From positions 1 to 46,247 of the forward strand of contig VGSW01000008.1 of assembly GCA_016874915.1 (NCBI GenBank): a stretch of 46,247 bases of DNA. The letters are read 5' to 3'. The notes under the pieces are model-generated. The model made no database searches, was not told the DNA's origin, and was given only the letters and a program-made list of their open reading frames with translations. The first letter of the stretch is position 1, and every line of letters starts with the position of its first letter. Shown here in pieces: positions 1 through 46,247 of the stretch. The DNA is from Deltaproteobacteria bacterium (GTDB lineage: Bacteria; Desulfobacterota; Desulfobaccia; Desulfobaccales; 0-14-0-80-60-11). A program made the position numbers and the translations under genes.

Positions 1-20
1 GGTCCTTCAAGGCAATTAAA

Positions 21-41
21 CATGAGCCTTCGGCTCACTCG
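21..41. repeat. Short GC hairpin, truncated copy of a window-wide repeat
   Basis: A GAGCC-TTCG-GGCTC hairpin preceded by CAT. The same CATGAGCC..GGCTCAC head begins the longer repeats at 2072 and 12385, so this is a short or decayed copy. It lies downstream of the minus-strand thioredoxin gene and could help terminate it. Confidence 0.5.
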
Positions 42-87
42 TTAATCATGAAAGCTGCCTGGCATATAAGGAAACTGTGGCCCCTAC

Positions 88-120
88 TTTGAACTTTGAA
101 CCTTGAACTTTGAACTTTTG
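88..120. repeat. Short tandem repeat of a TTGAACYT-type unit
   Basis: About four imperfect copies of an 8-base unit (TTTGAAC/CTTGAAC) run up to the stop codon of the minus-strand thioredoxin gene. It belongs to the group of low-complexity tracts sitting at gene ends in this window (see also 35164, 36867, 39451 and 45062). Confidence 0.6.
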
Positions 121-354
121 TTAGCCGATCAGCTTCTTGATCTCCTCCACGCTGGGTACCTTGCCCACCAACTTCACTTCGCCGTCCACCACCAGGGCCG
201 GGGTCATGAAAACGCCGAAGGACATGATCTTGTTGAGTTCGGTGACTTTTTCCACCTCAAAGTCTCCGCCCGCGGCCTTGGCGGCCTCCTCGGTACGTTT
301 GGCCAATTCAATGCACTTGGGACAACCCGGCCCCAAGACCTGCAATTTTTTCAT
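121..354 (-). CDS. Small thioredoxin-like redox protein (CPKC)
   Basis: A 77-residue single-domain thioredoxin-fold protein of the minimal glutaredoxin-like (MTH895/redox-active disulfide protein 2) type. The active site C11-P-K-C14 follows the first strand, and the cis-proline region is the MTPAL segment around residue 51. There is no signal peptide, so it should act in the cytoplasm. The ATG at 354 has a good AGGAGGTG site upstream. It is the last gene of the lipoate/thiol cluster and is a paralogue of the C-terminal half of the protein at 788-1285, sharing the LGPGCP..C motif. Likely role: dithiol exchange with a partner in this cluster. Its substrate cannot be read from sequence. Confidence 0.85.
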   Translation of the reverse strand: MKKLQVLGPGCPKCIELAKRTEEAAKAAGGDFEVEKVTELNKIMSFGVFMTPALVVDGEVKLVGKVPSVEEIKKLIG

Positions 355-380
355 TAGGGTTCACCTCCTGTTTATGTGGT

Positions 381-773
381 TCAGCCTCCGAAAAGGCGAA
401 GTTTTTCCTGGATAGTGCTTTCCGATAGCTCACCCATGGCCATCCAGAGCAAATTCCCCTGGGCATCCAGAAACAGCAGGGCCGGCGCCTGAGTTACGCG
501 ATACTTCTTGAGATAAACCCTGGCCGCCTCCTTGTCGGTGGAATAATCTATCCGTTTGAGCAGGCTCTGCTTGGCGCCGTTAAAGACATTCCCCACCACG
601 ATATCGCCTGCCTGACACTTCTCCAAAGTGCAGCCGCAGGCCTTGGTCAGGGTGATATAAACCACCTGGGCCAGCTGGGGCTGGGTCCCATAAGCCCCGG
701 AGAGATTAACCATCGATAAAATCAGGGTGGCCCCCACGGCCAAGATGACCAATTTCCCCATGCATTTTCCCAT
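381..773 (-). CDS. Membrane-anchored or exported thioredoxin-fold protein
   Basis: A 130-residue protein starting at the ATG at 773, chosen because AGGGGGAG lies just upstream; the longer frame to 818 adds a leader with no ribosome site. Residues 6-27 are hydrophobic and look like an uncleaved anchor or signal peptide. The mature part contains C46-G-C48 and C53, then a thioredoxin-like C-terminal half with a QAPALLFLD segment typical of the strand after the cis-proline. It lacks a normal CxxC. It lies 14 bases after the two-domain thioredoxin gene, so the two are probably co-transcribed. It may be an extracytoplasmic thiol protein; no specific family is recognised. Confidence 0.75.
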   Translation of the reverse strand: MGKCMGKLVILAVGATLILSMVNLSGAYGTQPQLAQVVYITLTKACGCTLEKCQAGDIVVGNVFNGAKQSLLKRIDYSTDKEAARVYLKKYRVTQAPALLFLDAQGNLLWMAMGELSESTIQEKLRLFGG

Positions 774-787
774 TGAAACTCCCCCTG

Positions 788-1285
788 TTATTTTTGCGGC
801 CCCATATCCCTGAGCCATTTTTTCAACACTTCTCTGGTCGGCAGATTGCCCACGGCCTTCACGTCATCATTGATTATGAGGGCCGGGGTGCAGAAGACGC
901 CCAGGGCGTGAATCTCTTTCAAATCCCGGATGTGGTCCACCTCCGCCGGGAGTTCCAGATCCACCAGCGCTTCCATGACGGTCTGCTCCAAACGGTCGCA
1001 GGAAGGACAGCCAGGCCCCAGGATTTTGATGCTCAATCCGGTGCGTTCCTCAATCACTTTCTCGCCCAGGGCTTTTTTAAATTCCCGCAGGAAAGCCTGT
1101 TTGTACTCTTCCCGAGACGAAGCGGGGATATAGTTGCGGGGCTTGAGTCTATCAAACAGGGCTTGGGCAATTTCTTCATCAGGCCGCCCCCGTAAAACCT
1201 TAACCTCTTCAACCGCGTCTTTCAGGCCGTTGATGCCCACCTTGAACTTTCCCAGAGAAATCTGGGTGATGTCCTGTGGGGACAT
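788..1285 (-). CDS. Two-domain thioredoxin-like protein (CPSC)
   Basis: A 165-residue protein. Residues 1-82 form an all-helical-looking domain of unassigned family (predicted charged helices, no cysteines). Residues 85-165 form a minimal thioredoxin domain with C93-P-S-C96 and a CTPAL segment before the third strand. Proteins of this layout are known in anaerobes beside permeases and arsenic genes. The start at 1285 has AGGAGGAG upstream and lies 77 bases inside the end of the lipoate ligase gene, an unusually long same-strand overlap implying tight coupling. The C-terminal domain is paralogous to the 77-residue protein at 121-354. Function is inferred as dithiol-disulfide exchange. Confidence 0.85.
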   Translation of the reverse strand: MSPQDITQISLGKFKVGINGLKDAVEEVKVLRGRPDEEIAQALFDRLKPRNYIPASSREEYKQAFLREFKKALGEKVIEERTGLSIKILGPGCPSCDRLEQTVMEALVDLELPAEVDHIRDLKEIHALGVFCTPALIINDDVKAVGNLPTREVLKKWLRDMGPQK

Positions 1286-2063
1286 AATTTTTCTCCTCCT
1301 GATAGGCCAGGTCCCGGGCCAGGTTCCACTCGGCGGCGTCGATCTCGCCCGGCTGCAACTCCACCCCCAGCGCCTGGGACATGCCCTGGCGCACGGCTTC
1401 CTTGAGCTCAGTCAGTTTGAGCGTCCATCCCAGGATTTCCTCCAGGGAAGTCAGGCGGGCGGCAAGCCTGGAACGCAAGGCCGCCGGAGATTCCCCCTTA
1501 GCCTGCACCAGGGCCAGCCAGGCCTCCACCTGGGGCCTGACGATGATGGAGCCGTGTTGGAGCAGGGAGGAGGCATGCCAGGTTTGGGCGCTGCCCACCA
1601 GTTTCTTCTTCTGATAGACGATGGCTCCCCGGGCGCCGCGGAGGAAGCAGATGTCCGTCTGGTGAGGGTCATCCCGCTCCCGCCCCATGCGGGCTTCGAT
1701 TCCCAGGATTCGGAAGGCTTGGAGCAAACCCTGGGCGATCAGGTGGTAGGCCGCAGTGACCGCGGAAGGCATCCCCTCGGGGGCGCCGGCGATAAGGGCA
1801 TAAGTCAAGTCATCCAGGTGCAGCACCGCCCGGCCGCCGGTGGGCCGCCGCACCACTTCGTAACCCAGGCGTCGGCAGGCCTCCAGATCCAGGTCGTGCC
1901 GCTTTTGAAAGTAACCCAGGGACACGGCTGGCGGCCGCCACTGGTAGAGACGCAGGGTGGGGGGAGACTTGCCGTTGGCATGGAGAGCCAGCAAAGCCCG
2001 GTCAATGGCCATGTTGCCGGCGGGGGATAAAGGCCCGGTGTCCAGAAATCGCCAGGTTTTCAA
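1209..2063 (-). CDS. Lipoate-protein ligase A / octanoyltransferase (LplA/LipM family)
   Basis: A 284-residue BPL_LplA_LipB-fold protein that attaches lipoate or octanoate to a carrier lysine. The family motif RRPTGGRAVLH is intact, as is the lysine segment QKKKLVGSAQ followed by LLQHGSII. I place the start at TTG 2063, giving the family-typical N-terminus KTWRFLDTGP; GAGGG lies 7 bases upstream. The longer frame to 2303 only reads through a repeat and the end of lipA. It follows lipA by about 25 bases, so carrier charging and sulfur insertion are encoded together. Whether it is an ATP-dependent ligase or an octanoyl transferase cannot be settled from sequence. Confidence 0.85.
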   Translation of the reverse strand: MKTWRFLDTGPLSPAGNMAIDRALLALHANGKSPPTLRLYQWRPPAVSLGYFQKRHDLDLEACRRLGYEVVRRPTGGRAVLHLDDLTYALIAGAPEGMPSAVTAAYHLIAQGLLQAFRILGIEARMGRERDDPHQTDICFLRGARGAIVYQKKKLVGSAQTWHASSLLQHGSIIVRPQVEAWLALVQAKGESPAALRSRLAARLTSLEEILGWTLKLTELKEAVRQGMSQALGVELQPGEIDAAEWNLARDLAYQEEKNYVPTGHHPDFSGKVQGGHQRPERRG

Positions 2064-2071
2064 GCCAGGTC

Positions 2072-2215
2072 CCTCATGAGCCGTCGGCTCACCCGAAAAG
2101 GATGAAAAGATATTTCTTGGGGGGAGGGCCAGGGAGATTTTTGTAAGTGCTCCCTGCCCTCCCCCCAAACCCCCCTCCCCCAACAACAACTTTTCTAAAC
2201 AGGTCCCCAAAGAAG
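2072..2215. repeat. GC-rich hairpin repeat, overlaps the lipA 3' end
   Basis: The head CATGAGCCGTCGGCTCACCC is followed by GGATGAAAAGATAT and then a G-run/C-run stem (GGGGGGAGGGCCAGGGAG .. CTCCCTGCCCTCCCCCC). The closest relative is at 12385-12625, where head, middle and tail (CAACTTTTC) recur in the same order. Read on the minus strand it supplies the last ~35 codons and stop of lipA and the ribosome site of the lipoate ligase gene. Confidence 0.8.
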
Positions 2216-3219
2216 ATGGACGCCTTGTAGGAACTGCGCACCAGGGCCCCGGCGGCCACGCTCTTGAAACCCAGGGCCAGGGCATGCCGGCGCCAGCCGC
2301 CAAACTCTTCCGGGTTCACATAGCGGGCCACCGGGACGTGGTGGAGGGAGGGGGATAGATATTGTCCCAGGGTGAGCATGTCACAATCCACTTGCCGCAA
2401 ATCCTTCAGCACCTCGTCGATTTCTGCATATTCCTCTCCCAGGCCCAGCATCAGGCCGGACTTGGTGATGATTTGGGGGGAAAGCTCCTTTGCCTGTTGC
2501 AGCACCTTGAGGGAACGGCGGTAATCCGCACTCCGCCTTACCAATGAATAGAGCCGGGGCGCGGTTTCCAGGTTGTGGGCCAGGATGTCCGGCCCGGCGG
2601 CCAGCACCGTGGCCACCGCCTCCCTGGACCCGGCAAAATCCGGCGCCAGGAGTTCCACCCGGACGCCGGGGCAGTGCTCCCGCAAAGCTCCCACCACCCT
2701 GGCATAGTGAGCCGCACCGCCGTCCGGGAGATCATCCCGGGTCACCGAAGTAATGACCACGTGCCGCAGGCCCAAATCGGAAACCGCCCGCGCCAGGCGT
2801 TGGGGTTCGTCTTTCTTAAGCGGCAAAGGCATGCCCTTTTTCACCGCGCAGAAGGCGCAGCCCCGGGTGCAAACATCGCCCAGGATCAGGAAAGTGGCGG
2901 TGTGATGGGAGAAACACTCCCCCCGGTTGGGGCAACGGGCGCTCTCGCAGACCGTGGGCAGATGGAGACGGTTCAGGAGATTGCCGGTTTGCGTTACTAT
3001 TTCCGCACTCCTGCCCCGCTTGGCGCGGCGCACCTCTTCCAGCAGCCACTTTGGGGCCGGGGGGGGTGATTTGAGAAAAGGGCCGGGGGAACGCGGTTCC
3101 CCCGCCCTCCCCTCAATCTCCCCTCCCAACCCCCGGTAAGGGGTTGGGGGAGAGGGTTTGGGAAAGGGGGCAGGGGCCTGCGGCCCCTGGCCCCCTCTCC
3201 CACAATCTATTTTCCTCAT
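2089..3219 (-). CDS. lipA: Lipoyl synthase, with repeat-encoded N- and C-terminal extensions
   Basis: A radical SAM enzyme that inserts two sulfurs into octanoyl carriers. The core is intact: auxiliary cluster C91-x4-C96-x5-C102, radical SAM cluster C117-x3-C121-x2-C124, and the C-terminal RSSY with the serine ligand. The ATG at 3219 has GGGGAG upstream and sits 2 bases after the lpd stop. Residues 6-55 (rich in P, G and R) come from a GC hairpin repeat between the start codon and the normal PKWL-type N-terminus. The last ~35 residues (a glycine-rich stretch ending YLFILFG) come from a second repeat past the usual end of the family. The protein is 376 aa against a usual ~290-330. The core is probably active, and the tails are probably disordered. 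Confidence 0.9.
   Translation of the reverse strand: MRKIDCGRGGQGPQAPAPFPKPSPPTPYRGLGGEIEGRAGEPRSPGPFLKSPPPAPKWLLEEVRRAKRGRSAEIVTQTGNLLNRLHLPTVCESARCPNRGECFSHHTATFLILGDVCTRGCAFCAVKKGMPLPLKKDEPQRLARAVSDLGLRHVVITSVTRDDLPDGGAAHYARVVGALREHCPGVRVELLAPDFAGSREAVATVLAAGPDILAHNLETAPRLYSLVRRSADYRRSLKVLQQAKELSPQIITKSGLMLGLGEEYAEIDEVLKDLRQVDCDMLTLGQYLSPSLHHVPVARYVNPEEFGGWRRHALALGFKSVAAGALVRSSYKASIFFGDLFRKVVVGGGGFGGRAGSTYKNLPGPPPKKYLFILFG
3056..3218. repeat. GC hairpin repeats inside the lipA 5' coding region
   Basis: Two nested G-run/C-run inverted repeats: one around 3078-3120 (GGGGGAACGCGGTTCCCCC and flanks) and one around 3130-3205 with a GGGGCCTGCGGCCCC core. The same GGGCCTGCGGCCC core occurs at 12516-12530 in the intergenic copy. 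Here it is read in frame with no stop, adding about 50 residues to LipA. Confidence 0.75.
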
Positions 3220-3221
3220 AC

Positions 3222-4606
3222 TTATCTCCCCGGCGGCAGATGAATCGCCTGTCCGTGCAGGGCCTGGGCCACTTCCAGCACCGCCTCAGACAAGGTGGGA
3301 TGGGCGTGGATGGTCTCCATAATCACCCGGCTGGGAAGTCCCCCCGCATGGCCAGGGCAAGTTCGTGGATCAGGTCCGCGGCGTGGGGGCCGATGATGTG
3401 GGCGCCCAAGATCTGGTCGGTCCGGGCATGGGCGATGATCTTCACCAATCCTTCCAGCTCTCCCAGGCACTGGCCCATCCCTAAGGATTTGAAGGGAAAG
3501 CGGGCCACCTTGATGGGATGTTTCCCCTCAGCTTCCGCTTCCGAAATCCCCACCGCGGCATATTCCGGTATCGTGAAAGTGCAGCGGGGCACAACCCCAT
3601 AGTCCATCTTGCTTCCCAGACCCAGGGCGTGCTCCGCGGCGCAGATGCCCTCGGCAAAGGCCACGTGGGCCAGGAGCCAGCCGCCGATGACATCGCCGGC
3701 GGCATAAATGCCGGGGATATTGGTCATCATGTGTCCGTCCACCAGGATGCGCCCATTCTCCAATTGGACGCCCAGCTCTTCCAGGCCCAGGCCCTCGGAG
3801 TTGAACCGCCTTCCGGTGGCCAGGAGGATGGTGTCCGGGGCCAGCTCCGTGCCGTCGGCCAGCCGGACCGCGAAATTCTCCGCCCCTTCTTGCACCCCGC
3901 TTACCTGCACCCCGCACCTAACCGCAATCTTGCGCCGTTTGAGCACGCCGGCCAGATACTCCGCCATCTCCGCGTCGTCGTAAGGCAGCAGCCGGTCCAT
4001 CACTTCCACCAGGCTCACCTGGGAGCCCAGTTCCCGGAAAATGGCGGCCATCTCCACCCCCACCGCGCCGCCGCCCACTATCAGCAAGTGCTTGGGAAGG
4101 TAGTCGATGGTAAGAATCTCGTCGGCCAGGAAGACCCGGGGACTCTGGGGAAAAAGGGGCAGGCGGGCCGGGCGGGAGCCGGTGGCCATCACCACCTTGG
4201 CGGCCTTCACCAGGTCAAGCCGCCCGTTTCTCTCCACTTCGATTCTATCGGCGGCAATGAGCCGGCCCCGTCCCTCCACCAGGGCGATGCGATGCGCCTG
4301 GAAGAGGCGGCCGACGCCGGCTCTCAGCCCCGAGACTACCCGGTCCTTGCGAGAGATAATGGCCTGGATGTCCGGGGATGCTTCCACGGGCCGGAAGCCG
4401 TACTCTTTGGCCCGGCGCATGGCCCGGCCCACTTCGGCGGAGGCCCGCACCGTCTTGGTGGGAATGCAGCCCCAGTTGAGGCAGACGCCGCCCAGGAAGC
4501 TTTCCTCCACTACTACCACCTTCGCCCCTAGTTGGGCCGCCCGGACTGCTCCCTGGTAGCCCGCGGGGCCGCCTCCCAGGAAGGCGATGTCGTATGCTTC
4601 CGGCAT
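3222..4606 (-). CDS. lpd: Dihydrolipoamide dehydrogenase, interrupted by a single-base frameshift
   Basis: An FAD/NAD-dependent disulfide oxidoreductase that re-oxidises or reduces dihydrolipoyl groups. FAD motif GGGPAG is at residues 11-16, the redox disulfide is C42-LNWG-C47, and a second nucleotide motif GGGAVGVE is present. The first frame stops at 3323 after LALAMRG. The missing C-terminus, including the catalytic HAHPTLSE His-Glu pair, continues in the next frame to 3222. The switch lies at a run of six C (3340-3345, G on the coding strand); one more G would restore a full-length 461-residue enzyme. This may be a sequencing or assembly error, a true mutation, or slippage. The ATG at 4606 has AAGGAA upstream, and the osmC-like gene ends 10 bases before it. 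Confidence 0.9.
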
Positions 4607-4615
4607 GAGAGTTCC

Positions 4616-5038
4616 TTATTGGATCACAATGTCCGGCTTGACGATGATTTCGGACTTGAAAGACTGGCAGATGGTGGAATATTTCAGGGCCATGTCCAGG
4701 GCCCGCTGCACCATCTCCTGGGGCTTCCCCTTGATCACGATCTTGGGATAGAGAGTCACGGTCTTAAACCAGGAGGTCCGGTCCAGGTGTTCCTCCACCT
4801 CGCCTTCGGCGGTGATCTCCAGGGAGACCAGGTCCATCTTAAACCGCTCCGTGGCCCAGACCACCATCATGAAGTAGCAGGTGTTGGCCGCGGCCATAAA
4901 GGCGTCCTCGGGAGTGAGGACCCCCGCCTTGCCGAAGAGGTCCGGGGGCGCGGAAAATTCCATTTCCAACCCGTTCTGGCACCAGGTGTAGCCCAGATGT
5001 TCGCCCCGCCATTCCACTTTATTTTTGTATGTTGCCAT
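4616..5038 (-). CDS. OsmC/Ohr-family protein
   Basis: A 140-residue OsmC-fold protein; the family includes thiol-dependent peroxide reductases. The two conserved cysteines are at C54 (NTCYFM on the first long helix) and C124 (STICQSF). In Ohr enzymes the reductant is a dihydrolipoyl protein reduced by dihydrolipoamide dehydrogenase, which is established for the family. Here lpd and a lipoyl carrier are in the same operon, so a lipoyl-dependent peroxidase role is a reasonable inference. The start at 5038 is preceded by GAGGAG. It directly follows the HMA gene (18-base gap). OsmC rather than Ohr proper is more likely from overall sequence, so substrate is open. Confidence 0.85.
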   Translation of the reverse strand: MATYKNKVEWRGEHLGYTWCQNGLEMEFSAPPDLFGKAGVLTPEDAFMAAANTCYFMMVVWATERFKMDLVSLEITAEGEVEEHLDRTSWFKTVTLYPKIVIKGKPQEMVQRALDMALKYSTICQSFKSEIIVKPDIVIQ

Positions 5039-5056
5039 GCATAGCTCCTCTACGGA

Positions 5057-5326
5057 TCAAACCTCCGGGGTCGATGCTATGATTTCCGGGAAATATTCTT
5101 TCCCCATCATTTTGCCCGCGGTGAACACCGCGGCAAAGACGGTCTCCAGATTCACCAGTAAGGATTCAAAACTCACTGAAAATAAATCCTGGTCGGGGTG
5201 GTAGGTCACTGCCAGCACCCCCTTTATCTTGAGCAATTCGGCGCGCACCGCGTCGGGGCAGCCCATTCAGGTGAAGCCTCCCTGTTGCACCATCCCCTTG
5301 ACCCGCATCCGGATGTCCGTTATCAA
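5057..5326 (-). CDS. HMA-domain protein with in-frame TGA: probable selenoprotein (UxxC)
   Basis: The visible open frame (5266-5057, from ATG) begins exactly after a TGA at 5267-5269. Reading through gives an 89-residue protein from TTG 5326, which has GGAGGAGG 8 bases upstream and lies 3 bases after the preceding stop. The result has the order of a heavy-metal-associated domain: strand ITDIRMRVKGM, loop GGFT-U20-M-G-C23, helix DAVRAELLKIKG, strands, helix, strand. HMA proteins carry CxxC at this point, so TGA replaces precisely the first metal-binding cysteine. A GC-rich stretch right after TGA can form an imperfect hairpin with GGT near its tip, about 20 bases from TGA, where bacterial SECIS loops lie. 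There is no signal peptide. The alternative is a nonsense mutation or base error; selA/B/C are not in the window. Confidence 0.8.
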
Positions 5327-5329
5327 CGG

Positions 5330-5740
5330 CTAATCCTCCTCCAGCACCTCATCCACCGCCCGGGCGATTTCCTCGGCCACGGCCTTGACCGCGGCTTCCT
5401 CCTCCGTCCCGAAGTGGCGCAGTTTGGTGGGAGGCGCAAGGCCGCGCTTTTTCAAAATTTCGGGGATGGACAGCGATTTGCTGGGCTTGCCCGACAGCAT
5501 CTCCGTGGCCTTGGCGGCGCACAGCTTGTCGCAGCCGTCCACCGTGATGGTGGGGTAGTTGGCGGCAAAGGTGCGCTCTTCTTCACCCCCGGCGATAAAC
5601 AGGGGCAGGCAGATGGTGACGGTCTCACCGGGACGCTCATCCAGCACCTTCCGGCAGGCCAGGCGGCACAGAGTGCCCTCGGGGATCTCCTCGCCGCTGC
5701 AGGAAACTACGCCCACTTTCATGACCTGGATGTCCATCAT
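5330..5740 (-). CDS. DGC-domain putative metal-binding protein (first copy)
   Basis: A 136-residue protein of the DGC family (annotated as putative zinc-binding). The conserved cysteines are visible: C14 in VVSCSG, C25 and C29, C44 in TICLPL, and the naming motif D69-adjacent GC70-DKLC74. The C-terminal 50 residues are an extra helical tail. No enzyme activity is established for the family; the cysteine set suggests metal or metalloid binding, or thiol chemistry. Its ATG overlaps the stop of the second copy by 4 bases, and its stop lies 3 bases before the TTG of the HMA selenoprotein candidate. Sequence similarity to the neighbour at 5737-6153 indicates a tandem duplication. Confidence 0.85.
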   Translation of the reverse strand: MMDIQVMKVGVVSCSGEEIPEGTLCRLACRKVLDERPGETVTICLPLFIAGGEEERTFAANYPTITVDGCDKLCAAKATEMLSGKPSKSLSIPEILKKRGLAPPTKLRHFGTEEEAAVKAVAEEIARAVDEVLEED

Positions 5741-6153
5741 TTTTCCTCCCCGGCGGCCAGTTCGTCCACCATCTTGGCCACTTCCGCCGCCGCCACCGCC
5801 GCCAGCTTGCGGCCTGTGTCGGTGACTTCGGCAATGCCCTCAGGTTTGAGGTCCTTGTGCTCTTTATAGAATTTAATGGCCTCGTAGGCCTTGTCCACCA
5901 CCTTGCCCAGGGCCTCCACGCTCTTTTTGGCGCAGTCCTTGGGGCAGCCGTCAATGGTGATCACCGGGTTTTCCGTCACCAAGGCTACCGCTTCAGGATC
6001 ATTGATCACCAAAAGCGGCAGGCAGGTCAGGGTAGCCAGGCCGGGCCGGACGTTCTCCACCAATTCGTAGGCCGTCTCCCGGGCCAACGCTCCGAAGACT
6101 TTGCCGATGCCGCTGCAGGGAAGCACCACCACTTTCTGGTGTTTCTTACCCAT
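5737..6153 (-). CDS. DGC-domain putative metal-binding protein (second copy)
   Basis: A 138-residue paralogue of the previous gene. C13 (LPCSG), C44 (LTCLPL), C70 (DGC) and C74 (KDC) are conserved in the same positions, but the C25/C29 pair of the neighbour is absent (replaced by ARETAYE). The two are therefore probably not redundant: one has six cysteines in the core and one has four. It overlaps the lipoyl-carrier gene by 8 bases at its start and the other DGC gene by 4 at its end, so all are translated from one message. The role is inferred as metal/metalloid or sulfide handling beside the lipoyl carrier. Confidence 0.85.
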   Translation of the reverse strand: MGKKHQKVVVLPCSGIGKVFGALARETAYELVENVRPGLATLTCLPLLVINDPEAVALVTENPVITIDGCPKDCAKKSVEALGKVVDKAYEAIKFYKEHKDLKPEGIAEVTDTGRKLAAVAAAEVAKMVDELAAGEEK

Positions 6154-6604
6154 ATAGTTTCTTCGCCTCCCGGGCGATTTTGTCTTTCATTCTCTCGAAA
6201 TACTCGGACGCCTGGAGAAGTTGGCCCTTGTCCGCTTCGGGGTCGCTCAGTTCAATCCGGTAGATCCAACCGGCCCCGTATGGGTCGTGGTTGATCAGGT
6301 AGGGGCTGGCGTCCATCTCCGGGTTGACTTCCGTGATCTTTCCCGTTACCGGCGAGATGATGGCGAAGGTGGCCTTGATAGTCTCGATCTTGCCGATTTC
6401 GTCGCCCCGTTTGACCTCCAGGCCCGGCTCCACGGTTTCCAGGAAAGCCACGTCGCCCTTGGACTTCTGCATGAAGTCGGTCAGCCCCACGATGGCCGCG
6501 CCGTCCTGAAAATTCGCCCAGAATTCCTCCTTGCTGTAGAGGTAGCCCACTTTCACCTTGAAGATGAATTTCTCATAAGTGGCTTCCAGGAATTCTCCCA
6601 TCAC
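6146..6604 (-). CDS. GcvH-like lipoyl carrier protein
   Basis: A 152-residue H-protein-fold carrier. The lipoylation site is K77 in GKIETIKATF (ESVKA in classical GcvH), flanked by the two hairpin strands GLEVKRGDEIG and SPVTGKITEVNP. N-terminal and C-terminal additions make it longer than typical GcvH (~128). No glycine decarboxylase or aminomethyltransferase gene is nearby, but lipA, a lipoate ligase and lpd are a few genes away. This matches the idea of a dedicated carrier, as in the sulfur-oxidising LbpA proteins (known from sHdr systems), although no hdr genes are present here. The start overlaps the previous stop by 4 bases. Likely role: dithiol/acyl or sulfane/arsenic-thiol shuttle; the substrate is unknown. 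Confidence 0.85.
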   Translation of the reverse strand: MMGEFLEATYEKFIFKVKVGYLYSKEEFWANFQDGAAIVGLTDFMQKSKGDVAFLETVEPGLEVKRGDEIGKIETIKATFAIISPVTGKITEVNPEMDASPYLINHDPYGAGWIYRIELSDPEADKGQLLQASEYFERMKDKIAREAKKLYG

Positions 6605-6963
6605 TTGCTCCTTTTGTTCATCCTAACTAAGATGGTCCCCACTTCTTTGACGATCTTCTTCACCTGGATGGAACCGGCGAACTTGGCCTCCCCGTCGATC
6701 ACCACCAGGGGCGGCGGGTATTTCTTGGTCGCCAGAAGCTGGCCAACCTCGCTGTCCTTCTCTGCCGGATGTTCCCGCAGGTCCACGTATTCCACCCCGG
6801 TCTGGCCCGGATAGCTTTCTTCCAGGGCCGCCCGGAGTTCAGCCACCTTCTGCTGCAGCATGGCGGCGTATTCCGGAGTCAGGGTGGGGTTGCTGCAGGC
6901 GCAACCGCCGCTCACCCCCGGCAGGTCGAGGATCCTTACTTTTACCAAAGCTTTATTTGTCAT
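6601..6963 (-). CDS. Thioredoxin-like small protein with CAC motif
   Basis: A 120-residue protein with a thioredoxin-like layout: strand VKVRILDL, C21-A-C23 loop, long helix, strand VEYVDLREHP, then YPPPLVVIDGEAKFAGSI, the usual cis-proline and last strands. It resembles the YuzD-type disulfide proteins in the strand-VEYVDL-PPLVVIDGE order. A CxC in place of CxxC is unusual and would favour metal/metalloid binding or a high-energy disulfide. It is the first gene of the lipoate run; AAAGGAG lies upstream. The terminal repeat of a MITE-like element ends only 18 bases before the start codon, so its promoter is inside or beyond that element. Confidence 0.75.
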   Translation of the reverse strand: MTNKALVKVRILDLPGVSGGCACSNPTLTPEYAAMLQQKVAELRAALEESYPGQTGVEYVDLREHPAEKDSEVGQLLATKKYPPPLVVIDGEAKFAGSIQVKKIVKEVGTILVRMNKRSK

Positions 6964-6981
6964 CTCGTTTTTCTCCTTTAA

Positions 6982-7450
6982 CAGGCTGTTGAACCCCCGA
7001 TTTTTCTGTCATCCTGAGCTAAGTGAAGGATCTCCACTAACTGGAAAAGATGGGGTTCTTCGCTTTATATGAAAATACCTGGTGGGGCGGGCCTCCGTGC
7101 CCGCCTTCCGGTGGGTGGCAGTGGATGGTGGCCCCACCTTTCAAGATTTAATTTTCATTGTTCGTTGTGACCCTTAGGTCATGATAGTTCGCCCAGAATG
7201 ACAACTTGAGACCTCTGCAAAATACCTAATTGACTGGCTATCCCTTAAAATCCCCTCCCCCTTGAGGGGGGAGGGTTAGGGAGGGGGTGGCAAAATCTTT
7301 AAATGATTTAAGTATCTTAATCAATTTAGCCCCCCTCCCCCCAACCCCCTCCCACCGAGGGGAGGGGGGAATCAAGGCCAAGTTTTCCCGCCTTTTAAGC
7401 TGTTTCGCAGAGGTCTCAACTTGCTATTTTGCAAATTTTTTAACAGCCTG
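6982..7450. repeat. MITE-like element, host of a nested MITE
   Basis: Ends are inverted: CAGGCTGTTGAA at 6982 and TTAACAGCCTG at 7440-7450. The body carries TCATCCTGAGC..AAGTGAAGGATCTCC (7009-7036) and AGAATGACAA (7195-7204), both shared with the element at 13195-13312. A second element (7206-7419) interrupts it. No open frame of note is inside, so it is non-autonomous. Together with the nested copy it fills the 500-base gap between the lipoyl cluster and arsM. Confidence 0.7.
7206..7419. mobile_element. MITE copy A, 214 bp with 17-bp terminal inverted repeats
   Basis: Left end TTGAGACCTCTGCAAAA; right end is its inverse with one mismatch. CAACTTG stands on both sides (7202-7208 and 7417-7423), like a target duplication. 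The interior has a second inverted repeat of CCCCTCCCCCTTGAGGGGG type and the TTAAGTATCTTAA palindrome. It is nearly identical, and in the same orientation, to copy B at 11665-11877. There is no transposase. Confidence 0.85.
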
Positions 7451-7480
7451 ACTGGTTAAGACCGCCAACTCTCTCAGCCA

Positions 7481-8239
7481 TCATTGACCTTTGAACGCGC
7501 GCACTTTCACGCTGATGATTTTCCCAAGCAAACGCTCATCCATCCCCGGGGCCTCATAGGGAGACTCGGAAACTACAGCCACCTCCGCAAAACCGGCGTG
7601 TCGGATGGTTTCCAGGTAAGCCTCCTTTTCCATGGCCCCGGCCAGGCAATCGGCCCAGGCCGCGGCGCTGGCCCGCACGTCGGGCGGGAGTTCGCCCGCG
7701 GTCACCAGGTCGGCGATGAGGATGCGCCCACCCGGCTTCAAGACCCGATGAACCTCCTGGAAGCTGGCCAGCTTGTCCGGGGTCAGGTTGATCACGCAAT
7801 TGCTGATGACCACATCCACGGTTCCCGAATCCACCGGGAGATGTTCGATATAGCCCAGGCGAAATTCCACGTTGGGGAAGCCATGCTGCTCCGCCAGCAG
7901 GCGGCCTTTGGCCACCATGTCCTCGGTCATGTCCACGCCGATGACCCGGCCCCGGTCCCCGACCTTGGTGGCCGCCAGGAAGACGTCGATACCCGCGCCG
8001 GAGCCCAGGTCCACCACGGTTTCACCTGCCGCGATATCCGCCAGCGCGGTGGGGTTGCCGCAGCCCACTCCCAAAACGGCCGACTCCGGCACCAACTGCA
8101 AATCCTCCGGGGTATATCCCACGGCCAGGCATTGGTCGGCCACCGTGGGGCCGCAGCCAGGGCAGCAAAATAGGGTTTCTCCCCGGGCGATCTTGCCGTA
8201 GCGTTCCTTGATAAATTCTTTGAGGTCCTGATCTTCCAT
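7481..8239 (-). CDS. arsM: Arsenite methyltransferase
   Basis: A 252-residue SAM-dependent methyltransferase that converts As(III) to methylated species. The SAM motif VVDLGSGAGIDVF is at residues 75-87. The As(III)-binding cysteines characteristic of ArsM are present: C60 in GVGCGNPTALA, C148 in ISNCVINL and C198 in WADCLAGA. An extra N-terminal set C25-C26-x2-C29 (FCCPGCG) adds further thiols. It lies 30 bases after the CcdA-like gene and is the last gene of the acr3-led block bracketed by MITE copies. In the family, glutathione or thioredoxin reduces the enzyme; the neighbouring thioredoxins are plausible reductants. AAGGAA upstream supports the 8239 start. Confidence 0.93.
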   Translation of the reverse strand: MEDQDLKEFIKERYGKIARGETLFCCPGCGPTVADQCLAVGYTPEDLQLVPESAVLGVGCGNPTALADIAAGETVVDLGSGAGIDVFLAATKVGDRGRVIGVDMTEDMVAKGRLLAEQHGFPNVEFRLGYIEHLPVDSGTVDVVISNCVINLTPDKLASFQEVHRVLKPGGRILIADLVTAGELPPDVRASAAAWADCLAGAMEKEAYLETIRHAGFAEVAVVSESPYEAPGMDERLLGKIISVKVRAFKGQ

Positions 8240-8269
8240 AGCCTGATTTCCTTTTTATCCCCTCTTAGA

Positions 8270-8965
8270 TCACCAATTCCTGATCCCCTGGAAAAAGATA
8301 TAGCAGCCGGCAAAGAAGATCAGGCCGCCGGCCGCCTTTTGGAGCATTATGCCCACCTTGGCGCTTTTGGATTGCAGGTAACTCTCGATTACCCCGGTGA
8401 ACGTCCCGGCCAGCAGGACCAACGTCCCCTGTCCCAGGGCGTAAGCGAACAGCAGGGTGCTGCCGTAGGCTACCTTTCCCTGGACCGCCGCCAGGGTCAG
8501 GATCACCGCCAGTACCGGCGAGGCGCAGGGCGAGAGCACCAGGCCGAAGAGCATGCCCAGGATCAAGGCCCCGATCAGGCCGGTGCGCCGGGGCAAGAAT
8601 CTTTGGGCATTGCCGCCCAGCTTCAGGTTGATGACCCCGGCCAACTGCAACCCCATGACGATGAGGATCACCGCCACCACAAAATACCAGTAGGTCCCCA
8701 CCTGGCCGAACATGGTGCCCAGGAGGGCGGCCATGGCGCCCAGGAAAGACATGACCACGGCCAGGCCCACCACGAAGGTGAGGCTGTATAAAAAGGCCTG
8801 CTTCTTGCTCCCCTGGGCATACCCGCCCACAAAACCGATGATGAGCGGAATGCTGCACATGATGCAGGGGCTGGCGGTGGCGATCACCCCGCCCAGGTAA
8901 GAGGCCCCATAGGCCAGAATGGGGCGGGTCTGCATGACCTGGCCCAGAGATTCACTCCATCCCAT
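8270..8965 (-). CDS. CcdA/DsbD-type thiol electron carrier membrane protein
   Basis: A 231-residue membrane protein with about six hydrophobic segments. It has the paired family motifs ASPCIMC in the first segment and LSPCASPVL in the fourth, whose cysteines carry electrons across the membrane in CcdA. It starts at ATG 8965 with GAGGAG upstream, 12 bases after the exported thioredoxin gene, so the natural partner is that periplasmic thioredoxin. Electrons would come from a cytoplasmic thioredoxin such as those in this cluster. Such CcdA-thioredoxin pairs occur in cytochrome c maturation, but no cytochrome genes are near. The arsenic context suggests keeping extracytoplasmic thiols reduced. 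Confidence 0.9.
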   Translation of the reverse strand: MGWSESLGQVMQTRPILAYGASYLGGVIATASPCIMCSIPLIIGFVGGYAQGSKKQAFLYSLTFVVGLAVVMSFLGAMAALLGTMFGQVGTYWYFVVAVILIVMGLQLAGVINLKLGGNAQRFLPRRTGLIGALILGMLFGLVLSPCASPVLAVILTLAAVQGKVAYGSTLLFAYALGQGTLVLLAGTFTGVIESYLQSKSAKVGIMLQKAAGGLIFFAGCYIFFQGIRNW

Positions 8966-8977
8966 GAAATCGTCTCC

Positions 8978-9367
8978 TCATTTATTGATGAATTTCAGGT
9001 CTCGCAGCTTCTGCAATACTTCTTCCTTGGTGAGAGCCCCGATATGCCGGTCCACCTCTTTGCCGGATGCGTCCAGAAAGACCTGGGTGGGGATGAGCAT
9101 AATCTTGTATTGTTTGAATAGCGCCTCTTCCTTATCCACATAAACCATGCGGAATTCCACCTGGTCGCTGTGGCTCGTTTTCAATTCCGCCATGACCTTT
9201 TCCATCTCCTTGCAGGAGTAGCAATAACCGGCGCCGAATTCATAAAGGGCCGGTTTGCCTTGGGAGGACGCGGCACCCTGAGACCAAGCGGGCAGCGCCT
9301 GGAAAAATAGGGAAAATGCCGTCGACAGTATAAGCAGTTTTAAAAACGGTAAACGCATCGATCTCAT
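8978..9367 (-). CDS. Exported thioredoxin-like protein (CYSC)
   Basis: A 129-residue protein starting at ATG 9367 with AAGGA at the right distance; the frame running up to 9445 adds residues without a start signal. Residues 1-30 form a signal peptide (basic start, hydrophobic core, AWSQG). The thioredoxin domain has C49-Y-S-C52 and a cis-proline in LIPTQVFLD. It is encoded immediately before the CcdA-like protein and is probably its periplasmic electron acceptor. The target could be another exported thiol protein; none is identifiable here. Confidence 0.88.
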   Translation of the reverse strand: MRSMRLPFLKLLILSTAFSLFFQALPAWSQGAASSQGKPALYEFGAGYCYSCKEMEKVMAELKTSHSDQVEFRMVYVDKEEALFKQYKIMLIPTQVFLDASGKEVDRHIGALTKEEVLQKLRDLKFINK

Positions 9368-9462
9368 AATGTTGTCCTTTAGAAATTTGTGATCGCCTCT
9401 TTCAATCCAACCATTTGGAAGATGAAAAGTCGGCGCCTTTCCCAACCATAAGTATGGCTTAT

Positions 9463-10338
9463 TTAGCGGGTCGCCGGCGGAATCAACAGGACCGGGCAGG
9501 GGGCCAGGCGAGAGACATTGTGGGCCACGCTCCCCAAAAAGATCTCCTTGATAAACCCCTTCCCCTGGGTTCCCATAACGAGAAGCGAGATATCCTGGGA
9601 TTCCAAGACCCGGAGAATGGCCGGGAGGGGGTGCCCCGGATCAAAAACCGGGTGCACCACAGGAATATCGGCGCCTTTTAGCACCTCCGTCCAGGCCGCC
9701 AGAGAATCCCGGCCTTTGGCTTCCGCCATCTCCTGGAATCCCGGCGGATAGGCCTCGCCCCCGGGCACATCCAGGGCGTTTAACAGCGTGACCTGGGATA
9801 TGCCCCGGGGAGCCAGGCGGGTCACTATGTCCCGAGCTCGTGCCGAGATCTGGGAAAAATCCGTGGGGAATAAGACATGGCGGAGCAGTTGAGTGGCCTG
9901 CAGACGGCAGGACCCTTTCGGCATCTCTTTTTTCAAAAACACATTGAGCAGCAGCGTAGGGTATTGGGTGTGATACAGCACCGCGCAGGTGAAGCACCCC
10001 AGCACCGCCTCCCGCCACAGGGATCTGCCGTGGGAGCCTACCACGATGAGGTCAGCCCCGTGGCGCTGGGCCACGTCATTAAGGGAATATGCAGGCAGGC
10101 CCACGGGCGTCTCCACACTTGCCTTAAAGCCCCGGCCCTGGAGAAACTGTTTTTGCTTTTCCAATTTGGGTTCCGCTTCGGCCCGCAGGGTGGCCTCCAA
10201 TCCGCCCAGGAACAAGACGGTAATCACATGGGTCAGGATGATTTCAGAGGCGCCCAGGGCCTTGAATTCTCCAGCGCAGGCAACGATTTCGTCCCAGGCG
10301 GAGCTTAAGTCGGTGGCCAGCACGATTTTTTCGAACAT
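9463..10338 (-). CDS. Universal stress protein, two tandem Usp domains
   Basis: A 291-residue protein with two Usp domains (about 1-140 and 150-291). Each ends with the ATP-loop motif G-x2-G-x9-G-S/T or a variant: VGSHGRSLWREAVLGCF in the first, MGTQGKGFIKEIFLGSVAHN in the second. The first domain ends GCF instead of GS, so nucleotide binding may be weaker there. It starts at 10338 with GGGAGG upstream, 39 bases after acr3, inside the arsenic block. Usp proteins often accompany anion transporters in anaerobes; a regulatory role for Acr3 is only a guess. Confidence 0.88.
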   Translation of the reverse strand: MFEKIVLATDLSSAWDEIVACAGEFKALGASEIILTHVITVLFLGGLEATLRAEAEPKLEKQKQFLQGRGFKASVETPVGLPAYSLNDVAQRHGADLIVVGSHGRSLWREAVLGCFTCAVLYHTQYPTLLLNVFLKKEMPKGSCRLQATQLLRHVLFPTDFSQISARARDIVTRLAPRGISQVTLLNALDVPGGEAYPPGFQEMAEAKGRDSLAAWTEVLKGADIPVVHPVFDPGHPLPAILRVLESQDISLLVMGTQGKGFIKEIFLGSVAHNVSRLAPCPVLLIPPATR

Positions 10339-10377
10339 GGGGCTTTTCCTCCCTTATGCATTGAAAGGGCTTTCCGA

Positions 10378-11553
10378 TTAATCAGGCCGCTCCGGGGAAT
10401 GGATGGTGGCATGGGTGCAAGCGGGACAGAGATAGGCGTCGATGTCCCCCCTTCGGGCCCGGAAGAGGAAGCCGAGCCCCGCTTCCTGGCCGCAGACCGC
10501 GCAGCTTGGGAGGGTAAAATACTTCTGTTTAAAGCGCAGTGCTACATGCACCAGGCCGAGGAGGACGGGCACCTCCAGGAGAGGGCCGATGACCGTGGCG
10601 AAGGCCATACCCGAGTGGATGCCGAAGACCGCGATGGCCACGGCGATGGCCAGCTCAAAGTCATTGGACGCGGCAGTGAAGGAGAGGGTGGTGGTGACCG
10701 GGTAGTCCGCCCCCAGCTTCATGGCCATAAAAAAAGTCAGAAAAAACATGCCCAGAAAATAGAGTGCCAAGGGGATGGCGATGCGCACCACGTCCAGCGG
10801 CAGGCTGACAATGTATTCCCCTTTCAGGGAGAACATCACCACAATGGTGAATAACAGCGCAATCAGGGTGATGGGAGAAATCTTGGGAATAAAACGCTCT
10901 TCGTACCACTGGCGGCCTTTCAGGCGTCCCAGGATCAGGTAGCTCAAGAGGCCGGAAAAGAATGGGATTCCCAAATAAATGAGCACTGTGACCGCCACGT
11001 CCGCCATCTCCACGTGGACCTCCCGGGCGAAGGAAAGCCCCAGCCAATGGGGAAAGACGGAGATGAACAGGTAGGCGTAAACGGCGTACAGGGCCATCTG
11101 GAAGATGGCGTTGAAGGCCACCAGCCCGGCGCAGTATTCCCGATGGCCGCCGGCCAGCTCGTTCCAGACGATGACCATGGCAATGCAGCGGGCCAGGCCC
11201 ACCAGGATGAGGCCCACCGCATACTCCGGGTAGCCGGAAAGGAAGACGATGGCCAAGAGGAACATCAGGACCGGTCCGATGCCCCAATTGAGAATCAAGG
11301 AGAGGGCCAGAATTTTAAACTGGCTGAAGACCCGGTGCAGCTCCTCGTATTTCACCCGGGCCAGGGGGGGATACATCATCAGGATGAGGCCGATGGCGAT
11401 GGGAATGTTGGTGGTTCCCACGGTAAAGCGGTCGATAAACTTGGCGACCCCGGGGATGAGGTACCCCAGGAGCACCCCGAAGACCATGGCCAGGATGATC
11501 CACAGGGTGAGAAAACGTTCCACGAAACCCAAGCGTTTGGCGACGGTGGCCAT
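10378..11553 (-). CDS. acr3: Arsenite efflux permease ACR3 with added C-terminal zinc ribbon
   Basis: A ten-helix transporter of the ACR3/BASS superfamily that expels As(III). The signature [18 protein letters not shown] is present with the essential cysteine. The usual C-terminus ([10 protein letters not shown], about residue 347) is followed by a 44-residue tail carrying C351-x2-C354 and C376-x2-C379, a zinc-ribbon or metalloid-binding pattern not part of the standard family. Start ATG 11553 has AAGGAG upstream. A GATAT-ACAA-ATATC inverted repeat lies at 11565-11578, so a second operator is possible. A MITE separates it from arsR. Confidence 0.93.
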
Positions 11554-11664
11554 ACCGACTCCTTGATATTTGTATATCCGTTTTATTAAATGTCCATCGG
11601 CAAAAAAAATTCGTTTACCAGCAGCTTCCCCGCTCTCATAGTTTATCTTTATATATCAGTCAAT

Positions 11665-11877
11665 TTGAGACCTCTGCGAAATACCTAATTGACTGCCTAT
11701 CCCTTAAAATCCCCTCCCCCTTGAGGGGGAGGGTTAGGGAGGGGGTGGCAAAATCTTTAACTGATTTAAGTATCTTAATCAATTTAGCCCCCCTCCCCCC
11801 AGCCCCCTCCCACCGAGGGGAGGGGGGGATCAAGGCCAAATTTTTCCGCCTTTTAAGCTGTTTCGCAAAGGTCTCAA
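11665..11877. mobile_element. MITE copy B, 213 bp with 17-bp terminal inverted repeats
   Basis: TTGAGACCTCTGCGAAA at the left and its inverse with one mismatch at the right. CAATTT occurs on both sides (11661-11666 and 11875-11880). Sequence and orientation match copy A at 7206 almost base for base. It lies between arsR and acr3 and has probably separated arsR from acr3. There is no gene inside. Confidence 0.85.
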
Positions 11878-11922
11878 TTTAATAATATTTCTCGGAAAAA
11901 GAGCCGGAATAGGTGATCTCCT

Positions 11923-12297
11923 TCAGGAACACTGGCAGGCTGCGGCGGCGCTGTCTTTGGTCTCTGTTTTGGCCGACAGCCATTGTTCCAACCGCTCCCG
12001 CAAAGCAAGGGCCTCCGGGCGTGAACTCAGGATGTCCGCCAGCAGTTTTAATTGCTTGTCCTCCGGGCTGCCGGGGGCGACGCTCAGCCGGTAGTTCATC
12101 CAGACACCCTCCCGGCGGTCGTTTACCCAGCCCAGGTGATAGAGATAGCGCAGGTGGCGGGAAGCCTTGGACTGGGTGATGCCCAGGACTCCCATAATGT
12201 CGCACACGCAGAGCTCCTCTTTGGCCATCAGCAGCCAGAGGATTTTCAGGCGGGTCTCATCGGCCAGGGATTTGAAGAGACGGGCTTCGGTTTTCAT
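11923..12297 (-). CDS. arsR: ArsR-family arsenic-responsive repressor
   Basis: A 124-residue winged-helix repressor of the ArsR/SmtB family. The As(III) site is ELC30-V-C32-DI on the recognition-side helix, as in E. coli-type ArsR. The DNA-reading helix is ITQSKASRHLRYL, and a GVWMNYRL wing follows. An extra CQC pair sits at the extreme C-terminus. It is the first gene of the minus-strand arsenic locus and has its own near-perfect promoter with a palindrome between the two hexamers (12305-12333), which fits autoregulation released by arsenite. Confidence 0.93.
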   Translation of the reverse strand: MKTEARLFKSLADETRLKILWLLMAKEELCVCDIMGVLGITQSKASRHLRYLYHLGWVNDRREGVWMNYRLSVAPGSPEDKQLKLLADILSSRPEALALRERLEQWLSAKTETKDSAAAACQCS

Positions 12298-12304
12298 AAG
12301 TTAT

Positions 12305-12333
12305 TTTATAACCGGTTAACCGCTTATTGTCAA
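12305..12333 (-). promoter_or_regulatory. arsR promoter with overlapping palindromic operator
   Basis: On the minus strand TTGACA (12333-12328), 17-base spacer, TATAAA (12310-12305), 7 bases before the arsR ATG. The spacer contains the perfect palindrome CGGTTAACCG (12313-12322). A repressor bound there would block polymerase. The message would have a very short leader, and no clear Shine-Dalgarno sequence is seen. Confidence 0.85.
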
Positions 12334-12384
12334 TTATCCTATTTACGTAAGAACCTGTATCCCTTTCTTTCCCAGGGCAGTCGC

Positions 12385-12625
12385 TCATGAGCCGTTGGCT
12401 CACCCGTGAAGGATGAAAAGATATATTTTGGGGGAAGGGCCAGGGAGCAACGCTCCCTGCCCTCCCCCCAAGCCCCCCTCCCAACCCTTTAAGGGGGCTG
12501 AGCTAAGGAAGTCGGGGCCTGCGGCCCCGACTCCCTTAGCCTGATCATTACCCTTAAGGGATTGGGGGAGGGGGGCAAGGGCGGGCACCCTTGGCCCCCT
12601 CCCCCAAAAACAACTTTTCAGAACA
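12385..12625. repeat. Long GC hairpin repeat, full copy
   Basis: Same order as the 2072 copy: CATGAGCCGTTGGCTCACCC head, GGATGAAAAGATAT, G-run/C-run stem, then an inserted second hairpin (GTCGGGGCCTGCGGCCCCGAC, about 12512-12532), a third G/C stem, and the CAACTTTTC tail. There is no coding evidence. It fills most of the gap between arsR and the next gene. Confidence 0.8.
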
Positions 12626-12687
12626 AGTCTGCCAAATTTTCCATGGCCTCGCCTGCCCTTAATTTTCTGGAGATTTTGCAGAAGGCT

Positions 12688-12972
12688 TTAACTGAGATGA
12701 AGGAAGACAGCCAGGAGTAAGGTGCTTCCCATTTGCAACCCCAGAATGTGAAAGGGGTTAGCCAATTTGGCCAACCCTTGATTTTCTGGTGGGCCGTTAA
12801 TCTCCAAAACATCGATCCACAGGGAGATTCCTTCACGCCTCAGGAAGTCATGAAAATAGGGAGGAAGCCGGCCATCGGGACAGCTGGCCTCCAGGGCGAA
12901 CAGCAATGATGCCGCGGTTAACGCCTGCCCGCGATATTGCTGGTAAAACCCTGTTTTTTCTTTGATAACCAT
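12688..12972 (-). CDS. Doubtful small hypothetical protein
   Basis: A 94-residue open frame with a plausible amphipathic sequence and a hydrophobic C-terminus (LLLAVFLHLS). There is no ribosome site upstream of the ATG at 12972 and no recognised domain. Base composition is AT-richer than neighbouring genes. Reading continues plausibly in another frame past 12688, so it may be a decayed gene. I list it only because the surrounding 700 bases are otherwise empty. Confidence 0.25.
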   Translation of the reverse strand: MVIKEKTGFYQQYRGQALTAASLLFALEASCPDGRLPPYFHDFLRREGISLWIDVLEINGPPENQGLAKLANPFHILGLQMGSTLLLAVFLHLS

Positions 12973-13194
12973 ATTAGACCAGTATTGGTTTTCGGCAAGG
13001 GGGCATAGAAGAAAAATAAGGGGGAGGGTTGGAAAAGAGGATTTTTAAACTTATATATTGTATAAATGATTCTTCTGAATGTTCCCCTGGGATTCCGGGA
13101 AGAGGAGAAAGCCAGCTTCCCATGAGGGACAGCGCAGCCGTGGTCAGGATGGCCTAAAGGATGACTGGCGACGTGGGGCTTGAAGGAAACGAAT

Positions 13195-13312
13195 GAGACT
13201 CTTGCAAATATGGTTTTTGTCATCCTGAACGAAGTGAAGGATCTCCAAATACGGGATTCTTCGCGGCGCTAGAATGACAATTCCTGCCAACGGGGAATTT
13301 TGCAAGAACCTC
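13195..13312. mobile_element. MITE-like element, about 118 bp
   Basis: Inverted ends GAGACTCTTGCAAAT at 13195 and ATTTTGCAAGAACCTC ending 13312, flanked by CGAAT on both sides (13190-13194 and 13312-13316). The core TCATCCTGAAC..AAGTGAAGGATCTCC and AGAATGACAA matches the element at 6982. It sits 40 bases before the GNAT gene and may hold or displace its promoter. Confidence 0.75.
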
Positions 13313-13354
13313 GAATAGTTCATACTTTTAGCACACTATGGTAAGGAGGGAGCC

Positions 13355-13900
13355 ATGCTCGAAGAATATCCCAAAAAGATCACCCTTCCGGATGGTGCCA
13401 CGCTCACCCTGAGACCCATGAGCCGGGACGATCAGTATTCTCTCTACAGTTTTTTCATCAGCCTTCCTGAAGAAGACCGGCGATTTTTGCGCAATGATGT
13501 GACCGACCGGAAACTCATCGAGAAATGGGCCCGCAATCTCAATTTTAACCGGGTATTGCCCATCCTGGCGGAATACGACGGCAAGATCGTGGCCAATGCC
13601 ACCCTGCATTTTCAAACCTTTGGCTGGGGGAGGCACGTGGCGGAAATCCGGGTCACCATCACCCCGGAGTTCCAGGGGCGCAAGTTGGGCTCGGTGCTCC
13701 TGCAAGAATTGGCCAATTTGGCGGCCCAACACCAGGTTAAAAAATTGCTGGCCCGGATCGTCACCAACCGGGAAGTGGTGATTCGAGCCTTTAAAAAGGC
13801 CGACTTCAACCAGGTAACCGTATTAAAAAATTATGTAAAAGATGTTTATTCCCAAAATTATGCAGATATTGCCATGTTGGTAAAGGAGTTGGCCGCCTGA
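13355..13900 (+). CDS. GNAT acetyltransferase (PHA-locus copy 1)
   Basis: A 181-residue GNAT-fold acyltransferase. The acetyl-CoA loop is VTITPEFQGRKLGSVLLQEL (about residues 100-119), with the G-R-K-L-G variant of the Q/RxxGxG/A signature. TAAGGAGGG lies at ideal distance from ATG 13355. It is a clear paralogue of the protein at 15183-15791: both begin with a YPK-(x)-T-L-(x)-D-G segment, then LRP, LP-E-DR and DVTD. Together they bracket the thiolase gene. It is 31 bases upstream of the thiolase and co-directional. The substrate is unknown; protein lysine or a small amine are both possible. Confidence 0.88.
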   Translation: MLEEYPKKITLPDGATLTLRPMSRDDQYSLYSFFISLPEEDRRFLRNDVTDRKLIEKWARNLNFNRVLPILAEYDGKIVANATLHFQTFGWGRHVAEIRVTITPEFQGRKLGSVLLQELANLAAQHQVKKLLARIVTNREVVIRAFKKADFNQVTVLKNYVKDVYSQNYADIAMLVKELAA

Positions 13901-13931
13901 GGGCTTTAAGGGTCTGGGCAAAGGAGGTTAT

Positions 13932-15125
13932 ATGCGAGGAGTGGTAATCGCCAGCGCGGCGCGGACCGCCTTGGGCAGCTTCGGGGGCGCCTTGAAGGAA
14001 ATTCCGGCGGTGGAACTGGGCGGAGTGGTTATCCGGGAGGTTCTTAACCGGGCCAAGATGCGACAGGACAAAGTGGATATGGTAATCATGGGCAATGCCC
14101 TGCAAGCCGGAGAGGGAGGCAACCCGGCCCGGCAGGCGGCGGCCCGGGCGGACATTTCCCAATACACTCCGGGCATCACCGTGAACGTCTTGTGCGGCTC
14201 CGGCATGGAGGCGGTGATTGCCGCCACCCGGGCCATCCGGGCCGGAGACGGGGAAATTGTGGTGGCCGGAGGGATGGAGTCCATGAGCCAGGCGCCCTTC
14301 GTGCTGCCCCAGACCCGCTGGGGGGCGCGCATGGGCCATATGCAAATCCTGGATACCATGCTGCACGACGCGTTGCTGTGCTCGTTTGACGGCTCGCACA
14401 TGGGGGTGACCGCGGAGAACGTGGCCGAAAAGTTTAAAATCAGACGGGAAGAGCAGGATGCCTGGGCCGCCCGGAGCCAGCAGCGGGCCGAGGCGGCCAT
14501 CACCTCCGGCCGTTTTAAGGACGAGATTGTCCCGGTGGAGATTCCCCAAAAGAGAGGGGAGCCACTCATGTTCGATACCGATGAATTTCCCCGGTTCGGC
14601 ACCACCGCGGAGGCGTTGGCCCGGCTGAAGCCGGTCTTCCAGAAAGACGGCACCATTACCGCGGGTAACTCCTCCGGGATCAATGACGGGGCCGCGGCTC
14701 TCCTGGTCATGGCGGAAGAAAAGGCCCTGAAGATGGGAATCCGGCCCCTGGGCAGGATTGTCGGCTACGACTGCCAGGGTTGTGAGCCGTCACTCATGGG
14801 CACCGGGCCGATTTACGCAGTACGCAATGCCATTGCCAAGGTGAGCGCCGAGCTGGGGAAAAAAATCGAACTGGTGGAGATCAACGAAGCCTTTGCCGCG
14901 CAAGTCCTGGCCTGCCTGAAGGAATTGCATCTGGACCCGGATATTGTCAATGTCAACGGCGGCGCCATCGCCCTGGGCCATCCCCTGGGGTGCAGCGGGG
15001 CCAGGATCCTGGTGACCCTCCTTTATGAGATGCAAAAGCGGGACGTCGAAGTGGGGATGGCCAGCCTGTGCGTGGGCGGCGGCATGGGATTCGCGATGAT
15101 CATAGAGCGGGGCTGGTACTGCTGA
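13932..15125 (+). CDS. phaA: Acetyl-CoA C-acetyltransferase (thiolase)
   Basis: A 397-residue biosynthetic-type thiolase joining two acetyl-CoA to acetoacetyl-CoA, the first step of PHB synthesis. Catalytic residues are visible: C88 in NVLCGSGMEA, the His in GHPLGCSGARI, and the second Cys in SLCVGGGMG near the end. NEAFA is also present. Length is typical (~393). AAAGGAGG precedes the ATG. Position among PHA genes supports the PhaA role, but the same enzyme could serve acetoacetyl-CoA breakdown in syntrophic or beta-oxidation metabolism. Confidence 0.93.
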   Translation: MRGVVIASAARTALGSFGGALKEIPAVELGGVVIREVLNRAKMRQDKVDMVIMGNALQAGEGGNPARQAAARADISQYTPGITVNVLCGSGMEAVIAATRAIRAGDGEIVVAGGMESMSQAPFVLPQTRWGARMGHMQILDTMLHDALLCSFDGSHMGVTAENVAEKFKIRREEQDAWAARSQQRAEAAITSGRFKDEIVPVEIPQKRGEPLMFDTDEFPRFGTTAEALARLKPVFQKDGTITAGNSSGINDGAAALLVMAEEKALKMGIRPLGRIVGYDCQGCEPSLMGTGPIYAVRNAIAKVSAELGKKIELVEINEAFAAQVLACLKELHLDPDIVNVNGGAIALGHPLGCSGARILVTLLYEMQKRDVEVGMASLCVGGGMGFAMIIERGWYC

Positions 15126-15182
15126 CCTTCTGGGGCAATGCCCTTAATTTTGTGGGCCTAAGTAAACTCACGGACTCGGGAG

Positions 15183-15791
15183 ATGATTATGGGTAAGCTT
15201 ACGGAACTGCTCACCAGGGAGTATCCCAAACCAGTAACCCTGGAAGACGGCACCCCGGTAATTTTGCGCCCCTTGCTGAAAGGGGATGAAGAAGCCCTGG
15301 TGAAATATTTTCAGACCTTGCCGCCGGAGGATCGTCTCTGCCTCAAGGAAGACGTGACGGATCCCAAGGTCATCGAGAACTGGATTTATGAGCTGAACTA
15401 CGACGATGTCTTGCCGTTGATTGCTTTGCACAACGGCCAGATCGTAGGTGATGCCACCCTGCACTTCAGCCCCATCGGCTGGACCAGACACCTGGGGGAT
15501 CTGCGCCTGACCACCTCCACCCAGTACCGGGTGCGCGGCCTGGGGACCATTTTGGTCCAGAACCTGATTGATATCGCCGCTCACTTAGACCTGGAGCAGC
15601 TCAGCGTGGAGATTCCCCCGGTCCTGGACAAGGCCTTTTACTTGTTTGAGAAGCTGGGGTTCAAGGAAGTGGCCCAACTGAAGGGTTTTGTGAGAGACCT
15701 GGAAGGCACAGAGTCCGACCTGGTGCTAATGGTCATGAATTTACACGAGAAGAAGACGAAAGCGGGTAAAAAAAGGGCGCCAGCGGCCTGA
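15183..15791 (+). CDS. GNAT acetyltransferase (PHA-locus copy 2)
   Basis: A 202-residue paralogue of the GNAT at 13355, with the CoA loop TTSTQYRVRGLGTILVQNL. It has an added basic C-terminal tail (KKTKAGKKRAP). Two start codons compete: ATG 15183 has GGGAG only a few bases upstream, whereas ATG 15189 (MGKLTELL) has better spacing and may be the true start. It follows phaA by about 60 bases in the same direction. A role in acylating a PHA or central-metabolism protein is possible, but nothing in the sequence identifies the target. Confidence 0.85.
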   Translation: MIMGKLTELLTREYPKPVTLEDGTPVILRPLLKGDEEALVKYFQTLPPEDRLCLKEDVTDPKVIENWIYELNYDDVLPLIALHNGQIVGDATLHFSPIGWTRHLGDLRLTTSTQYRVRGLGTILVQNLIDIAAHLDLEQLSVEIPPVLDKAFYLFEKLGFKEVAQLKGFVRDLEGTESDLVLMVMNLHEKKTKAGKKRAPAA

Positions 15792-15867
15792 GCCCGCACC
15801 GGCGGGGCCGCGCCCCACGGGCGGACAACGGGGAAGAAGGGGGCCGGGAGTAACCCTGGCCGCGGAT

Positions 15868-16353
15868 TTAACTACTCTCTTCTCCTTTGTCCGCTTCCTT
15901 TTTCCCGGCCTTTCCGGGGAAGAATTCCATCCAGGACGGGAAGGGGGTCAGGTTGTCCATGGCTTTCCGGGTCAGGGTGGAGAAATCCTGGCCCAGCTCC
16001 AGCCAGTCGCGAAACTGCTCGTCCATGGCGGTCTTGTACGCCAGGTAATTCTTGAGGGTTTGCTCCAGGTACTTGTCGAAGAACTCCCCCAAAGCCGTGG
16101 CCCCATGCCGAATGAGCAGATAGAGCAGGGATACGGGGAGGAGCAGGGTTTTCTTTTTGGCTTCCTCGAGGACGATCTGGGTCAGGATAAAGGCCGTGAC
16201 GTCCTCCTTGGTTTCGGCGTCGATGACCTCGATCTCCAGGCCTTGCCGGATCATTTCCGCCACCTGGCTTAAGCTCACAAACGCGCTTTTTGCCGTGTCG
16301 TAGAGGCGCCGGTTGGCATATTTTTTGAGAAATACCTTGTCGCCCATGGGCAT
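15868..16353 (-). CDS. phaR: PHA synthesis regulator PhaR
   Basis: A 161-residue protein with the PHB/PHA accumulation regulator DNA-binding domain at residues 5-65 (KKYANRRLYDT..S..V.L..V..MI..G.E..V.DA.T..D.T..IL.QI), followed by the accumulation-regulatory helical region. Known PhaR proteins bind both DNA and PHA granules, repressing phasin genes until polymer is present. It converges with the phaA operon and is divergent from the phasin. A 13-base palindrome stands 31 bases upstream (16384-16396). ATG 16353 or ATG 16347 could be used. Confidence 0.92.
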   Translation of the reverse strand: MPMGDKVFLKKYANRRLYDTAKSAFVSLSQVAEMIRQGLEIEVIDAETKEDVTAFILTQIVLEEAKKKTLLLPVSLLYLLIRHGATALGEFFDKYLEQTLKNYLAYKTAMDEQFRDWLELGQDFSTLTRKAMDNLTPFPSWMEFFPGKAGKKEADKGEESS

Positions 16354-16383
16354 CTCCTTTGAACCTAAGTTTAAGAGCTATTT

Positions 16384-16396
16384 TTGCATAATGCAA
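16384..16396. promoter_or_regulatory. Candidate PhaR operator, TTGCATAATGCAA
   Basis: A perfect 13-base palindrome in an AT-rich 200-base tract between divergent phaR and phasin genes. A second TTGCAA hexamer is at 16498-16503, directly before the phasin -35. TGC-rich sites are known for PhaR of other bacteria. The palindrome near phaR would give autoregulation, the second site control of the phasin. Confidence 0.6.
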
Positions 16397-16511
16397 TATA
16401 AAAGATAATATAAGCATATTTATGTACTAAATATAATATAACATATTTATATTTAAAGAGATTAATTATTTTTCCCCCTTAATTAAAATATTTTACATTG
16501 CAAAAAAAATC

Positions 16512-16540
16512 TTGACAAACCCCTTCTCCCTGTTTATATT
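16512..16540 (+). promoter_or_regulatory. Phasin promoter (TTGACA-17-TATATT)
   Basis: A -35 TTGACA at 16512-16517, 17-base spacer and TATATT at 16535-16540, 43 bases before the phasin ATG, which has AAGGAGAGG upstream. This is one of the strongest promoters in the window, which fits abundant phasin production. Confidence 0.85.
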
Positions 16541-16583
16541 ATAGAAAAATCAGGGCTCACGGAGCCCCCAAGGAGAGGCAATT

Positions 16584-16877
16584 ATGATGACGGACGCCAA
16601 AAAAATGGCCAAACAGATGATCGACTTTTACAAAACCACCTTCGACAACTCTTTCAGCGCCATGATGATGCTCCAGGAGCAGATGGAGCGCATGTCCACC
16701 ATGTTCTGGGGACAGATGACGAATCTCCCCGACGAGTCCAAAAAGGCCCTGTTGGAGTGGACCAAGAACTATAAAAAGGGTTGTGAAGAATTTAAGAAGA
16801 TGATGGACGACAGCTTCAAAAAGCTGGAGACCTATTTCGCCGAAGGGGAAAAGCCCGAAAAGGCCAAAGCCGTTTAA
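16584..16877 (+). CDS. Phasin-like granule protein
   Basis: A 97-residue, highly helical protein rich in Lys, Glu and Met with no cysteine-based site. Its repeated FxxMM..LxxQM heptads suit an amphipathic surface coat on PHA granules. Phasins are small abundant proteins expressed under PhaR control; position, promoter strength and composition agree. The family name is by context and general character rather than a sharp motif. A short inverted repeat (GGGAGGCAGG..CCTTGCCTCCC, about 16888-16910) follows the stop and may attenuate read-through into the synthase. Confidence 0.75.
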   Translation: MMTDAKKMAKQMIDFYKTTFDNSFSAMMMLQEQMERMSTMFWGQMTNLPDESKKALLEWTKNYKKGCEEFKKMMDDSFKKLETYFAEGEKPEKAKAV

Positions 16878-16980
16878 CGCCGCGACGGGAGGCAGGCTCC
16901 TTGCCTCCCGCCGTCGGGGTTGGAAATGGACTAAGGCGTCGTTTCCGGCGCCACAGCCTTGAATTTGTTGAGGACAAAAC

Positions 16981-18624
16981 ATGGTTGAGCCCAAAGATGC
17001 CGCTCGCAACCTGGGCGAGCTTGCCTCCCACGAACTCCAGGCAGTCATGGAGACCAATGCCCGGTTGTTTTCGGCCGCCATCGACCAGGCCAGGATGCTG
17101 CAGACTTACTGGGTCGGCCTTACCCGCTATATCCTGGACTTCATGTCTCCCTCCTTCTCCGCCCTGGAGCCCTTCAGCGCCGTGGAGAATCAAAGGCTCA
17201 AAGAGCGCCCCCCCTGGGAAAACCTTCGGGACTATCTGGCCCTCCTGGAGTTCAACCTGAGGCTGGGGGAAAAGGGCCTGGCCGGCGGGCTGAAGGCCAT
17301 GAACGATTTTCATGCGCACCAGCTCCGCCAGGCCGCCAACGCCTGGCTCAACACCGTCCAGCACCGCCGAGGAGAAGACATTGCGGACTTCATGGCCAAA
17401 CAGGCCAGGCTGATGGAGCTGGTGGTCTATGATTATCCCCAGGCCATCCGCAACATTGAGCCGGAGTACGGCTTTCACTTCGATGACGGACGCTATCGCC
17501 AGGTGGCCGAGACGGCGCGTTTTTACCTCTACCAGATATTGCCCCGGGAAAAGGGGGTAAGGGTGCGGAAAAACGGCAAACCCATTGTCATTGTGCCTCC
17601 ATATGTTTTGGGGGCCAATATCCTGTCCTTCCTGCCCGATGAGGGCAAGAGCTACGCGCACTGCTTCGCCAACCAGGGCATTCCCACTTATATCCGCATC
17701 GTCAAGGACATCTATGCCAACCCCGCGGTTCAGGTGATGACGGGGGAGGATGACTGCCTGGACACCAAGTTGTTCCTGGAGGAGGTCAAGGCCCGGCACG
17801 GGCGACCGGTCACCCTGAGCGGTTACTGCCAGGGGGGGTTCACCGCGGTGGTGAATTACCTGTCCGGGGAGCTGGACGGGCTGGTGGACGCCCTCATCAC
17901 CAGCGTCGCCCCCATGGACGGCACCCGGAGCAAAGGGCTCCAGGATTTCCTTAACCTGGTGCCGGACCGCTTCTATGAGGTCGTATTTGCCATTAAGACT
18001 CTCCCCAACGGCAACCGGGTGGTGAACGGGAAGCTCTTGAGCTGGGTCTTCAAACTTAAGAGCCTGGAGAAGGACAACCCCCTCACCGCCTTTTTCCGGG
18101 ATCTTAAGCTGTTCGAACGGGACCTGAAAATCAACAAGACCGCGGCGGCCATCAACTACTGGCTGCTTTACGACCAGACCGATTTGCCCTTTGAGGTCTG
18201 CAAGATGAGCTACGACTCCTATACCATCCCGGTGACCCAGGACGGGACGCTCCCCGTCACCCTGTTCGGCCGCACCTTGAACTTCAAGCGCATCAAGGAA
18301 AAAGGGATCAAGTGGCTCATCTGCATCGCCGAAAAGGATGACCTGGTGGAAAAGGAGTCCACCCTGGCCCCCCTGGACTGGGTGGACGCGGAGGTGACCG
18401 TATTCCCCAAGGGGCACGTGGCCATCGCCACGTCCTGGTCCCTGCCCACCACCGAGTGTTCCCTGGACCGGTGCTTTCTGGACTATCGCGGTCCGGTGCG
18501 CTACCAGCTGGACCTGGAGGCGGAAGGGGATGCAGCCAGAAAAACCCCTCCCCGAAAGACTTCTAAGGATGGGACTTCGGCTCCCGGCGGGGCTGACGCT
18601 TCCAAAGGGAAGAGAACTTCATGA
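16981..18624 (+). CDS. phaC: Polyhydroxyalkanoate synthase
   Basis: A 547-residue synthase with the lipase-like box S280-G-Y-C283-Q-G-G, where Cys is the nucleophile carrying the growing chain. The acid and base are in EKDDLVE and the KGHVAIA segment near residue 480. Length and the long N-terminal region resemble class I enzymes; class III PhaC is only ~355. Yet a coiled-coil PhaE-like gene overlaps its stop by 4 bases (ATGA), an arrangement typical of two-subunit synthases, so the class is mixed or uncertain. GAGGA precedes the ATG. The last ~35 residues are charged and repetitive and probably disordered. Confidence 0.92.
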   Translation: MVEPKDAARNLGELASHELQAVMETNARLFSAAIDQARMLQTYWVGLTRYILDFMSPSFSALEPFSAVENQRLKERPPWENLRDYLALLEFNLRLGEKGLAGGLKAMNDFHAHQLRQAANAWLNTVQHRRGEDIADFMAKQARLMELVVYDYPQAIRNIEPEYGFHFDDGRYRQVAETARFYLYQILPREKGVRVRKNGKPIVIVPPYVLGANILSFLPDEGKSYAHCFANQGIPTYIRIVKDIYANPAVQVMTGEDDCLDTKLFLEEVKARHGRPVTLSGYCQGGFTAVVNYLSGELDGLVDALITSVAPMDGTRSKGLQDFLNLVPDRFYEVVFAIKTLPNGNRVVNGKLLSWVFKLKSLEKDNPLTAFFRDLKLFERDLKINKTAAAINYWLLYDQTDLPFEVCKMSYDSYTIPVTQDGTLPVTLFGRTLNFKRIKEKGIKWLICIAEKDDLVEKESTLAPLDWVDAEVTVFPKGHVAIATSWSLPTTECSLDRCFLDYRGPVRYQLDLEAEGDAARKTPPRKTSKDGTSAPGGADASKGKRTS

Positions 18625-19106
18625 ACCGACACTTTTTGGAGTTCTGGGGAAAAGCTCTTCTTCAGGCCGCCAAGAGCCAGCAGCATCTGGAAGACCTGGC
18701 CAATTGGACCCAGCGGGGCTTCATCGGTTTTCAGGACTACACCAAACTTTTCAAAGCCGCATACGGTCTGGAAGATGTGAAGGAAGACAGCCCCGATTTT
18801 TTCAATCTGTGGCGAAAAGCTGAAAAGGACTTTCGGGAGTCTTTCAGGGAATATTTGAATCTTCTGGGGATGGTGCTCCGGGAGGAATACGACTCCCTGG
18901 CTCGGAAGTGCGAAGAGCTAAAGGAAAAGGTGGCCGAGCAGGAAGAGACCCTTAAGCACCTGCGGACGCTACTGGACGAAAAAGGGCTGGGAATGGAGGC
19001 GACCACGGTGGAATTCCAGAACCTGGTCAAAAAACAGGGGGAACAGTTTCAAAAGTTCATCAAGGGCCTGGGGGAATCCCTGAAACCCGAGAAGCCCGGA
19101 GATTAA
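18621..19106 (+). CDS. Coiled-coil PhaE/phasin-like protein
   Basis: A 161-residue, almost wholly helical protein with a coiled-coil stretch at about 90-125 (EEYDSLARKCEELKEKVAEQ and following). Translation is coupled to phaC by ATGA. PhaE subunits and phasins share this kind of helical build and the FxxFW..L..Y..L...Y opening. It probably contacts the synthase or the granule surface. There is no catalytic motif. Which of the two families it belongs to would need profile comparison. Confidence 0.7.
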   Translation: MNRHFLEFWGKALLQAAKSQQHLEDLANWTQRGFIGFQDYTKLFKAAYGLEDVKEDSPDFFNLWRKAEKDFRESFREYLNLLGMVLREEYDSLARKCEELKEKVAEQEETLKHLRTLLDEKGLGMEATTVEFQNLVKKQGEQFQKFIKGLGESLKPEKPGD

Positions 19107-19162
19107 ACAACTGGCCGCGAAGGCGAATACAGACGCAAGTTCCTAAAAAGGGGTACATCATC

Positions 19163-19957
19163 ATGCTGGAGATCAAGGATGCGGTGGCGGTAATCACCGG
19201 GGGCGCCGGAGGCATCGGCGAAGAGCTGGCGAAATACTGGGTAAGGCAAGGCGGCAAGGTGGTTTTGGGAGACATCAGCGCCGAGGGCTTGAGCCGGGTG
19301 GAGGGCGAGATCAAGGCCATAGGCGGGGCCGTGGCCACCATGGTCTGCGACACCACCACAGAGGAAGACTGCGGCCGGTTGGCGGACCTGGCCATGGAGA
19401 AATTCGGCGGCATTAACCTGGTGGCCCCGGCCGCGGGCATCATTCGGGACGGCCTGATGGTGGCCCCGGACCGGGAAACCGGCAAGGTGATTAAAAAGAT
19501 GGCCTTGCAGCAGTTCCAGGATGTGATCCACATAAACCTGACCGGGGTTTTTCTGACGGTCCGGGAATGCGCCGAGCGCATGATCAACCACGGCTGCCGG
19601 GGTCTGATCTGCCTGTTTTCCTCCACCGGGTCCCTGGGCACCGCGGGCCAGATTAATTACTCATCCACTAAGGCGGCCATGTCGGTGATGCCCAAGGTGA
19701 TCACAGCCGAATTTTTCCGCCGCGGCCTAGCCGATAAGATCCGCTGCGTGGCCATTGCCCCGGGTTATGTAGCCACTCCCATGGTGAAAGGCATGGACCA
19801 GAAGGCCCTGGGAAAGATCCTGGGTGAGGTGCCCATCGGCCGTCTGGTGGAGCCCTCGGAAGTGGCCTCCCTCATCGGCGAACTATACCGCAACGAGGCC
19901 CTTGCCGGAGAAACCTTCTTCATTCACGGGGGACTGCGTCTGGGTTCCAGGGGATAA
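19163..19957 (+). CDS. phaB: SDR-family reductase, probable acetoacetyl-CoA reductase
   Basis: A 264-residue short-chain dehydrogenase. Cofactor loop ITGGAGGIG is at residues 11-19, catalytic Ser in SSTGS, and Tyr-x3-Lys in NYSSTKAA. The final step fits 3-hydroxyacyl-CoA formation for PhaC. D at the end of strand 2 (LGDIS) would favour NADH over NADPH; classical PhaB uses NADPH, so this could serve a more anaerobe-like NADH economy. Alternative: a 3-oxoacyl-ACP reductase or other SDR. GGGG upstream of the ATG is only a fair ribosome site. It is the last intact gene before the tRNA-Leu integration scar. Confidence 0.8.
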   Translation: MLEIKDAVAVITGGAGGIGEELAKYWVRQGGKVVLGDISAEGLSRVEGEIKAIGGAVATMVCDTTTEEDCGRLADLAMEKFGGINLVAPAAGIIRDGLMVAPDRETGKVIKKMALQQFQDVIHINLTGVFLTVRECAERMINHGCRGLICLFSSTGSLGTAGQINYSSTKAAMSVMPKVITAEFFRRGLADKIRCVAIAPGYVATPMVKGMDQKALGKILGEVPIGRLVEPSEVASLIGELYRNEALAGETFFIHGGLRLGSRG

Positions 19958-20186
19958 AGAACTTCTCCTTTCCGGCCAAAACTGCCATGCAGGCGCGGCC
20001 GGAATTGAAAACTTCACCTTTCACGACCTGCGGCACACTTTCACCACTAACATGCGCAAGGCGGGATTTCACGACTCCGTCACCCTGGCAATGACCGGCC
20101 ACAAGGCCACGGTAATATTATCACCCGTTATAAACCATGTCAGCCAAGAGGAAAAAAGGGCCGCTGTGAGGGGGGGTCAGGTTTGA
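19958..20186 (+). pseudogene. Decayed tyrosine integrase C-terminus
   Basis: The reading frame gives AGIENFTFHDLRHTFTTNMR..TGHKA, the box II H-x2-R-H and following of a phage-type integrase, close to AGIEGFTFHDLRHT of the intact integrase at 29091. The N-terminal two thirds are absent. The segment with the catalytic tyrosine (GNIITRYK) is one frame off (about 20108-20131), then NHVSQEEKRAA returns to the first frame. The stop at 20186 is followed by ATATTCACCAAA and, 75 bases on, by the left tRNA fragment. It is the remnant of an earlier element at the same site. Confidence 0.85.
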
Positions 20187-20188
20187 TG

Positions 20189-20200
20189 ATATTCACCAAA
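20189..20200 (+). other. Putative integrase arm site left over from the older element
   Basis: ATATTCACCAAA, the same 9-base core (ATATTCACC) that is doubled near each end of the present island (20456 and 30289). It lies just after the decayed integrase tail. Confidence 0.5.
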
Positions 20201-20259
20201 CCCAACCTGGAACCCCAGAGGCAGGAGGCAAAGAATTGACTAACCCCTTGAAATCATTG

Positions 20260-20313
20260 GTGCCTGGGGCCGGACTCGAACCGGCACGGGGCGAACCCCG
20301 AGGGATTTTAAGT
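20260..20313. other. Left attachment site, 54-bp tRNA-Leu fragment
   Basis: Fifty-four bases identical to 30382-30435. This is the 3' portion of tRNA-Leu(UAA), from the base 3' of the discriminator through the T arm and variable arm to the anticodon. The 5' part of the tRNA is missing here, so only the right copy is functional. Confidence 0.93.
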
Positions 20314-20455
20314 GCAGCCCGCCAGACTCATGCAGTGTTTATACCAATTTAGGCCAATTTTTACCTTTCTATGCGATTCCAATACCTTAGCCGGTATGCC
20401 GCTAAGAATAAAACAAATCAATTCAACCCTGGATTAAACAGGAAAAATTCACCTA

Positions 20456-20476
20456 ATATTCACCAAAATATTCACC
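20456..20476 (+). other. Doubled ATATTCACC, putative left arm-type integrase sites
   Basis: Two copies of ATATTCACC 12 bases apart (20456-20464 and 20468-20476). A 22-base stretch including both is identical to the pair at the right end (30288-30309). Arm-type sites of this spacing flank the cores of lambda-class integrases. Confidence 0.6.
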
Positions 20477-20478
20477 CC

Positions 20479-20530
20479 CGGCCAGGGTCTTCCCGGAGCG
20501 ATTGCCGGGTTGCCCTGGCCGTTTTTTCTT
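20479..20530 (+). terminator. Rho-independent terminator near the left island end
   Basis: Stem GGCCAGGG..CCCTGGCC with an inner CCCGG..CCGGG pairing, followed by GTTTTTTCTT. It would stop transcripts entering the island from the phaB side. Confidence 0.85.
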
Positions 20531-20684
20531 GCATGGTAGGAATAGTTTGGTAGTCTTTTAGTAGACTTCTATTTGATTAATCTAATTCTTTCAAGGGGGT
20601 GGGGTCTACCAGCACACTTCTCTTGTCCTTCTTTTATGGTATGGCTACCCCCTGCCAGTCCTCAACAGATTAATGGTATAAGAA

Positions 20685-20693
20685 TGATATAAT
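20685..20693 (+). promoter_or_regulatory. Extended -10 promoter for the TPR gene
   Basis: TGATATAAT gives a consensus extended -10 (TGn-TATAAT). No good -35 lies at the right distance. The start codon is about 130 bases on, so the leader would be long. Confidence 0.5.
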
Positions 20694-20826
20694 ATAGGAA
20701 ACCAGAACTGCCTAAGCATGTAGCCAACGAAGCGGCGGCCCGAAGCGGAAAATTACTGACCCCCAAGGTTGCACCGGAAAAGTGCGAAAGTGGAAAGCTT
20801 GCCTCCATAGAGAAAGAGGTATCCAT

Positions 20827-21864
20827 ATGAAGAAATTAAAGTTGCTAATGATAGTATTGGTTTTTCTGATGTTATCTAATTTGCTGGCATGGGGACAAGA
20901 AATGTTCTCGTCCCAAGCTAAGACACGTAAGGAGGTGGTTAACCGAGAGGTAAGCGAAAACAACCTTGCCAAAGATTATTTTGTTAAAGGGTTGGCGCTA
21001 CTTAAAGAAAGGAAGTCAAAGGAGGCAATCCACGCATTTCAACAGGCAATTATCCTAAACCCAGATTTTGCTGAGGCTAATTTGTGGTTAGGGAGGACAT
21101 ACATGGTTTCCCGGCGGCCACAAGAAGCCATAGAACCAATAAAAAAAGCGATAAAACTCAAACCTAACTTTGCCGAAGCATATACTGTATTAGGCAGGGC
21201 ATATTACTTTATCGGATTAAATCATTTTTCTCCTACCCCGCCACACATAGAAAAGGCAAAACCGTACTATAATCAAGCGATAGATGCGTATAAAAAAGCT
21301 ATTGCTATTGACCACAATGATGCTTTTGCCTTTGAGGGGCTTGGAACGGTATATTTTGCAATAGGGCTTGTACAGGAAGCTATTGAAGCCCTGACAAGGT
21401 CTATTGAGATTGCGCCTAATAATTCAGAAGCATACTTCGAATTAGGCAGTGTTTATTTATACCTTAATCGAACGCAAGAGGCTATAACAGCATATAAACA
21501 GTGTGTCAGATTAAATCCCGATAAGAAAACAGCGGTTTTGCTGTTAGGGGGGTTATATAAAGAACAAATGCGTTGGGACGAAGCCATAGAAGCTTACAAA
21601 AAAGCAATCCGGCTCGACCCTACAACAGTTGGAGCCTATTTGGGCCTTGGCGATATATATATAATCCTTGGTTCCTATAAAAAAGCTATAGATTCATTTA
21701 AGGAGGTTATTAAGCTTATTCCTAATAATGCGCACGCTCACTACGCCCTTGGTGTAGCTTATTTAGGGGTAGGAGACAGAGCCTCAGCATTAAAAGAATA
21801 TACGATTCTTCAAGACTTAGACCTCAAATTAGCAAACGAGCTAATGTCCCGGTTATATAAATGA
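20827..21864 (+). CDS. Exported TPR-repeat protein (island cargo)
   Basis: A 345-residue protein from ATG 20827 (AGAGG upstream; the frame opening at 20782 lacks a ribosome site). Residues 1-24 are a signal peptide (MKKLKLLMIVLVFLM..WG). The rest is at least seven tetratricopeptide repeats, each with the W/L-G-Y/A-F-A-P pattern, such as FAEANLWLGRTYM and AEAYTVLGRAYY. TPR arrays bind other proteins; the partner is unknown. The gene is distinctly AT-rich with codons unlike the surrounding chromosome, a sign of recent transfer. It converges on the restriction-modification gene. Confidence 0.88.
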   Translation: MKKLKLLMIVLVFLMLSNLLAWGQEMFSSQAKTRKEVVNREVSENNLAKDYFVKGLALLKERKSKEAIHAFQQAIILNPDFAEANLWLGRTYMVSRRPQEAIEPIKKAIKLKPNFAEAYTVLGRAYYFIGLNHFSPTPPHIEKAKPYYNQAIDAYKKAIAIDHNDAFAFEGLGTVYFAIGLVQEAIEALTRSIEIAPNNSEAYFELGSVYLYLNRTQEAITAYKQCVRLNPDKKTAVLLLGGLYKEQMRWDEAIEAYKKAIRLDPTTVGAYLGLGDIYIILGSYKKAIDSFKEVIKLIPNNAHAHYALGVAYLGVGDRASALKEYTILQDLDLKLANELMSRLYK

Positions 21865-21915
21865 ACTTTAACTTATTCTATTGATTCTTTTGTCTTTTTA
21901 GAGGCAGGATTTAAC

Positions 21916-24900
21916 TTACAGACCAATCGGCCAGCCGCCGTGGGCGGTTATGGCGGCGTCAATGGCGTTCATAAGGTGGATGGTTTCGGTTAGGGCCTTC
22001 ACGATTTTCTGGTAGTGGTGAAGGTCGTCAAAGGATAGTTGGCGGCCCTTGCGGTCTTTCAGCCATTTGTGCAAGACCTGGTAGCCGCCCACCTGGAAAG
22101 CCCAGGCGTCCGGGGGCACACCGTCAAAGTATTGGTCTGCATTGATGTAAACCCGCCCGTGCTTTTCATCATAGTGAACCTTATCCACCACCTGGGAACC
22201 GGCCACGGGGAACCGGGTTATGAGCTTGTCCAGGGCCGGGGATTCCAGGAGATGCAGGGCCGTCAATTCGGCCCCCAGGCCCACCAGGGCGGCAAAGAGG
22301 CTCTTGTTGCCGGTCAAGGGGAGGCGGGGGAAATCCACCTTGAGAAATTCGGCGTAGCGTTGCCGGTAGGCGGGGGAGTGGAACACGGCGTAGGCGTAAG
22401 CAAACACGTCTTCCGGGCCGTAAGTGGCGGCCAAGTCCCCCCGGCCCTCTGGGATGAAGGCCAGCCCCAGCCGCCCGGAAAAGTCCTCAATGAATTTGGG
22501 GTTGAGGTTTGCGACCCTTCCTCCCTGTTCAAATATTCCTTGCGGAGATAGGTAAACCGGAAACAGGAAATTGATGTCAAAAGCGGCCAAGGACTTATGG
22601 CCCATGATATTTGCCGTTGCTAAGGCAGCCCATTTATCACGGGTTTGCCGGGTAGTGATTAATGCGAGGTTTCTGCTTGCCAGCAAATGGCGCATTACCT
22701 CTGGCCGGGGCATACAGATAAAGCCCCGTGAGTGGCCGGTGTAGTAGGTAAAGCGCACATCAAAAGGCCGGTAAAGAATGGGCACAACCCGTTTCCGGTC
22801 AGGCCCGCTTTTTTTCACATCATCTTGGGCCAGCTTAACCTTCCAATCCCGTACATCATGCCCCAGGTGATATTTCTCACGGGCCTTTTCTTCCGGCAAG
22901 CTGGCGAAGTCCTTGACCCTTTCCCATATCGCTTCCTCAGACCAGCCGATAGTGAGGCTGTCCCTGGCAGTAACTATTCCCACAGAATTGACCGGAAAGA
23001 TTTCATTGACCGGCCAGCCCCGGTCATATTCGTCCCGCAAGTCAAGAGCCTGGGGCACAAACAGATAAAAAGGGGGGCCGGGTTGAAGCTCCTGCCAGGG
23101 GGTGTCGGCTAACCCCATTTCGGCCAGGGTCTTATACTTCCCTTCCCGCAGCCCCCAGAGGTCAGCATAGAGGACACGGGCGGGGCCGGGGTTGCCGGGG
23201 GTCTTGGCGAATATCCCGATAGCCACACCCTGCTGAATGTCAAAGACGTTTTCGTCTTTGGAACCATCCGGGCAGACCTCCTTTTTCTTGGCGTTGCCGT
23301 GGAGGTTCAGGAGGTAGATTTCATCAAAGGTCTGCATAAGCTGTTGACGCATACCCCGGAAAGTGGGGTTGTCCAGGTAGCCGTGGTTCGTTATCATAGC
23401 CAGGACGCCCCGGCCCGTTTGGGCTACCCGCCATTGGCCCCACCTCAAGAATTTCACATAGTCATCGTGTAGCCACTTAAGAACCCTTTCCCCCAAGGGC
23501 TGGCCGTCCACCTGCTTATAGTCTTCAAGGAGGCCCCCAATCCAGGTTCTTACCGTCCGGGTCTTGCCGGTAGGGTCAATCTCTTGACGCACACTGGCAT
23601 TAGCGGAGTGCCCGGCGTAGGGGGGATTGCCCAGGACAACCTCAATGGGGTCTTCCTTTTTGACGTGGGCGGCGGCGTTGCTTTCCTCAGTGATGTACCC
23701 GATAGGGCCTAACAGAGCCTCGGCCTTTTTGGTAGCTTCTTCCAAGGTGTTGGTAAGGTAAACCCCCAGGCGTTTCCCCGTGGGGAAGTCATAGCCCCTC
23801 TCTTTCAGGAGCAGCCCCAGCTTGAGGTGGGCCACGGCGTAAGGGGCCATGAGCAATTCAAAGCCGAATATCCGGGGCAGGAGGTGGTCATTGACATAGG
23901 CTTTCCAGCCCCCGGCCTGTCCTTGGGCCGTCAAGGTGTCGTAAATCAGGGCCATGACGCTATGAAGAAACGTGCCCGTGCCGCAGGCGGGGTCAAGAAT
24001 CAGGGTGTGAGCATCGGCCAGCCCCCACGGGCGGCCAAAGCGTTCCTTGAGAAGATGGTCAATGGCCCGCACAATGTAGGACACCACGGGTTCGGGGGTG
24101 TAATAGACCCCACGGGATTTGCGTCTCTCCGGGTCATAGGCGGCCAGGAAGGTTTCATAGAAATGGACTACCGGGTCTTTTTCCAGGGAACCCTTGCCGA
24201 AGTCCTCAAGCACAGCCCCCATGTCGGCGGCGTTCAAGAGGGCTACCATGTCGTCAACCGCCCAGGCCACGGCGTCGGGCACGTCCAGCCCGGCCAGGTG
24301 GTGAAACAGCTTGCGCAGCAGGGGGTTGGTTTCGGGCAGGAGGGCGGCGGCGGTATCCCGCTTGAGATTGACCCCCGTGCCTACCGTCACCTTGGCGGCA
24401 AAGAGGCCATAGGTTAGGGTCTGGGCATACATGTCGGCAAACTCCGGGGCCGTGAGGTGGGGTAAGAGCGTCCGTTCAAAGGCGGTCTGCCAGCCCTTAA
24501 GCGTGCCGGTGTCGGGTTCACTTTCCAGGGTCAGGAGGGCGGCCCCCCGGATGATATGGGCCAGCCCCGCCATTCTCAGGGCTAAGTCCCTGGCCGTGCC
24601 GATGGTGGGGGTTTGCAGGGCCAGGAATTGCGCCAGGAGTTGCCCCACGGCGGCCACGTCCTCTTTCCCGGCTTTAACCTTGCCGTCCGGCCCCGCCCGG
24701 CCCAAGGCGGCTTTGGCCCGGCGCTCCCCGTTCACATACCATCTGAACTCAAGGTAGTCGGTAAGGATGAAGTTGGGCAGGCCCTTGAGGTAACGCCGGA
24801 TTTGCTCCCCCTTTTCCTCTGCGTCCAGGTTCTTGCCGATGTCCTTGGTTTCGAGATACCCCACGGGCACGGCCCCCCGTGACACCCTCATGTCGGGCTT

Positions 24901-25065
24901 GCCGCAGGTGGTCACGTCTTCCCGTGGTTCATTAGTGGCCCGGATGGTGGGGTCAACTGATTCCAGGAGGGTCTTGAGGGCGGGCCGGTGCGTGTGCTCC
25001 GTGGCGTCCTTGGCGGCTAACGCCGTCTGTAAAGCCTGAACGTAATCTTTGAAGGGGTCGGGCAT
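21916..25065 (-). CDS. Single-chain restriction-modification enzyme (type ISP/IIG-like)
   Basis: A 1049-residue protein combining nuclease, methyltransferase and target recognition. The N-terminal PD-(D/E)xK-type site is D58 with E72-T-K74. A helical linker (~150-310) follows, then gamma-class N6-adenine methylase motif I DPACGTGTF (358-366) and motif IV NPPY (480-483). The C-terminal half matches the specificity region of ISP enzymes (FDVRFTYYTGHSRGF, RPEVMRHLL). No helicase walker motifs are seen, so it lacks the translocase of full type ISP enzymes such as LlaBIII. Methylation and cutting would both be done by one protein without a partner. It is phage-defence cargo of the island; GC-rich, in contrast to its AT-rich neighbours. 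Confidence 0.9.
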   Translation of the reverse strand: MPDPFKDYVQALQTALAAKDATEHTHRPALKTLLESVDPTIRATNEPREDVTTCGKPDMRVSRGAVPVGYLETKDIGKNLDAEEKGEQIRRYLKGLPNFILTDYLEFRWYVNGERRAKAALGRAGPDGKVKAGKEDVAAVGQLLAQFLALQTPTIGTARDLALRMAGLAHIIRGAALLTLESEPDTGTLKGWQTAFERTLLPHLTAPEFADMYAQTLTYGLFAAKVTVGTGVNLKRDTAAALLPETNPLLRKLFHHLAGLDVPDAVAWAVDDMVALLNAADMGAVLEDFGKGSLEKDPVVHFYETFLAAYDPERRKSRGVYYTPEPVVSYIVRAIDHLLKERFGRPWGLADAHTLILDPACGTGTFLHSVMALIYDTLTAQGQAGGWKAYVNDHLLPRIFGFELLMAPYAVAHLKLGLLLKERGYDFPTGKRLGVYLTNTLEEATKKAEALLGPIGYITEESNAAAHVKKEDPIEVVLGNPPYAGHSANASVRQEIDPTGKTRTVRTWIGGLLEDYKQVDGQPLGERVLKWLHDDYVKFLRWGQWRVAQTGRGVLAMITNHGYLDNPTFRGMRQQLMQTFDEIYLLNLHGNAKKKEVCPDGSKDENVFDIQQGVAIGIFAKTPGNPGPARVLYADLWGLREGKYKTLAEMGLADTPWQELQPGPPFYLFVPQALDLRDEYDRGWPVNEIFPVNSVGIVTARDSLTIGWSEEAIWERVKDFASLPEEKAREKYHLGHDVRDWKVKLAQDDVKKSGPDRKRVVPILYRPFDVRFTYYTGHSRGFICMPRPEVMRHLLASRNLALITTRQTRDKWAALATANIMGHKSLAAFDINFLFPVYLSPQGIFEQGGRVANLNPKFIEDFSGRLGLAFIPEGRGDLAATYGPEDVFAYAYAVFHSPAYRQRYAEFLKVDFPRLPLTGNKSLFAALVGLGAELTALHLLESPALDKLITRFPVAGSQVVDKVHYDEKHGRVYINADQYFDGVPPDAWAFQVGGYQVLHKWLKDRKGRQLSFDDLHHYQKIVKALTETIHLMNAIDAAITAHGGWPIGL

Positions 25066-25169
25066 GGGCGGGGGTTCCTTGTCCTCCCCTTATAGCACAA
25101 AACCAATAGATTTTGGATTCCCGGATTTGGGAGATACTTGAGAATCCATAAGCCCTCTGAAAGCGGGGC

Positions 25170-25763
25170 CTACTGCTTCTTTTCCCAAAGCTTTTCCCAC
25201 CAAGTTTTAGCCTTTTCTTCCTCAAGTGCCCTTTCTAATGCCTTAACTTTTATTCCAAGCTCAAAGTTTTCTTCCCAAAGTTTATGGTCTTGTTCGGCTT
25301 TGAGTTTTCCCATTTTATCATCAAGACCCTTTATCCTCTCAAAGCTTTTTATTGCTTTGTCAGCCAATGCAACGATGTCGTCTGCGACGTTCTTAACATT
25401 GCTTCTTCCACAAATTCCTACTCCATGACCAATCATGCTCTTTCGGGTTAATATATCAGCAATCCGCACACAACTATAAACTGTTTGCAAGTTGCTTACT
25501 GGTTCCCCCCTTGGGCCAATAGGTTTCGGGTCAAGTGTAACGATATTTAGTTCTATCCTGGGTTCGTCTTCCTTATTAGTCAACCTAAGAGTTTTAGATT
25601 TCGATATGCCCTGTCTTATGTGGTAAATTAATTGATTTCCCACACTATCATCCGCTTGTGCCTCTATAAAAACAGGTGTTCTACTGTCAGCATAGATGTT
25701 TTGTGTAATGAAAATTATTATTAAGAATATCCCTAACCCTAAATTGAGTGGATAATTCTTCAT
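25170..25763 (-). CDS. Exported coiled-coil protein of unknown function
   Basis: A 197-residue protein, not recognised. Residues 1-25 form a signal peptide (hydrophobic LGIFLIIIFIT, then A-D). Residues 30-120 are a beta-rich-looking domain with C97 and C118 that could form a disulfide. From about 145 to the end there is a charged helix or coiled coil (LKAEQDHKLWEENFELGIKV). AT-rich, like the TPR gene. It is separated from the RM gene by about 100 bases with no clear link. It may bind an envelope component. Confidence 0.7.
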   Translation of the reverse strand: MKNYPLNLGLGIFLIIIFITQNIYADSRTPVFIEAQADDSVGNQLIYHIRQGISKSKTLRLTNKEDEPRIELNIVTLDPKPIGPRGEPVSNLQTVYSCVRIADILTRKSMIGHGVGICGRSNVKNVADDIVALADKAIKSFERIKGLDDKMGKLKAEQDHKLWEENFELGIKVKALERALEEEKAKTWWEKLWEKKQ

Positions 25764-25887
25764 GGGCCTTTACCTCTTGCTTCTTGTGATTCCCGTTTCG
25801 GGCCGGGGTGCCAAGCCCCTTGGGAACATTATATCAAAGGGCGGGGCGGCACTAAGCACGTTTTCTATTGCGTGTCAAGCAAAACTT

Positions 25888-26325
25888 TCACTCTCCCTCC
25901 GGTGTTTTCTTGGAAGGATTGATGCGCTCTTCAAGCGCCTTAATTCGCGCCTTACTCGGTTCATAAGCCTTTCCGATTTCCTCCAATATTCTTTCCACCT
26001 CGTTTAAATAGCCCTCAGGCACGGCCTGGGCCAGCTTTCGGAAAAACTCAACGCCTTCCTCAGCCTCCCAAACATCACGATAATCCTCCAATCCTTTCCG
26101 GTGTCGGGAGGCTTTGGCGGTTTCCGCCAAGAGCTTATCCATTTCATCCAAACTCCCCCCGGTCAAGACCTGGGCCAGCTTTCGGAATAGCTCAAGGCTG
26201 GGGGTGCGCTCCCCGGAAAATATCCGGGAGAGGTTGCTTGTGCTGGCCCCCGCAGTCACGCCCATCTTCCGAAGTTGGCGCACCAGGGCAGACAGGACAA
26301 TTCGTTTATTTTTATAAACATACAT
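25888..26325 (-). CDS. XRE-family repressor of the island
   Basis: A 145-residue protein from ATG 26325, with AGGAGG upstream; the frame opening at 26346 runs through that site. Residues ~8-55 form a helix-turn-helix (LVRQLRKMGVTAGASTSNLSRIFSGERTPSLELFRKLAQVL). The C-terminal region repeats the segment xFFRKLAQxxxxGxLxExxxxL, hinting at an internal duplication for dimerisation. It is transcribed divergently from the excisionase-like gene, with a 10-base inverted repeat between the promoters. It probably keeps the island quiet, like Stl of satellite islands or a phage CI. Confidence 0.85.
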   Translation of the reverse strand: MYVYKNKRIVLSALVRQLRKMGVTAGASTSNLSRIFSGERTPSLELFRKLAQVLTGGSLDEMDKLLAETAKASRHRKGLEDYRDVWEAEEGVEFFRKLAQAVPEGYLNEVERILEEIGKAYEPSKARIKALEERINPSKKTPEGE

Positions 26326-26344
26326 GACAGAACCTCCTGCTATC

Positions 26345-26422
26345 AATATAGCCCGCTAATTTGCCGCTGTCAATAATATTTTGCGGCAAATTGTTGACAA
26401 GTAGGCAATTCTGGGTTATAAT
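26345..26422. promoter_or_regulatory. Divergent promoters with shared inverted-repeat operator
   Basis: Rightward: TTGACA 26394-26399, 17 bases, TATAAT 26417-26422, fully consensus. Leftward: TTGACA (26373-26368), 17 bases, TATATT (26350-26345). Between and across them lies AATTTGCCGC (26358-26367) and its exact inverse GCGGCAAATT (26383-26392). A dimer bound at both halves would cover both -35 boxes. This is the genetic switch of the island. Confidence 0.9.
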
Positions 26423-26474
26423 GAAGGTAAAGGCCACAAGTGGCCGAATTATCCCCACCCGAAGGAGGAAAAAT

Positions 26475-26690
26475 ATGGGGATGAAGTATGGCGCGGATGG
26501 AGCGGATGAACGGCTGGTTAACGTAAGGGAGGCGGCGGCCCGCCTGGGGCTTGCGGTCAGCACCATCTATTGTCTAGTGAGTGCCCGGCGGATTCGGTTC
26601 GTCAAGATTGGGAGGCGGACCCTTTTCCGCCCTCAAGACCTGGACAAGCTCATTGAGGCCGGGGTAGTCGAACCGAGGGCGGCGGCGTAG
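26475..26690 (+). CDS. Excisionase/AlpA-like helix-turn-helix protein
   Basis: A 71-residue protein from ATG 26475 with AAGGAGG at proper distance; the longer frame from 26361 would overlap the promoter. The HTH_17-type domain reads LVNVREAAARLGLAVSTIYCLVSARRIRFVKIGRRTLFRPQDLDKLI, the layout of excisionases and AlpA activators. First gene on the rightward consensus promoter, it likely bends DNA for excision or activates the downstream island genes. AlpA-type proteins take this position in satellites of gram-negative hosts. Confidence 0.85.
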   Translation: MGMKYGADGADERLVNVREAAARLGLAVSTIYCLVSARRIRFVKIGRRTLFRPQDLDKLIEAGVVEPRAAA

Positions 26691-26702
26691 GGGGTTCGGC
26701 TG

Positions 26703-26942
26703 ATGTCTTGTGGAACTAAAGGCGGTGAAATTCATTTTTACCCGCCGTTGCAGGCCATAAGGCGTAAATGTCTGGACTGCTGCTGCGGTAGCCCGAAAGC
26801 CGCGGGTCTGTGTTCTGTCCAGGACTGCGCCCTTTACCCTTACCGCTTCGGCCACAACCCCAAGAGGAAGGGCGTGGGCGGCCCCAAGAAGCGAAAAAAC
26901 CCTAACTCAGCTTCGGATTTTTCGACAAACTCCCTGAACTAA
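26703..26942 (+). CDS. Small cysteine-rich island protein
   Basis: A 79-residue protein with a dense cysteine set, IRRKCLDCCCGSPKAAGLC and VQDCALYPYRFG, then a basic tail GPKKRKN. The pattern suggests a zinc or other metal site with nucleic-acid contact. The same C-x2-CCxGs..C..C-LypyRfG layout occurs in prophage and island proteins of unknown function. It begins 10 bases after the excisionase gene, so is likely in the same transcript. The ribosome site (AGGGGG) is moderate. Confidence 0.75.
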   Translation: MSCGTKGGEIHFYPPLQAIRRKCLDCCCGSPKAAGLCSVQDCALYPYRFGHNPKRKGVGGPKKRKNPNSASDFSTNSLN

Positions 26943-26958
26943 GGGGAGAGGTTAGGGT

Positions 26959-27327
26959 ATGAGGCGAATCCCCGCCAAATTCAGGGCCGGGGCGTATTCG
27001 TCTTCCCCTCTCCACTCTCTGGCGTGGTGGGGCCAAAATCCCCGTCTAAAACCGGGTAGCAAATTGGAGGAGGCGAGATTTTTGAAAACGAAAGGTAATG
27101 GCAGGGGTAGGGCGCGAACCGGGGCCGGGGGCGCTGCTGTCATAGATATAGTTAAGGATAGCGTGAGGGAGGCCGCCGGTATCCGGTTGCGGCCCCGCAT
27201 ATGCCCGGAGTGCGGCAGGCGGTATCGCAATTTCTGCGTGGCTTGCTTTCGGAAGGGGAAGCTGACCCCGGCGCAACTGCTGGCAGAGCTTCGGGAGATA
27301 TGGAAACGGCAGGCGGGAGGTGCATGA
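26959..27327 (+). CDS. Hypothetical zinc-finger island protein
   Basis: A 122-residue protein, not recognised. Its second half has C-P-E-C-G-R-R-Y-R-N-F-C-V-A-C, a compact zinc-ribbon-like set, followed by a helix LTPAQLLAELREIWKR. The first half is basic and low in structure. GAGAGG lies upstream of the ATG, and the stop overlaps the next start (ATGA). It may be a DNA-binding accessory for replication or regulation. Confidence 0.6.
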   Translation: MRRIPAKFRAGAYSSSPLHSLAWWGQNPRLKPGSKLEEARFLKTKGNGRGRARTGAGGAAVIDIVKDSVREAAGIRLRPRICPECGRRYRNFCVACFRKGKLTPAQLLAELREIWKRQAGGA

Positions 27328-28076
27328 GCACCGGCACACCAGAGGCGGGCAGCAGCGCCAACCGGGTTGAGCCGGTGAAACTTCATCCCAGGTATTTTGC
27401 CAAGACGCCGCCGCCCGGCCCCCGGAAGGCTAAAGGCCCAGCCAACAGGAAGTTCCCGGCTAACTATTTCTATCACAAGGGCTGGTTTCCCCTGGCGGCG
27501 GCGCTGCTCACAAGCGAAAAGTTTGCGGAGCTATCGGCCTCCCACAAGGCGCAATTCTTTTTGTATGCTAGCGAGTGGAACCGCAGACAAGCGAAAGGCT
27601 ACCTGATGCCCGATGAAAGAATGGCGGCGGCCCTGGACGTGGATAAGAAAACCATCCGGCGGGGGCGGAAGCTGTTGAAGGCGGCGGGGCTGGTGGATTA
27701 TGAGCCGGGGTGCGAGAAGGTCAAGAGGTTTGCTACACTGATTACCCATGTGAACCTTCCACGAGAGCAGCCCTTCGTGAAGATATACCGGGAGGAGCTA
27801 ATCGGGCTGCTGACCATCCCGCAAGTAAAACATAGGCATATTGTGGCGTTCTGCTCCCTCTGTCTCCTTAGATACATTGGGAAGCAGGGCTTAATCACCG
27901 GCTGTCTATCTATCGATAAAGGCGAATTAGTAGCCCTTTCGGGAGAACCAGAGGCCCCGGCCTTAGTGGTGGAGCTTGAACAAATCCTTGAACATCTATA
28001 CGTGTTTAGGGTGAAGAAGCGATACGGGAAGCTGCTTGTCGCCGCCTGGGGCTGCTTAAGTGGGGGAGATAGCTAA
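27324..28076 (+). CDS. Rep-like winged-helix protein (possible replication initiator)
   Basis: A 250-residue protein from ATG 27324 (GGGAGG upstream, ATGA overlap with the preceding gene). The frame opens earlier at 27201 but that part overlaps the zinc-finger gene. Residues ~50-120 form a helix-turn-helix (LPDERMAAALDVDKKTIRRGRKLLKAAGLVDY), preceded by a basic tail. A second half with LTIPQVKHRHIVAFCSLCLL may be another winged helix. Two winged domains and a position before a non-coding, repeat-bearing region fit a replication initiator. I do not recognise a specific family, so this is inference. Confidence 0.6.
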   Translation: MSTGTPEAGSSANRVEPVKLHPRYFAKTPPPGPRKAKGPANRKFPANYFYHKGWFPLAAALLTSEKFAELSASHKAQFFLYASEWNRRQAKGYLMPDERMAAALDVDKKTIRRGRKLLKAAGLVDYEPGCEKVKRFATLITHVNLPREQPFVKIYREELIGLLTIPQVKHRHIVAFCSLCLLRYIGKQGLITGCLSIDKGELVALSGEPEAPALVVELEQILEHLYVFRVKKRYGKLLVAAWGCLSGGDS

Positions 28077-28790
28077 GTAGCGAGATGCAAGCATGGCAAG
28101 CGAGCGCCGGGAGGGATATGGTGGACAAAAAAGATATATTGACGGGGGGTGGGGTGGACAAAAACGGGCAGTCTTCTAGAGAAAATGTCCCCTTATATAT
28201 AGAGACCACTTTAAGAATTATCGGTGGCATGGGGGTGTGCAATTACTCCGCTTGCAAGTTGCTCCCCAGCCGACACAAATCGGCAAGGGGTGCGCCACGA
28301 CTACAGATTTTGGCCTGAGTAGTTTCGCCTTTGACAAGCCGTGTAGTAGAAACAGGCCATTTTAGGGAGGGTTTTTCTAGGCCGCCCCCGCCGGTAAGTG
28401 ATACGAGGTCACAAATGGGCGTGACGGCTCGAGACTGCCTAAGTGTCCGATATTTGAAAATTATTCGGCAAGTTCTGTACCTCCTGGGGGTCGGCCCGGC
28501 TGATAGCTGATGGGCGTCACCCCCCTACCCCCCAGGCCCCGCCTTGCTTTTAGGGCGGGCATACTTCCTGGGAAAGCCCCGCCCCGGCGCGATATGTCAA
28601 TAAATTGACAGGCGGTAGGGCGGAAAAACAAAGCACACCCTTTGACAAGGGGGCAAGTAGTGGCCCGACACAAGCAGGCAGTTATTATCCTGTGAGCGTA
28701 ACGCTTCAATCACTATTGACATATTGGCAATTAATTGGCCTGTAGTCAAGTAGTGGTGGCAAGGTATTAACAGTTATGGGCGGGGCTGGA
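28077..28790. other. Non-coding island region with short repeats, possible origin
   Basis: No convincing gene in ~700 bases. Visible structure: CCTTTGACAAG twice (28329 and 28639 region), CAAGTAGTGG twice (about 28652 and 28747), inverted TGTCAATAAATTGACA (28596-28611), and GGCAATTAATTGGCC-like inverted repeats (about 28724-28739). Such packed repeats after a Rep-like gene would suit a replication origin. Repeat number is too small to call iterons. Confidence 0.35.
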
Positions 28791-28791
28791 C

Positions 28792-28819
28792 TTTGACTAT
28801 GCGCGTGATATGTTATAAT
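28792..28819 (+). promoter_or_regulatory. Promoter before leader ORF and integrase
   Basis: TTTGAC at 28792, then TGTTATAATG giving an extended -10 (TG-T-TATAAT, 28811-28819). Spacing is 15-16, short but helped by TGn. The leader ORF starts 38 bases on. Confidence 0.65.
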
Positions 28820-28856
28820 GACTCCTGGATATTATTTTAGTTGAAGGAGGGTGCTC

Positions 28857-28982
28857 ATGATGACAACAAGAAACCGCCTGGAATTGATTAATAAGAGACT
28901 GGTGCGGAGAGGTTTTACAGGAAGTCTCCACGCAGAAAGACCAGCCGGTAATGGTATAATTATTACTATACACCCCCGTTGA
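28857..28982 (+). CDS. 41-residue leader or small protein
   Basis: ATG 28857 with AAGGAGGG at 7 bases, a very strong ribosome site. Sequence is basic (MMTTRNRLELINKRLVRRGF at the start, ending ITIHPR). Its stop codon (28980-28982) falls in the loop of the first of three hairpins that precede the integrase. It may be a leader peptide coupled to integrase expression, or a small island protein. No family is known to me. Confidence 0.5.
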   Translation: MMTTRNRLELINKRLVRRGFTGSLHAERPAGNGIIITIHPR

Positions 28983-29068
28983 TGCTGCGGGGTGCTTGCG
29001 GAAGGCTCTCTGACCTCGTGGGAGGCCCCAGGAGAGCCGATTAAGGGAAGGCAGGGGACATAACCCCT
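28971..29068 (+). promoter_or_regulatory. Three-hairpin leader before the integrase
   Basis: Hairpins: CACCCC/GGGGTG (28971-28994), GGCTCTC/GAGAGCC (29004-29038), AGGGG/CCCCT (29053-29068). None has a T run, so these are not standard terminators. The set lies between the small ORF and the integrase ribosome site and could control its translation. Confidence 0.5.
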
Positions 29069-29090
29069 AAAACAATAGGAGGGAGTGGAT

Positions 29091-30323
29091 ATGGGCCTTT
29101 GGATTAAATGCCACAAATGCAAGTGGCGCAACGGCGAGAAAGCCTTGGTGAAGGCCAAGGCCAGGAACAAAAACAATGGGGATACCTGTCTCAACTGCGG
29201 CGAATCTCTAAACCACCCCATACGGGGGCGGCGTTACGGCATTGAGTATTATGCCGAAAACGGAAAGCTAAAACGGGAGAGCAACCGGAAGTGGAAAAAG
29301 GTAGACGCTCAATACCGCTTAAGTGCGGTAGAACAGGCTAAACGGGAGGGCGGGGATATTCCCCAAAGGCCGGATAGTAAGACTACTTTCCGGGACTTAG
29401 CCCAATGGTATCTCAGCCTGGACGTGGTGAAGGAAAAGCAAAGCTATAACCGGGACGTGCGGAGTGTCGGCAAGCTCAATGAGTTCTTTGGCGACTACCG
29501 GCTGCGGGAGATACTACCCGAAATGGCGGAAAGATATATCCGGGAACGGCTCAAGCAGGAATCCTACCGGAAGCAGCCCACCAAACCGGCCACAGTTGTA
29601 AGGGAACTGGCGTGCATGAGCAGTATCTTCACCCAGGCAATCAAGAACGGGAAGGCCGAAAAGCACCCGGTGCGGGGCGTTAAGCGGCCCGCAGAGAAAA
29701 ACAAGCGGGGACGGGTGTTATCAATAGAGGAATACTCCCGCCTAATAGCCGAATGTCCCGACTACCTCAAACCTGTCGTGAAGCTGGCCCACTATACCGG
29801 CATGAGGGAAGGGGAAATCATCTATTTGAAGTGGGGCCGGGTGAATTTGCGAAAAGGCATTATTCAACTGCTGGACGGATGCCACACTAAAGATGGTGGA
29901 ACCAAGACCGGCGAAGGGCGCAATGTTCCCCTACCCCCGGAAATGATAGCTATTTTAAAGGCCATGCCCCACGGCCTACCGGATATGCCGGTGTTCACTC
30001 GAAAGGGCAAGGCTATTACCGCTTCCACAATCAGGGTAGGTATGGAAATCGCATGTCGGCGGGCGGGGATTGAGGGTTTCACCTTCCACGATTTGAGGCA
30101 CACGGCCAAGACTAATATGCTTAGGGCCGGGATTGCCAAGGAATACCGGGACTTGATTACGGGCCACAAGTTGCCGGGAATGGACTATATCTATCTAAAC
30201 CCCTCTGAGGATGACCTTCACCAAGCCATGAACCGCTATGCCGATTGGCTGGCAAATATGTTTGCGGAAGCGGCCCCAGAAAAACTCAATATTCACCAAA
30301 ATATTCACCAAAGGCCGTTTTAG
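29091..30323 (+). CDS. int: Tyrosine-recombinase integrase with N-terminal zinc ribbon
   Basis: A 410-residue phage-type integrase that inserts and excises the island at tRNA-Leu. The ATG at 29091 has GGAGGGAG 7 bases upstream; GTG 29085 is too close to it. N-terminus: C7-x2-C10 .. C33-x2-C36 zinc ribbon, then an arm/SAM-like domain TTFRDLAQWYLSLDVVKEKQ. Catalytic domain has Arg in TGMREGE, HDLRH (box II), H in ITGHK and Tyr in MDYIYLNP. The last residues NIHQNIHQ are encoded by the doubled ATATTCACC sites, so coding and DNA-site function overlap. It reads toward attR, 58 bases away. Confidence 0.92.
   Translation: MGLWIKCHKCKWRNGEKALVKAKARNKNNGDTCLNCGESLNHPIRGRRYGIEYYAENGKLKRESNRKWKKVDAQYRLSAVEQAKREGGDIPQRPDSKTTFRDLAQWYLSLDVVKEKQSYNRDVRSVGKLNEFFGDYRLREILPEMAERYIRERLKQESYRKQPTKPATVVRELACMSSIFTQAIKNGKAEKHPVRGVKRPAEKNKRGRVLSIEEYSRLIAECPDYLKPVVKLAHYTGMREGEIIYLKWGRVNLRKGIIQLLDGCHTKDGGTKTGEGRNVPLPPEMIAILKAMPHGLPDMPVFTRKGKAITASTIRVGMEIACRRAGIEGFTFHDLRHTAKTNMLRAGIAKEYRDLITGHKLPGMDYIYLNPSEDDLHQAMNRYADWLANMFAEAAPEKLNIHQNIHQRPF
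30289..30309 (+). other. Doubled ATATTCACC, putative right arm-type sites inside int
   Basis: Copies at 30289-30297 and 30301-30309, identical over 22 bases to the left-end pair. They encode the NIHQNIHQ end of the integrase and lie 73 bases from the attR core. Confidence 0.6.
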
Positions 30324-30381
30324 GCCGATAAAGGGGCCGGTGGGAGCATGGGCTTTATAGCTAAGTACTTGAATTTCTTAA

Positions 30382-30435
30382 GTGCCTGGGGCCGGACTCG
30401 AACCGGCACGGGGCGAACCCCGAGGGATTTTAAGT
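30382..30435. other. Right attachment site within tRNA-Leu
   Basis: Exact 54-base copy of 20260-20313, lying in the 3' part of the intact tRNA-Leu gene. Insertion used this segment and left the tRNA whole. Confidence 0.93.
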
Positions 30436-30466
30436 CCCTTGCGTCTACCCGTTCCGCCACCCAGGC
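30383..30466 (-). tRNA. tRNA-Leu (UAA)
   Basis: An 84-base gene with acceptor GCCTGGG/CCCAGGC, discriminator A, TTCGAGTCC T-loop region and anticodon loop CTTAAAA (anticodon TAA) on stem AGGGA/TCCCT. A long variable arm (TCGGGGTTCGCCCCG) marks a class II tRNA. The 3' CCA is not encoded. It is the integration target of the island. Confidence 0.95.
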
Positions 30467-30539
30467 TTGGGGACTAATTTATTACAACCACGGGGAATAT
30501 TCAAGAACAACGGGAATTTTCCTTGGGAGGGGGGGCAGT

Positions 30540-30730
30540 TAAGGAGAGGGGGAAAGGTTAAGAGGTTATGAGGGGAAAAGGGAAAGCCAAAATTAACCTT
30601 TTTCGCCCGCTGAACCTAAAACCAGCCAATAATCTGGATCAAATATCTTCCCCTATTCCCTATTCCCTACTCCCTACTCCCTATTCCCTGTCACCTTTTC
30701 CCCTTTTAGCCTTTTCTCTTTCATCCATTT
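30540..30730. repeat. Purine/pyrimidine low-complexity tracts with CCCTATT-type tandem repeats
   Basis: Left part is purine-rich (GGGGAAAAGGGAAAG). Right part holds CCCTATTCCCTACTCCCTAC-type units (30650-30690) and CCTTTTCCCCTTTTAGCC. The arms are roughly inverse of each other. A relative of the CCCCTTTTCCCCTCTTAACC part appears at 45132-45152. It fills the gap before the formylglycine-enzyme-like gene; no gene is seen. Confidence 0.55.
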
Positions 30731-30751
30731 TTTTCTATAATCATCGCAGGC

Positions 30752-31555
30752 ATGAAGACAGTCAGACCCCTCCAGGTATTCGCCGGCTTACTCCTGGTCT
30801 TCCAGCTCATGGGGCCCCCTTTCCCGGCTCACTCCCAGGAAACGCTGGAATATCAAGGCATCAAGTTCCGCCTGATTCCCGGCGGCCCTTATGTCATCGG
30901 CTCCCCGCCCCAGGAGCCGGGCCGGTACGTGGATGAACCCCAGCCTCAACGGGTCGTGCTGGAGCCGTTTTATATCGCGGCCACCGAAATCACCAACGCC
31001 CAGTATGCCCGATTTCTCAAGGCCACCGGCCACCCCCCGCCCTTGTATTGGGAAGACAAAAACTTAAACGGCCCCACCCAACCGGTGGTGGGGGTGACCT
31101 GGCACGACGCCACGGCCTTTGCCCGATGGCTCACCCAGGTTACGGGCAGGCCCCACCGGCTGCCCACCGAGGCCCAATGGGAGGCCGCGGCCCGGGGCGG
31201 CCTGAGCGGCCGGTCCTATCCCTGGGGCGATGAGCCTCCCGACGTCGGCGGGGTGATGCGGGCCAATTACCGGGCCGGGGGCCGGAGCCTCACCATGCCG
31301 GTGGGCTCTTATCCCCCCAACGGTTTCGGCCTCTACGACATGGCCGGCAACGCCGCGGAATGGTGTCTCGACCCTTACACTCCCCAAAGATCCCGGGGTC
31401 CGTTCAAACCGGGGGCGGCGCGCCTCCTCAAGGGCGGCTCCTGGTTCTCCCTGGCCCGGGACCTGCGCGCCGCGGCCCGCCAGTCGGCCCCGCCGGAATA
31501 CACCGACGGCTATATCGGCTTCCGGGTGGTGCGCCTGGTGGCGCGGCCGGATTAA
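30752..31555 (+). CDS. Exported formylglycine-generating-enzyme-fold protein, lacking the active cysteines
   Basis: A 267-residue SUMF1/FGE-fold protein. Residues 1-28 are a signal peptide (LLLVFQLMGPPFPAHSQ). The fold markers are EITNAQYARFL, RLPTEAQWEAAARGG, YPWGDE, NGFGLYDMAGNAAEWC and the final GFRVVR. True FGE has two catalytic cysteines just after GGSW; here the segment is LKGGSWFSLARDLRAAARQ with none. It is therefore unlikely to make formylglycine, and rather belongs to the many FGE-fold proteins with binding or other oxidative roles. Stand-alone, with no sulfatase nearby. Confidence 0.88.
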   Translation: MKTVRPLQVFAGLLLVFQLMGPPFPAHSQETLEYQGIKFRLIPGGPYVIGSPPQEPGRYVDEPQPQRVVLEPFYIAATEITNAQYARFLKATGHPPPLYWEDKNLNGPTQPVVGVTWHDATAFARWLTQVTGRPHRLPTEAQWEAAARGGLSGRSYPWGDEPPDVGGVMRANYRAGGRSLTMPVGSYPPNGFGLYDMAGNAAEWCLDPYTPQRSRGPFKPGAARLLKGGSWFSLARDLRAAARQSAPPEYTDGYIGFRVVRLVARPD

Positions 31556-31557
31556 TG

Positions 31558-31660
31558 TCCTCACCCCAAGACGCCAAAATAGTAAGGGCACGGCCCAGGC
31601 CGTGCTTTTTCATTTTAAATCTTGACGAACTTTGCGCCTTGGCGTTTTGGCGTGAGGGTA
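31558..31660. repeat. Inverted-repeat element of the CTCACGCCAAGACGC type, copy 1
   Basis: Begins CTCACCCCAAGACGCCAAAA and ends TTGGCGTTTTGGCGTGAGG; inner hairpin GCACGGCC-CA-GGCCGTGC followed by TTTTTC (terminator-like). Related element at 36940-37042. It separates the FGE-like gene and cooS. Confidence 0.7.
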
Positions 31661-31677
31661 TCGCGAGAATACATATC

Positions 31678-31706
31678 TTGACTCGACCATGTATAGATGG
31701 TAATAT
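31678..31706 (+). promoter_or_regulatory. cooS promoter (TTGACT-17-TAATAT)
   Basis: TTGACT 31678-31683, spacer of 17, TAATAT 31701-31706, about 60 bases before the cooS ATG. AAGGAG stands upstream of the start codon. No recognisable CooA-type palindrome is visible. Confidence 0.65.
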
Positions 31707-31765
31707 GGATATAGAGAATTATTTCAGGCATGTTCAAAAGCAACCTGTTGAATTAAGGAGCAAGT

Positions 31766-33784
31766 ATGGCCGAGTTAGATGTGGAAAAATTGTCCATGGA
31801 TGTAGCGGCGCAGGAGATGCTGAAAAAAGCCCAGGCCGAGGGGGTTGAAACCATTTTCGACCGGGCCAAGACCATGAAGCCTTGCCCCATCGGGGAGGAA
31901 GGCGCCTGCTGCCGCATCTGCGCCCAGGGTCCTTGCCGGGTGCCCAAGCCTAAAAAGAAGGCGGGGGAAGAGGAAGCTGCGGAAAAGAAGCAGCGCATGG
32001 GCCTGTGCGGCGCCACCGCGGAGACCATCGTGGCCCGGAACTTCGCCCGCATGGTGGCCGCGGGCACCGCGTCCCACAACGATCACTCCCGGGGAGTGGC
32101 CAAACTGTTCATCGAAGTGGCCCATGACCGGGCCCAAGGCTACAAGATCAAGGACGTGGCCAAGCTGCGCCGGGTGGCCCGCGATTGGGACGTGCCTTTG
32201 ACCGAGGGTGAAGGCGAAGACGCCAAACCACGTTCACCCGAAGCCATTGCCCAGGAATTGGGCCCCAAAATCCTGGCGGAATTCGGCCAGCAATCCGGCG
32301 AAATCAACTACGTGCGCCGGGCCCCCAAGAAGCGCCAGGAGATCTGGCGCAAACACGGGGTAGTGCCCCGGGGCCTGGACATCGAAGTGGTGGAACTTAT
32401 GCACCGCACCCACATGGGGGTGGACCAGGACTACCACAACCTCATCAAGCAGTCCACCCGCTGCGCCCTGGCCGACGGCTGGGGCGGGTCCATGATCTCC
32501 ACCGACCTCCAGGACATCATGTTCGGCTGCCCGGTGCCCATTGCCGGGGAGATCAACCTGGGGGTGCTCAAAGAAGACCACGTCAACGTGGTGATGCACG
32601 GCCATGAGCCCCTGCTGCCGGAGATGCTCTACGTGGCCTCCCAGGACCCGGAGCTGATCCAATACGCCCAGAACAAGGGCGCCAAGGGCATCCAACTGGC
32701 CGGCATGTGCTGCTCCGCCAACGAGGTCTTGATGCGCCATGGGGTGCCGGTGGCCGGCAACTACCTGCACCAGGAACTGGCGGTGATCACCGGCGCGGTG
32801 GACGCCCTGGTGGTGGACGTGCAGTGCGAAATGCAGGCCCTGGAAAACGTGGCCGCCTGCTACCACACCAAGATCATCACCACCGATGACCGGGCCAGGA
32901 TGCCCAAGGCCCTGCACATCCCCTTCGACGAGCACCACGCCCTGGATGTGGCCAAGAACATCATCCGCACGGCCATTGACAACTTTCCCAACCGCCGGGC
33001 CCCGGTGATGATCCCCCAGGTCTCCAGCCCCACCATCGTGGGCTTCAGCTACGAGACCATCCAGTACCTGCTGGGCGGCTCCATCCGGGGTTCGTATTAC
33101 ACCCTGAACGACAACGTCATCGGCGGCCGCATCCGGGGGGTGGCCGGCGTGGTGGGCTGCAACAACTGCCGCACCACCCAGGATAGCTCCCACATGACCC
33201 TCATCAAGGAGCTGCTGAAAAACGACGTCATCGTGCTGAGCACGGGCTGCGCCGCCATGGCCGCGGGCAAATACGGGCTGATGACTCCGGAAGCGGCCTC
33301 CAAGTACTGCGGCCCCGGGCTGGCGGAAGTCTGCGAAACCGTGGGCATCCCGCCGGTCCTGCACATGGGGGCCTGCGTGGACAACTCCCGCATCCTCATG
33401 GCCGCCACCGCCTGCGTCAAGGCCGGCGGCCTGGGCACCGACATCTCCGACCTCCCCGCCGCGGGCGCCGCGCCGGAATGGATGAGCGAGAAGGCCATTG
33501 CCATCGGCCAGTACTTCGTGGCCTCCGGGGTGTACACCCTGTTCGGCGTGACCTATCCCACCACCGGTTCCGAGATCCTGACGGACTACCTGTTCAAGGG
33601 CATCGAAGAGGAATACGGCGGCAAGTGGGACTTCGTGGCCGATCCCGAAGAGATGGCCCGGCGGATGATCGCCCACATCGACCTGAAGCGCAAAGCCTTG
33701 GGCATCGACAAGGCCCGGGAGCGGGTGCTCTTCGACATGGAGATGCGCCGCCAACTGGAAGCCGCCGCTGAAGAGCATCATTAA
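31766..33784 (+). CDS. cooS: Anaerobic Ni-CO dehydrogenase catalytic subunit
   Basis: A 672-residue carbon-monoxide dehydrogenase oxidising CO to CO2 (or the reverse) at a Ni-Fe-S C-cluster. N-terminal cysteines for the B and D clusters: CPIGEEGACCRICAQGPCR (residues ~40-57), LCGA, with SHNDHSRG following. C-cluster ligands are in MCCSANE, GCNNCR, STGCAAM and GACVDNSR. Length is slightly above the family norm because of a charged insert PKKKAGEEEAAEKK in the N-terminal region. No cooF, cooC or acs genes adjoin it, so the electron acceptor and nickel insertase must lie elsewhere. It may work alone as CO detoxification or energy-linked oxidation. Confidence 0.95.
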   Translation: MAELDVEKLSMDVAAQEMLKKAQAEGVETIFDRAKTMKPCPIGEEGACCRICAQGPCRVPKPKKKAGEEEAAEKKQRMGLCGATAETIVARNFARMVAAGTASHNDHSRGVAKLFIEVAHDRAQGYKIKDVAKLRRVARDWDVPLTEGEGEDAKPRSPEAIAQELGPKILAEFGQQSGEINYVRRAPKKRQEIWRKHGVVPRGLDIEVVELMHRTHMGVDQDYHNLIKQSTRCALADGWGGSMISTDLQDIMFGCPVPIAGEINLGVLKEDHVNVVMHGHEPLLPEMLYVASQDPELIQYAQNKGAKGIQLAGMCCSANEVLMRHGVPVAGNYLHQELAVITGAVDALVVDVQCEMQALENVAACYHTKIITTDDRARMPKALHIPFDEHHALDVAKNIIRTAIDNFPNRRAPVMIPQVSSPTIVGFSYETIQYLLGGSIRGSYYTLNDNVIGGRIRGVAGVVGCNNCRTTQDSSHMTLIKELLKNDVIVLSTGCAAMAAGKYGLMTPEAASKYCGPGLAEVCETVGIPPVLHMGACVDNSRILMAATACVKAGGLGTDISDLPAAGAAPEWMSEKAIAIGQYFVASGVYTLFGVTYPTTGSEILTDYLFKGIEEEYGGKWDFVADPEEMARRMIAHIDLKRKALGIDKARERVLFDMEMRRQLEAAAEEHH

Positions 33785-33805
33785 TGTAGCCGCAGGCTTC
33801 AGCCT

Positions 33806-33885
33806 GCGTTGATTTGGGGGGAAGGGGCAGGGGCAAAAGCCCCTGCCCCTTCCCCCCAAACCCCCATCCCCAACCCCTTAAGTTA
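33806..33885. repeat. GC hairpin repeat between convergent genes
   Basis: GATTTGGGGGGAAGGGGCAGGGGC .. GCCCCTGCCCCTTCCCCCCAAA is a near-perfect ~24-base stem followed by CCCCCATCCCCAACCCC, the same tail seen in the 3120 and 46130 copies. Members vary in loop but keep the G-run/C-run. Confidence 0.75.
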
Positions 33886-33893
33886 AAACTGAT

Positions 33894-33940
33894 AGCGGGT
33901 TGGCCCGAAGTCATGACTCCGGCCAACCCGCTTATTTTAT
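33894..33940. terminator. Bidirectional terminator between cooS and lptF
   Basis: AGCGGGTTGGCC (33894-33905) and its exact inverse (33921-33932) with TATTTTAT to the right. An A/T stretch to the left allows use on the minus strand too. The flanking genes converge. Confidence 0.88.
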
Positions 33941-33987
33941 GGCAGCACCGGCTTTCCAGCCTGTGCCTAATATAATTATATTGCCCC

Positions 33988-35157
33988 TTATTCAGTTTCT
34001 TTCCGGACTTTCCTGCCGCGGAAGGTCCTCCCCCAGGAGGGCCAGGCCACCGGCAACAGGGGTAGTTCCCTCACCGTGCGGAGCCAGAGGTACAAGGCCA
34101 CCCAGATGAACACCGCGTTGGAGAGCCAGGGCGCCAGGGAGGGGTTAATCCGGGCGTTAACCGCCAGCCTCCAGGACGCGGTAAAGACCACGTAGTAAAC
34201 CAGAAAGATCACCAGACCCAGGATCAGGCCCCAGGTGCGGCCGTGATGGCGGGGGCTCAAGCCCAAAGGCATGGCCATGATACATAAAAGCAGCGCCCCC
34301 AGGGGCATGGAAAAGCGCTGGTTCAATTCCACGATGGCCCGGTTATAGTTTTCCGAGCCGGCCTTCTCCTTGGTGAGGGCGGCGCGCAGCTCCGCCAGCG
34401 ACATCTCCGTCTCAGACTTGCTGCCGCTCTTGAGAAACCCGAAAAGCTGGAGGGGCACCTGATAGGATTTAAATTCCACTGTCTGGAGGCGCCCGGCTTC
34501 TTTCCCCCACCGGATCACCTGGCCTTCAAAGAGCTGCATGTTCATGGTTTCCTGGGCCGGCTGGTAGCTGAGCAGTCCCCGCCGGGCATAAATGGTGTGA
34601 GGATTTTCCGGGTCCCGGTAGTCATAGACGAAAACGCCTTCCATCTGGCCGCCAGAGGAGGCCACCCGGTTCACAAAGAGCATCATTCCCTGAAAATCGG
34701 TGTTAAAGACCTGCTCCTTGATTCCCAAGTCGGCCCGGCGCTTTACCACATCCTTGAGCAATTCCCGGGTGGCCTGCTGTCCCCAAGGGCTGCCGTAAAG
34801 GGTAAGCCCCAAAGCCAGCAGGGCGATGGCCAGGGCAAAACCCAGGATGGGAGGAAAGAGCTGGGCAAAACTCAGGCCCGCGGTCTTCATGGCGATGATT
34901 TCATGGTCTTCGGTGAGGCGGGTCATGGCCAGCAAAACCCCCACGGTGGCGGCCATGGGCAGGGTGAATACCATGAGGTAAGGCAGCAGGAAGACGCAGG
35001 ACTTGAGAACTTCTATAAGCCCCACTCCCTTCACCACTATCATCTGGGTCATACGCATCAGCCGCCCTAAGAACACAATGCAGGTAAAAGCCATCAGACT
35101 CACCCCGAAGGGTGGCAGGATTTCCATGATCAGATAGCGGTAAATAATACGAGGCAT
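33988..35157 (-). CDS. lptF: LPS export permease LptF/LptG family
   Basis: A 389-residue inner-membrane permease of the YjgP/YjgQ family, part of the ABC complex moving lipopolysaccharide to the outer membrane. Two or three membrane helices at each end enclose a periplasmic beta-jellyroll (about 105-270), the family layout. The opening MPRIIYRYLIMEILPPFGVSL and the LTEDHEIIAMKTAGLSFAQLFPPIL segment are typical. The upstream gene ends 2 bases before this ATG, so the two are co-transcribed. LptF rather than LptG is favoured by the start but not certain. Confidence 0.88.
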   Translation of the reverse strand: MPRIIYRYLIMEILPPFGVSLMAFTCIVFLGRLMRMTQMIVVKGVGLIEVLKSCVFLLPYLMVFTLPMAATVGVLLAMTRLTEDHEIIAMKTAGLSFAQLFPPILGFALAIALLALGLTLYGSPWGQQATRELLKDVVKRRADLGIKEQVFNTDFQGMMLFVNRVASSGGQMEGVFVYDYRDPENPHTIYARRGLLSYQPAQETMNMQLFEGQVIRWGKEAGRLQTVEFKSYQVPLQLFGFLKSGSKSETEMSLAELRAALTKEKAGSENYNRAIVELNQRFSMPLGALLLCIMAMPLGLSPRHHGRTWGLILGLVIFLVYYVVFTASWRLAVNARINPSLAPWLSNAVFIWVALYLWLRTVRELPLLPVAWPSWGRTFRGRKVRKETE

Positions 35158-35159
35158 GT

Positions 35160-36899
35160 TTAAAGACGGTCTTCGGTTTTCGGTCTTCGGTTTTCGGTTT
35201 TTAACTGAAATCTGAAACCTGAAACCTGAAACCTGTTTTTTGCAGTGACTTTTCCATCATAGGTTACCAGAATAGCATCTTTATAACGAGCCAAAAGTGG
35301 AAATTTCCCGGGCAACGCCCTTTTCAGACCTGGCAGGTCATGGGCTTTCAGGAAGATGAAAGCTTTGGGGCGGGTCAGGGCGAACGCGGCCAGTTCTCCG
35401 GGCTTGGAAAAGAACAGTCCTTTTTCCGGGGCCAGGGTGCGGCCGAACTCCAGTTCCGTCCCCCCCTTTAAGAGGTGAAAAGGTTGGCCGCTGTAAAATG
35501 ACACCACCTGGGAGTAATGGTTGAAGCCGATAAGGGCCGCGCCGGGCTGCCACTCGGACTTCACCACCTGGCCGATACCCCTGGGGGAGCGTTGCAAGCT
35601 CACCTTTTCCATGCCCAGGGGAATGGTGGCCGCCAGGAGAAGGGCGCCCAGGAAGAGCACCGCTTCCCGTCGCCAGATAAGGGTCAGGGTGGGCGTCAGG
35701 GCTGCCAGGGCCAGGGGCAAAGCCAGATAGGGGATGAGCGCCTGGGCCGCCCTTAGTTTGGCCGCCACCCAGTCCGGCGGCCAGGCGTACGTCATCAGCG
35801 CCAGCCAACCAACTGCCGCCCAGACCTTCAGACTGATCCGCAGGCCGCGGTTTTCCCCCTCCTCCCAGCGGGGGCCAAGGGCGGCCAGCTTCTGTCCCGC
35901 CAGCAAGGCCAGGGGCGGCAGGGCCGGCAGGATGTAAGGGGCCAGCTTGCCCCGGGACAGGGAGAAAAATATCAGCACCACCCCGGCCCAGAGGAGGCAA
36001 AAGAGACGATCCGGGTCCGTCCGCCCCCAGGCGCCCGCCAGCGACCAGGGCAGGAGCCAGGTCCAGGGCAGGGCCAGGGCGGCCAGAATCGGCAGAAAAT
36101 AATACACCGGCTTGCCGTGGAAGGCCGGAGTCAGAAAACGGCCGAAGTGGTGATCCCAGAGAAAATAGCGGAAAAATTCCGGATAGCGCCCGGCCACCCA
36201 GAGAAACCAGGGAAGGATGATCAGGGTTAGGAGCAGCCAGCACCGGGGCTGAATTAAGCGGCGCCAGTGGGACCGTCCCAGGATCAGCGTCCAGGCTCCC
36301 CAAATCAGAGCCGCCAGGACCAGGGCCACCGGGCCTTTGGTCAGCACCGCCAGGCCCAGGGCCACGTAAGCCCAAATCCACAGCTCTTGCCGGCCGCGAC
36401 TCAGGGCCAGATATCCCAGGCCCAAACCCAGGCTGAGAAACAGGGTCAGGACCATGTCCAAAGTGAGGATCCTTCCCAAAACCACGTAGCCGCCGCTGGT
36501 GGCCAGGACCAGGGCGCTCACAAAGCCTGCCCTTGGTCCCCAGAAGACCCTTCCCCAAATATAGGTAACGTAGAGGCCCCCCAGGGCGCTTACTGCCGCG
36601 GGCAGCCGGGCCGCGAACTCCGTCTCTCCCAGTACCCCGAAACTCAAGGCGGTGAGCCAGTAAACCAGGGGCGGCTTTTCCAGGTAAGGCAGGAAATTGA
36701 GGTGGGGGATGAGCCAGTCCTTTAGGACCCACATCTCCCGGGCGATCTCGGCGTAGCGCCCCTCATCGGGGTCCATCAAACCCGGAACCCCCAACCGGTG
36801 GAAAAAGACCGACACCCCCACCAGTGCCAGGCCCAGGAGCAGGGGCCAGTCGCTTCGGGTGAGAAGGTTTTCGGTTTTCGGTTTTAGGTTTTCGGCCAT
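35160..36899 (-). CDS. Membrane glycosyltransferase, GT39/ArnT-like
   Basis: A 579-residue polytopic protein with about a dozen hydrophobic segments. It has the GT-C signature D-E just after the first helix (LMDPDEGRYAEIAREM) and the EKPPLVYWL loop, typical of ArnT/PMT enzymes using a lipid-linked sugar donor. Lipid A or glycoprotein glycosylation are candidate roles; adjacency to lptF favours lipid A. Both termini are encoded by short repeats: the start MAENLKPKTENLLTRS and the end LKTENRRPKTEDRL. No ribosome site is seen before ATG 36899, so the true start may be inside the repeat. Confidence 0.85.
   Translation of the reverse strand: MAENLKPKTENLLTRSDWPLLLGLALVGVSVFFHRLGVPGLMDPDEGRYAEIAREMWVLKDWLIPHLNFLPYLEKPPLVYWLTALSFGVLGETEFAARLPAAVSALGGLYVTYIWGRVFWGPRAGFVSALVLATSGGYVVLGRILTLDMVLTLFLSLGLGLGYLALSRGRQELWIWAYVALGLAVLTKGPVALVLAALIWGAWTLILGRSHWRRLIQPRCWLLLTLIILPWFLWVAGRYPEFFRYFLWDHHFGRFLTPAFHGKPVYYFLPILAALALPWTWLLPWSLAGAWGRTDPDRLFCLLWAGVVLIFFSLSRGKLAPYILPALPPLALLAGQKLAALGPRWEEGENRGLRISLKVWAAVGWLALMTYAWPPDWVAAKLRAAQALIPYLALPLALAALTPTLTLIWRREAVLFLGALLLAATIPLGMEKVSLQRSPRGIGQVVKSEWQPGAALIGFNHYSQVVSFYSGQPFHLLKGGTELEFGRTLAPEKGLFFSKPGELAAFALTRPKAFIFLKAHDLPGLKRALPGKFPLLARYKDAILVTYDGKVTAKNRFQVSGFRFQLKTENRRPKTEDRL
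35164..35236. repeat. CGGTTTT-type and CTGAAAC-type tandem repeat, at the 3' end of the glycosyltransferase
   Basis: Units CGGTCTTCGGTTTT then TCTGAAACCTGAAACCTG run for 70 bases and are translated as the C-terminal tail of the protein. The CGGTTTT units are shared with 36867, 39451 and 45062. Confidence 0.75.
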
Positions 36900-36927
36900 T
36901 TAAAGGCAGTTTTCGGTTTTCGGTTTC
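36867..36927. repeat. CGGTTTT tandem repeat at the glycosyltransferase 5' end
   Basis: Seven or so TTTTCGG units on either side of the start codon (36897-36899). They replace the region where a ribosome site would be expected. Confidence 0.75.
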
Positions 36928-36939
36928 AGGTAATTAAAA

Positions 36940-37042
36940 CCTCTCGCCAAGGCGCCAAGACGCCAAGATATCAAGCAGGGTGCGCCAGAGCGCACCCTGC
37001 TTGATAATCTTTCTTTGCGCCTTTGCGTCTTGGCGTGAGATA
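36940..37042. repeat. Inverted-repeat element of the CTCACGCCAAGACGC type, copy 2
   Basis: Opens CTCGCCAAGGCGCCAAGACG, closes GCGTCTTGGCGTGAG, with a strong inner hairpin ATCAAGCAGGGTGCGC .. GCGCACCCTGCTTGAT followed by CTTTCTTT. It lies just past the end of the methyltransferase-nuclease gene and could terminate it. Related to 31558. Confidence 0.7.
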
Positions 37043-37047
37043 AATAT

Positions 37048-38694
37048 TCACAATAACCCCTTCTGCTGCTCTTCCGGCGCCGGATTCTTCCGCCGCCGGG
37101 CCGCCCGCTTGAAGGTCTTGCCCGGCACCCAGCGTGGGTACTCCAGGGTCTTGCCCGCGAACAGATCGGCGATGGTGACGATTTGCAACCGGGGAAACTG
37201 ATAGTCGGGAAACTGCTCCGACTTATAATAACCCGCAGCCGCGGCCTCGTCCTTCATGGGCCGGGTGGGGGGCTTCAGGGTGATGAGCGCCGCCAGGGCC
37301 GCTTTCTCCCGCTCCATCGCCCCCTTCAACTGCTGGACCTGGGGAGCGCCGACGTGGCCGCTTTTCACCTGGACGATGATTTTGTAATAAGGACCGTCGT
37401 CTTTCTCCTGGAAATAAAGAACCCCGTCCACCCCCCGGTCTGCACCTTTTTTCTTGTCCTGGGCCGGGGCCGCGTCCACCATGCCCAAGGCCCACCACTC
37501 GAACTGGTGGCGGTTTTCTTCGGCCAGGGCCGCGGCGGAGGTGGCGTCCGCGGGTTCGCCGATGACCTCATAGGGGGCCAGCTCCGGGCCGAAGCTGTCA
37601 TGAAGGCGCTTCTTGATGAGCGCGATGGCCAGGTGGGTGATGTCAATGCCGATCCAGCGGCGGTGCAACCTCTCAGCCACGTTGACCGTGGTGCCGCAGC
37701 CGCAAAAGGGGTCCAGGACAATATCGCCTTCGTTGGAGGAGGCTTGGATGATGCGCTCCAGCAGGGCCTCGGGTTTCTGGGTGGGGTAACCCAGGCGTTC
37801 TTTGGCTTGGGCATTAATTGGGGGAATATCTGTCCAAATATCTTGTGAAGGAACTCCTTTCACCTCATCTAAATAGCGTTTATATCTGGGCCAGCCACCG
37901 CCAGGGGGCCAGTATATCCTTCCTTCTGAATCGAGTTGCTCTAATTTCTCGATAGTGAACTTCCAATGGTTCCCCTTGGCAGTAACGTCAAACCCCCTCC
38001 ATGTTTTTCCCGATGATCCAGATCTCACTGCGCTCGCCGTAAGATCACTCGCAGTCCAGCGGCGTCCATCCGGGTCAACTTGCGTATAATGAGATTTAAT
38101 ATATTTATCGTCATATACTGTATATGCCGGGTTCCATAAAAAATTTGTTGTTTTCGTATAAAAAAGAATTACATCGTGAACAGGTCCATATCGTTTTGCA
38201 CTACTATGAGCACTGGTTCTCTTCCAAATGATTTCATTCCGAAAATTCATTGGGCTAAAAATGCTATCTAATAGCATTTTTAAGTAATGGCTCGCCGTCG
38301 GATCACAATGCAGATACAAACTCCCCGTGGGCTTCAGGACCCGGTGCATCTCCACCAGGCGCACGGCCATCATGGTGAGGTAGGCCATCATGTCGTTCCG
38401 GCCCAAAAAGGCCAGCAATGCCTGGAGCAGGTCCCGCAGTTTGGCCGGCCCGTACTTCATCACCTCGTCAAAGGCCGCCTCGGCCTCGGCGCCCCAGTGC
38501 CAGGTGTCCTCGAACGCGGTGATCTGGGCGGCGGACTTCTCTCCGGTTTTTTCGGCGAACAGAATGTTATAGGTGGCCTTGGAGTTGAAGGGCGGGTCGA
38601 GATAAATCAAATCCACGCTCTCCACCGGAACCCGCCCGCTCCTGAGAATCTCCAGGTTGTCCCCGAAAAAAAGCTGGTTTTTCCACCCTTCCAT
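37048..38694 (-). CDS. DNA methyltransferase fused to an Mrr-like nuclease domain
   Basis: A 548-residue protein. Residues 1-370 form an amino-methyltransferase in beta-class order: catalytic motif DPPF (33-36) precedes SAM motif DPFCGCGTT (328-336), with YPTQKPE (303-309) before it. Residues ~415-520 look like a PD-(D/E)xK nuclease of the Mrr type: GADRGVDGVLYF with D423, and Q442-V-K-S-G. A separate restriction gene is absent, so one chain may both modify and cut. The alternative is that the nuclease-like domain only binds DNA. ATG 38694 lies 1 base from the stop of hepT; defence genes hepT-mntA precede it on the same strand. Confidence 0.88.
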   Translation of the reverse strand: MEGWKNQLFFGDNLEILRSGRVPVESVDLIYLDPPFNSKATYNILFAEKTGEKSAAQITAFEDTWHWGAEAEAAFDEVMKYGPAKLRDLLQALLAFLGRNDMMAYLTMMAVRLVEMHRVLKPTGSLYLHCDPTASHYLKMLLDSIFSPMNFRNEIIWKRTSAHSSAKRYGPVHDVILFYTKTTNFLWNPAYTVYDDKYIKSHYTQVDPDGRRWTASDLTASAVRSGSSGKTWRGFDVTAKGNHWKFTIEKLEQLDSEGRIYWPPGGGWPRYKRYLDEVKGVPSQDIWTDIPPINAQAKERLGYPTQKPEALLERIIQASSNEGDIVLDPFCGCGTTVNVAERLHRRWIGIDITHLAIALIKKRLHDSFGPELAPYEVIGEPADATSAAALAEENRHQFEWWALGMVDAAPAQDKKKGADRGVDGVLYFQEKDDGPYYKIIVQVKSGHVGAPQVQQLKGAMEREKAALAALITLKPPTRPMKDEAAAAGYYKSEQFPDYQFPRLQIVTIADLFAGKTLEYPRWVPGKTFKRAARRRKNPAPEEQQKGLL

Positions 38695-39036
38695 CTAGCC
38701 CCCTTCCCCTTCCCGGAGAATGGCCTCCACCTGCGCCTTCAACTGCGGCAGTTCATGCTCAACTACCTCCCAGACAACTGGCAGGTCAATCTCAAAATAA
38801 TGATGCACTAGAATGTTGCGCATGCCCACTATCCTGGTCCAGGGGATTTGCGGGTGTTTATCCTTGAAGCCTGAGGATAACGTCCGGGCGGCCTCACCGA
38901 TGACCTGAAGGTGACGAACATGCCATACCTGGATGAGTTCACTGGACTCAAAAGCTTCACGGCCCTGTACGGCATATTTTTCAATCTGTTCGATTGCATC
39001 AAAAATGTCCAGGAGCTTTTCCCGGTCATCCCTCAT
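38695..39036 (-). CDS. hepT: HepT-like HEPN toxin
   Basis: A 113-residue HEPN-domain RNase (DUF86) with R73-x4-H78-x-Y80 (RNILVHHY), the active-site motif of these toxins. It overlaps mntA by 4 bases. In known pairs the MntA partner silences HepT by AMP-transfer onto the tyrosine. Its stop directly precedes the methyltransferase-nuclease start. Confidence 0.9.
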
Positions 39037-39323
39037 AATGGCACCGCCTCACTCAATACACGGTCCCGAATCCTGGTTCGCAGGCCCCGCTCGGTTACTA
39101 CGTCCACTCTCCGGCCCAGGAGTTCCTGCAAGTCCATAAGCAGGCCGCCCAAATCCATCAAACTACGACCGACCTCCAACTCCACCAGAACATCCACGTC
39201 GCTTTGCTCATCCGCCTCCCCCCGGGCCACGGAGCCGAACACCCGGACATTGTAAGCCCCGTGCTTGGCGGCAATTTCCAGGATTTCCCGGCGTTTTTCT
39301 TTTAAAAGTTCCTGGACGGCCAT
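39033..39323 (-). CDS. mntA: MntA-like nucleotidyltransferase antitoxin
   Basis: A 96-residue minimal nucleotidyltransferase. Motif G30-S31[11 protein letters not shown]42-V-D44 carries the two metal-binding aspartates. MntA AMPylates HepT, known for the family. The ATG at 39323 lacks a strong ribosome site in the visible upstream, which would favour low antitoxin output. It forms a HepT-MntA system with the next gene. Confidence 0.9.
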
Positions 39324-39450
39324 AACAGAATCCCTTTTATGGGCGGTTCGCGAACCGCCCCTGCGAGTGATGGGAACTTTTTATTAGGGGTATTTTACCA
39401 CAAATTTCCCGCGGTGATTGGTTTTCCACCGACTCGAATGCCTGGGCTTC

Positions 39451-39489
39451 GAAAGAAACCGAAAACCGAAGACCGGAAACCGAAAACTT
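39451..39489. repeat. AACCGAAAACCGAAGACCGG tandem repeat
   Basis: Five CCGAAAA/CCGAAGA units upstream of the hppA terminator. This is the reverse orientation of the CGGTTTT repeats at 35164, 36867 and 45062. Non-coding here. Confidence 0.75.
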
Positions 39490-39491
39490 AA

Positions 39492-39522
39492 AAAGGCCGG
39501 TCCCCTTGAGGGACCGGCCTTT
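39492..39522 (-). terminator. hppA terminator
   Basis: AAAGGCCGGTCCC (39492-39504), loop CTTGA, exact inverse (39510-39522). On the minus strand the stem is followed by TTTTTAAG. It lies 44 bases after the hppA stop. Confidence 0.9.
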
Positions 39523-39565
39523 GAGTTATCTGCGCTTATCCGCGTTTATCCGCGGTTAACTTACA

Positions 39566-41638
39566 TTACTTCCCAATCAGCAGGGGCACGATCAACAGGG
39601 CCACGATGTTGACCACCTTGATCATGGGGTTCATGGCGGGACCGGCGGTGTCCTTGTAGGGGTCGCCCACGGTGTCGCCGGTGACCGCGGCCTTGTGGGC
39701 GTCGGAGCCCTTGCCGCCATAGAGCCCGTCTTCAATGGCCTTCTTGGCGTTGTCCCAGGCGCCGCCGCCGGAGGTCATGGCAATGGCCAAAAACAGCCCG
39801 GTGACGATGGAGCCGATGAGCATGGCGCCCAGGGCCACGGGACCCAGACCCGGGGTGAAGCCCACGATGATGGGGGAGAGCACCGGGATCAGGGCCGGCA
39901 CCATCATCTGGCGCAGCGCGCCCTTGGTGACGATGTCCACGCAGGTGCCGTATTCGGGCTTGGCGGTGCCTTCCATGATGCCCGGAATCTCCCGGAACTG
40001 GCGCCGCACTTCATCCACCACGCCGCCCGCGGCCCTGCCCACGGCCTCCATGCACAGGGCGCCGAAGTAGTAGGGCAGCAGACCGCCGATGAACAGGCCG
40101 GCCAGGACGCGCGGATCGGAGAGCACGAAGTTGATATTCATGGCTTCGGGGAAAGACCGGGAGTACTCGGCAAAGAGCACCAAGGCGGCCAGACCCGCGG
40201 AGCCGATGGCATAACCCTTGGTCACCGCCTTGGTGGTGTTGCCCACCGCGTCCAGAGGATCGGTGATGTTGCGGATCTCTTCCGGCAACTCCGCCATTTC
40301 GGCGATGCCGCCGGCGTTGTCGGTGATGGGCCCGTAGGAGTCAATGGCCACCACGATCCCGGTCATGGACAGCATGGCCACCGCGGTCAGCGCAATGGCA
40401 TAGAGGCCGGTGCCGGGACTGGCCTGGCCGCCGCCCAACTTGAAGGCCGCCAGAATGGCCAGCACGATGACGATTACCGGGGCGCCGGTGGCCTTCATGG
40501 AGATGGCCAGACCCTGAATGACGTTGGTGCCGTGGCCGGTGGTGGACGCGAAGGCGATGGACTTCACCGGGGCGAAGCTCTTGGAGGTGAAGTACTCGGT
40601 GATGGCCACAATGAGACCGGTCAGGGCCACGCCGATGACCGCCAGCAGGAAGACGTTAAAGGGCGGGATCACAAACCCGGCAGCCCCCGCTTTGGCGGCC
40701 TTGGCGGCCACGCCGGCCATGAATTTATTGGCCAGGGGATAGAAGGCGATGACCGCCAGAACTCCGGCCACGATGAGGCCCTTGTAGAGCGCGCCCATGA
40801 TGTACTGGGATTTGCCCAGGCGCACGAAGTAGGTGCCGATGACCGAGGCGATGATGGATACGCCGCCGATGACCATGGGGAAGATGATGGCCGGGGAGCC
40901 GGCGCCATAGATGGTATAGGCCAGGAGCATGGCGGCCACTACCGTCACCACATAGGTCTCATAGAGGTCCGCGGCCATACCGGCGCAGTCCCCCACATTG
41001 TCGCCCACCTGGTCGGCGATGACCGCGGGGTTCCGGGGGTCGTCCTCGGGGATGCCCGCTTCCACCTTGCCCACCAGGTCGGCGCCCACATCTGCGGCCT
41101 TGGTGTAGATGCCGCCGCCCAACCGGGCGAAGACCGAGACCAGAGAGCAGCCGAAGCCCAGACCGATGAGGGCGTGCATGGCTTCCTTGGGAGCAACCGC
41201 CATGAGAAACTTGTAATAGCCAGCCACGCTGAGCAGGGCCAGGCCCACTACCAGCAGGCCGGTCACCGAGCCGCCCCGGAAAGCCACCTTCAGGGCATGG
41301 GCCATACTGGTGAAAGCCGCCTGGGCGGTGCGCACGTTGGCCCGCACCGACACGTACATGCCCACATATCCGGCTATGGCGGAGCCGCAGGCGCCGATGA
41401 CAAAGCCGATGGCGGTGTATTTGCCCAGGGCGAAGAGCAGCACGAAGATGACCGCGCCCACCATGGCCACGGTCTTGTACTGCCGGTTCAGGAAGGCGTT
41501 GGCCCCTTCCTTCACCGCGTCGGAGATTTCCTGCATCCGCGGGGAGCCGGCGTCCTGTTTCAGGACCCAGGTGGTGGTGAACAGACCATAGGCTACGCCT
41601 ACGGCGCCACAGATTAAAGCGAAAGTCATAATATCCAT
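39566..41638 (-). CDS. hppA: Membrane-bound H+-pyrophosphatase, K+-independent type
   Basis: A 690-residue proton pump of ~16 helices using PPi hydrolysis. The PPi-binding core [20 protein letters not shown] and [16 protein letters not shown] are intact, as is the second acidic set [11 protein letters not shown] and [15 protein letters not shown]. The sequence GNTTKA carries Lys where K+-requiring enzymes have Ala, so this is the K+-independent subtype and probably H+-transporting. AGGAGG precedes the ATG. PPi made in biosynthesis or acetate activation could thus be recovered as a proton gradient, useful in a low-energy anaerobe. Confidence 0.95.
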
Positions 41639-41767
41639 CCGTCAACCTCCTGATGAGTAATATTTCCTTAATTATTATAAGAAGTTATGCTTACAGCCGG
41701 CGGTGTCCTCATCACCTCCTTTTCTCCGATTAACTCTGGAGCGCATACCTCTGGATTGAATTGCCCA

Positions 41768-41796
41768 TTAATATCCTAGATTGTCAGCCCTGTAAA
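41768..41796 (-). promoter_or_regulatory. Probable hppA promoter (TTTACA-17-TATTAA)
   Basis: On the minus strand TTTACA (41796-41791), 17-base spacer, TATTAA(T) ending 41768. The message leader would be ~120 bases. In it, an AAAGGAGGTGATGAGGA segment (about 41706-41722) looks like a second ribosome site, with only a short frame after it. Confidence 0.6.
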
Positions 41797-41913
41797 GGAA
41801 AATTTTCACAAGTTTAATGGAGATTAATGGAAAATCGATTTCTAATGGTTAATCGGGTGGTTAAGCAGGAAAATAGTGGCGCCGGGCTGCGGCCGGTGAG
41901 ATTAAGGCAAATC

Positions 41914-42594
41914 TTAGCGAGAATGGCCGCCCTCTTCGGATTGGGGGTCGGAAAGGGGGGGAGGAACGGCTTCTGCCAATTTTTTTTGTCCTTCACCCGG
42001 CGGGATCAGGGACTCAGGATGGCAGGGGTCGATGATGGCCACCCCGTGTTTTTCCGCCAGGGTCAGGAGATACTGGTATTCCATGGCTTTTTTCTGCAGC
42101 CGGTAGCGCAGCATCAGACGCAGGGGCAGGTAAAGGAGGGCCAGGGCCAGGAGGCCGATGAGCAGATAAGAGCCGCCCAGACCCAAGGCTTTGACCCCGG
42201 CGGTTAACAGTTCTAAGACCAAGCCGCCCTTAAACAGCAGGACCAGAAAAGCCAGCAAGGCCAGCAGCCCCAGGAAATAGCGGACCCGCCCTCTCCGGTG
42301 CAGGGCCCCCGGGGTATCCTTGGAAGTCTCTCCTTCCCCTCCCATCATTTCGAACCCCTGAACAATGAGGCCGAAGATAAAGACCAGGGCGATGGGGGCG
42401 GTGAAACTGGCCAGCAGGTACTCCTTCCAGGGAAAAGGCACCACCTTGACCGACCCCCCGAAAACGCCTTCGTCAATCTGCCAGATGAGGGTGAAGACCA
42501 GGATGAGCACTTCCACCAGGGCCGCCACCACCAGGAAGCTATTGAAGATATAGCGCTTTTCCAGGGGGTCGTAAAAGTTGAAAAATCTGGACAT
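41914..42594 (-). CDS. Hypothetical four-helix membrane protein
   Basis: A 226-residue protein, not recognised. Hydrophobic segments lie at ~17-38, 62-84, 106-128 and 135-160, then a soluble tail AYQYLLTLAEKHGVAIIDP-like with E, K and P-rich end. A soluble loop GGEGETSKDTPGALHRRG connects helices 2 and 3. The start MSRFFNFYDPLEKRYIF has no signal peptide apart from helix 1. It lies after DUF4824 on the same strand, with a 60-base gap, and may be part of the same membrane cluster. Confidence 0.75.
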   Translation of the reverse strand: MSRFFNFYDPLEKRYIFNSFLVVAALVEVLILVFTLIWQIDEGVFGGSVKVVPFPWKEYLLASFTAPIALVFIFGLIVQGFEMMGGEGETSKDTPGALHRRGRVRYFLGLLALLAFLVLLFKGGLVLELLTAGVKALGLGGSYLLIGLLALALLYLPLRLMLRYRLQKKAMEYQYLLTLAEKHGVAIIDPCHPESLIPPGEGQKKLAEAVPPPLSDPQSEEGGHSR

Positions 42595-42655
42595 GGGGGC
42601 TTGGGGAACCTCTATCCAGGGTTTAAGGGACTGTCTCAGTATATCCCATAACGGC

Positions 42656-43486
42656 TCAGGGGGGCTCCCCCTGGAGACTGATATCCTCCACCCAGGGCTC
42701 GTAGGTTCTGCCGTAACAGATGGTGAACCGGAGGCGCCGGCGCTGTTCGGGGGCCAGCCAGCCGCCCGGGTAATCGGGTTTTCCTTTGTTAGCCTGAAGC
42801 TGGCGTAAAATTTCTGCCAACCGGGTCCTTTGTGGGTCAGACAAATAGATACTATTCACCTGAAGGGAGATGGTTCCCTGGGGATGCGCCCCATGCGCTC
42901 CGCCAGATATCATTCTCGCCACGACGGGAGCGATCATGAGACGGCGGCGGTCAGGATAGCGTTGGCGGAGAACGCCGGGATCATTGCCCACATCGATGGG
43001 AAAGAGACGGGTGTTGCTGACTAAACTGTCTTTCATATCCTTCAGGTAGCTATCGGACTTAATTTCACCCCTTTTCCATTTGTCCTCCAGATCTTCGATC
43101 TTTTCTTCAGTCTCATGTCGCCAGGTCTCATAGGCCCTACCCTCATACTCCAGCACCGCGAAGGTCCGGCGGGGTCTCACCTTGAGGTCATACAGGAAAG
43201 CATCCTTATCCGAGGGCACGCGACAGTCAAAGCCGATGGACTCCAGTTTCGCCGCATCGAACCAGGGGCAACTATGGCTATATTTTAACCTGATGCTGGT
43301 GGGCCTCTTCCTTTCAACCATCTTGGTCCCAGGCTGATATACCCCCCCTTCCATTTCGATTTCTCTGCCGGTGAGCGTTATCCGTTCTTGAGGCACTCCC
43401 CAGCGGTTGTAAGCCACCCGAAAGAATAGAACGGCATTCACCAGGAGCAAAAACAGAATCGCGCCCAGGAATCCATACCGTCTCAT
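42656..43486 (-). CDS. DUF4824 family membrane-anchored protein
   Basis: A 276-residue protein starting at ATG 43486 (the longer frame to 43978 only shadows the neighbour). One N-terminal membrane helix GFLGAILFLLLVNAVLFFRV is followed by AYNRWGVPQERITLTGREIE, the family's hallmark opening. The rest is extracytoplasmic, rich in charged residues, with ERKRPTSIRLKYSH. The ATGA overlap with the DUF2157 gene couples them, a known pairing. Function of the family is not established. Confidence 0.8.
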   Translation of the reverse strand: MRRYGFLGAILFLLLVNAVLFFRVAYNRWGVPQERITLTGREIEMEGGVYQPGTKMVERKRPTSIRLKYSHSCPWFDAAKLESIGFDCRVPSDKDAFLYDLKVRPRRTFAVLEYEGRAYETWRHETEEKIEDLEDKWKRGEIKSDSYLKDMKDSLVSNTRLFPIDVGNDPGVLRQRYPDRRRLMIAPVVARMISGGAHGAHPQGTISLQVNSIYLSDPQRTRLAEILRQLQANKGKPDYPGGWLAPEQRRRLRFTICYGRTYEPWVEDISLQGEPP

Positions 43487-44574
43487 GGCCGGGGCTCCTG
43501 GGTGAGACGGCGGAGCCACTTCAAATAGAACAGGATGAGGAGGGCTGCGGCCCCCAGGATGAGGAAAAAGAGATACGCGGGCAACCAGTCCCACCACCAG
43601 GCGAAAAACCGGGTATAGAGGAAAATGACGAAAAAGACGTTCCCCAGAATCACCACATCCTGGAGGCGGCGGCCTACACCCAACCAAATGACGCCTCCCG
43701 CCACCACAAAACCGGCCACCTGGTAGAAATGCTCCACCCGTTGGTGGGAAAAGGGGAAGTAGCTTAAATGCCCGTAGCTGGCGAGGAAGAGTATGGCCAG
43801 AAAGACCGCCAGCAGGCCCACCACCCGGTAAACCCGGGGGAAGGCGGGATATTTTTGTTGTGGCGCCACCGATAATGCCGCAATGATGAGGCCGGCCAGG
43901 ATAAAATCCTCCGGCCGCTGCCCCAGGGAAAGCCAGTACCCCCCTCGAAAGGCCCCGAAACTCGCCGACAGGTAGCACATGAAGGATATGAGGCCGGCGA
44001 TAAGCAGAAAGCGCAAATTGTAGGTGTAAGCCAGGATGAAGGCGAAGGCTGCCAGCGCCAGAAGTCCGGCGGCCGAAGGCGTCAGGTTAAAGAGCTCCCG
44101 GAACAGATAGAGGTTGAGAGCCAGGCCCGTGAAAGCAAGTAGGCCCAGCATCGGGGCAAAATAGAGAATCCGCTCCCGCCGGGCGGTTAATTCCACCGCT
44201 ACCGTAACCAACAGGGGGGTGGTCATCAAGATGGCCACCCGGACGGGGATGGAGAAGTTCCCCCAGAAGTGGTACATGAAGAAGAACAAGGCCGTGGAGA
44301 AAGCCATCGCGCCCAACAGGGAGACGATGCGCATCCCCAGGGAAAGCTGCTTCTGCACTTTGGTGGTGTCCACCTCGAACTGCCGGGAAAAGGAAGACAG
44401 AAGATGGTCGTGATAAACGCGTAAGGCGCGCCGCTGGTCTTCGGGCAGCACCAGGGCCTGCTCCTGTTCTAGAGCCTCCATCTCTTGCCAGAAGGCCTGG
44501 ATGCGGTCGGCCCGCTGCTGCGCCTCCTGCTGCGGCTGAGGCGCCTGCTCCACGCGTGATTTGTGCTTAACCAT
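43483..44574 (-). CDS. DUF2157-like polytopic membrane protein
   Basis: A 363-residue protein. A cytoplasmic helical N-terminus (residues 1-75, rich in Q, E and A) precedes about ten hydrophobic segments, the layout of DUF2157 proteins. No transport or catalytic motif is visible. It partners with the DUF4824 gene through an ATGA overlap. Possibly concerned with envelope or stress functions; no firm clue exists. Confidence 0.75.
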   Translation of the reverse strand: MVKHKSRVEQAPQPQQEAQQRADRIQAFWQEMEALEQEQALVLPEDQRRALRVYHDHLLSSFSRQFEVDTTKVQKQLSLGMRIVSLLGAMAFSTALFFFMYHFWGNFSIPVRVAILMTTPLLVTVAVELTARRERILYFAPMLGLLAFTGLALNLYLFRELFNLTPSAAGLLALAAFAFILAYTYNLRFLLIAGLISFMCYLSASFGAFRGGYWLSLGQRPEDFILAGLIIAALSVAPQQKYPAFPRVYRVVGLLAVFLAILFLASYGHLSYFPFSHQRVEHFYQVAGFVVAGGVIWLGVGRRLQDVVILGNVFFVIFLYTRFFAWWWDWLPAYLFFLILGAAALLILFYLKWLRRLTQEPRP

Positions 44575-44649
44575 GAGAGGTTGACTGGCCTAAAAGCCTT
44601 TAATGGAGATTTTACCCCTTTCCGCTAAATTTTTTCAAAATAATTTCTA

Positions 44650-45117
<468 letters not shown>

Positions 45118-45153
45118 TTGATAAGGTTTTATTCCCCTTTTCCCCTCTTAACC

Positions 45154-45660
45154 TTATTTACTAGTGTCCACGGGATAACCCGCCTGGTCCCAGGCGTTGA
45201 AGCCCGCCAGAAAAGCCGCCACCTCCGAGAACCCCAAGGACTGGAGCTTTTCCGCCACCTTGAGGCTGGCGTCGCATTGCACCTGGCTGCAGTACACTAC
45301 GATGGGCCGGGTCTTCTCCACGCCCTCCAGACCTCGGGGGCCTTCCATATCCAGCTTCCAGGGGTCAAGGTGGATGGCGCCGGAGATATGGAGTTCGGCA
45401 TACTCTTCGGGCTTGCGAGCATCCACGAAGAGCGCCCCGCCCTGCTGAAAAATCTCATATGTCTGGGCCAGGCTGATGGTCTTCACTCCTTGAAATTTAG
45501 CCTCCCGCCGGGCGGCGCGCTCTTTGTCCAGATAACTCGTGAGTTCTCCCTTAAAAGAGACGCGCACCAGGGTCCAGTGCTGACCCAGGCCGAACAGGAC
45601 GGCCAGACCCAGGATGAACGCGGCCCAGGCCAGATCCCCCCCCACCAGGCGGCGGATCAT
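45154..45660 (-). CDS. Membrane-anchored rhodanese-like sulfurtransferase
   Basis: A 168-residue protein. Residues 9-26 form one membrane helix (GDLAWAAFILGLAVLFGL). A rhodanese domain covers ~58-165: FVDARKPEEYAELHISGAIH, then the active loop V-V-Y-C-S-Q-V-Q-C-D-A-S with the catalytic cysteine first. A second cysteine five residues on may form a protective disulfide. Its ATG overlaps the stop of the next gene upstream by 4 bases. Role: persulfide transfer on the outer side of the membrane, with the MauE-like protein as a possible redox partner. Confidence 0.88.
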   Translation of the reverse strand: MIRRLVGGDLAWAAFILGLAVLFGLGQHWTLVRVSFKGELTSYLDKERAARREAKFQGVKTISLAQTYEIFQQGGALFVDARKPEEYAELHISGAIHLDPWKLDMEGPRGLEGVEKTRPIVVYCSQVQCDASLKVAEKLQSLGFSEVAAFLAGFNAWDQAGYPVDTSK

Positions 45661-46085
45661 CGCGGTTTGGCCTCTCCTGCCGCCGGGGGCCGGGGCGCGG
45701 CGTCAATGTCCACCGCGCTGTAATGCTTCTTGCCCCCGAAAAACATGGAAACCGGGAGAAATCCTTCCTCTTCCTTGGCGTATCCCCCTTCCTTGGTGTG
45801 GTGATAATAACGCCACACCCGGCCCTCCCGGAGGTCCGCCAGAAAAACGTGCTTGCCGTCAGCCACTATCTGGAATCGGGGACCCAGAGCCTGGGGCGCC
45901 GCGGCTTTCAAATCCCCAGGGGCGCCTTTGGTCACTTCCACGCTCACGGGGTGGCCTTTCATGATTTCCGTCACCTGCCGGCTCACCACCCCCTGGAAAT
46001 AAGGACCGTAAACCCAGAAGACGCCGGCCCCCAGGACACCCAGCAAAAATACAAAAATTATGGTCCAGCCGCCACTCCGAGCCAT
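45657..46085 (-). CDS. Hypothetical single-span membrane protein
   Basis: A 142-residue protein from ATG 46085; AGGAGG stands just upstream, while GTG 46091 overlaps it. One N-terminal helix IIFVFLLGVLGAGVFWVYG, then a soluble domain with a QIVADGKHVFLADLREGRVWRYYHHT segment that looks like part of a beta-sheet blade. The end is proline and alanine rich. I do not recognise a family. The 4-base overlap with the rhodanese gene suggests a joint role. Confidence 0.75.
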   Translation of the reverse strand: MARSGGWTIIFVFLLGVLGAGVFWVYGPYFQGVVSRQVTEIMKGHPVSVEVTKGAPGDLKAAAPQALGPRFQIVADGKHVFLADLREGRVWRYYHHTKEGGYAKEEEGFLPVSMFFGGKKHYSAVDIDAAPRPPAAGEAKPR

Positions 46086-46094
46086 GGGCACCTC

Positions 46095-46180
46095 CTTTGG
46101 GATGATTTTTGGGGGAGGGGGTAAGGGCGCCCGCCCTTACCCCCTCCCCCAAACCCCCACTCCCAATCCCTTAAGATTTT
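46095..46180. repeat. GC hairpin repeat at the right edge
   Basis: GGGATGATTTTTGGGGGAGG .. CCTCCCCCAAACCCCC: G-run stem, GTAAGGGCGCCCGCCCTTAC loop stem, C-run, then CCCAATCCCTTAAG tail. Same family as 33806 and 12385. It lies upstream of the minus-strand operon. Confidence 0.75.
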
Positions 46181-46247
46181 TATATTAGATTCTGTTGGTT
46201 TTTCCCCATTGACCCTTTGCGCTGCCGTGGCGCTTTCTTAAAGGTGG

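Follow-up and report, generated by a model that had tools for sequence, protein, structure and literature searches.

Does an in-frame TGA in a small gene of a bacterial arsenic locus encode selenocysteine (Sec) at a metal-ligand position, and if so, what would such a protein do? The gene, which we call HMA-U, occupies 5057..5326 on the minus strand of the window (the whole 46,247-nucleotide stretch of DNA that was analyzed), running from a TTG at 5326-5324 to a TGA at 5059-5057. Read through a single further TGA at 5269-5267, its frame is MITDIRMRVKGMVQQGGFT-U-MGCPDAVRAELLKIKGVLAVTYHPDQDLFSVSFESLLVNLETVFAAVFTAGKMMGKEYFPEIIASTPEV, a predicted HMA-type selenoprotein of 89 amino acids with Sec as residue 20. 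This TGA, flanked by GGFT and MGC, stands where an HMA-type metal loop has its first ligand; the second ligand of the resulting UxxC would be the cysteine encoded by TGC at 5258..5260.

A prior interpretation (here, the sequence-only reading) had placed a TGA at exactly this ligand, as GGFT-TGA-M-G-C, and its coordinates and frame are correct, on the minus strand. It had also described a TTG start with a good ribosome-binding site, and direct reading confirms one, GGAGGAGGA at 5334..5342 (minus strand), ending 7 nt before the TTG; comparable sites precede the gene in relatives, and a relative from the same genus has ATG where the window gene has TTG. Finally, what remains without read-through is, as claimed, an open reading frame that begins at MGC (5057-5266, 69 amino acids), and gene callers that take the TGA as a stop will report this 69-residue protein, minus its first strand and its first ligand.

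Conservation of the in-frame TGA

The family comprises 23 genes: the window gene, its paralogue from the same genome, one gene in each of 18 other genomes of the order, and 3 more distant homologues. Every one of them carries TGA at the Sec codon. Within the order, the gene is present in 19 of 29 genomes (20 genes in total, all with TGA at this codon). Across a phylum-wide sample of 395 genomes, each match scoring above 70 bits has the TGA; the next match falls to 34 bits, and the low-scoring matches whose sequences we inspected are all ordinary HMA domains apart from one with CxxU. Scanning 84,980 species for the TGA-containing pattern returned 18 loci with true members, from Desulfobacca, Syntrophobacterales, Desulfarculaceae, and unnamed deltaproteobacterial metagenome-assembled genomes (MAGs). 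Five further matches to this pattern (L069, L072, L073, L074, and L086) appear fortuitous, and the only match on a viral contig (L091) likewise. The same-genome paralogue, which is 49% identical to the window protein and has TGA at the matching codon, encodes the motif UAGC and stands alone (G000:C159:3996-4247; L002/L038) between an integrase gene and, as judged by eye, ATP synthase subunit-like genes.

The sequence-only reading had looked to homologues bearing either TGA or Cys at this position, and it is solely the former that we recovered. A scan of the same number of species for the Cys form, using only the motif GGF[TV]CxGCP, matched 63 stretches, none of which is a relative, and no Cys form was found among the 395 genomes sampled from the phylum. 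Cys forms of the family thus appear, from the sequences searched, to be rare or absent; Cys homologues exist for nearly all selenoprotein families (PMC13188914). That none was found here suggests that selenium chemistry itself is required. In two distant members, the second ligand is also encoded by TGA (UxxU), and both ligand positions therefore tolerate Sec.

Could the codon instead be a sequencing error, or the gene a decaying one, with Cys in the living organism? The assembly is indeed a draft metagenome, but the identical codon recurs in all 23 genes, which come from many independent assemblies, and this excludes sequencing error, including the miscalled TGC or TGT that had been raised as a way for the claim to fail, and the frames are intact and under selection. 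We regard this explanation as having next to no chance of being right.

Translation across the TGA

The 16 codons ahead of the TGA, compared across 20 genes, show a median dN/dS of 0.21, with dN below dS in 119 of 120 comparisons. Mean pairwise amino acid identity over this stretch is 0.65 in frame versus 0.37 to 0.38 in the other frames, and stops are absent in frame but occur in frame +1 in 14 of the genes and in frame +2 in 4. By these comparative measures, the segment evolves as protein that is translated together with the remainder of the gene.

These data bear on a competing account, in which the TGA is a real stop that ends a short leader peptide and translation restarts at the ATG immediately after it (TGA-ATG) to give a 69-amino-acid protein from MGC. 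The codon right after the TGA is in fact ATG in 11 of the 23 genes (the window gene and 10 others) and GTG in 4; in the remaining 8, however, it is AGC, ATC, ATA, ACC, GTC, or GCC, and reinitiation is consequently excluded as a general explanation. The leader, moreover, is under selection at the amino acid level and supplies strand 1 of the predicted fold, so a restart is very improbable. We infer instead that the TGA at 5269-5267 almost certainly encodes Sec.

Selenocysteine machinery of the host genome

The window's genome is a 3.73-Mb draft MAG, 98.5% complete with an estimated contamination of 5.15%. The case for Sec had been staked on the presence of selA, selB, selC, and selD, and all four turn up in this genome: selA at 624 bits (cutoff, 268), selB at 352 bits (cutoff, 242), selD at 380 bits (cutoff, 125), and, for selC, two tRNA-Sec genes at 73.7 and 73.4 bits (gathering score, 47), which ARAGORN reports as tRNA-SeC with anticodon tca. 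The selD gene itself contains an in-frame TGA (RAAG-U-ASKI), at what we take to be the SelD catalytic site, and thereby gives a positive control for the use of Sec by this genome. The two tRNA-Sec genes (C117:4277-4370 and C13:33826-33919) are accompanied by a second, partial selA that reaches a contig end (selA at C5:46530 and C248:3697); this doubling could stem from duplication or from the assembly's 5% contamination.

A SECIS-like hairpin downstream of the TGA

A candidate SECIS hairpin lies at 5239..5255 (minus strand), in which CGCG at 5252-5249 pairs with CGCG at 5245-5242 around the apical loop GUG at 5248-5246. It starts 14 nt past the UGA, its apical loop lies 18 nt past it, and the GGT that the sequence-only reading had pointed out about 20 bases beyond the TGA is present at 5249-5247, within the hairpin loop. 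The bacterial SECIS model calls for G in the first two positions of the loop, commonly with a G or U next, and for a loop 16 to 37 nt from the UGA (PMC13188914). The window hairpin matches this model, but so do 82% of synonymous-codon shuffles (18% of all shuffles reach the observed stem), and folding energies are not unusual; the predicted element therefore stands as a fit to the published model but not as one better than shuffled sequence. In most members of the order, the best fit to the model is a hairpin at the matching place (with a CGCG or CGC stem and GU in the loop). Same-codon conservation over the nine codons past the UGA has an observed/expected ratio of 1.33, versus 1.03 elsewhere (permutation P = 0.07), and another part of the gene is equally constrained, making synonymous constraint after the UGA only suggestive. 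A SECIS element here is plausible, not demonstrated.

Predicted fold

The window protein scores 22.7 bits against the Pfam HMA model (PF00403), just under the gathering score of 24.8, and a profile of the family searched against the PDB finds Cu-ATPase domains, MerP, and CopZ. Its AlphaFold2 model (pLDDT of 88, pTM of 0.78) has the order beta-alpha-beta-beta-alpha-beta, with the metal loop after strand 1, and places Sec and Cys on the loop that joins strand 1 to helix 1, which is the metal loop of the HMA fold. The top Foldseek matches are HMA7 (3dxs; E value of 7e-7) and MerP (1osd; TM score of 0.90, normalized to the target, with an RMSD of 1.3 Å). The claim that read-through preserves the strand and helix order of an HMA domain is thus borne out by the model, which predicts an HMA fold for the window protein.

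Genomic context

The gene had been assigned to an arsenic locus, and the annotation of the window agrees. In order along the locus (gene coordinates refer to the minus strand) come an ArsR-type metalloregulator (11923..12297; NF033788, 85 bits, cutoff of 55), the arsenite efflux transporter Acr3 (10378..11553; TIGR00832, 442 bits, cutoff of 283), a universal stress protein, a thioredoxin, a CcdA-like protein, the Cys form of the arsenite methyltransferase ArsM (7481..8239; NF008823, 305 bits, cutoff of 263), a DUF1462-like protein, and a GcvH-like lipoyl-carrier protein (6146..6604; Pfam GCV_H, 109 bits, below the NCBIfam GcvH cutoffs). There follow two DGC-domain proteins, putatively zinc binding (5737..6153, 59.8 bits, and 5330..5740, 59.7 bits, to Pfam DGC, the latter being the next gene upstream of HMA-U), HMA-U itself, an OsmC-like protein (4616..5038; Pfam OsmC, 42.8 bits) as the next gene downstream, lipoamide dehydrogenase, LipA, LplA, and ArsE-family thioredoxins, including an MTH895/ArsE-family thioredoxin-like protein (788..1285; TIGR00412, 78 bits, cutoff of 62) of a kind that often adjoins HMA-U in relatives.

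The window's clade consists of 10 genes (support of 97/94), of which 9 adjoin ArsM, ArsE thioredoxin, CcdA, or Acr3, as called in relatives by tblastn with the window's proteins. Their gene orders vary (e.g., ArsM-HMAU-ArsE, CcdA-HMAU-ArsE, and DGC-HMAU-OsmC), and the tenth gene (L078) adjoins, by eye, ferredoxin-type and DUF362-like genes. Other HMA-U clades occupy varied genomic places; because about half of the family, the paralogue included, lies away from arsenic genes, arsenic cannot be the function of the family as a whole.

Several other features of these loci deserve mention. Within the arsenic locus of the window, positions 1209-6604 hold a lipoyl module (LipA, LplA, the GcvH-like carrier, and lipoamide dehydrogenase) together with OsmC and the two DGC genes. 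DGC, GcvH, OsmC, and lipoamide dehydrogenase are common to L022/L087 and L024; none of the four was seen close to HMA-U in L023, L026, L077, and L082. Three families of dispersed repeats, whose second copies are 84 to 91% identical, fall in or near intergenic gaps of the arsenic locus (180 nt at 7243-7422 and 11701-11880, 68 nt at 2069-2136 and 12380-12447, and 43 nt at 7003-7045 and 13214-13256) and are possibly mobile intergenic elements. Elsewhere, locus L089 (JAFDED010000143.1, 1471-2039) contains tandem UxxU HMA genes, the first MerP-like with a signal-like leader (GMIUPAUP) and the second an HMA-U member (MGUPDA); immediately upstream are genes for a MerR-like protein, a small thioredoxin-like protein, and a small membrane protein. 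In L088 (4797-6180) and L050 (122-1466), Sec-HMA genes of the sister family in the order have, by eye, XdhC-like neighbors (and, in L088, MobA-like ones as well), a hint that the partner differs away from arsenic loci.

Proposed function

Taken as a joint statement, the reading that we favor, to which we give a probability of roughly 80%, is that HMA-U is a Sec-containing HMA metal-loop protein that acts as a cytosolic chaperone for a soft metal or metalloid in the arsenic locus; its core, a Sec-HMA metal-loop protein, is strong, and the identity of the cargo is not. SelB and tRNA-Sec would insert Sec at the UGA at 5269-5267, creating a Sec-x-x-Cys pair on the metal-binding loop. A selenolate is ionized at neutral pH, and, as the predicted fold and gene neighborhood would have it, the selenolate/thiolate pair would capture a soft ion in the cytosol, be it As(III), methylated As(III), or another. 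The bound ion would then be handed to partners encoded in the locus, by way of Acr3 efflux, ArsM methylation, or the ArsE-type thioredoxins.

The protein might alternatively be a Sec-based redox enzyme, its UxxC cycling through a selenenyl-sulfide to reduce a substrate such as a methylated or thiolated arsenical and being recharged by the thioredoxins and CcdA of the locus. Selenoproteins usually have UxxC as their redox motif (PMC13188914), and thioredoxin-like and CcdA genes do adjoin HMA-U; the modeled fold, however, is a ferredoxin-like HMA fold rather than that of thioredoxin, and the UxxU members and the MerP, CopZ, and Cu-ATPase homologues point to metal ligation. We consider a redox role unlikely, at about one chance in a handful or slightly better.

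For the window's clade, As(III) or methylated As(III) is the leading cargo, on account of the arsenic-gene linkage, though we hold this at a little under even odds. A Sec-HMA chaperone for copper, mercury, or another soft metal, for which the arsenic neighborhood would be a mere stress-gene island, is somewhat less unlikely than a redox role: the closest solved structures bind Cu or Hg, and the paralogue and distant members occur in non-arsenic or Mer-like contexts, but in the window's clade, the arsenic linkage has been kept through several rearrangements. Bolder still, and tentative, is the idea of an obligately selenium-based arsenic metallochaperone, without a Cys form, that binds As(III) or methylarsenic(III) and supplies it to ArsM and Acr3; if true, Sec would here be used for metalloid handling and not for catalysis. 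Whatever the cargo, the family offers a clean test of the role of Sec, in that it combines a single domain, a single Sec, a same-genome paralogue, both UxxC and UxxU forms, and arsenic-gene linkage.

Comparison with known systems

The nearest curated selenoprotein family is NF041115 (UxxU_metal_bind), likewise small HMA-type proteins with Sec at metal-ligand positions that also occur in Desulfobacterota-type genomes. To our knowledge, the only small HMA selenoproteins described so far are computational predictions (NF041115). We reject placing HMA-U in NF041115. Against a cutoff of 95, the window protein reaches only 15.7 bits (relatives, 17.5 to 31.1 bits), and when NF041115 members and other HMA domains are put into one tree with the 23 family genes, the latter form a single separate group with support of 100/99. 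NF041115 is UxxU, whereas the window protein is UxxC, and UxxU appears within the HMA-U family only in two distant members; the window protein also has a longer loop entry (KGMVQQGGFT) and a GCPDAV signature, and the five NF041115 members that exceed the cutoff in the phylum sample contain no in-frame stop. A MerP-like HMA protein in the sample (L064; G055:C281:3114-3299) has TGA at the second ligand (VKGMTCSGUPPNV), scores 69 bits to NF041115, and is a possible CxxU variant near that family.

A 2026 review covering 119 families of prokaryotic selenoproteins includes NF041115 (UxxU), under the name "putative mercuric reductase," and a cation ATPase with UxxC; a UxxC HMA protein that stands free is absent from its list (PMC13188914). 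In view of this and of its separation from NF041115, HMA-U appears, on the sequences recovered, to be an undescribed selenium-only family, all 23 of whose known members keep the UGA. The cation ATPase (Table 1 of PMC13188914) sets a precedent for UxxC in a metal transporter, and its UxxC probably lies in an HMA-type domain; it is, however, a large membrane transporter, whereas the window protein is free-standing with 89 amino acids.

MerP and CopZ resemble the window protein in fold, in loop position, and in being single-domain carriers, but both are CxxC, and the window protein scores well under their models (17.7 bits against 92.55 for MerP, TIGR02052; 25.1 bits against 91 for CopZ, NF033795). 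Periplasmic MerP, furthermore, has a signal peptide, and the window protein has none by eye. The closest likeness in proposed role, as a small cytosolic carrier of As(III) in an ars operon, is to ArsD, a three-cysteine protein of thioredoxin-like fold that serves ArsA.
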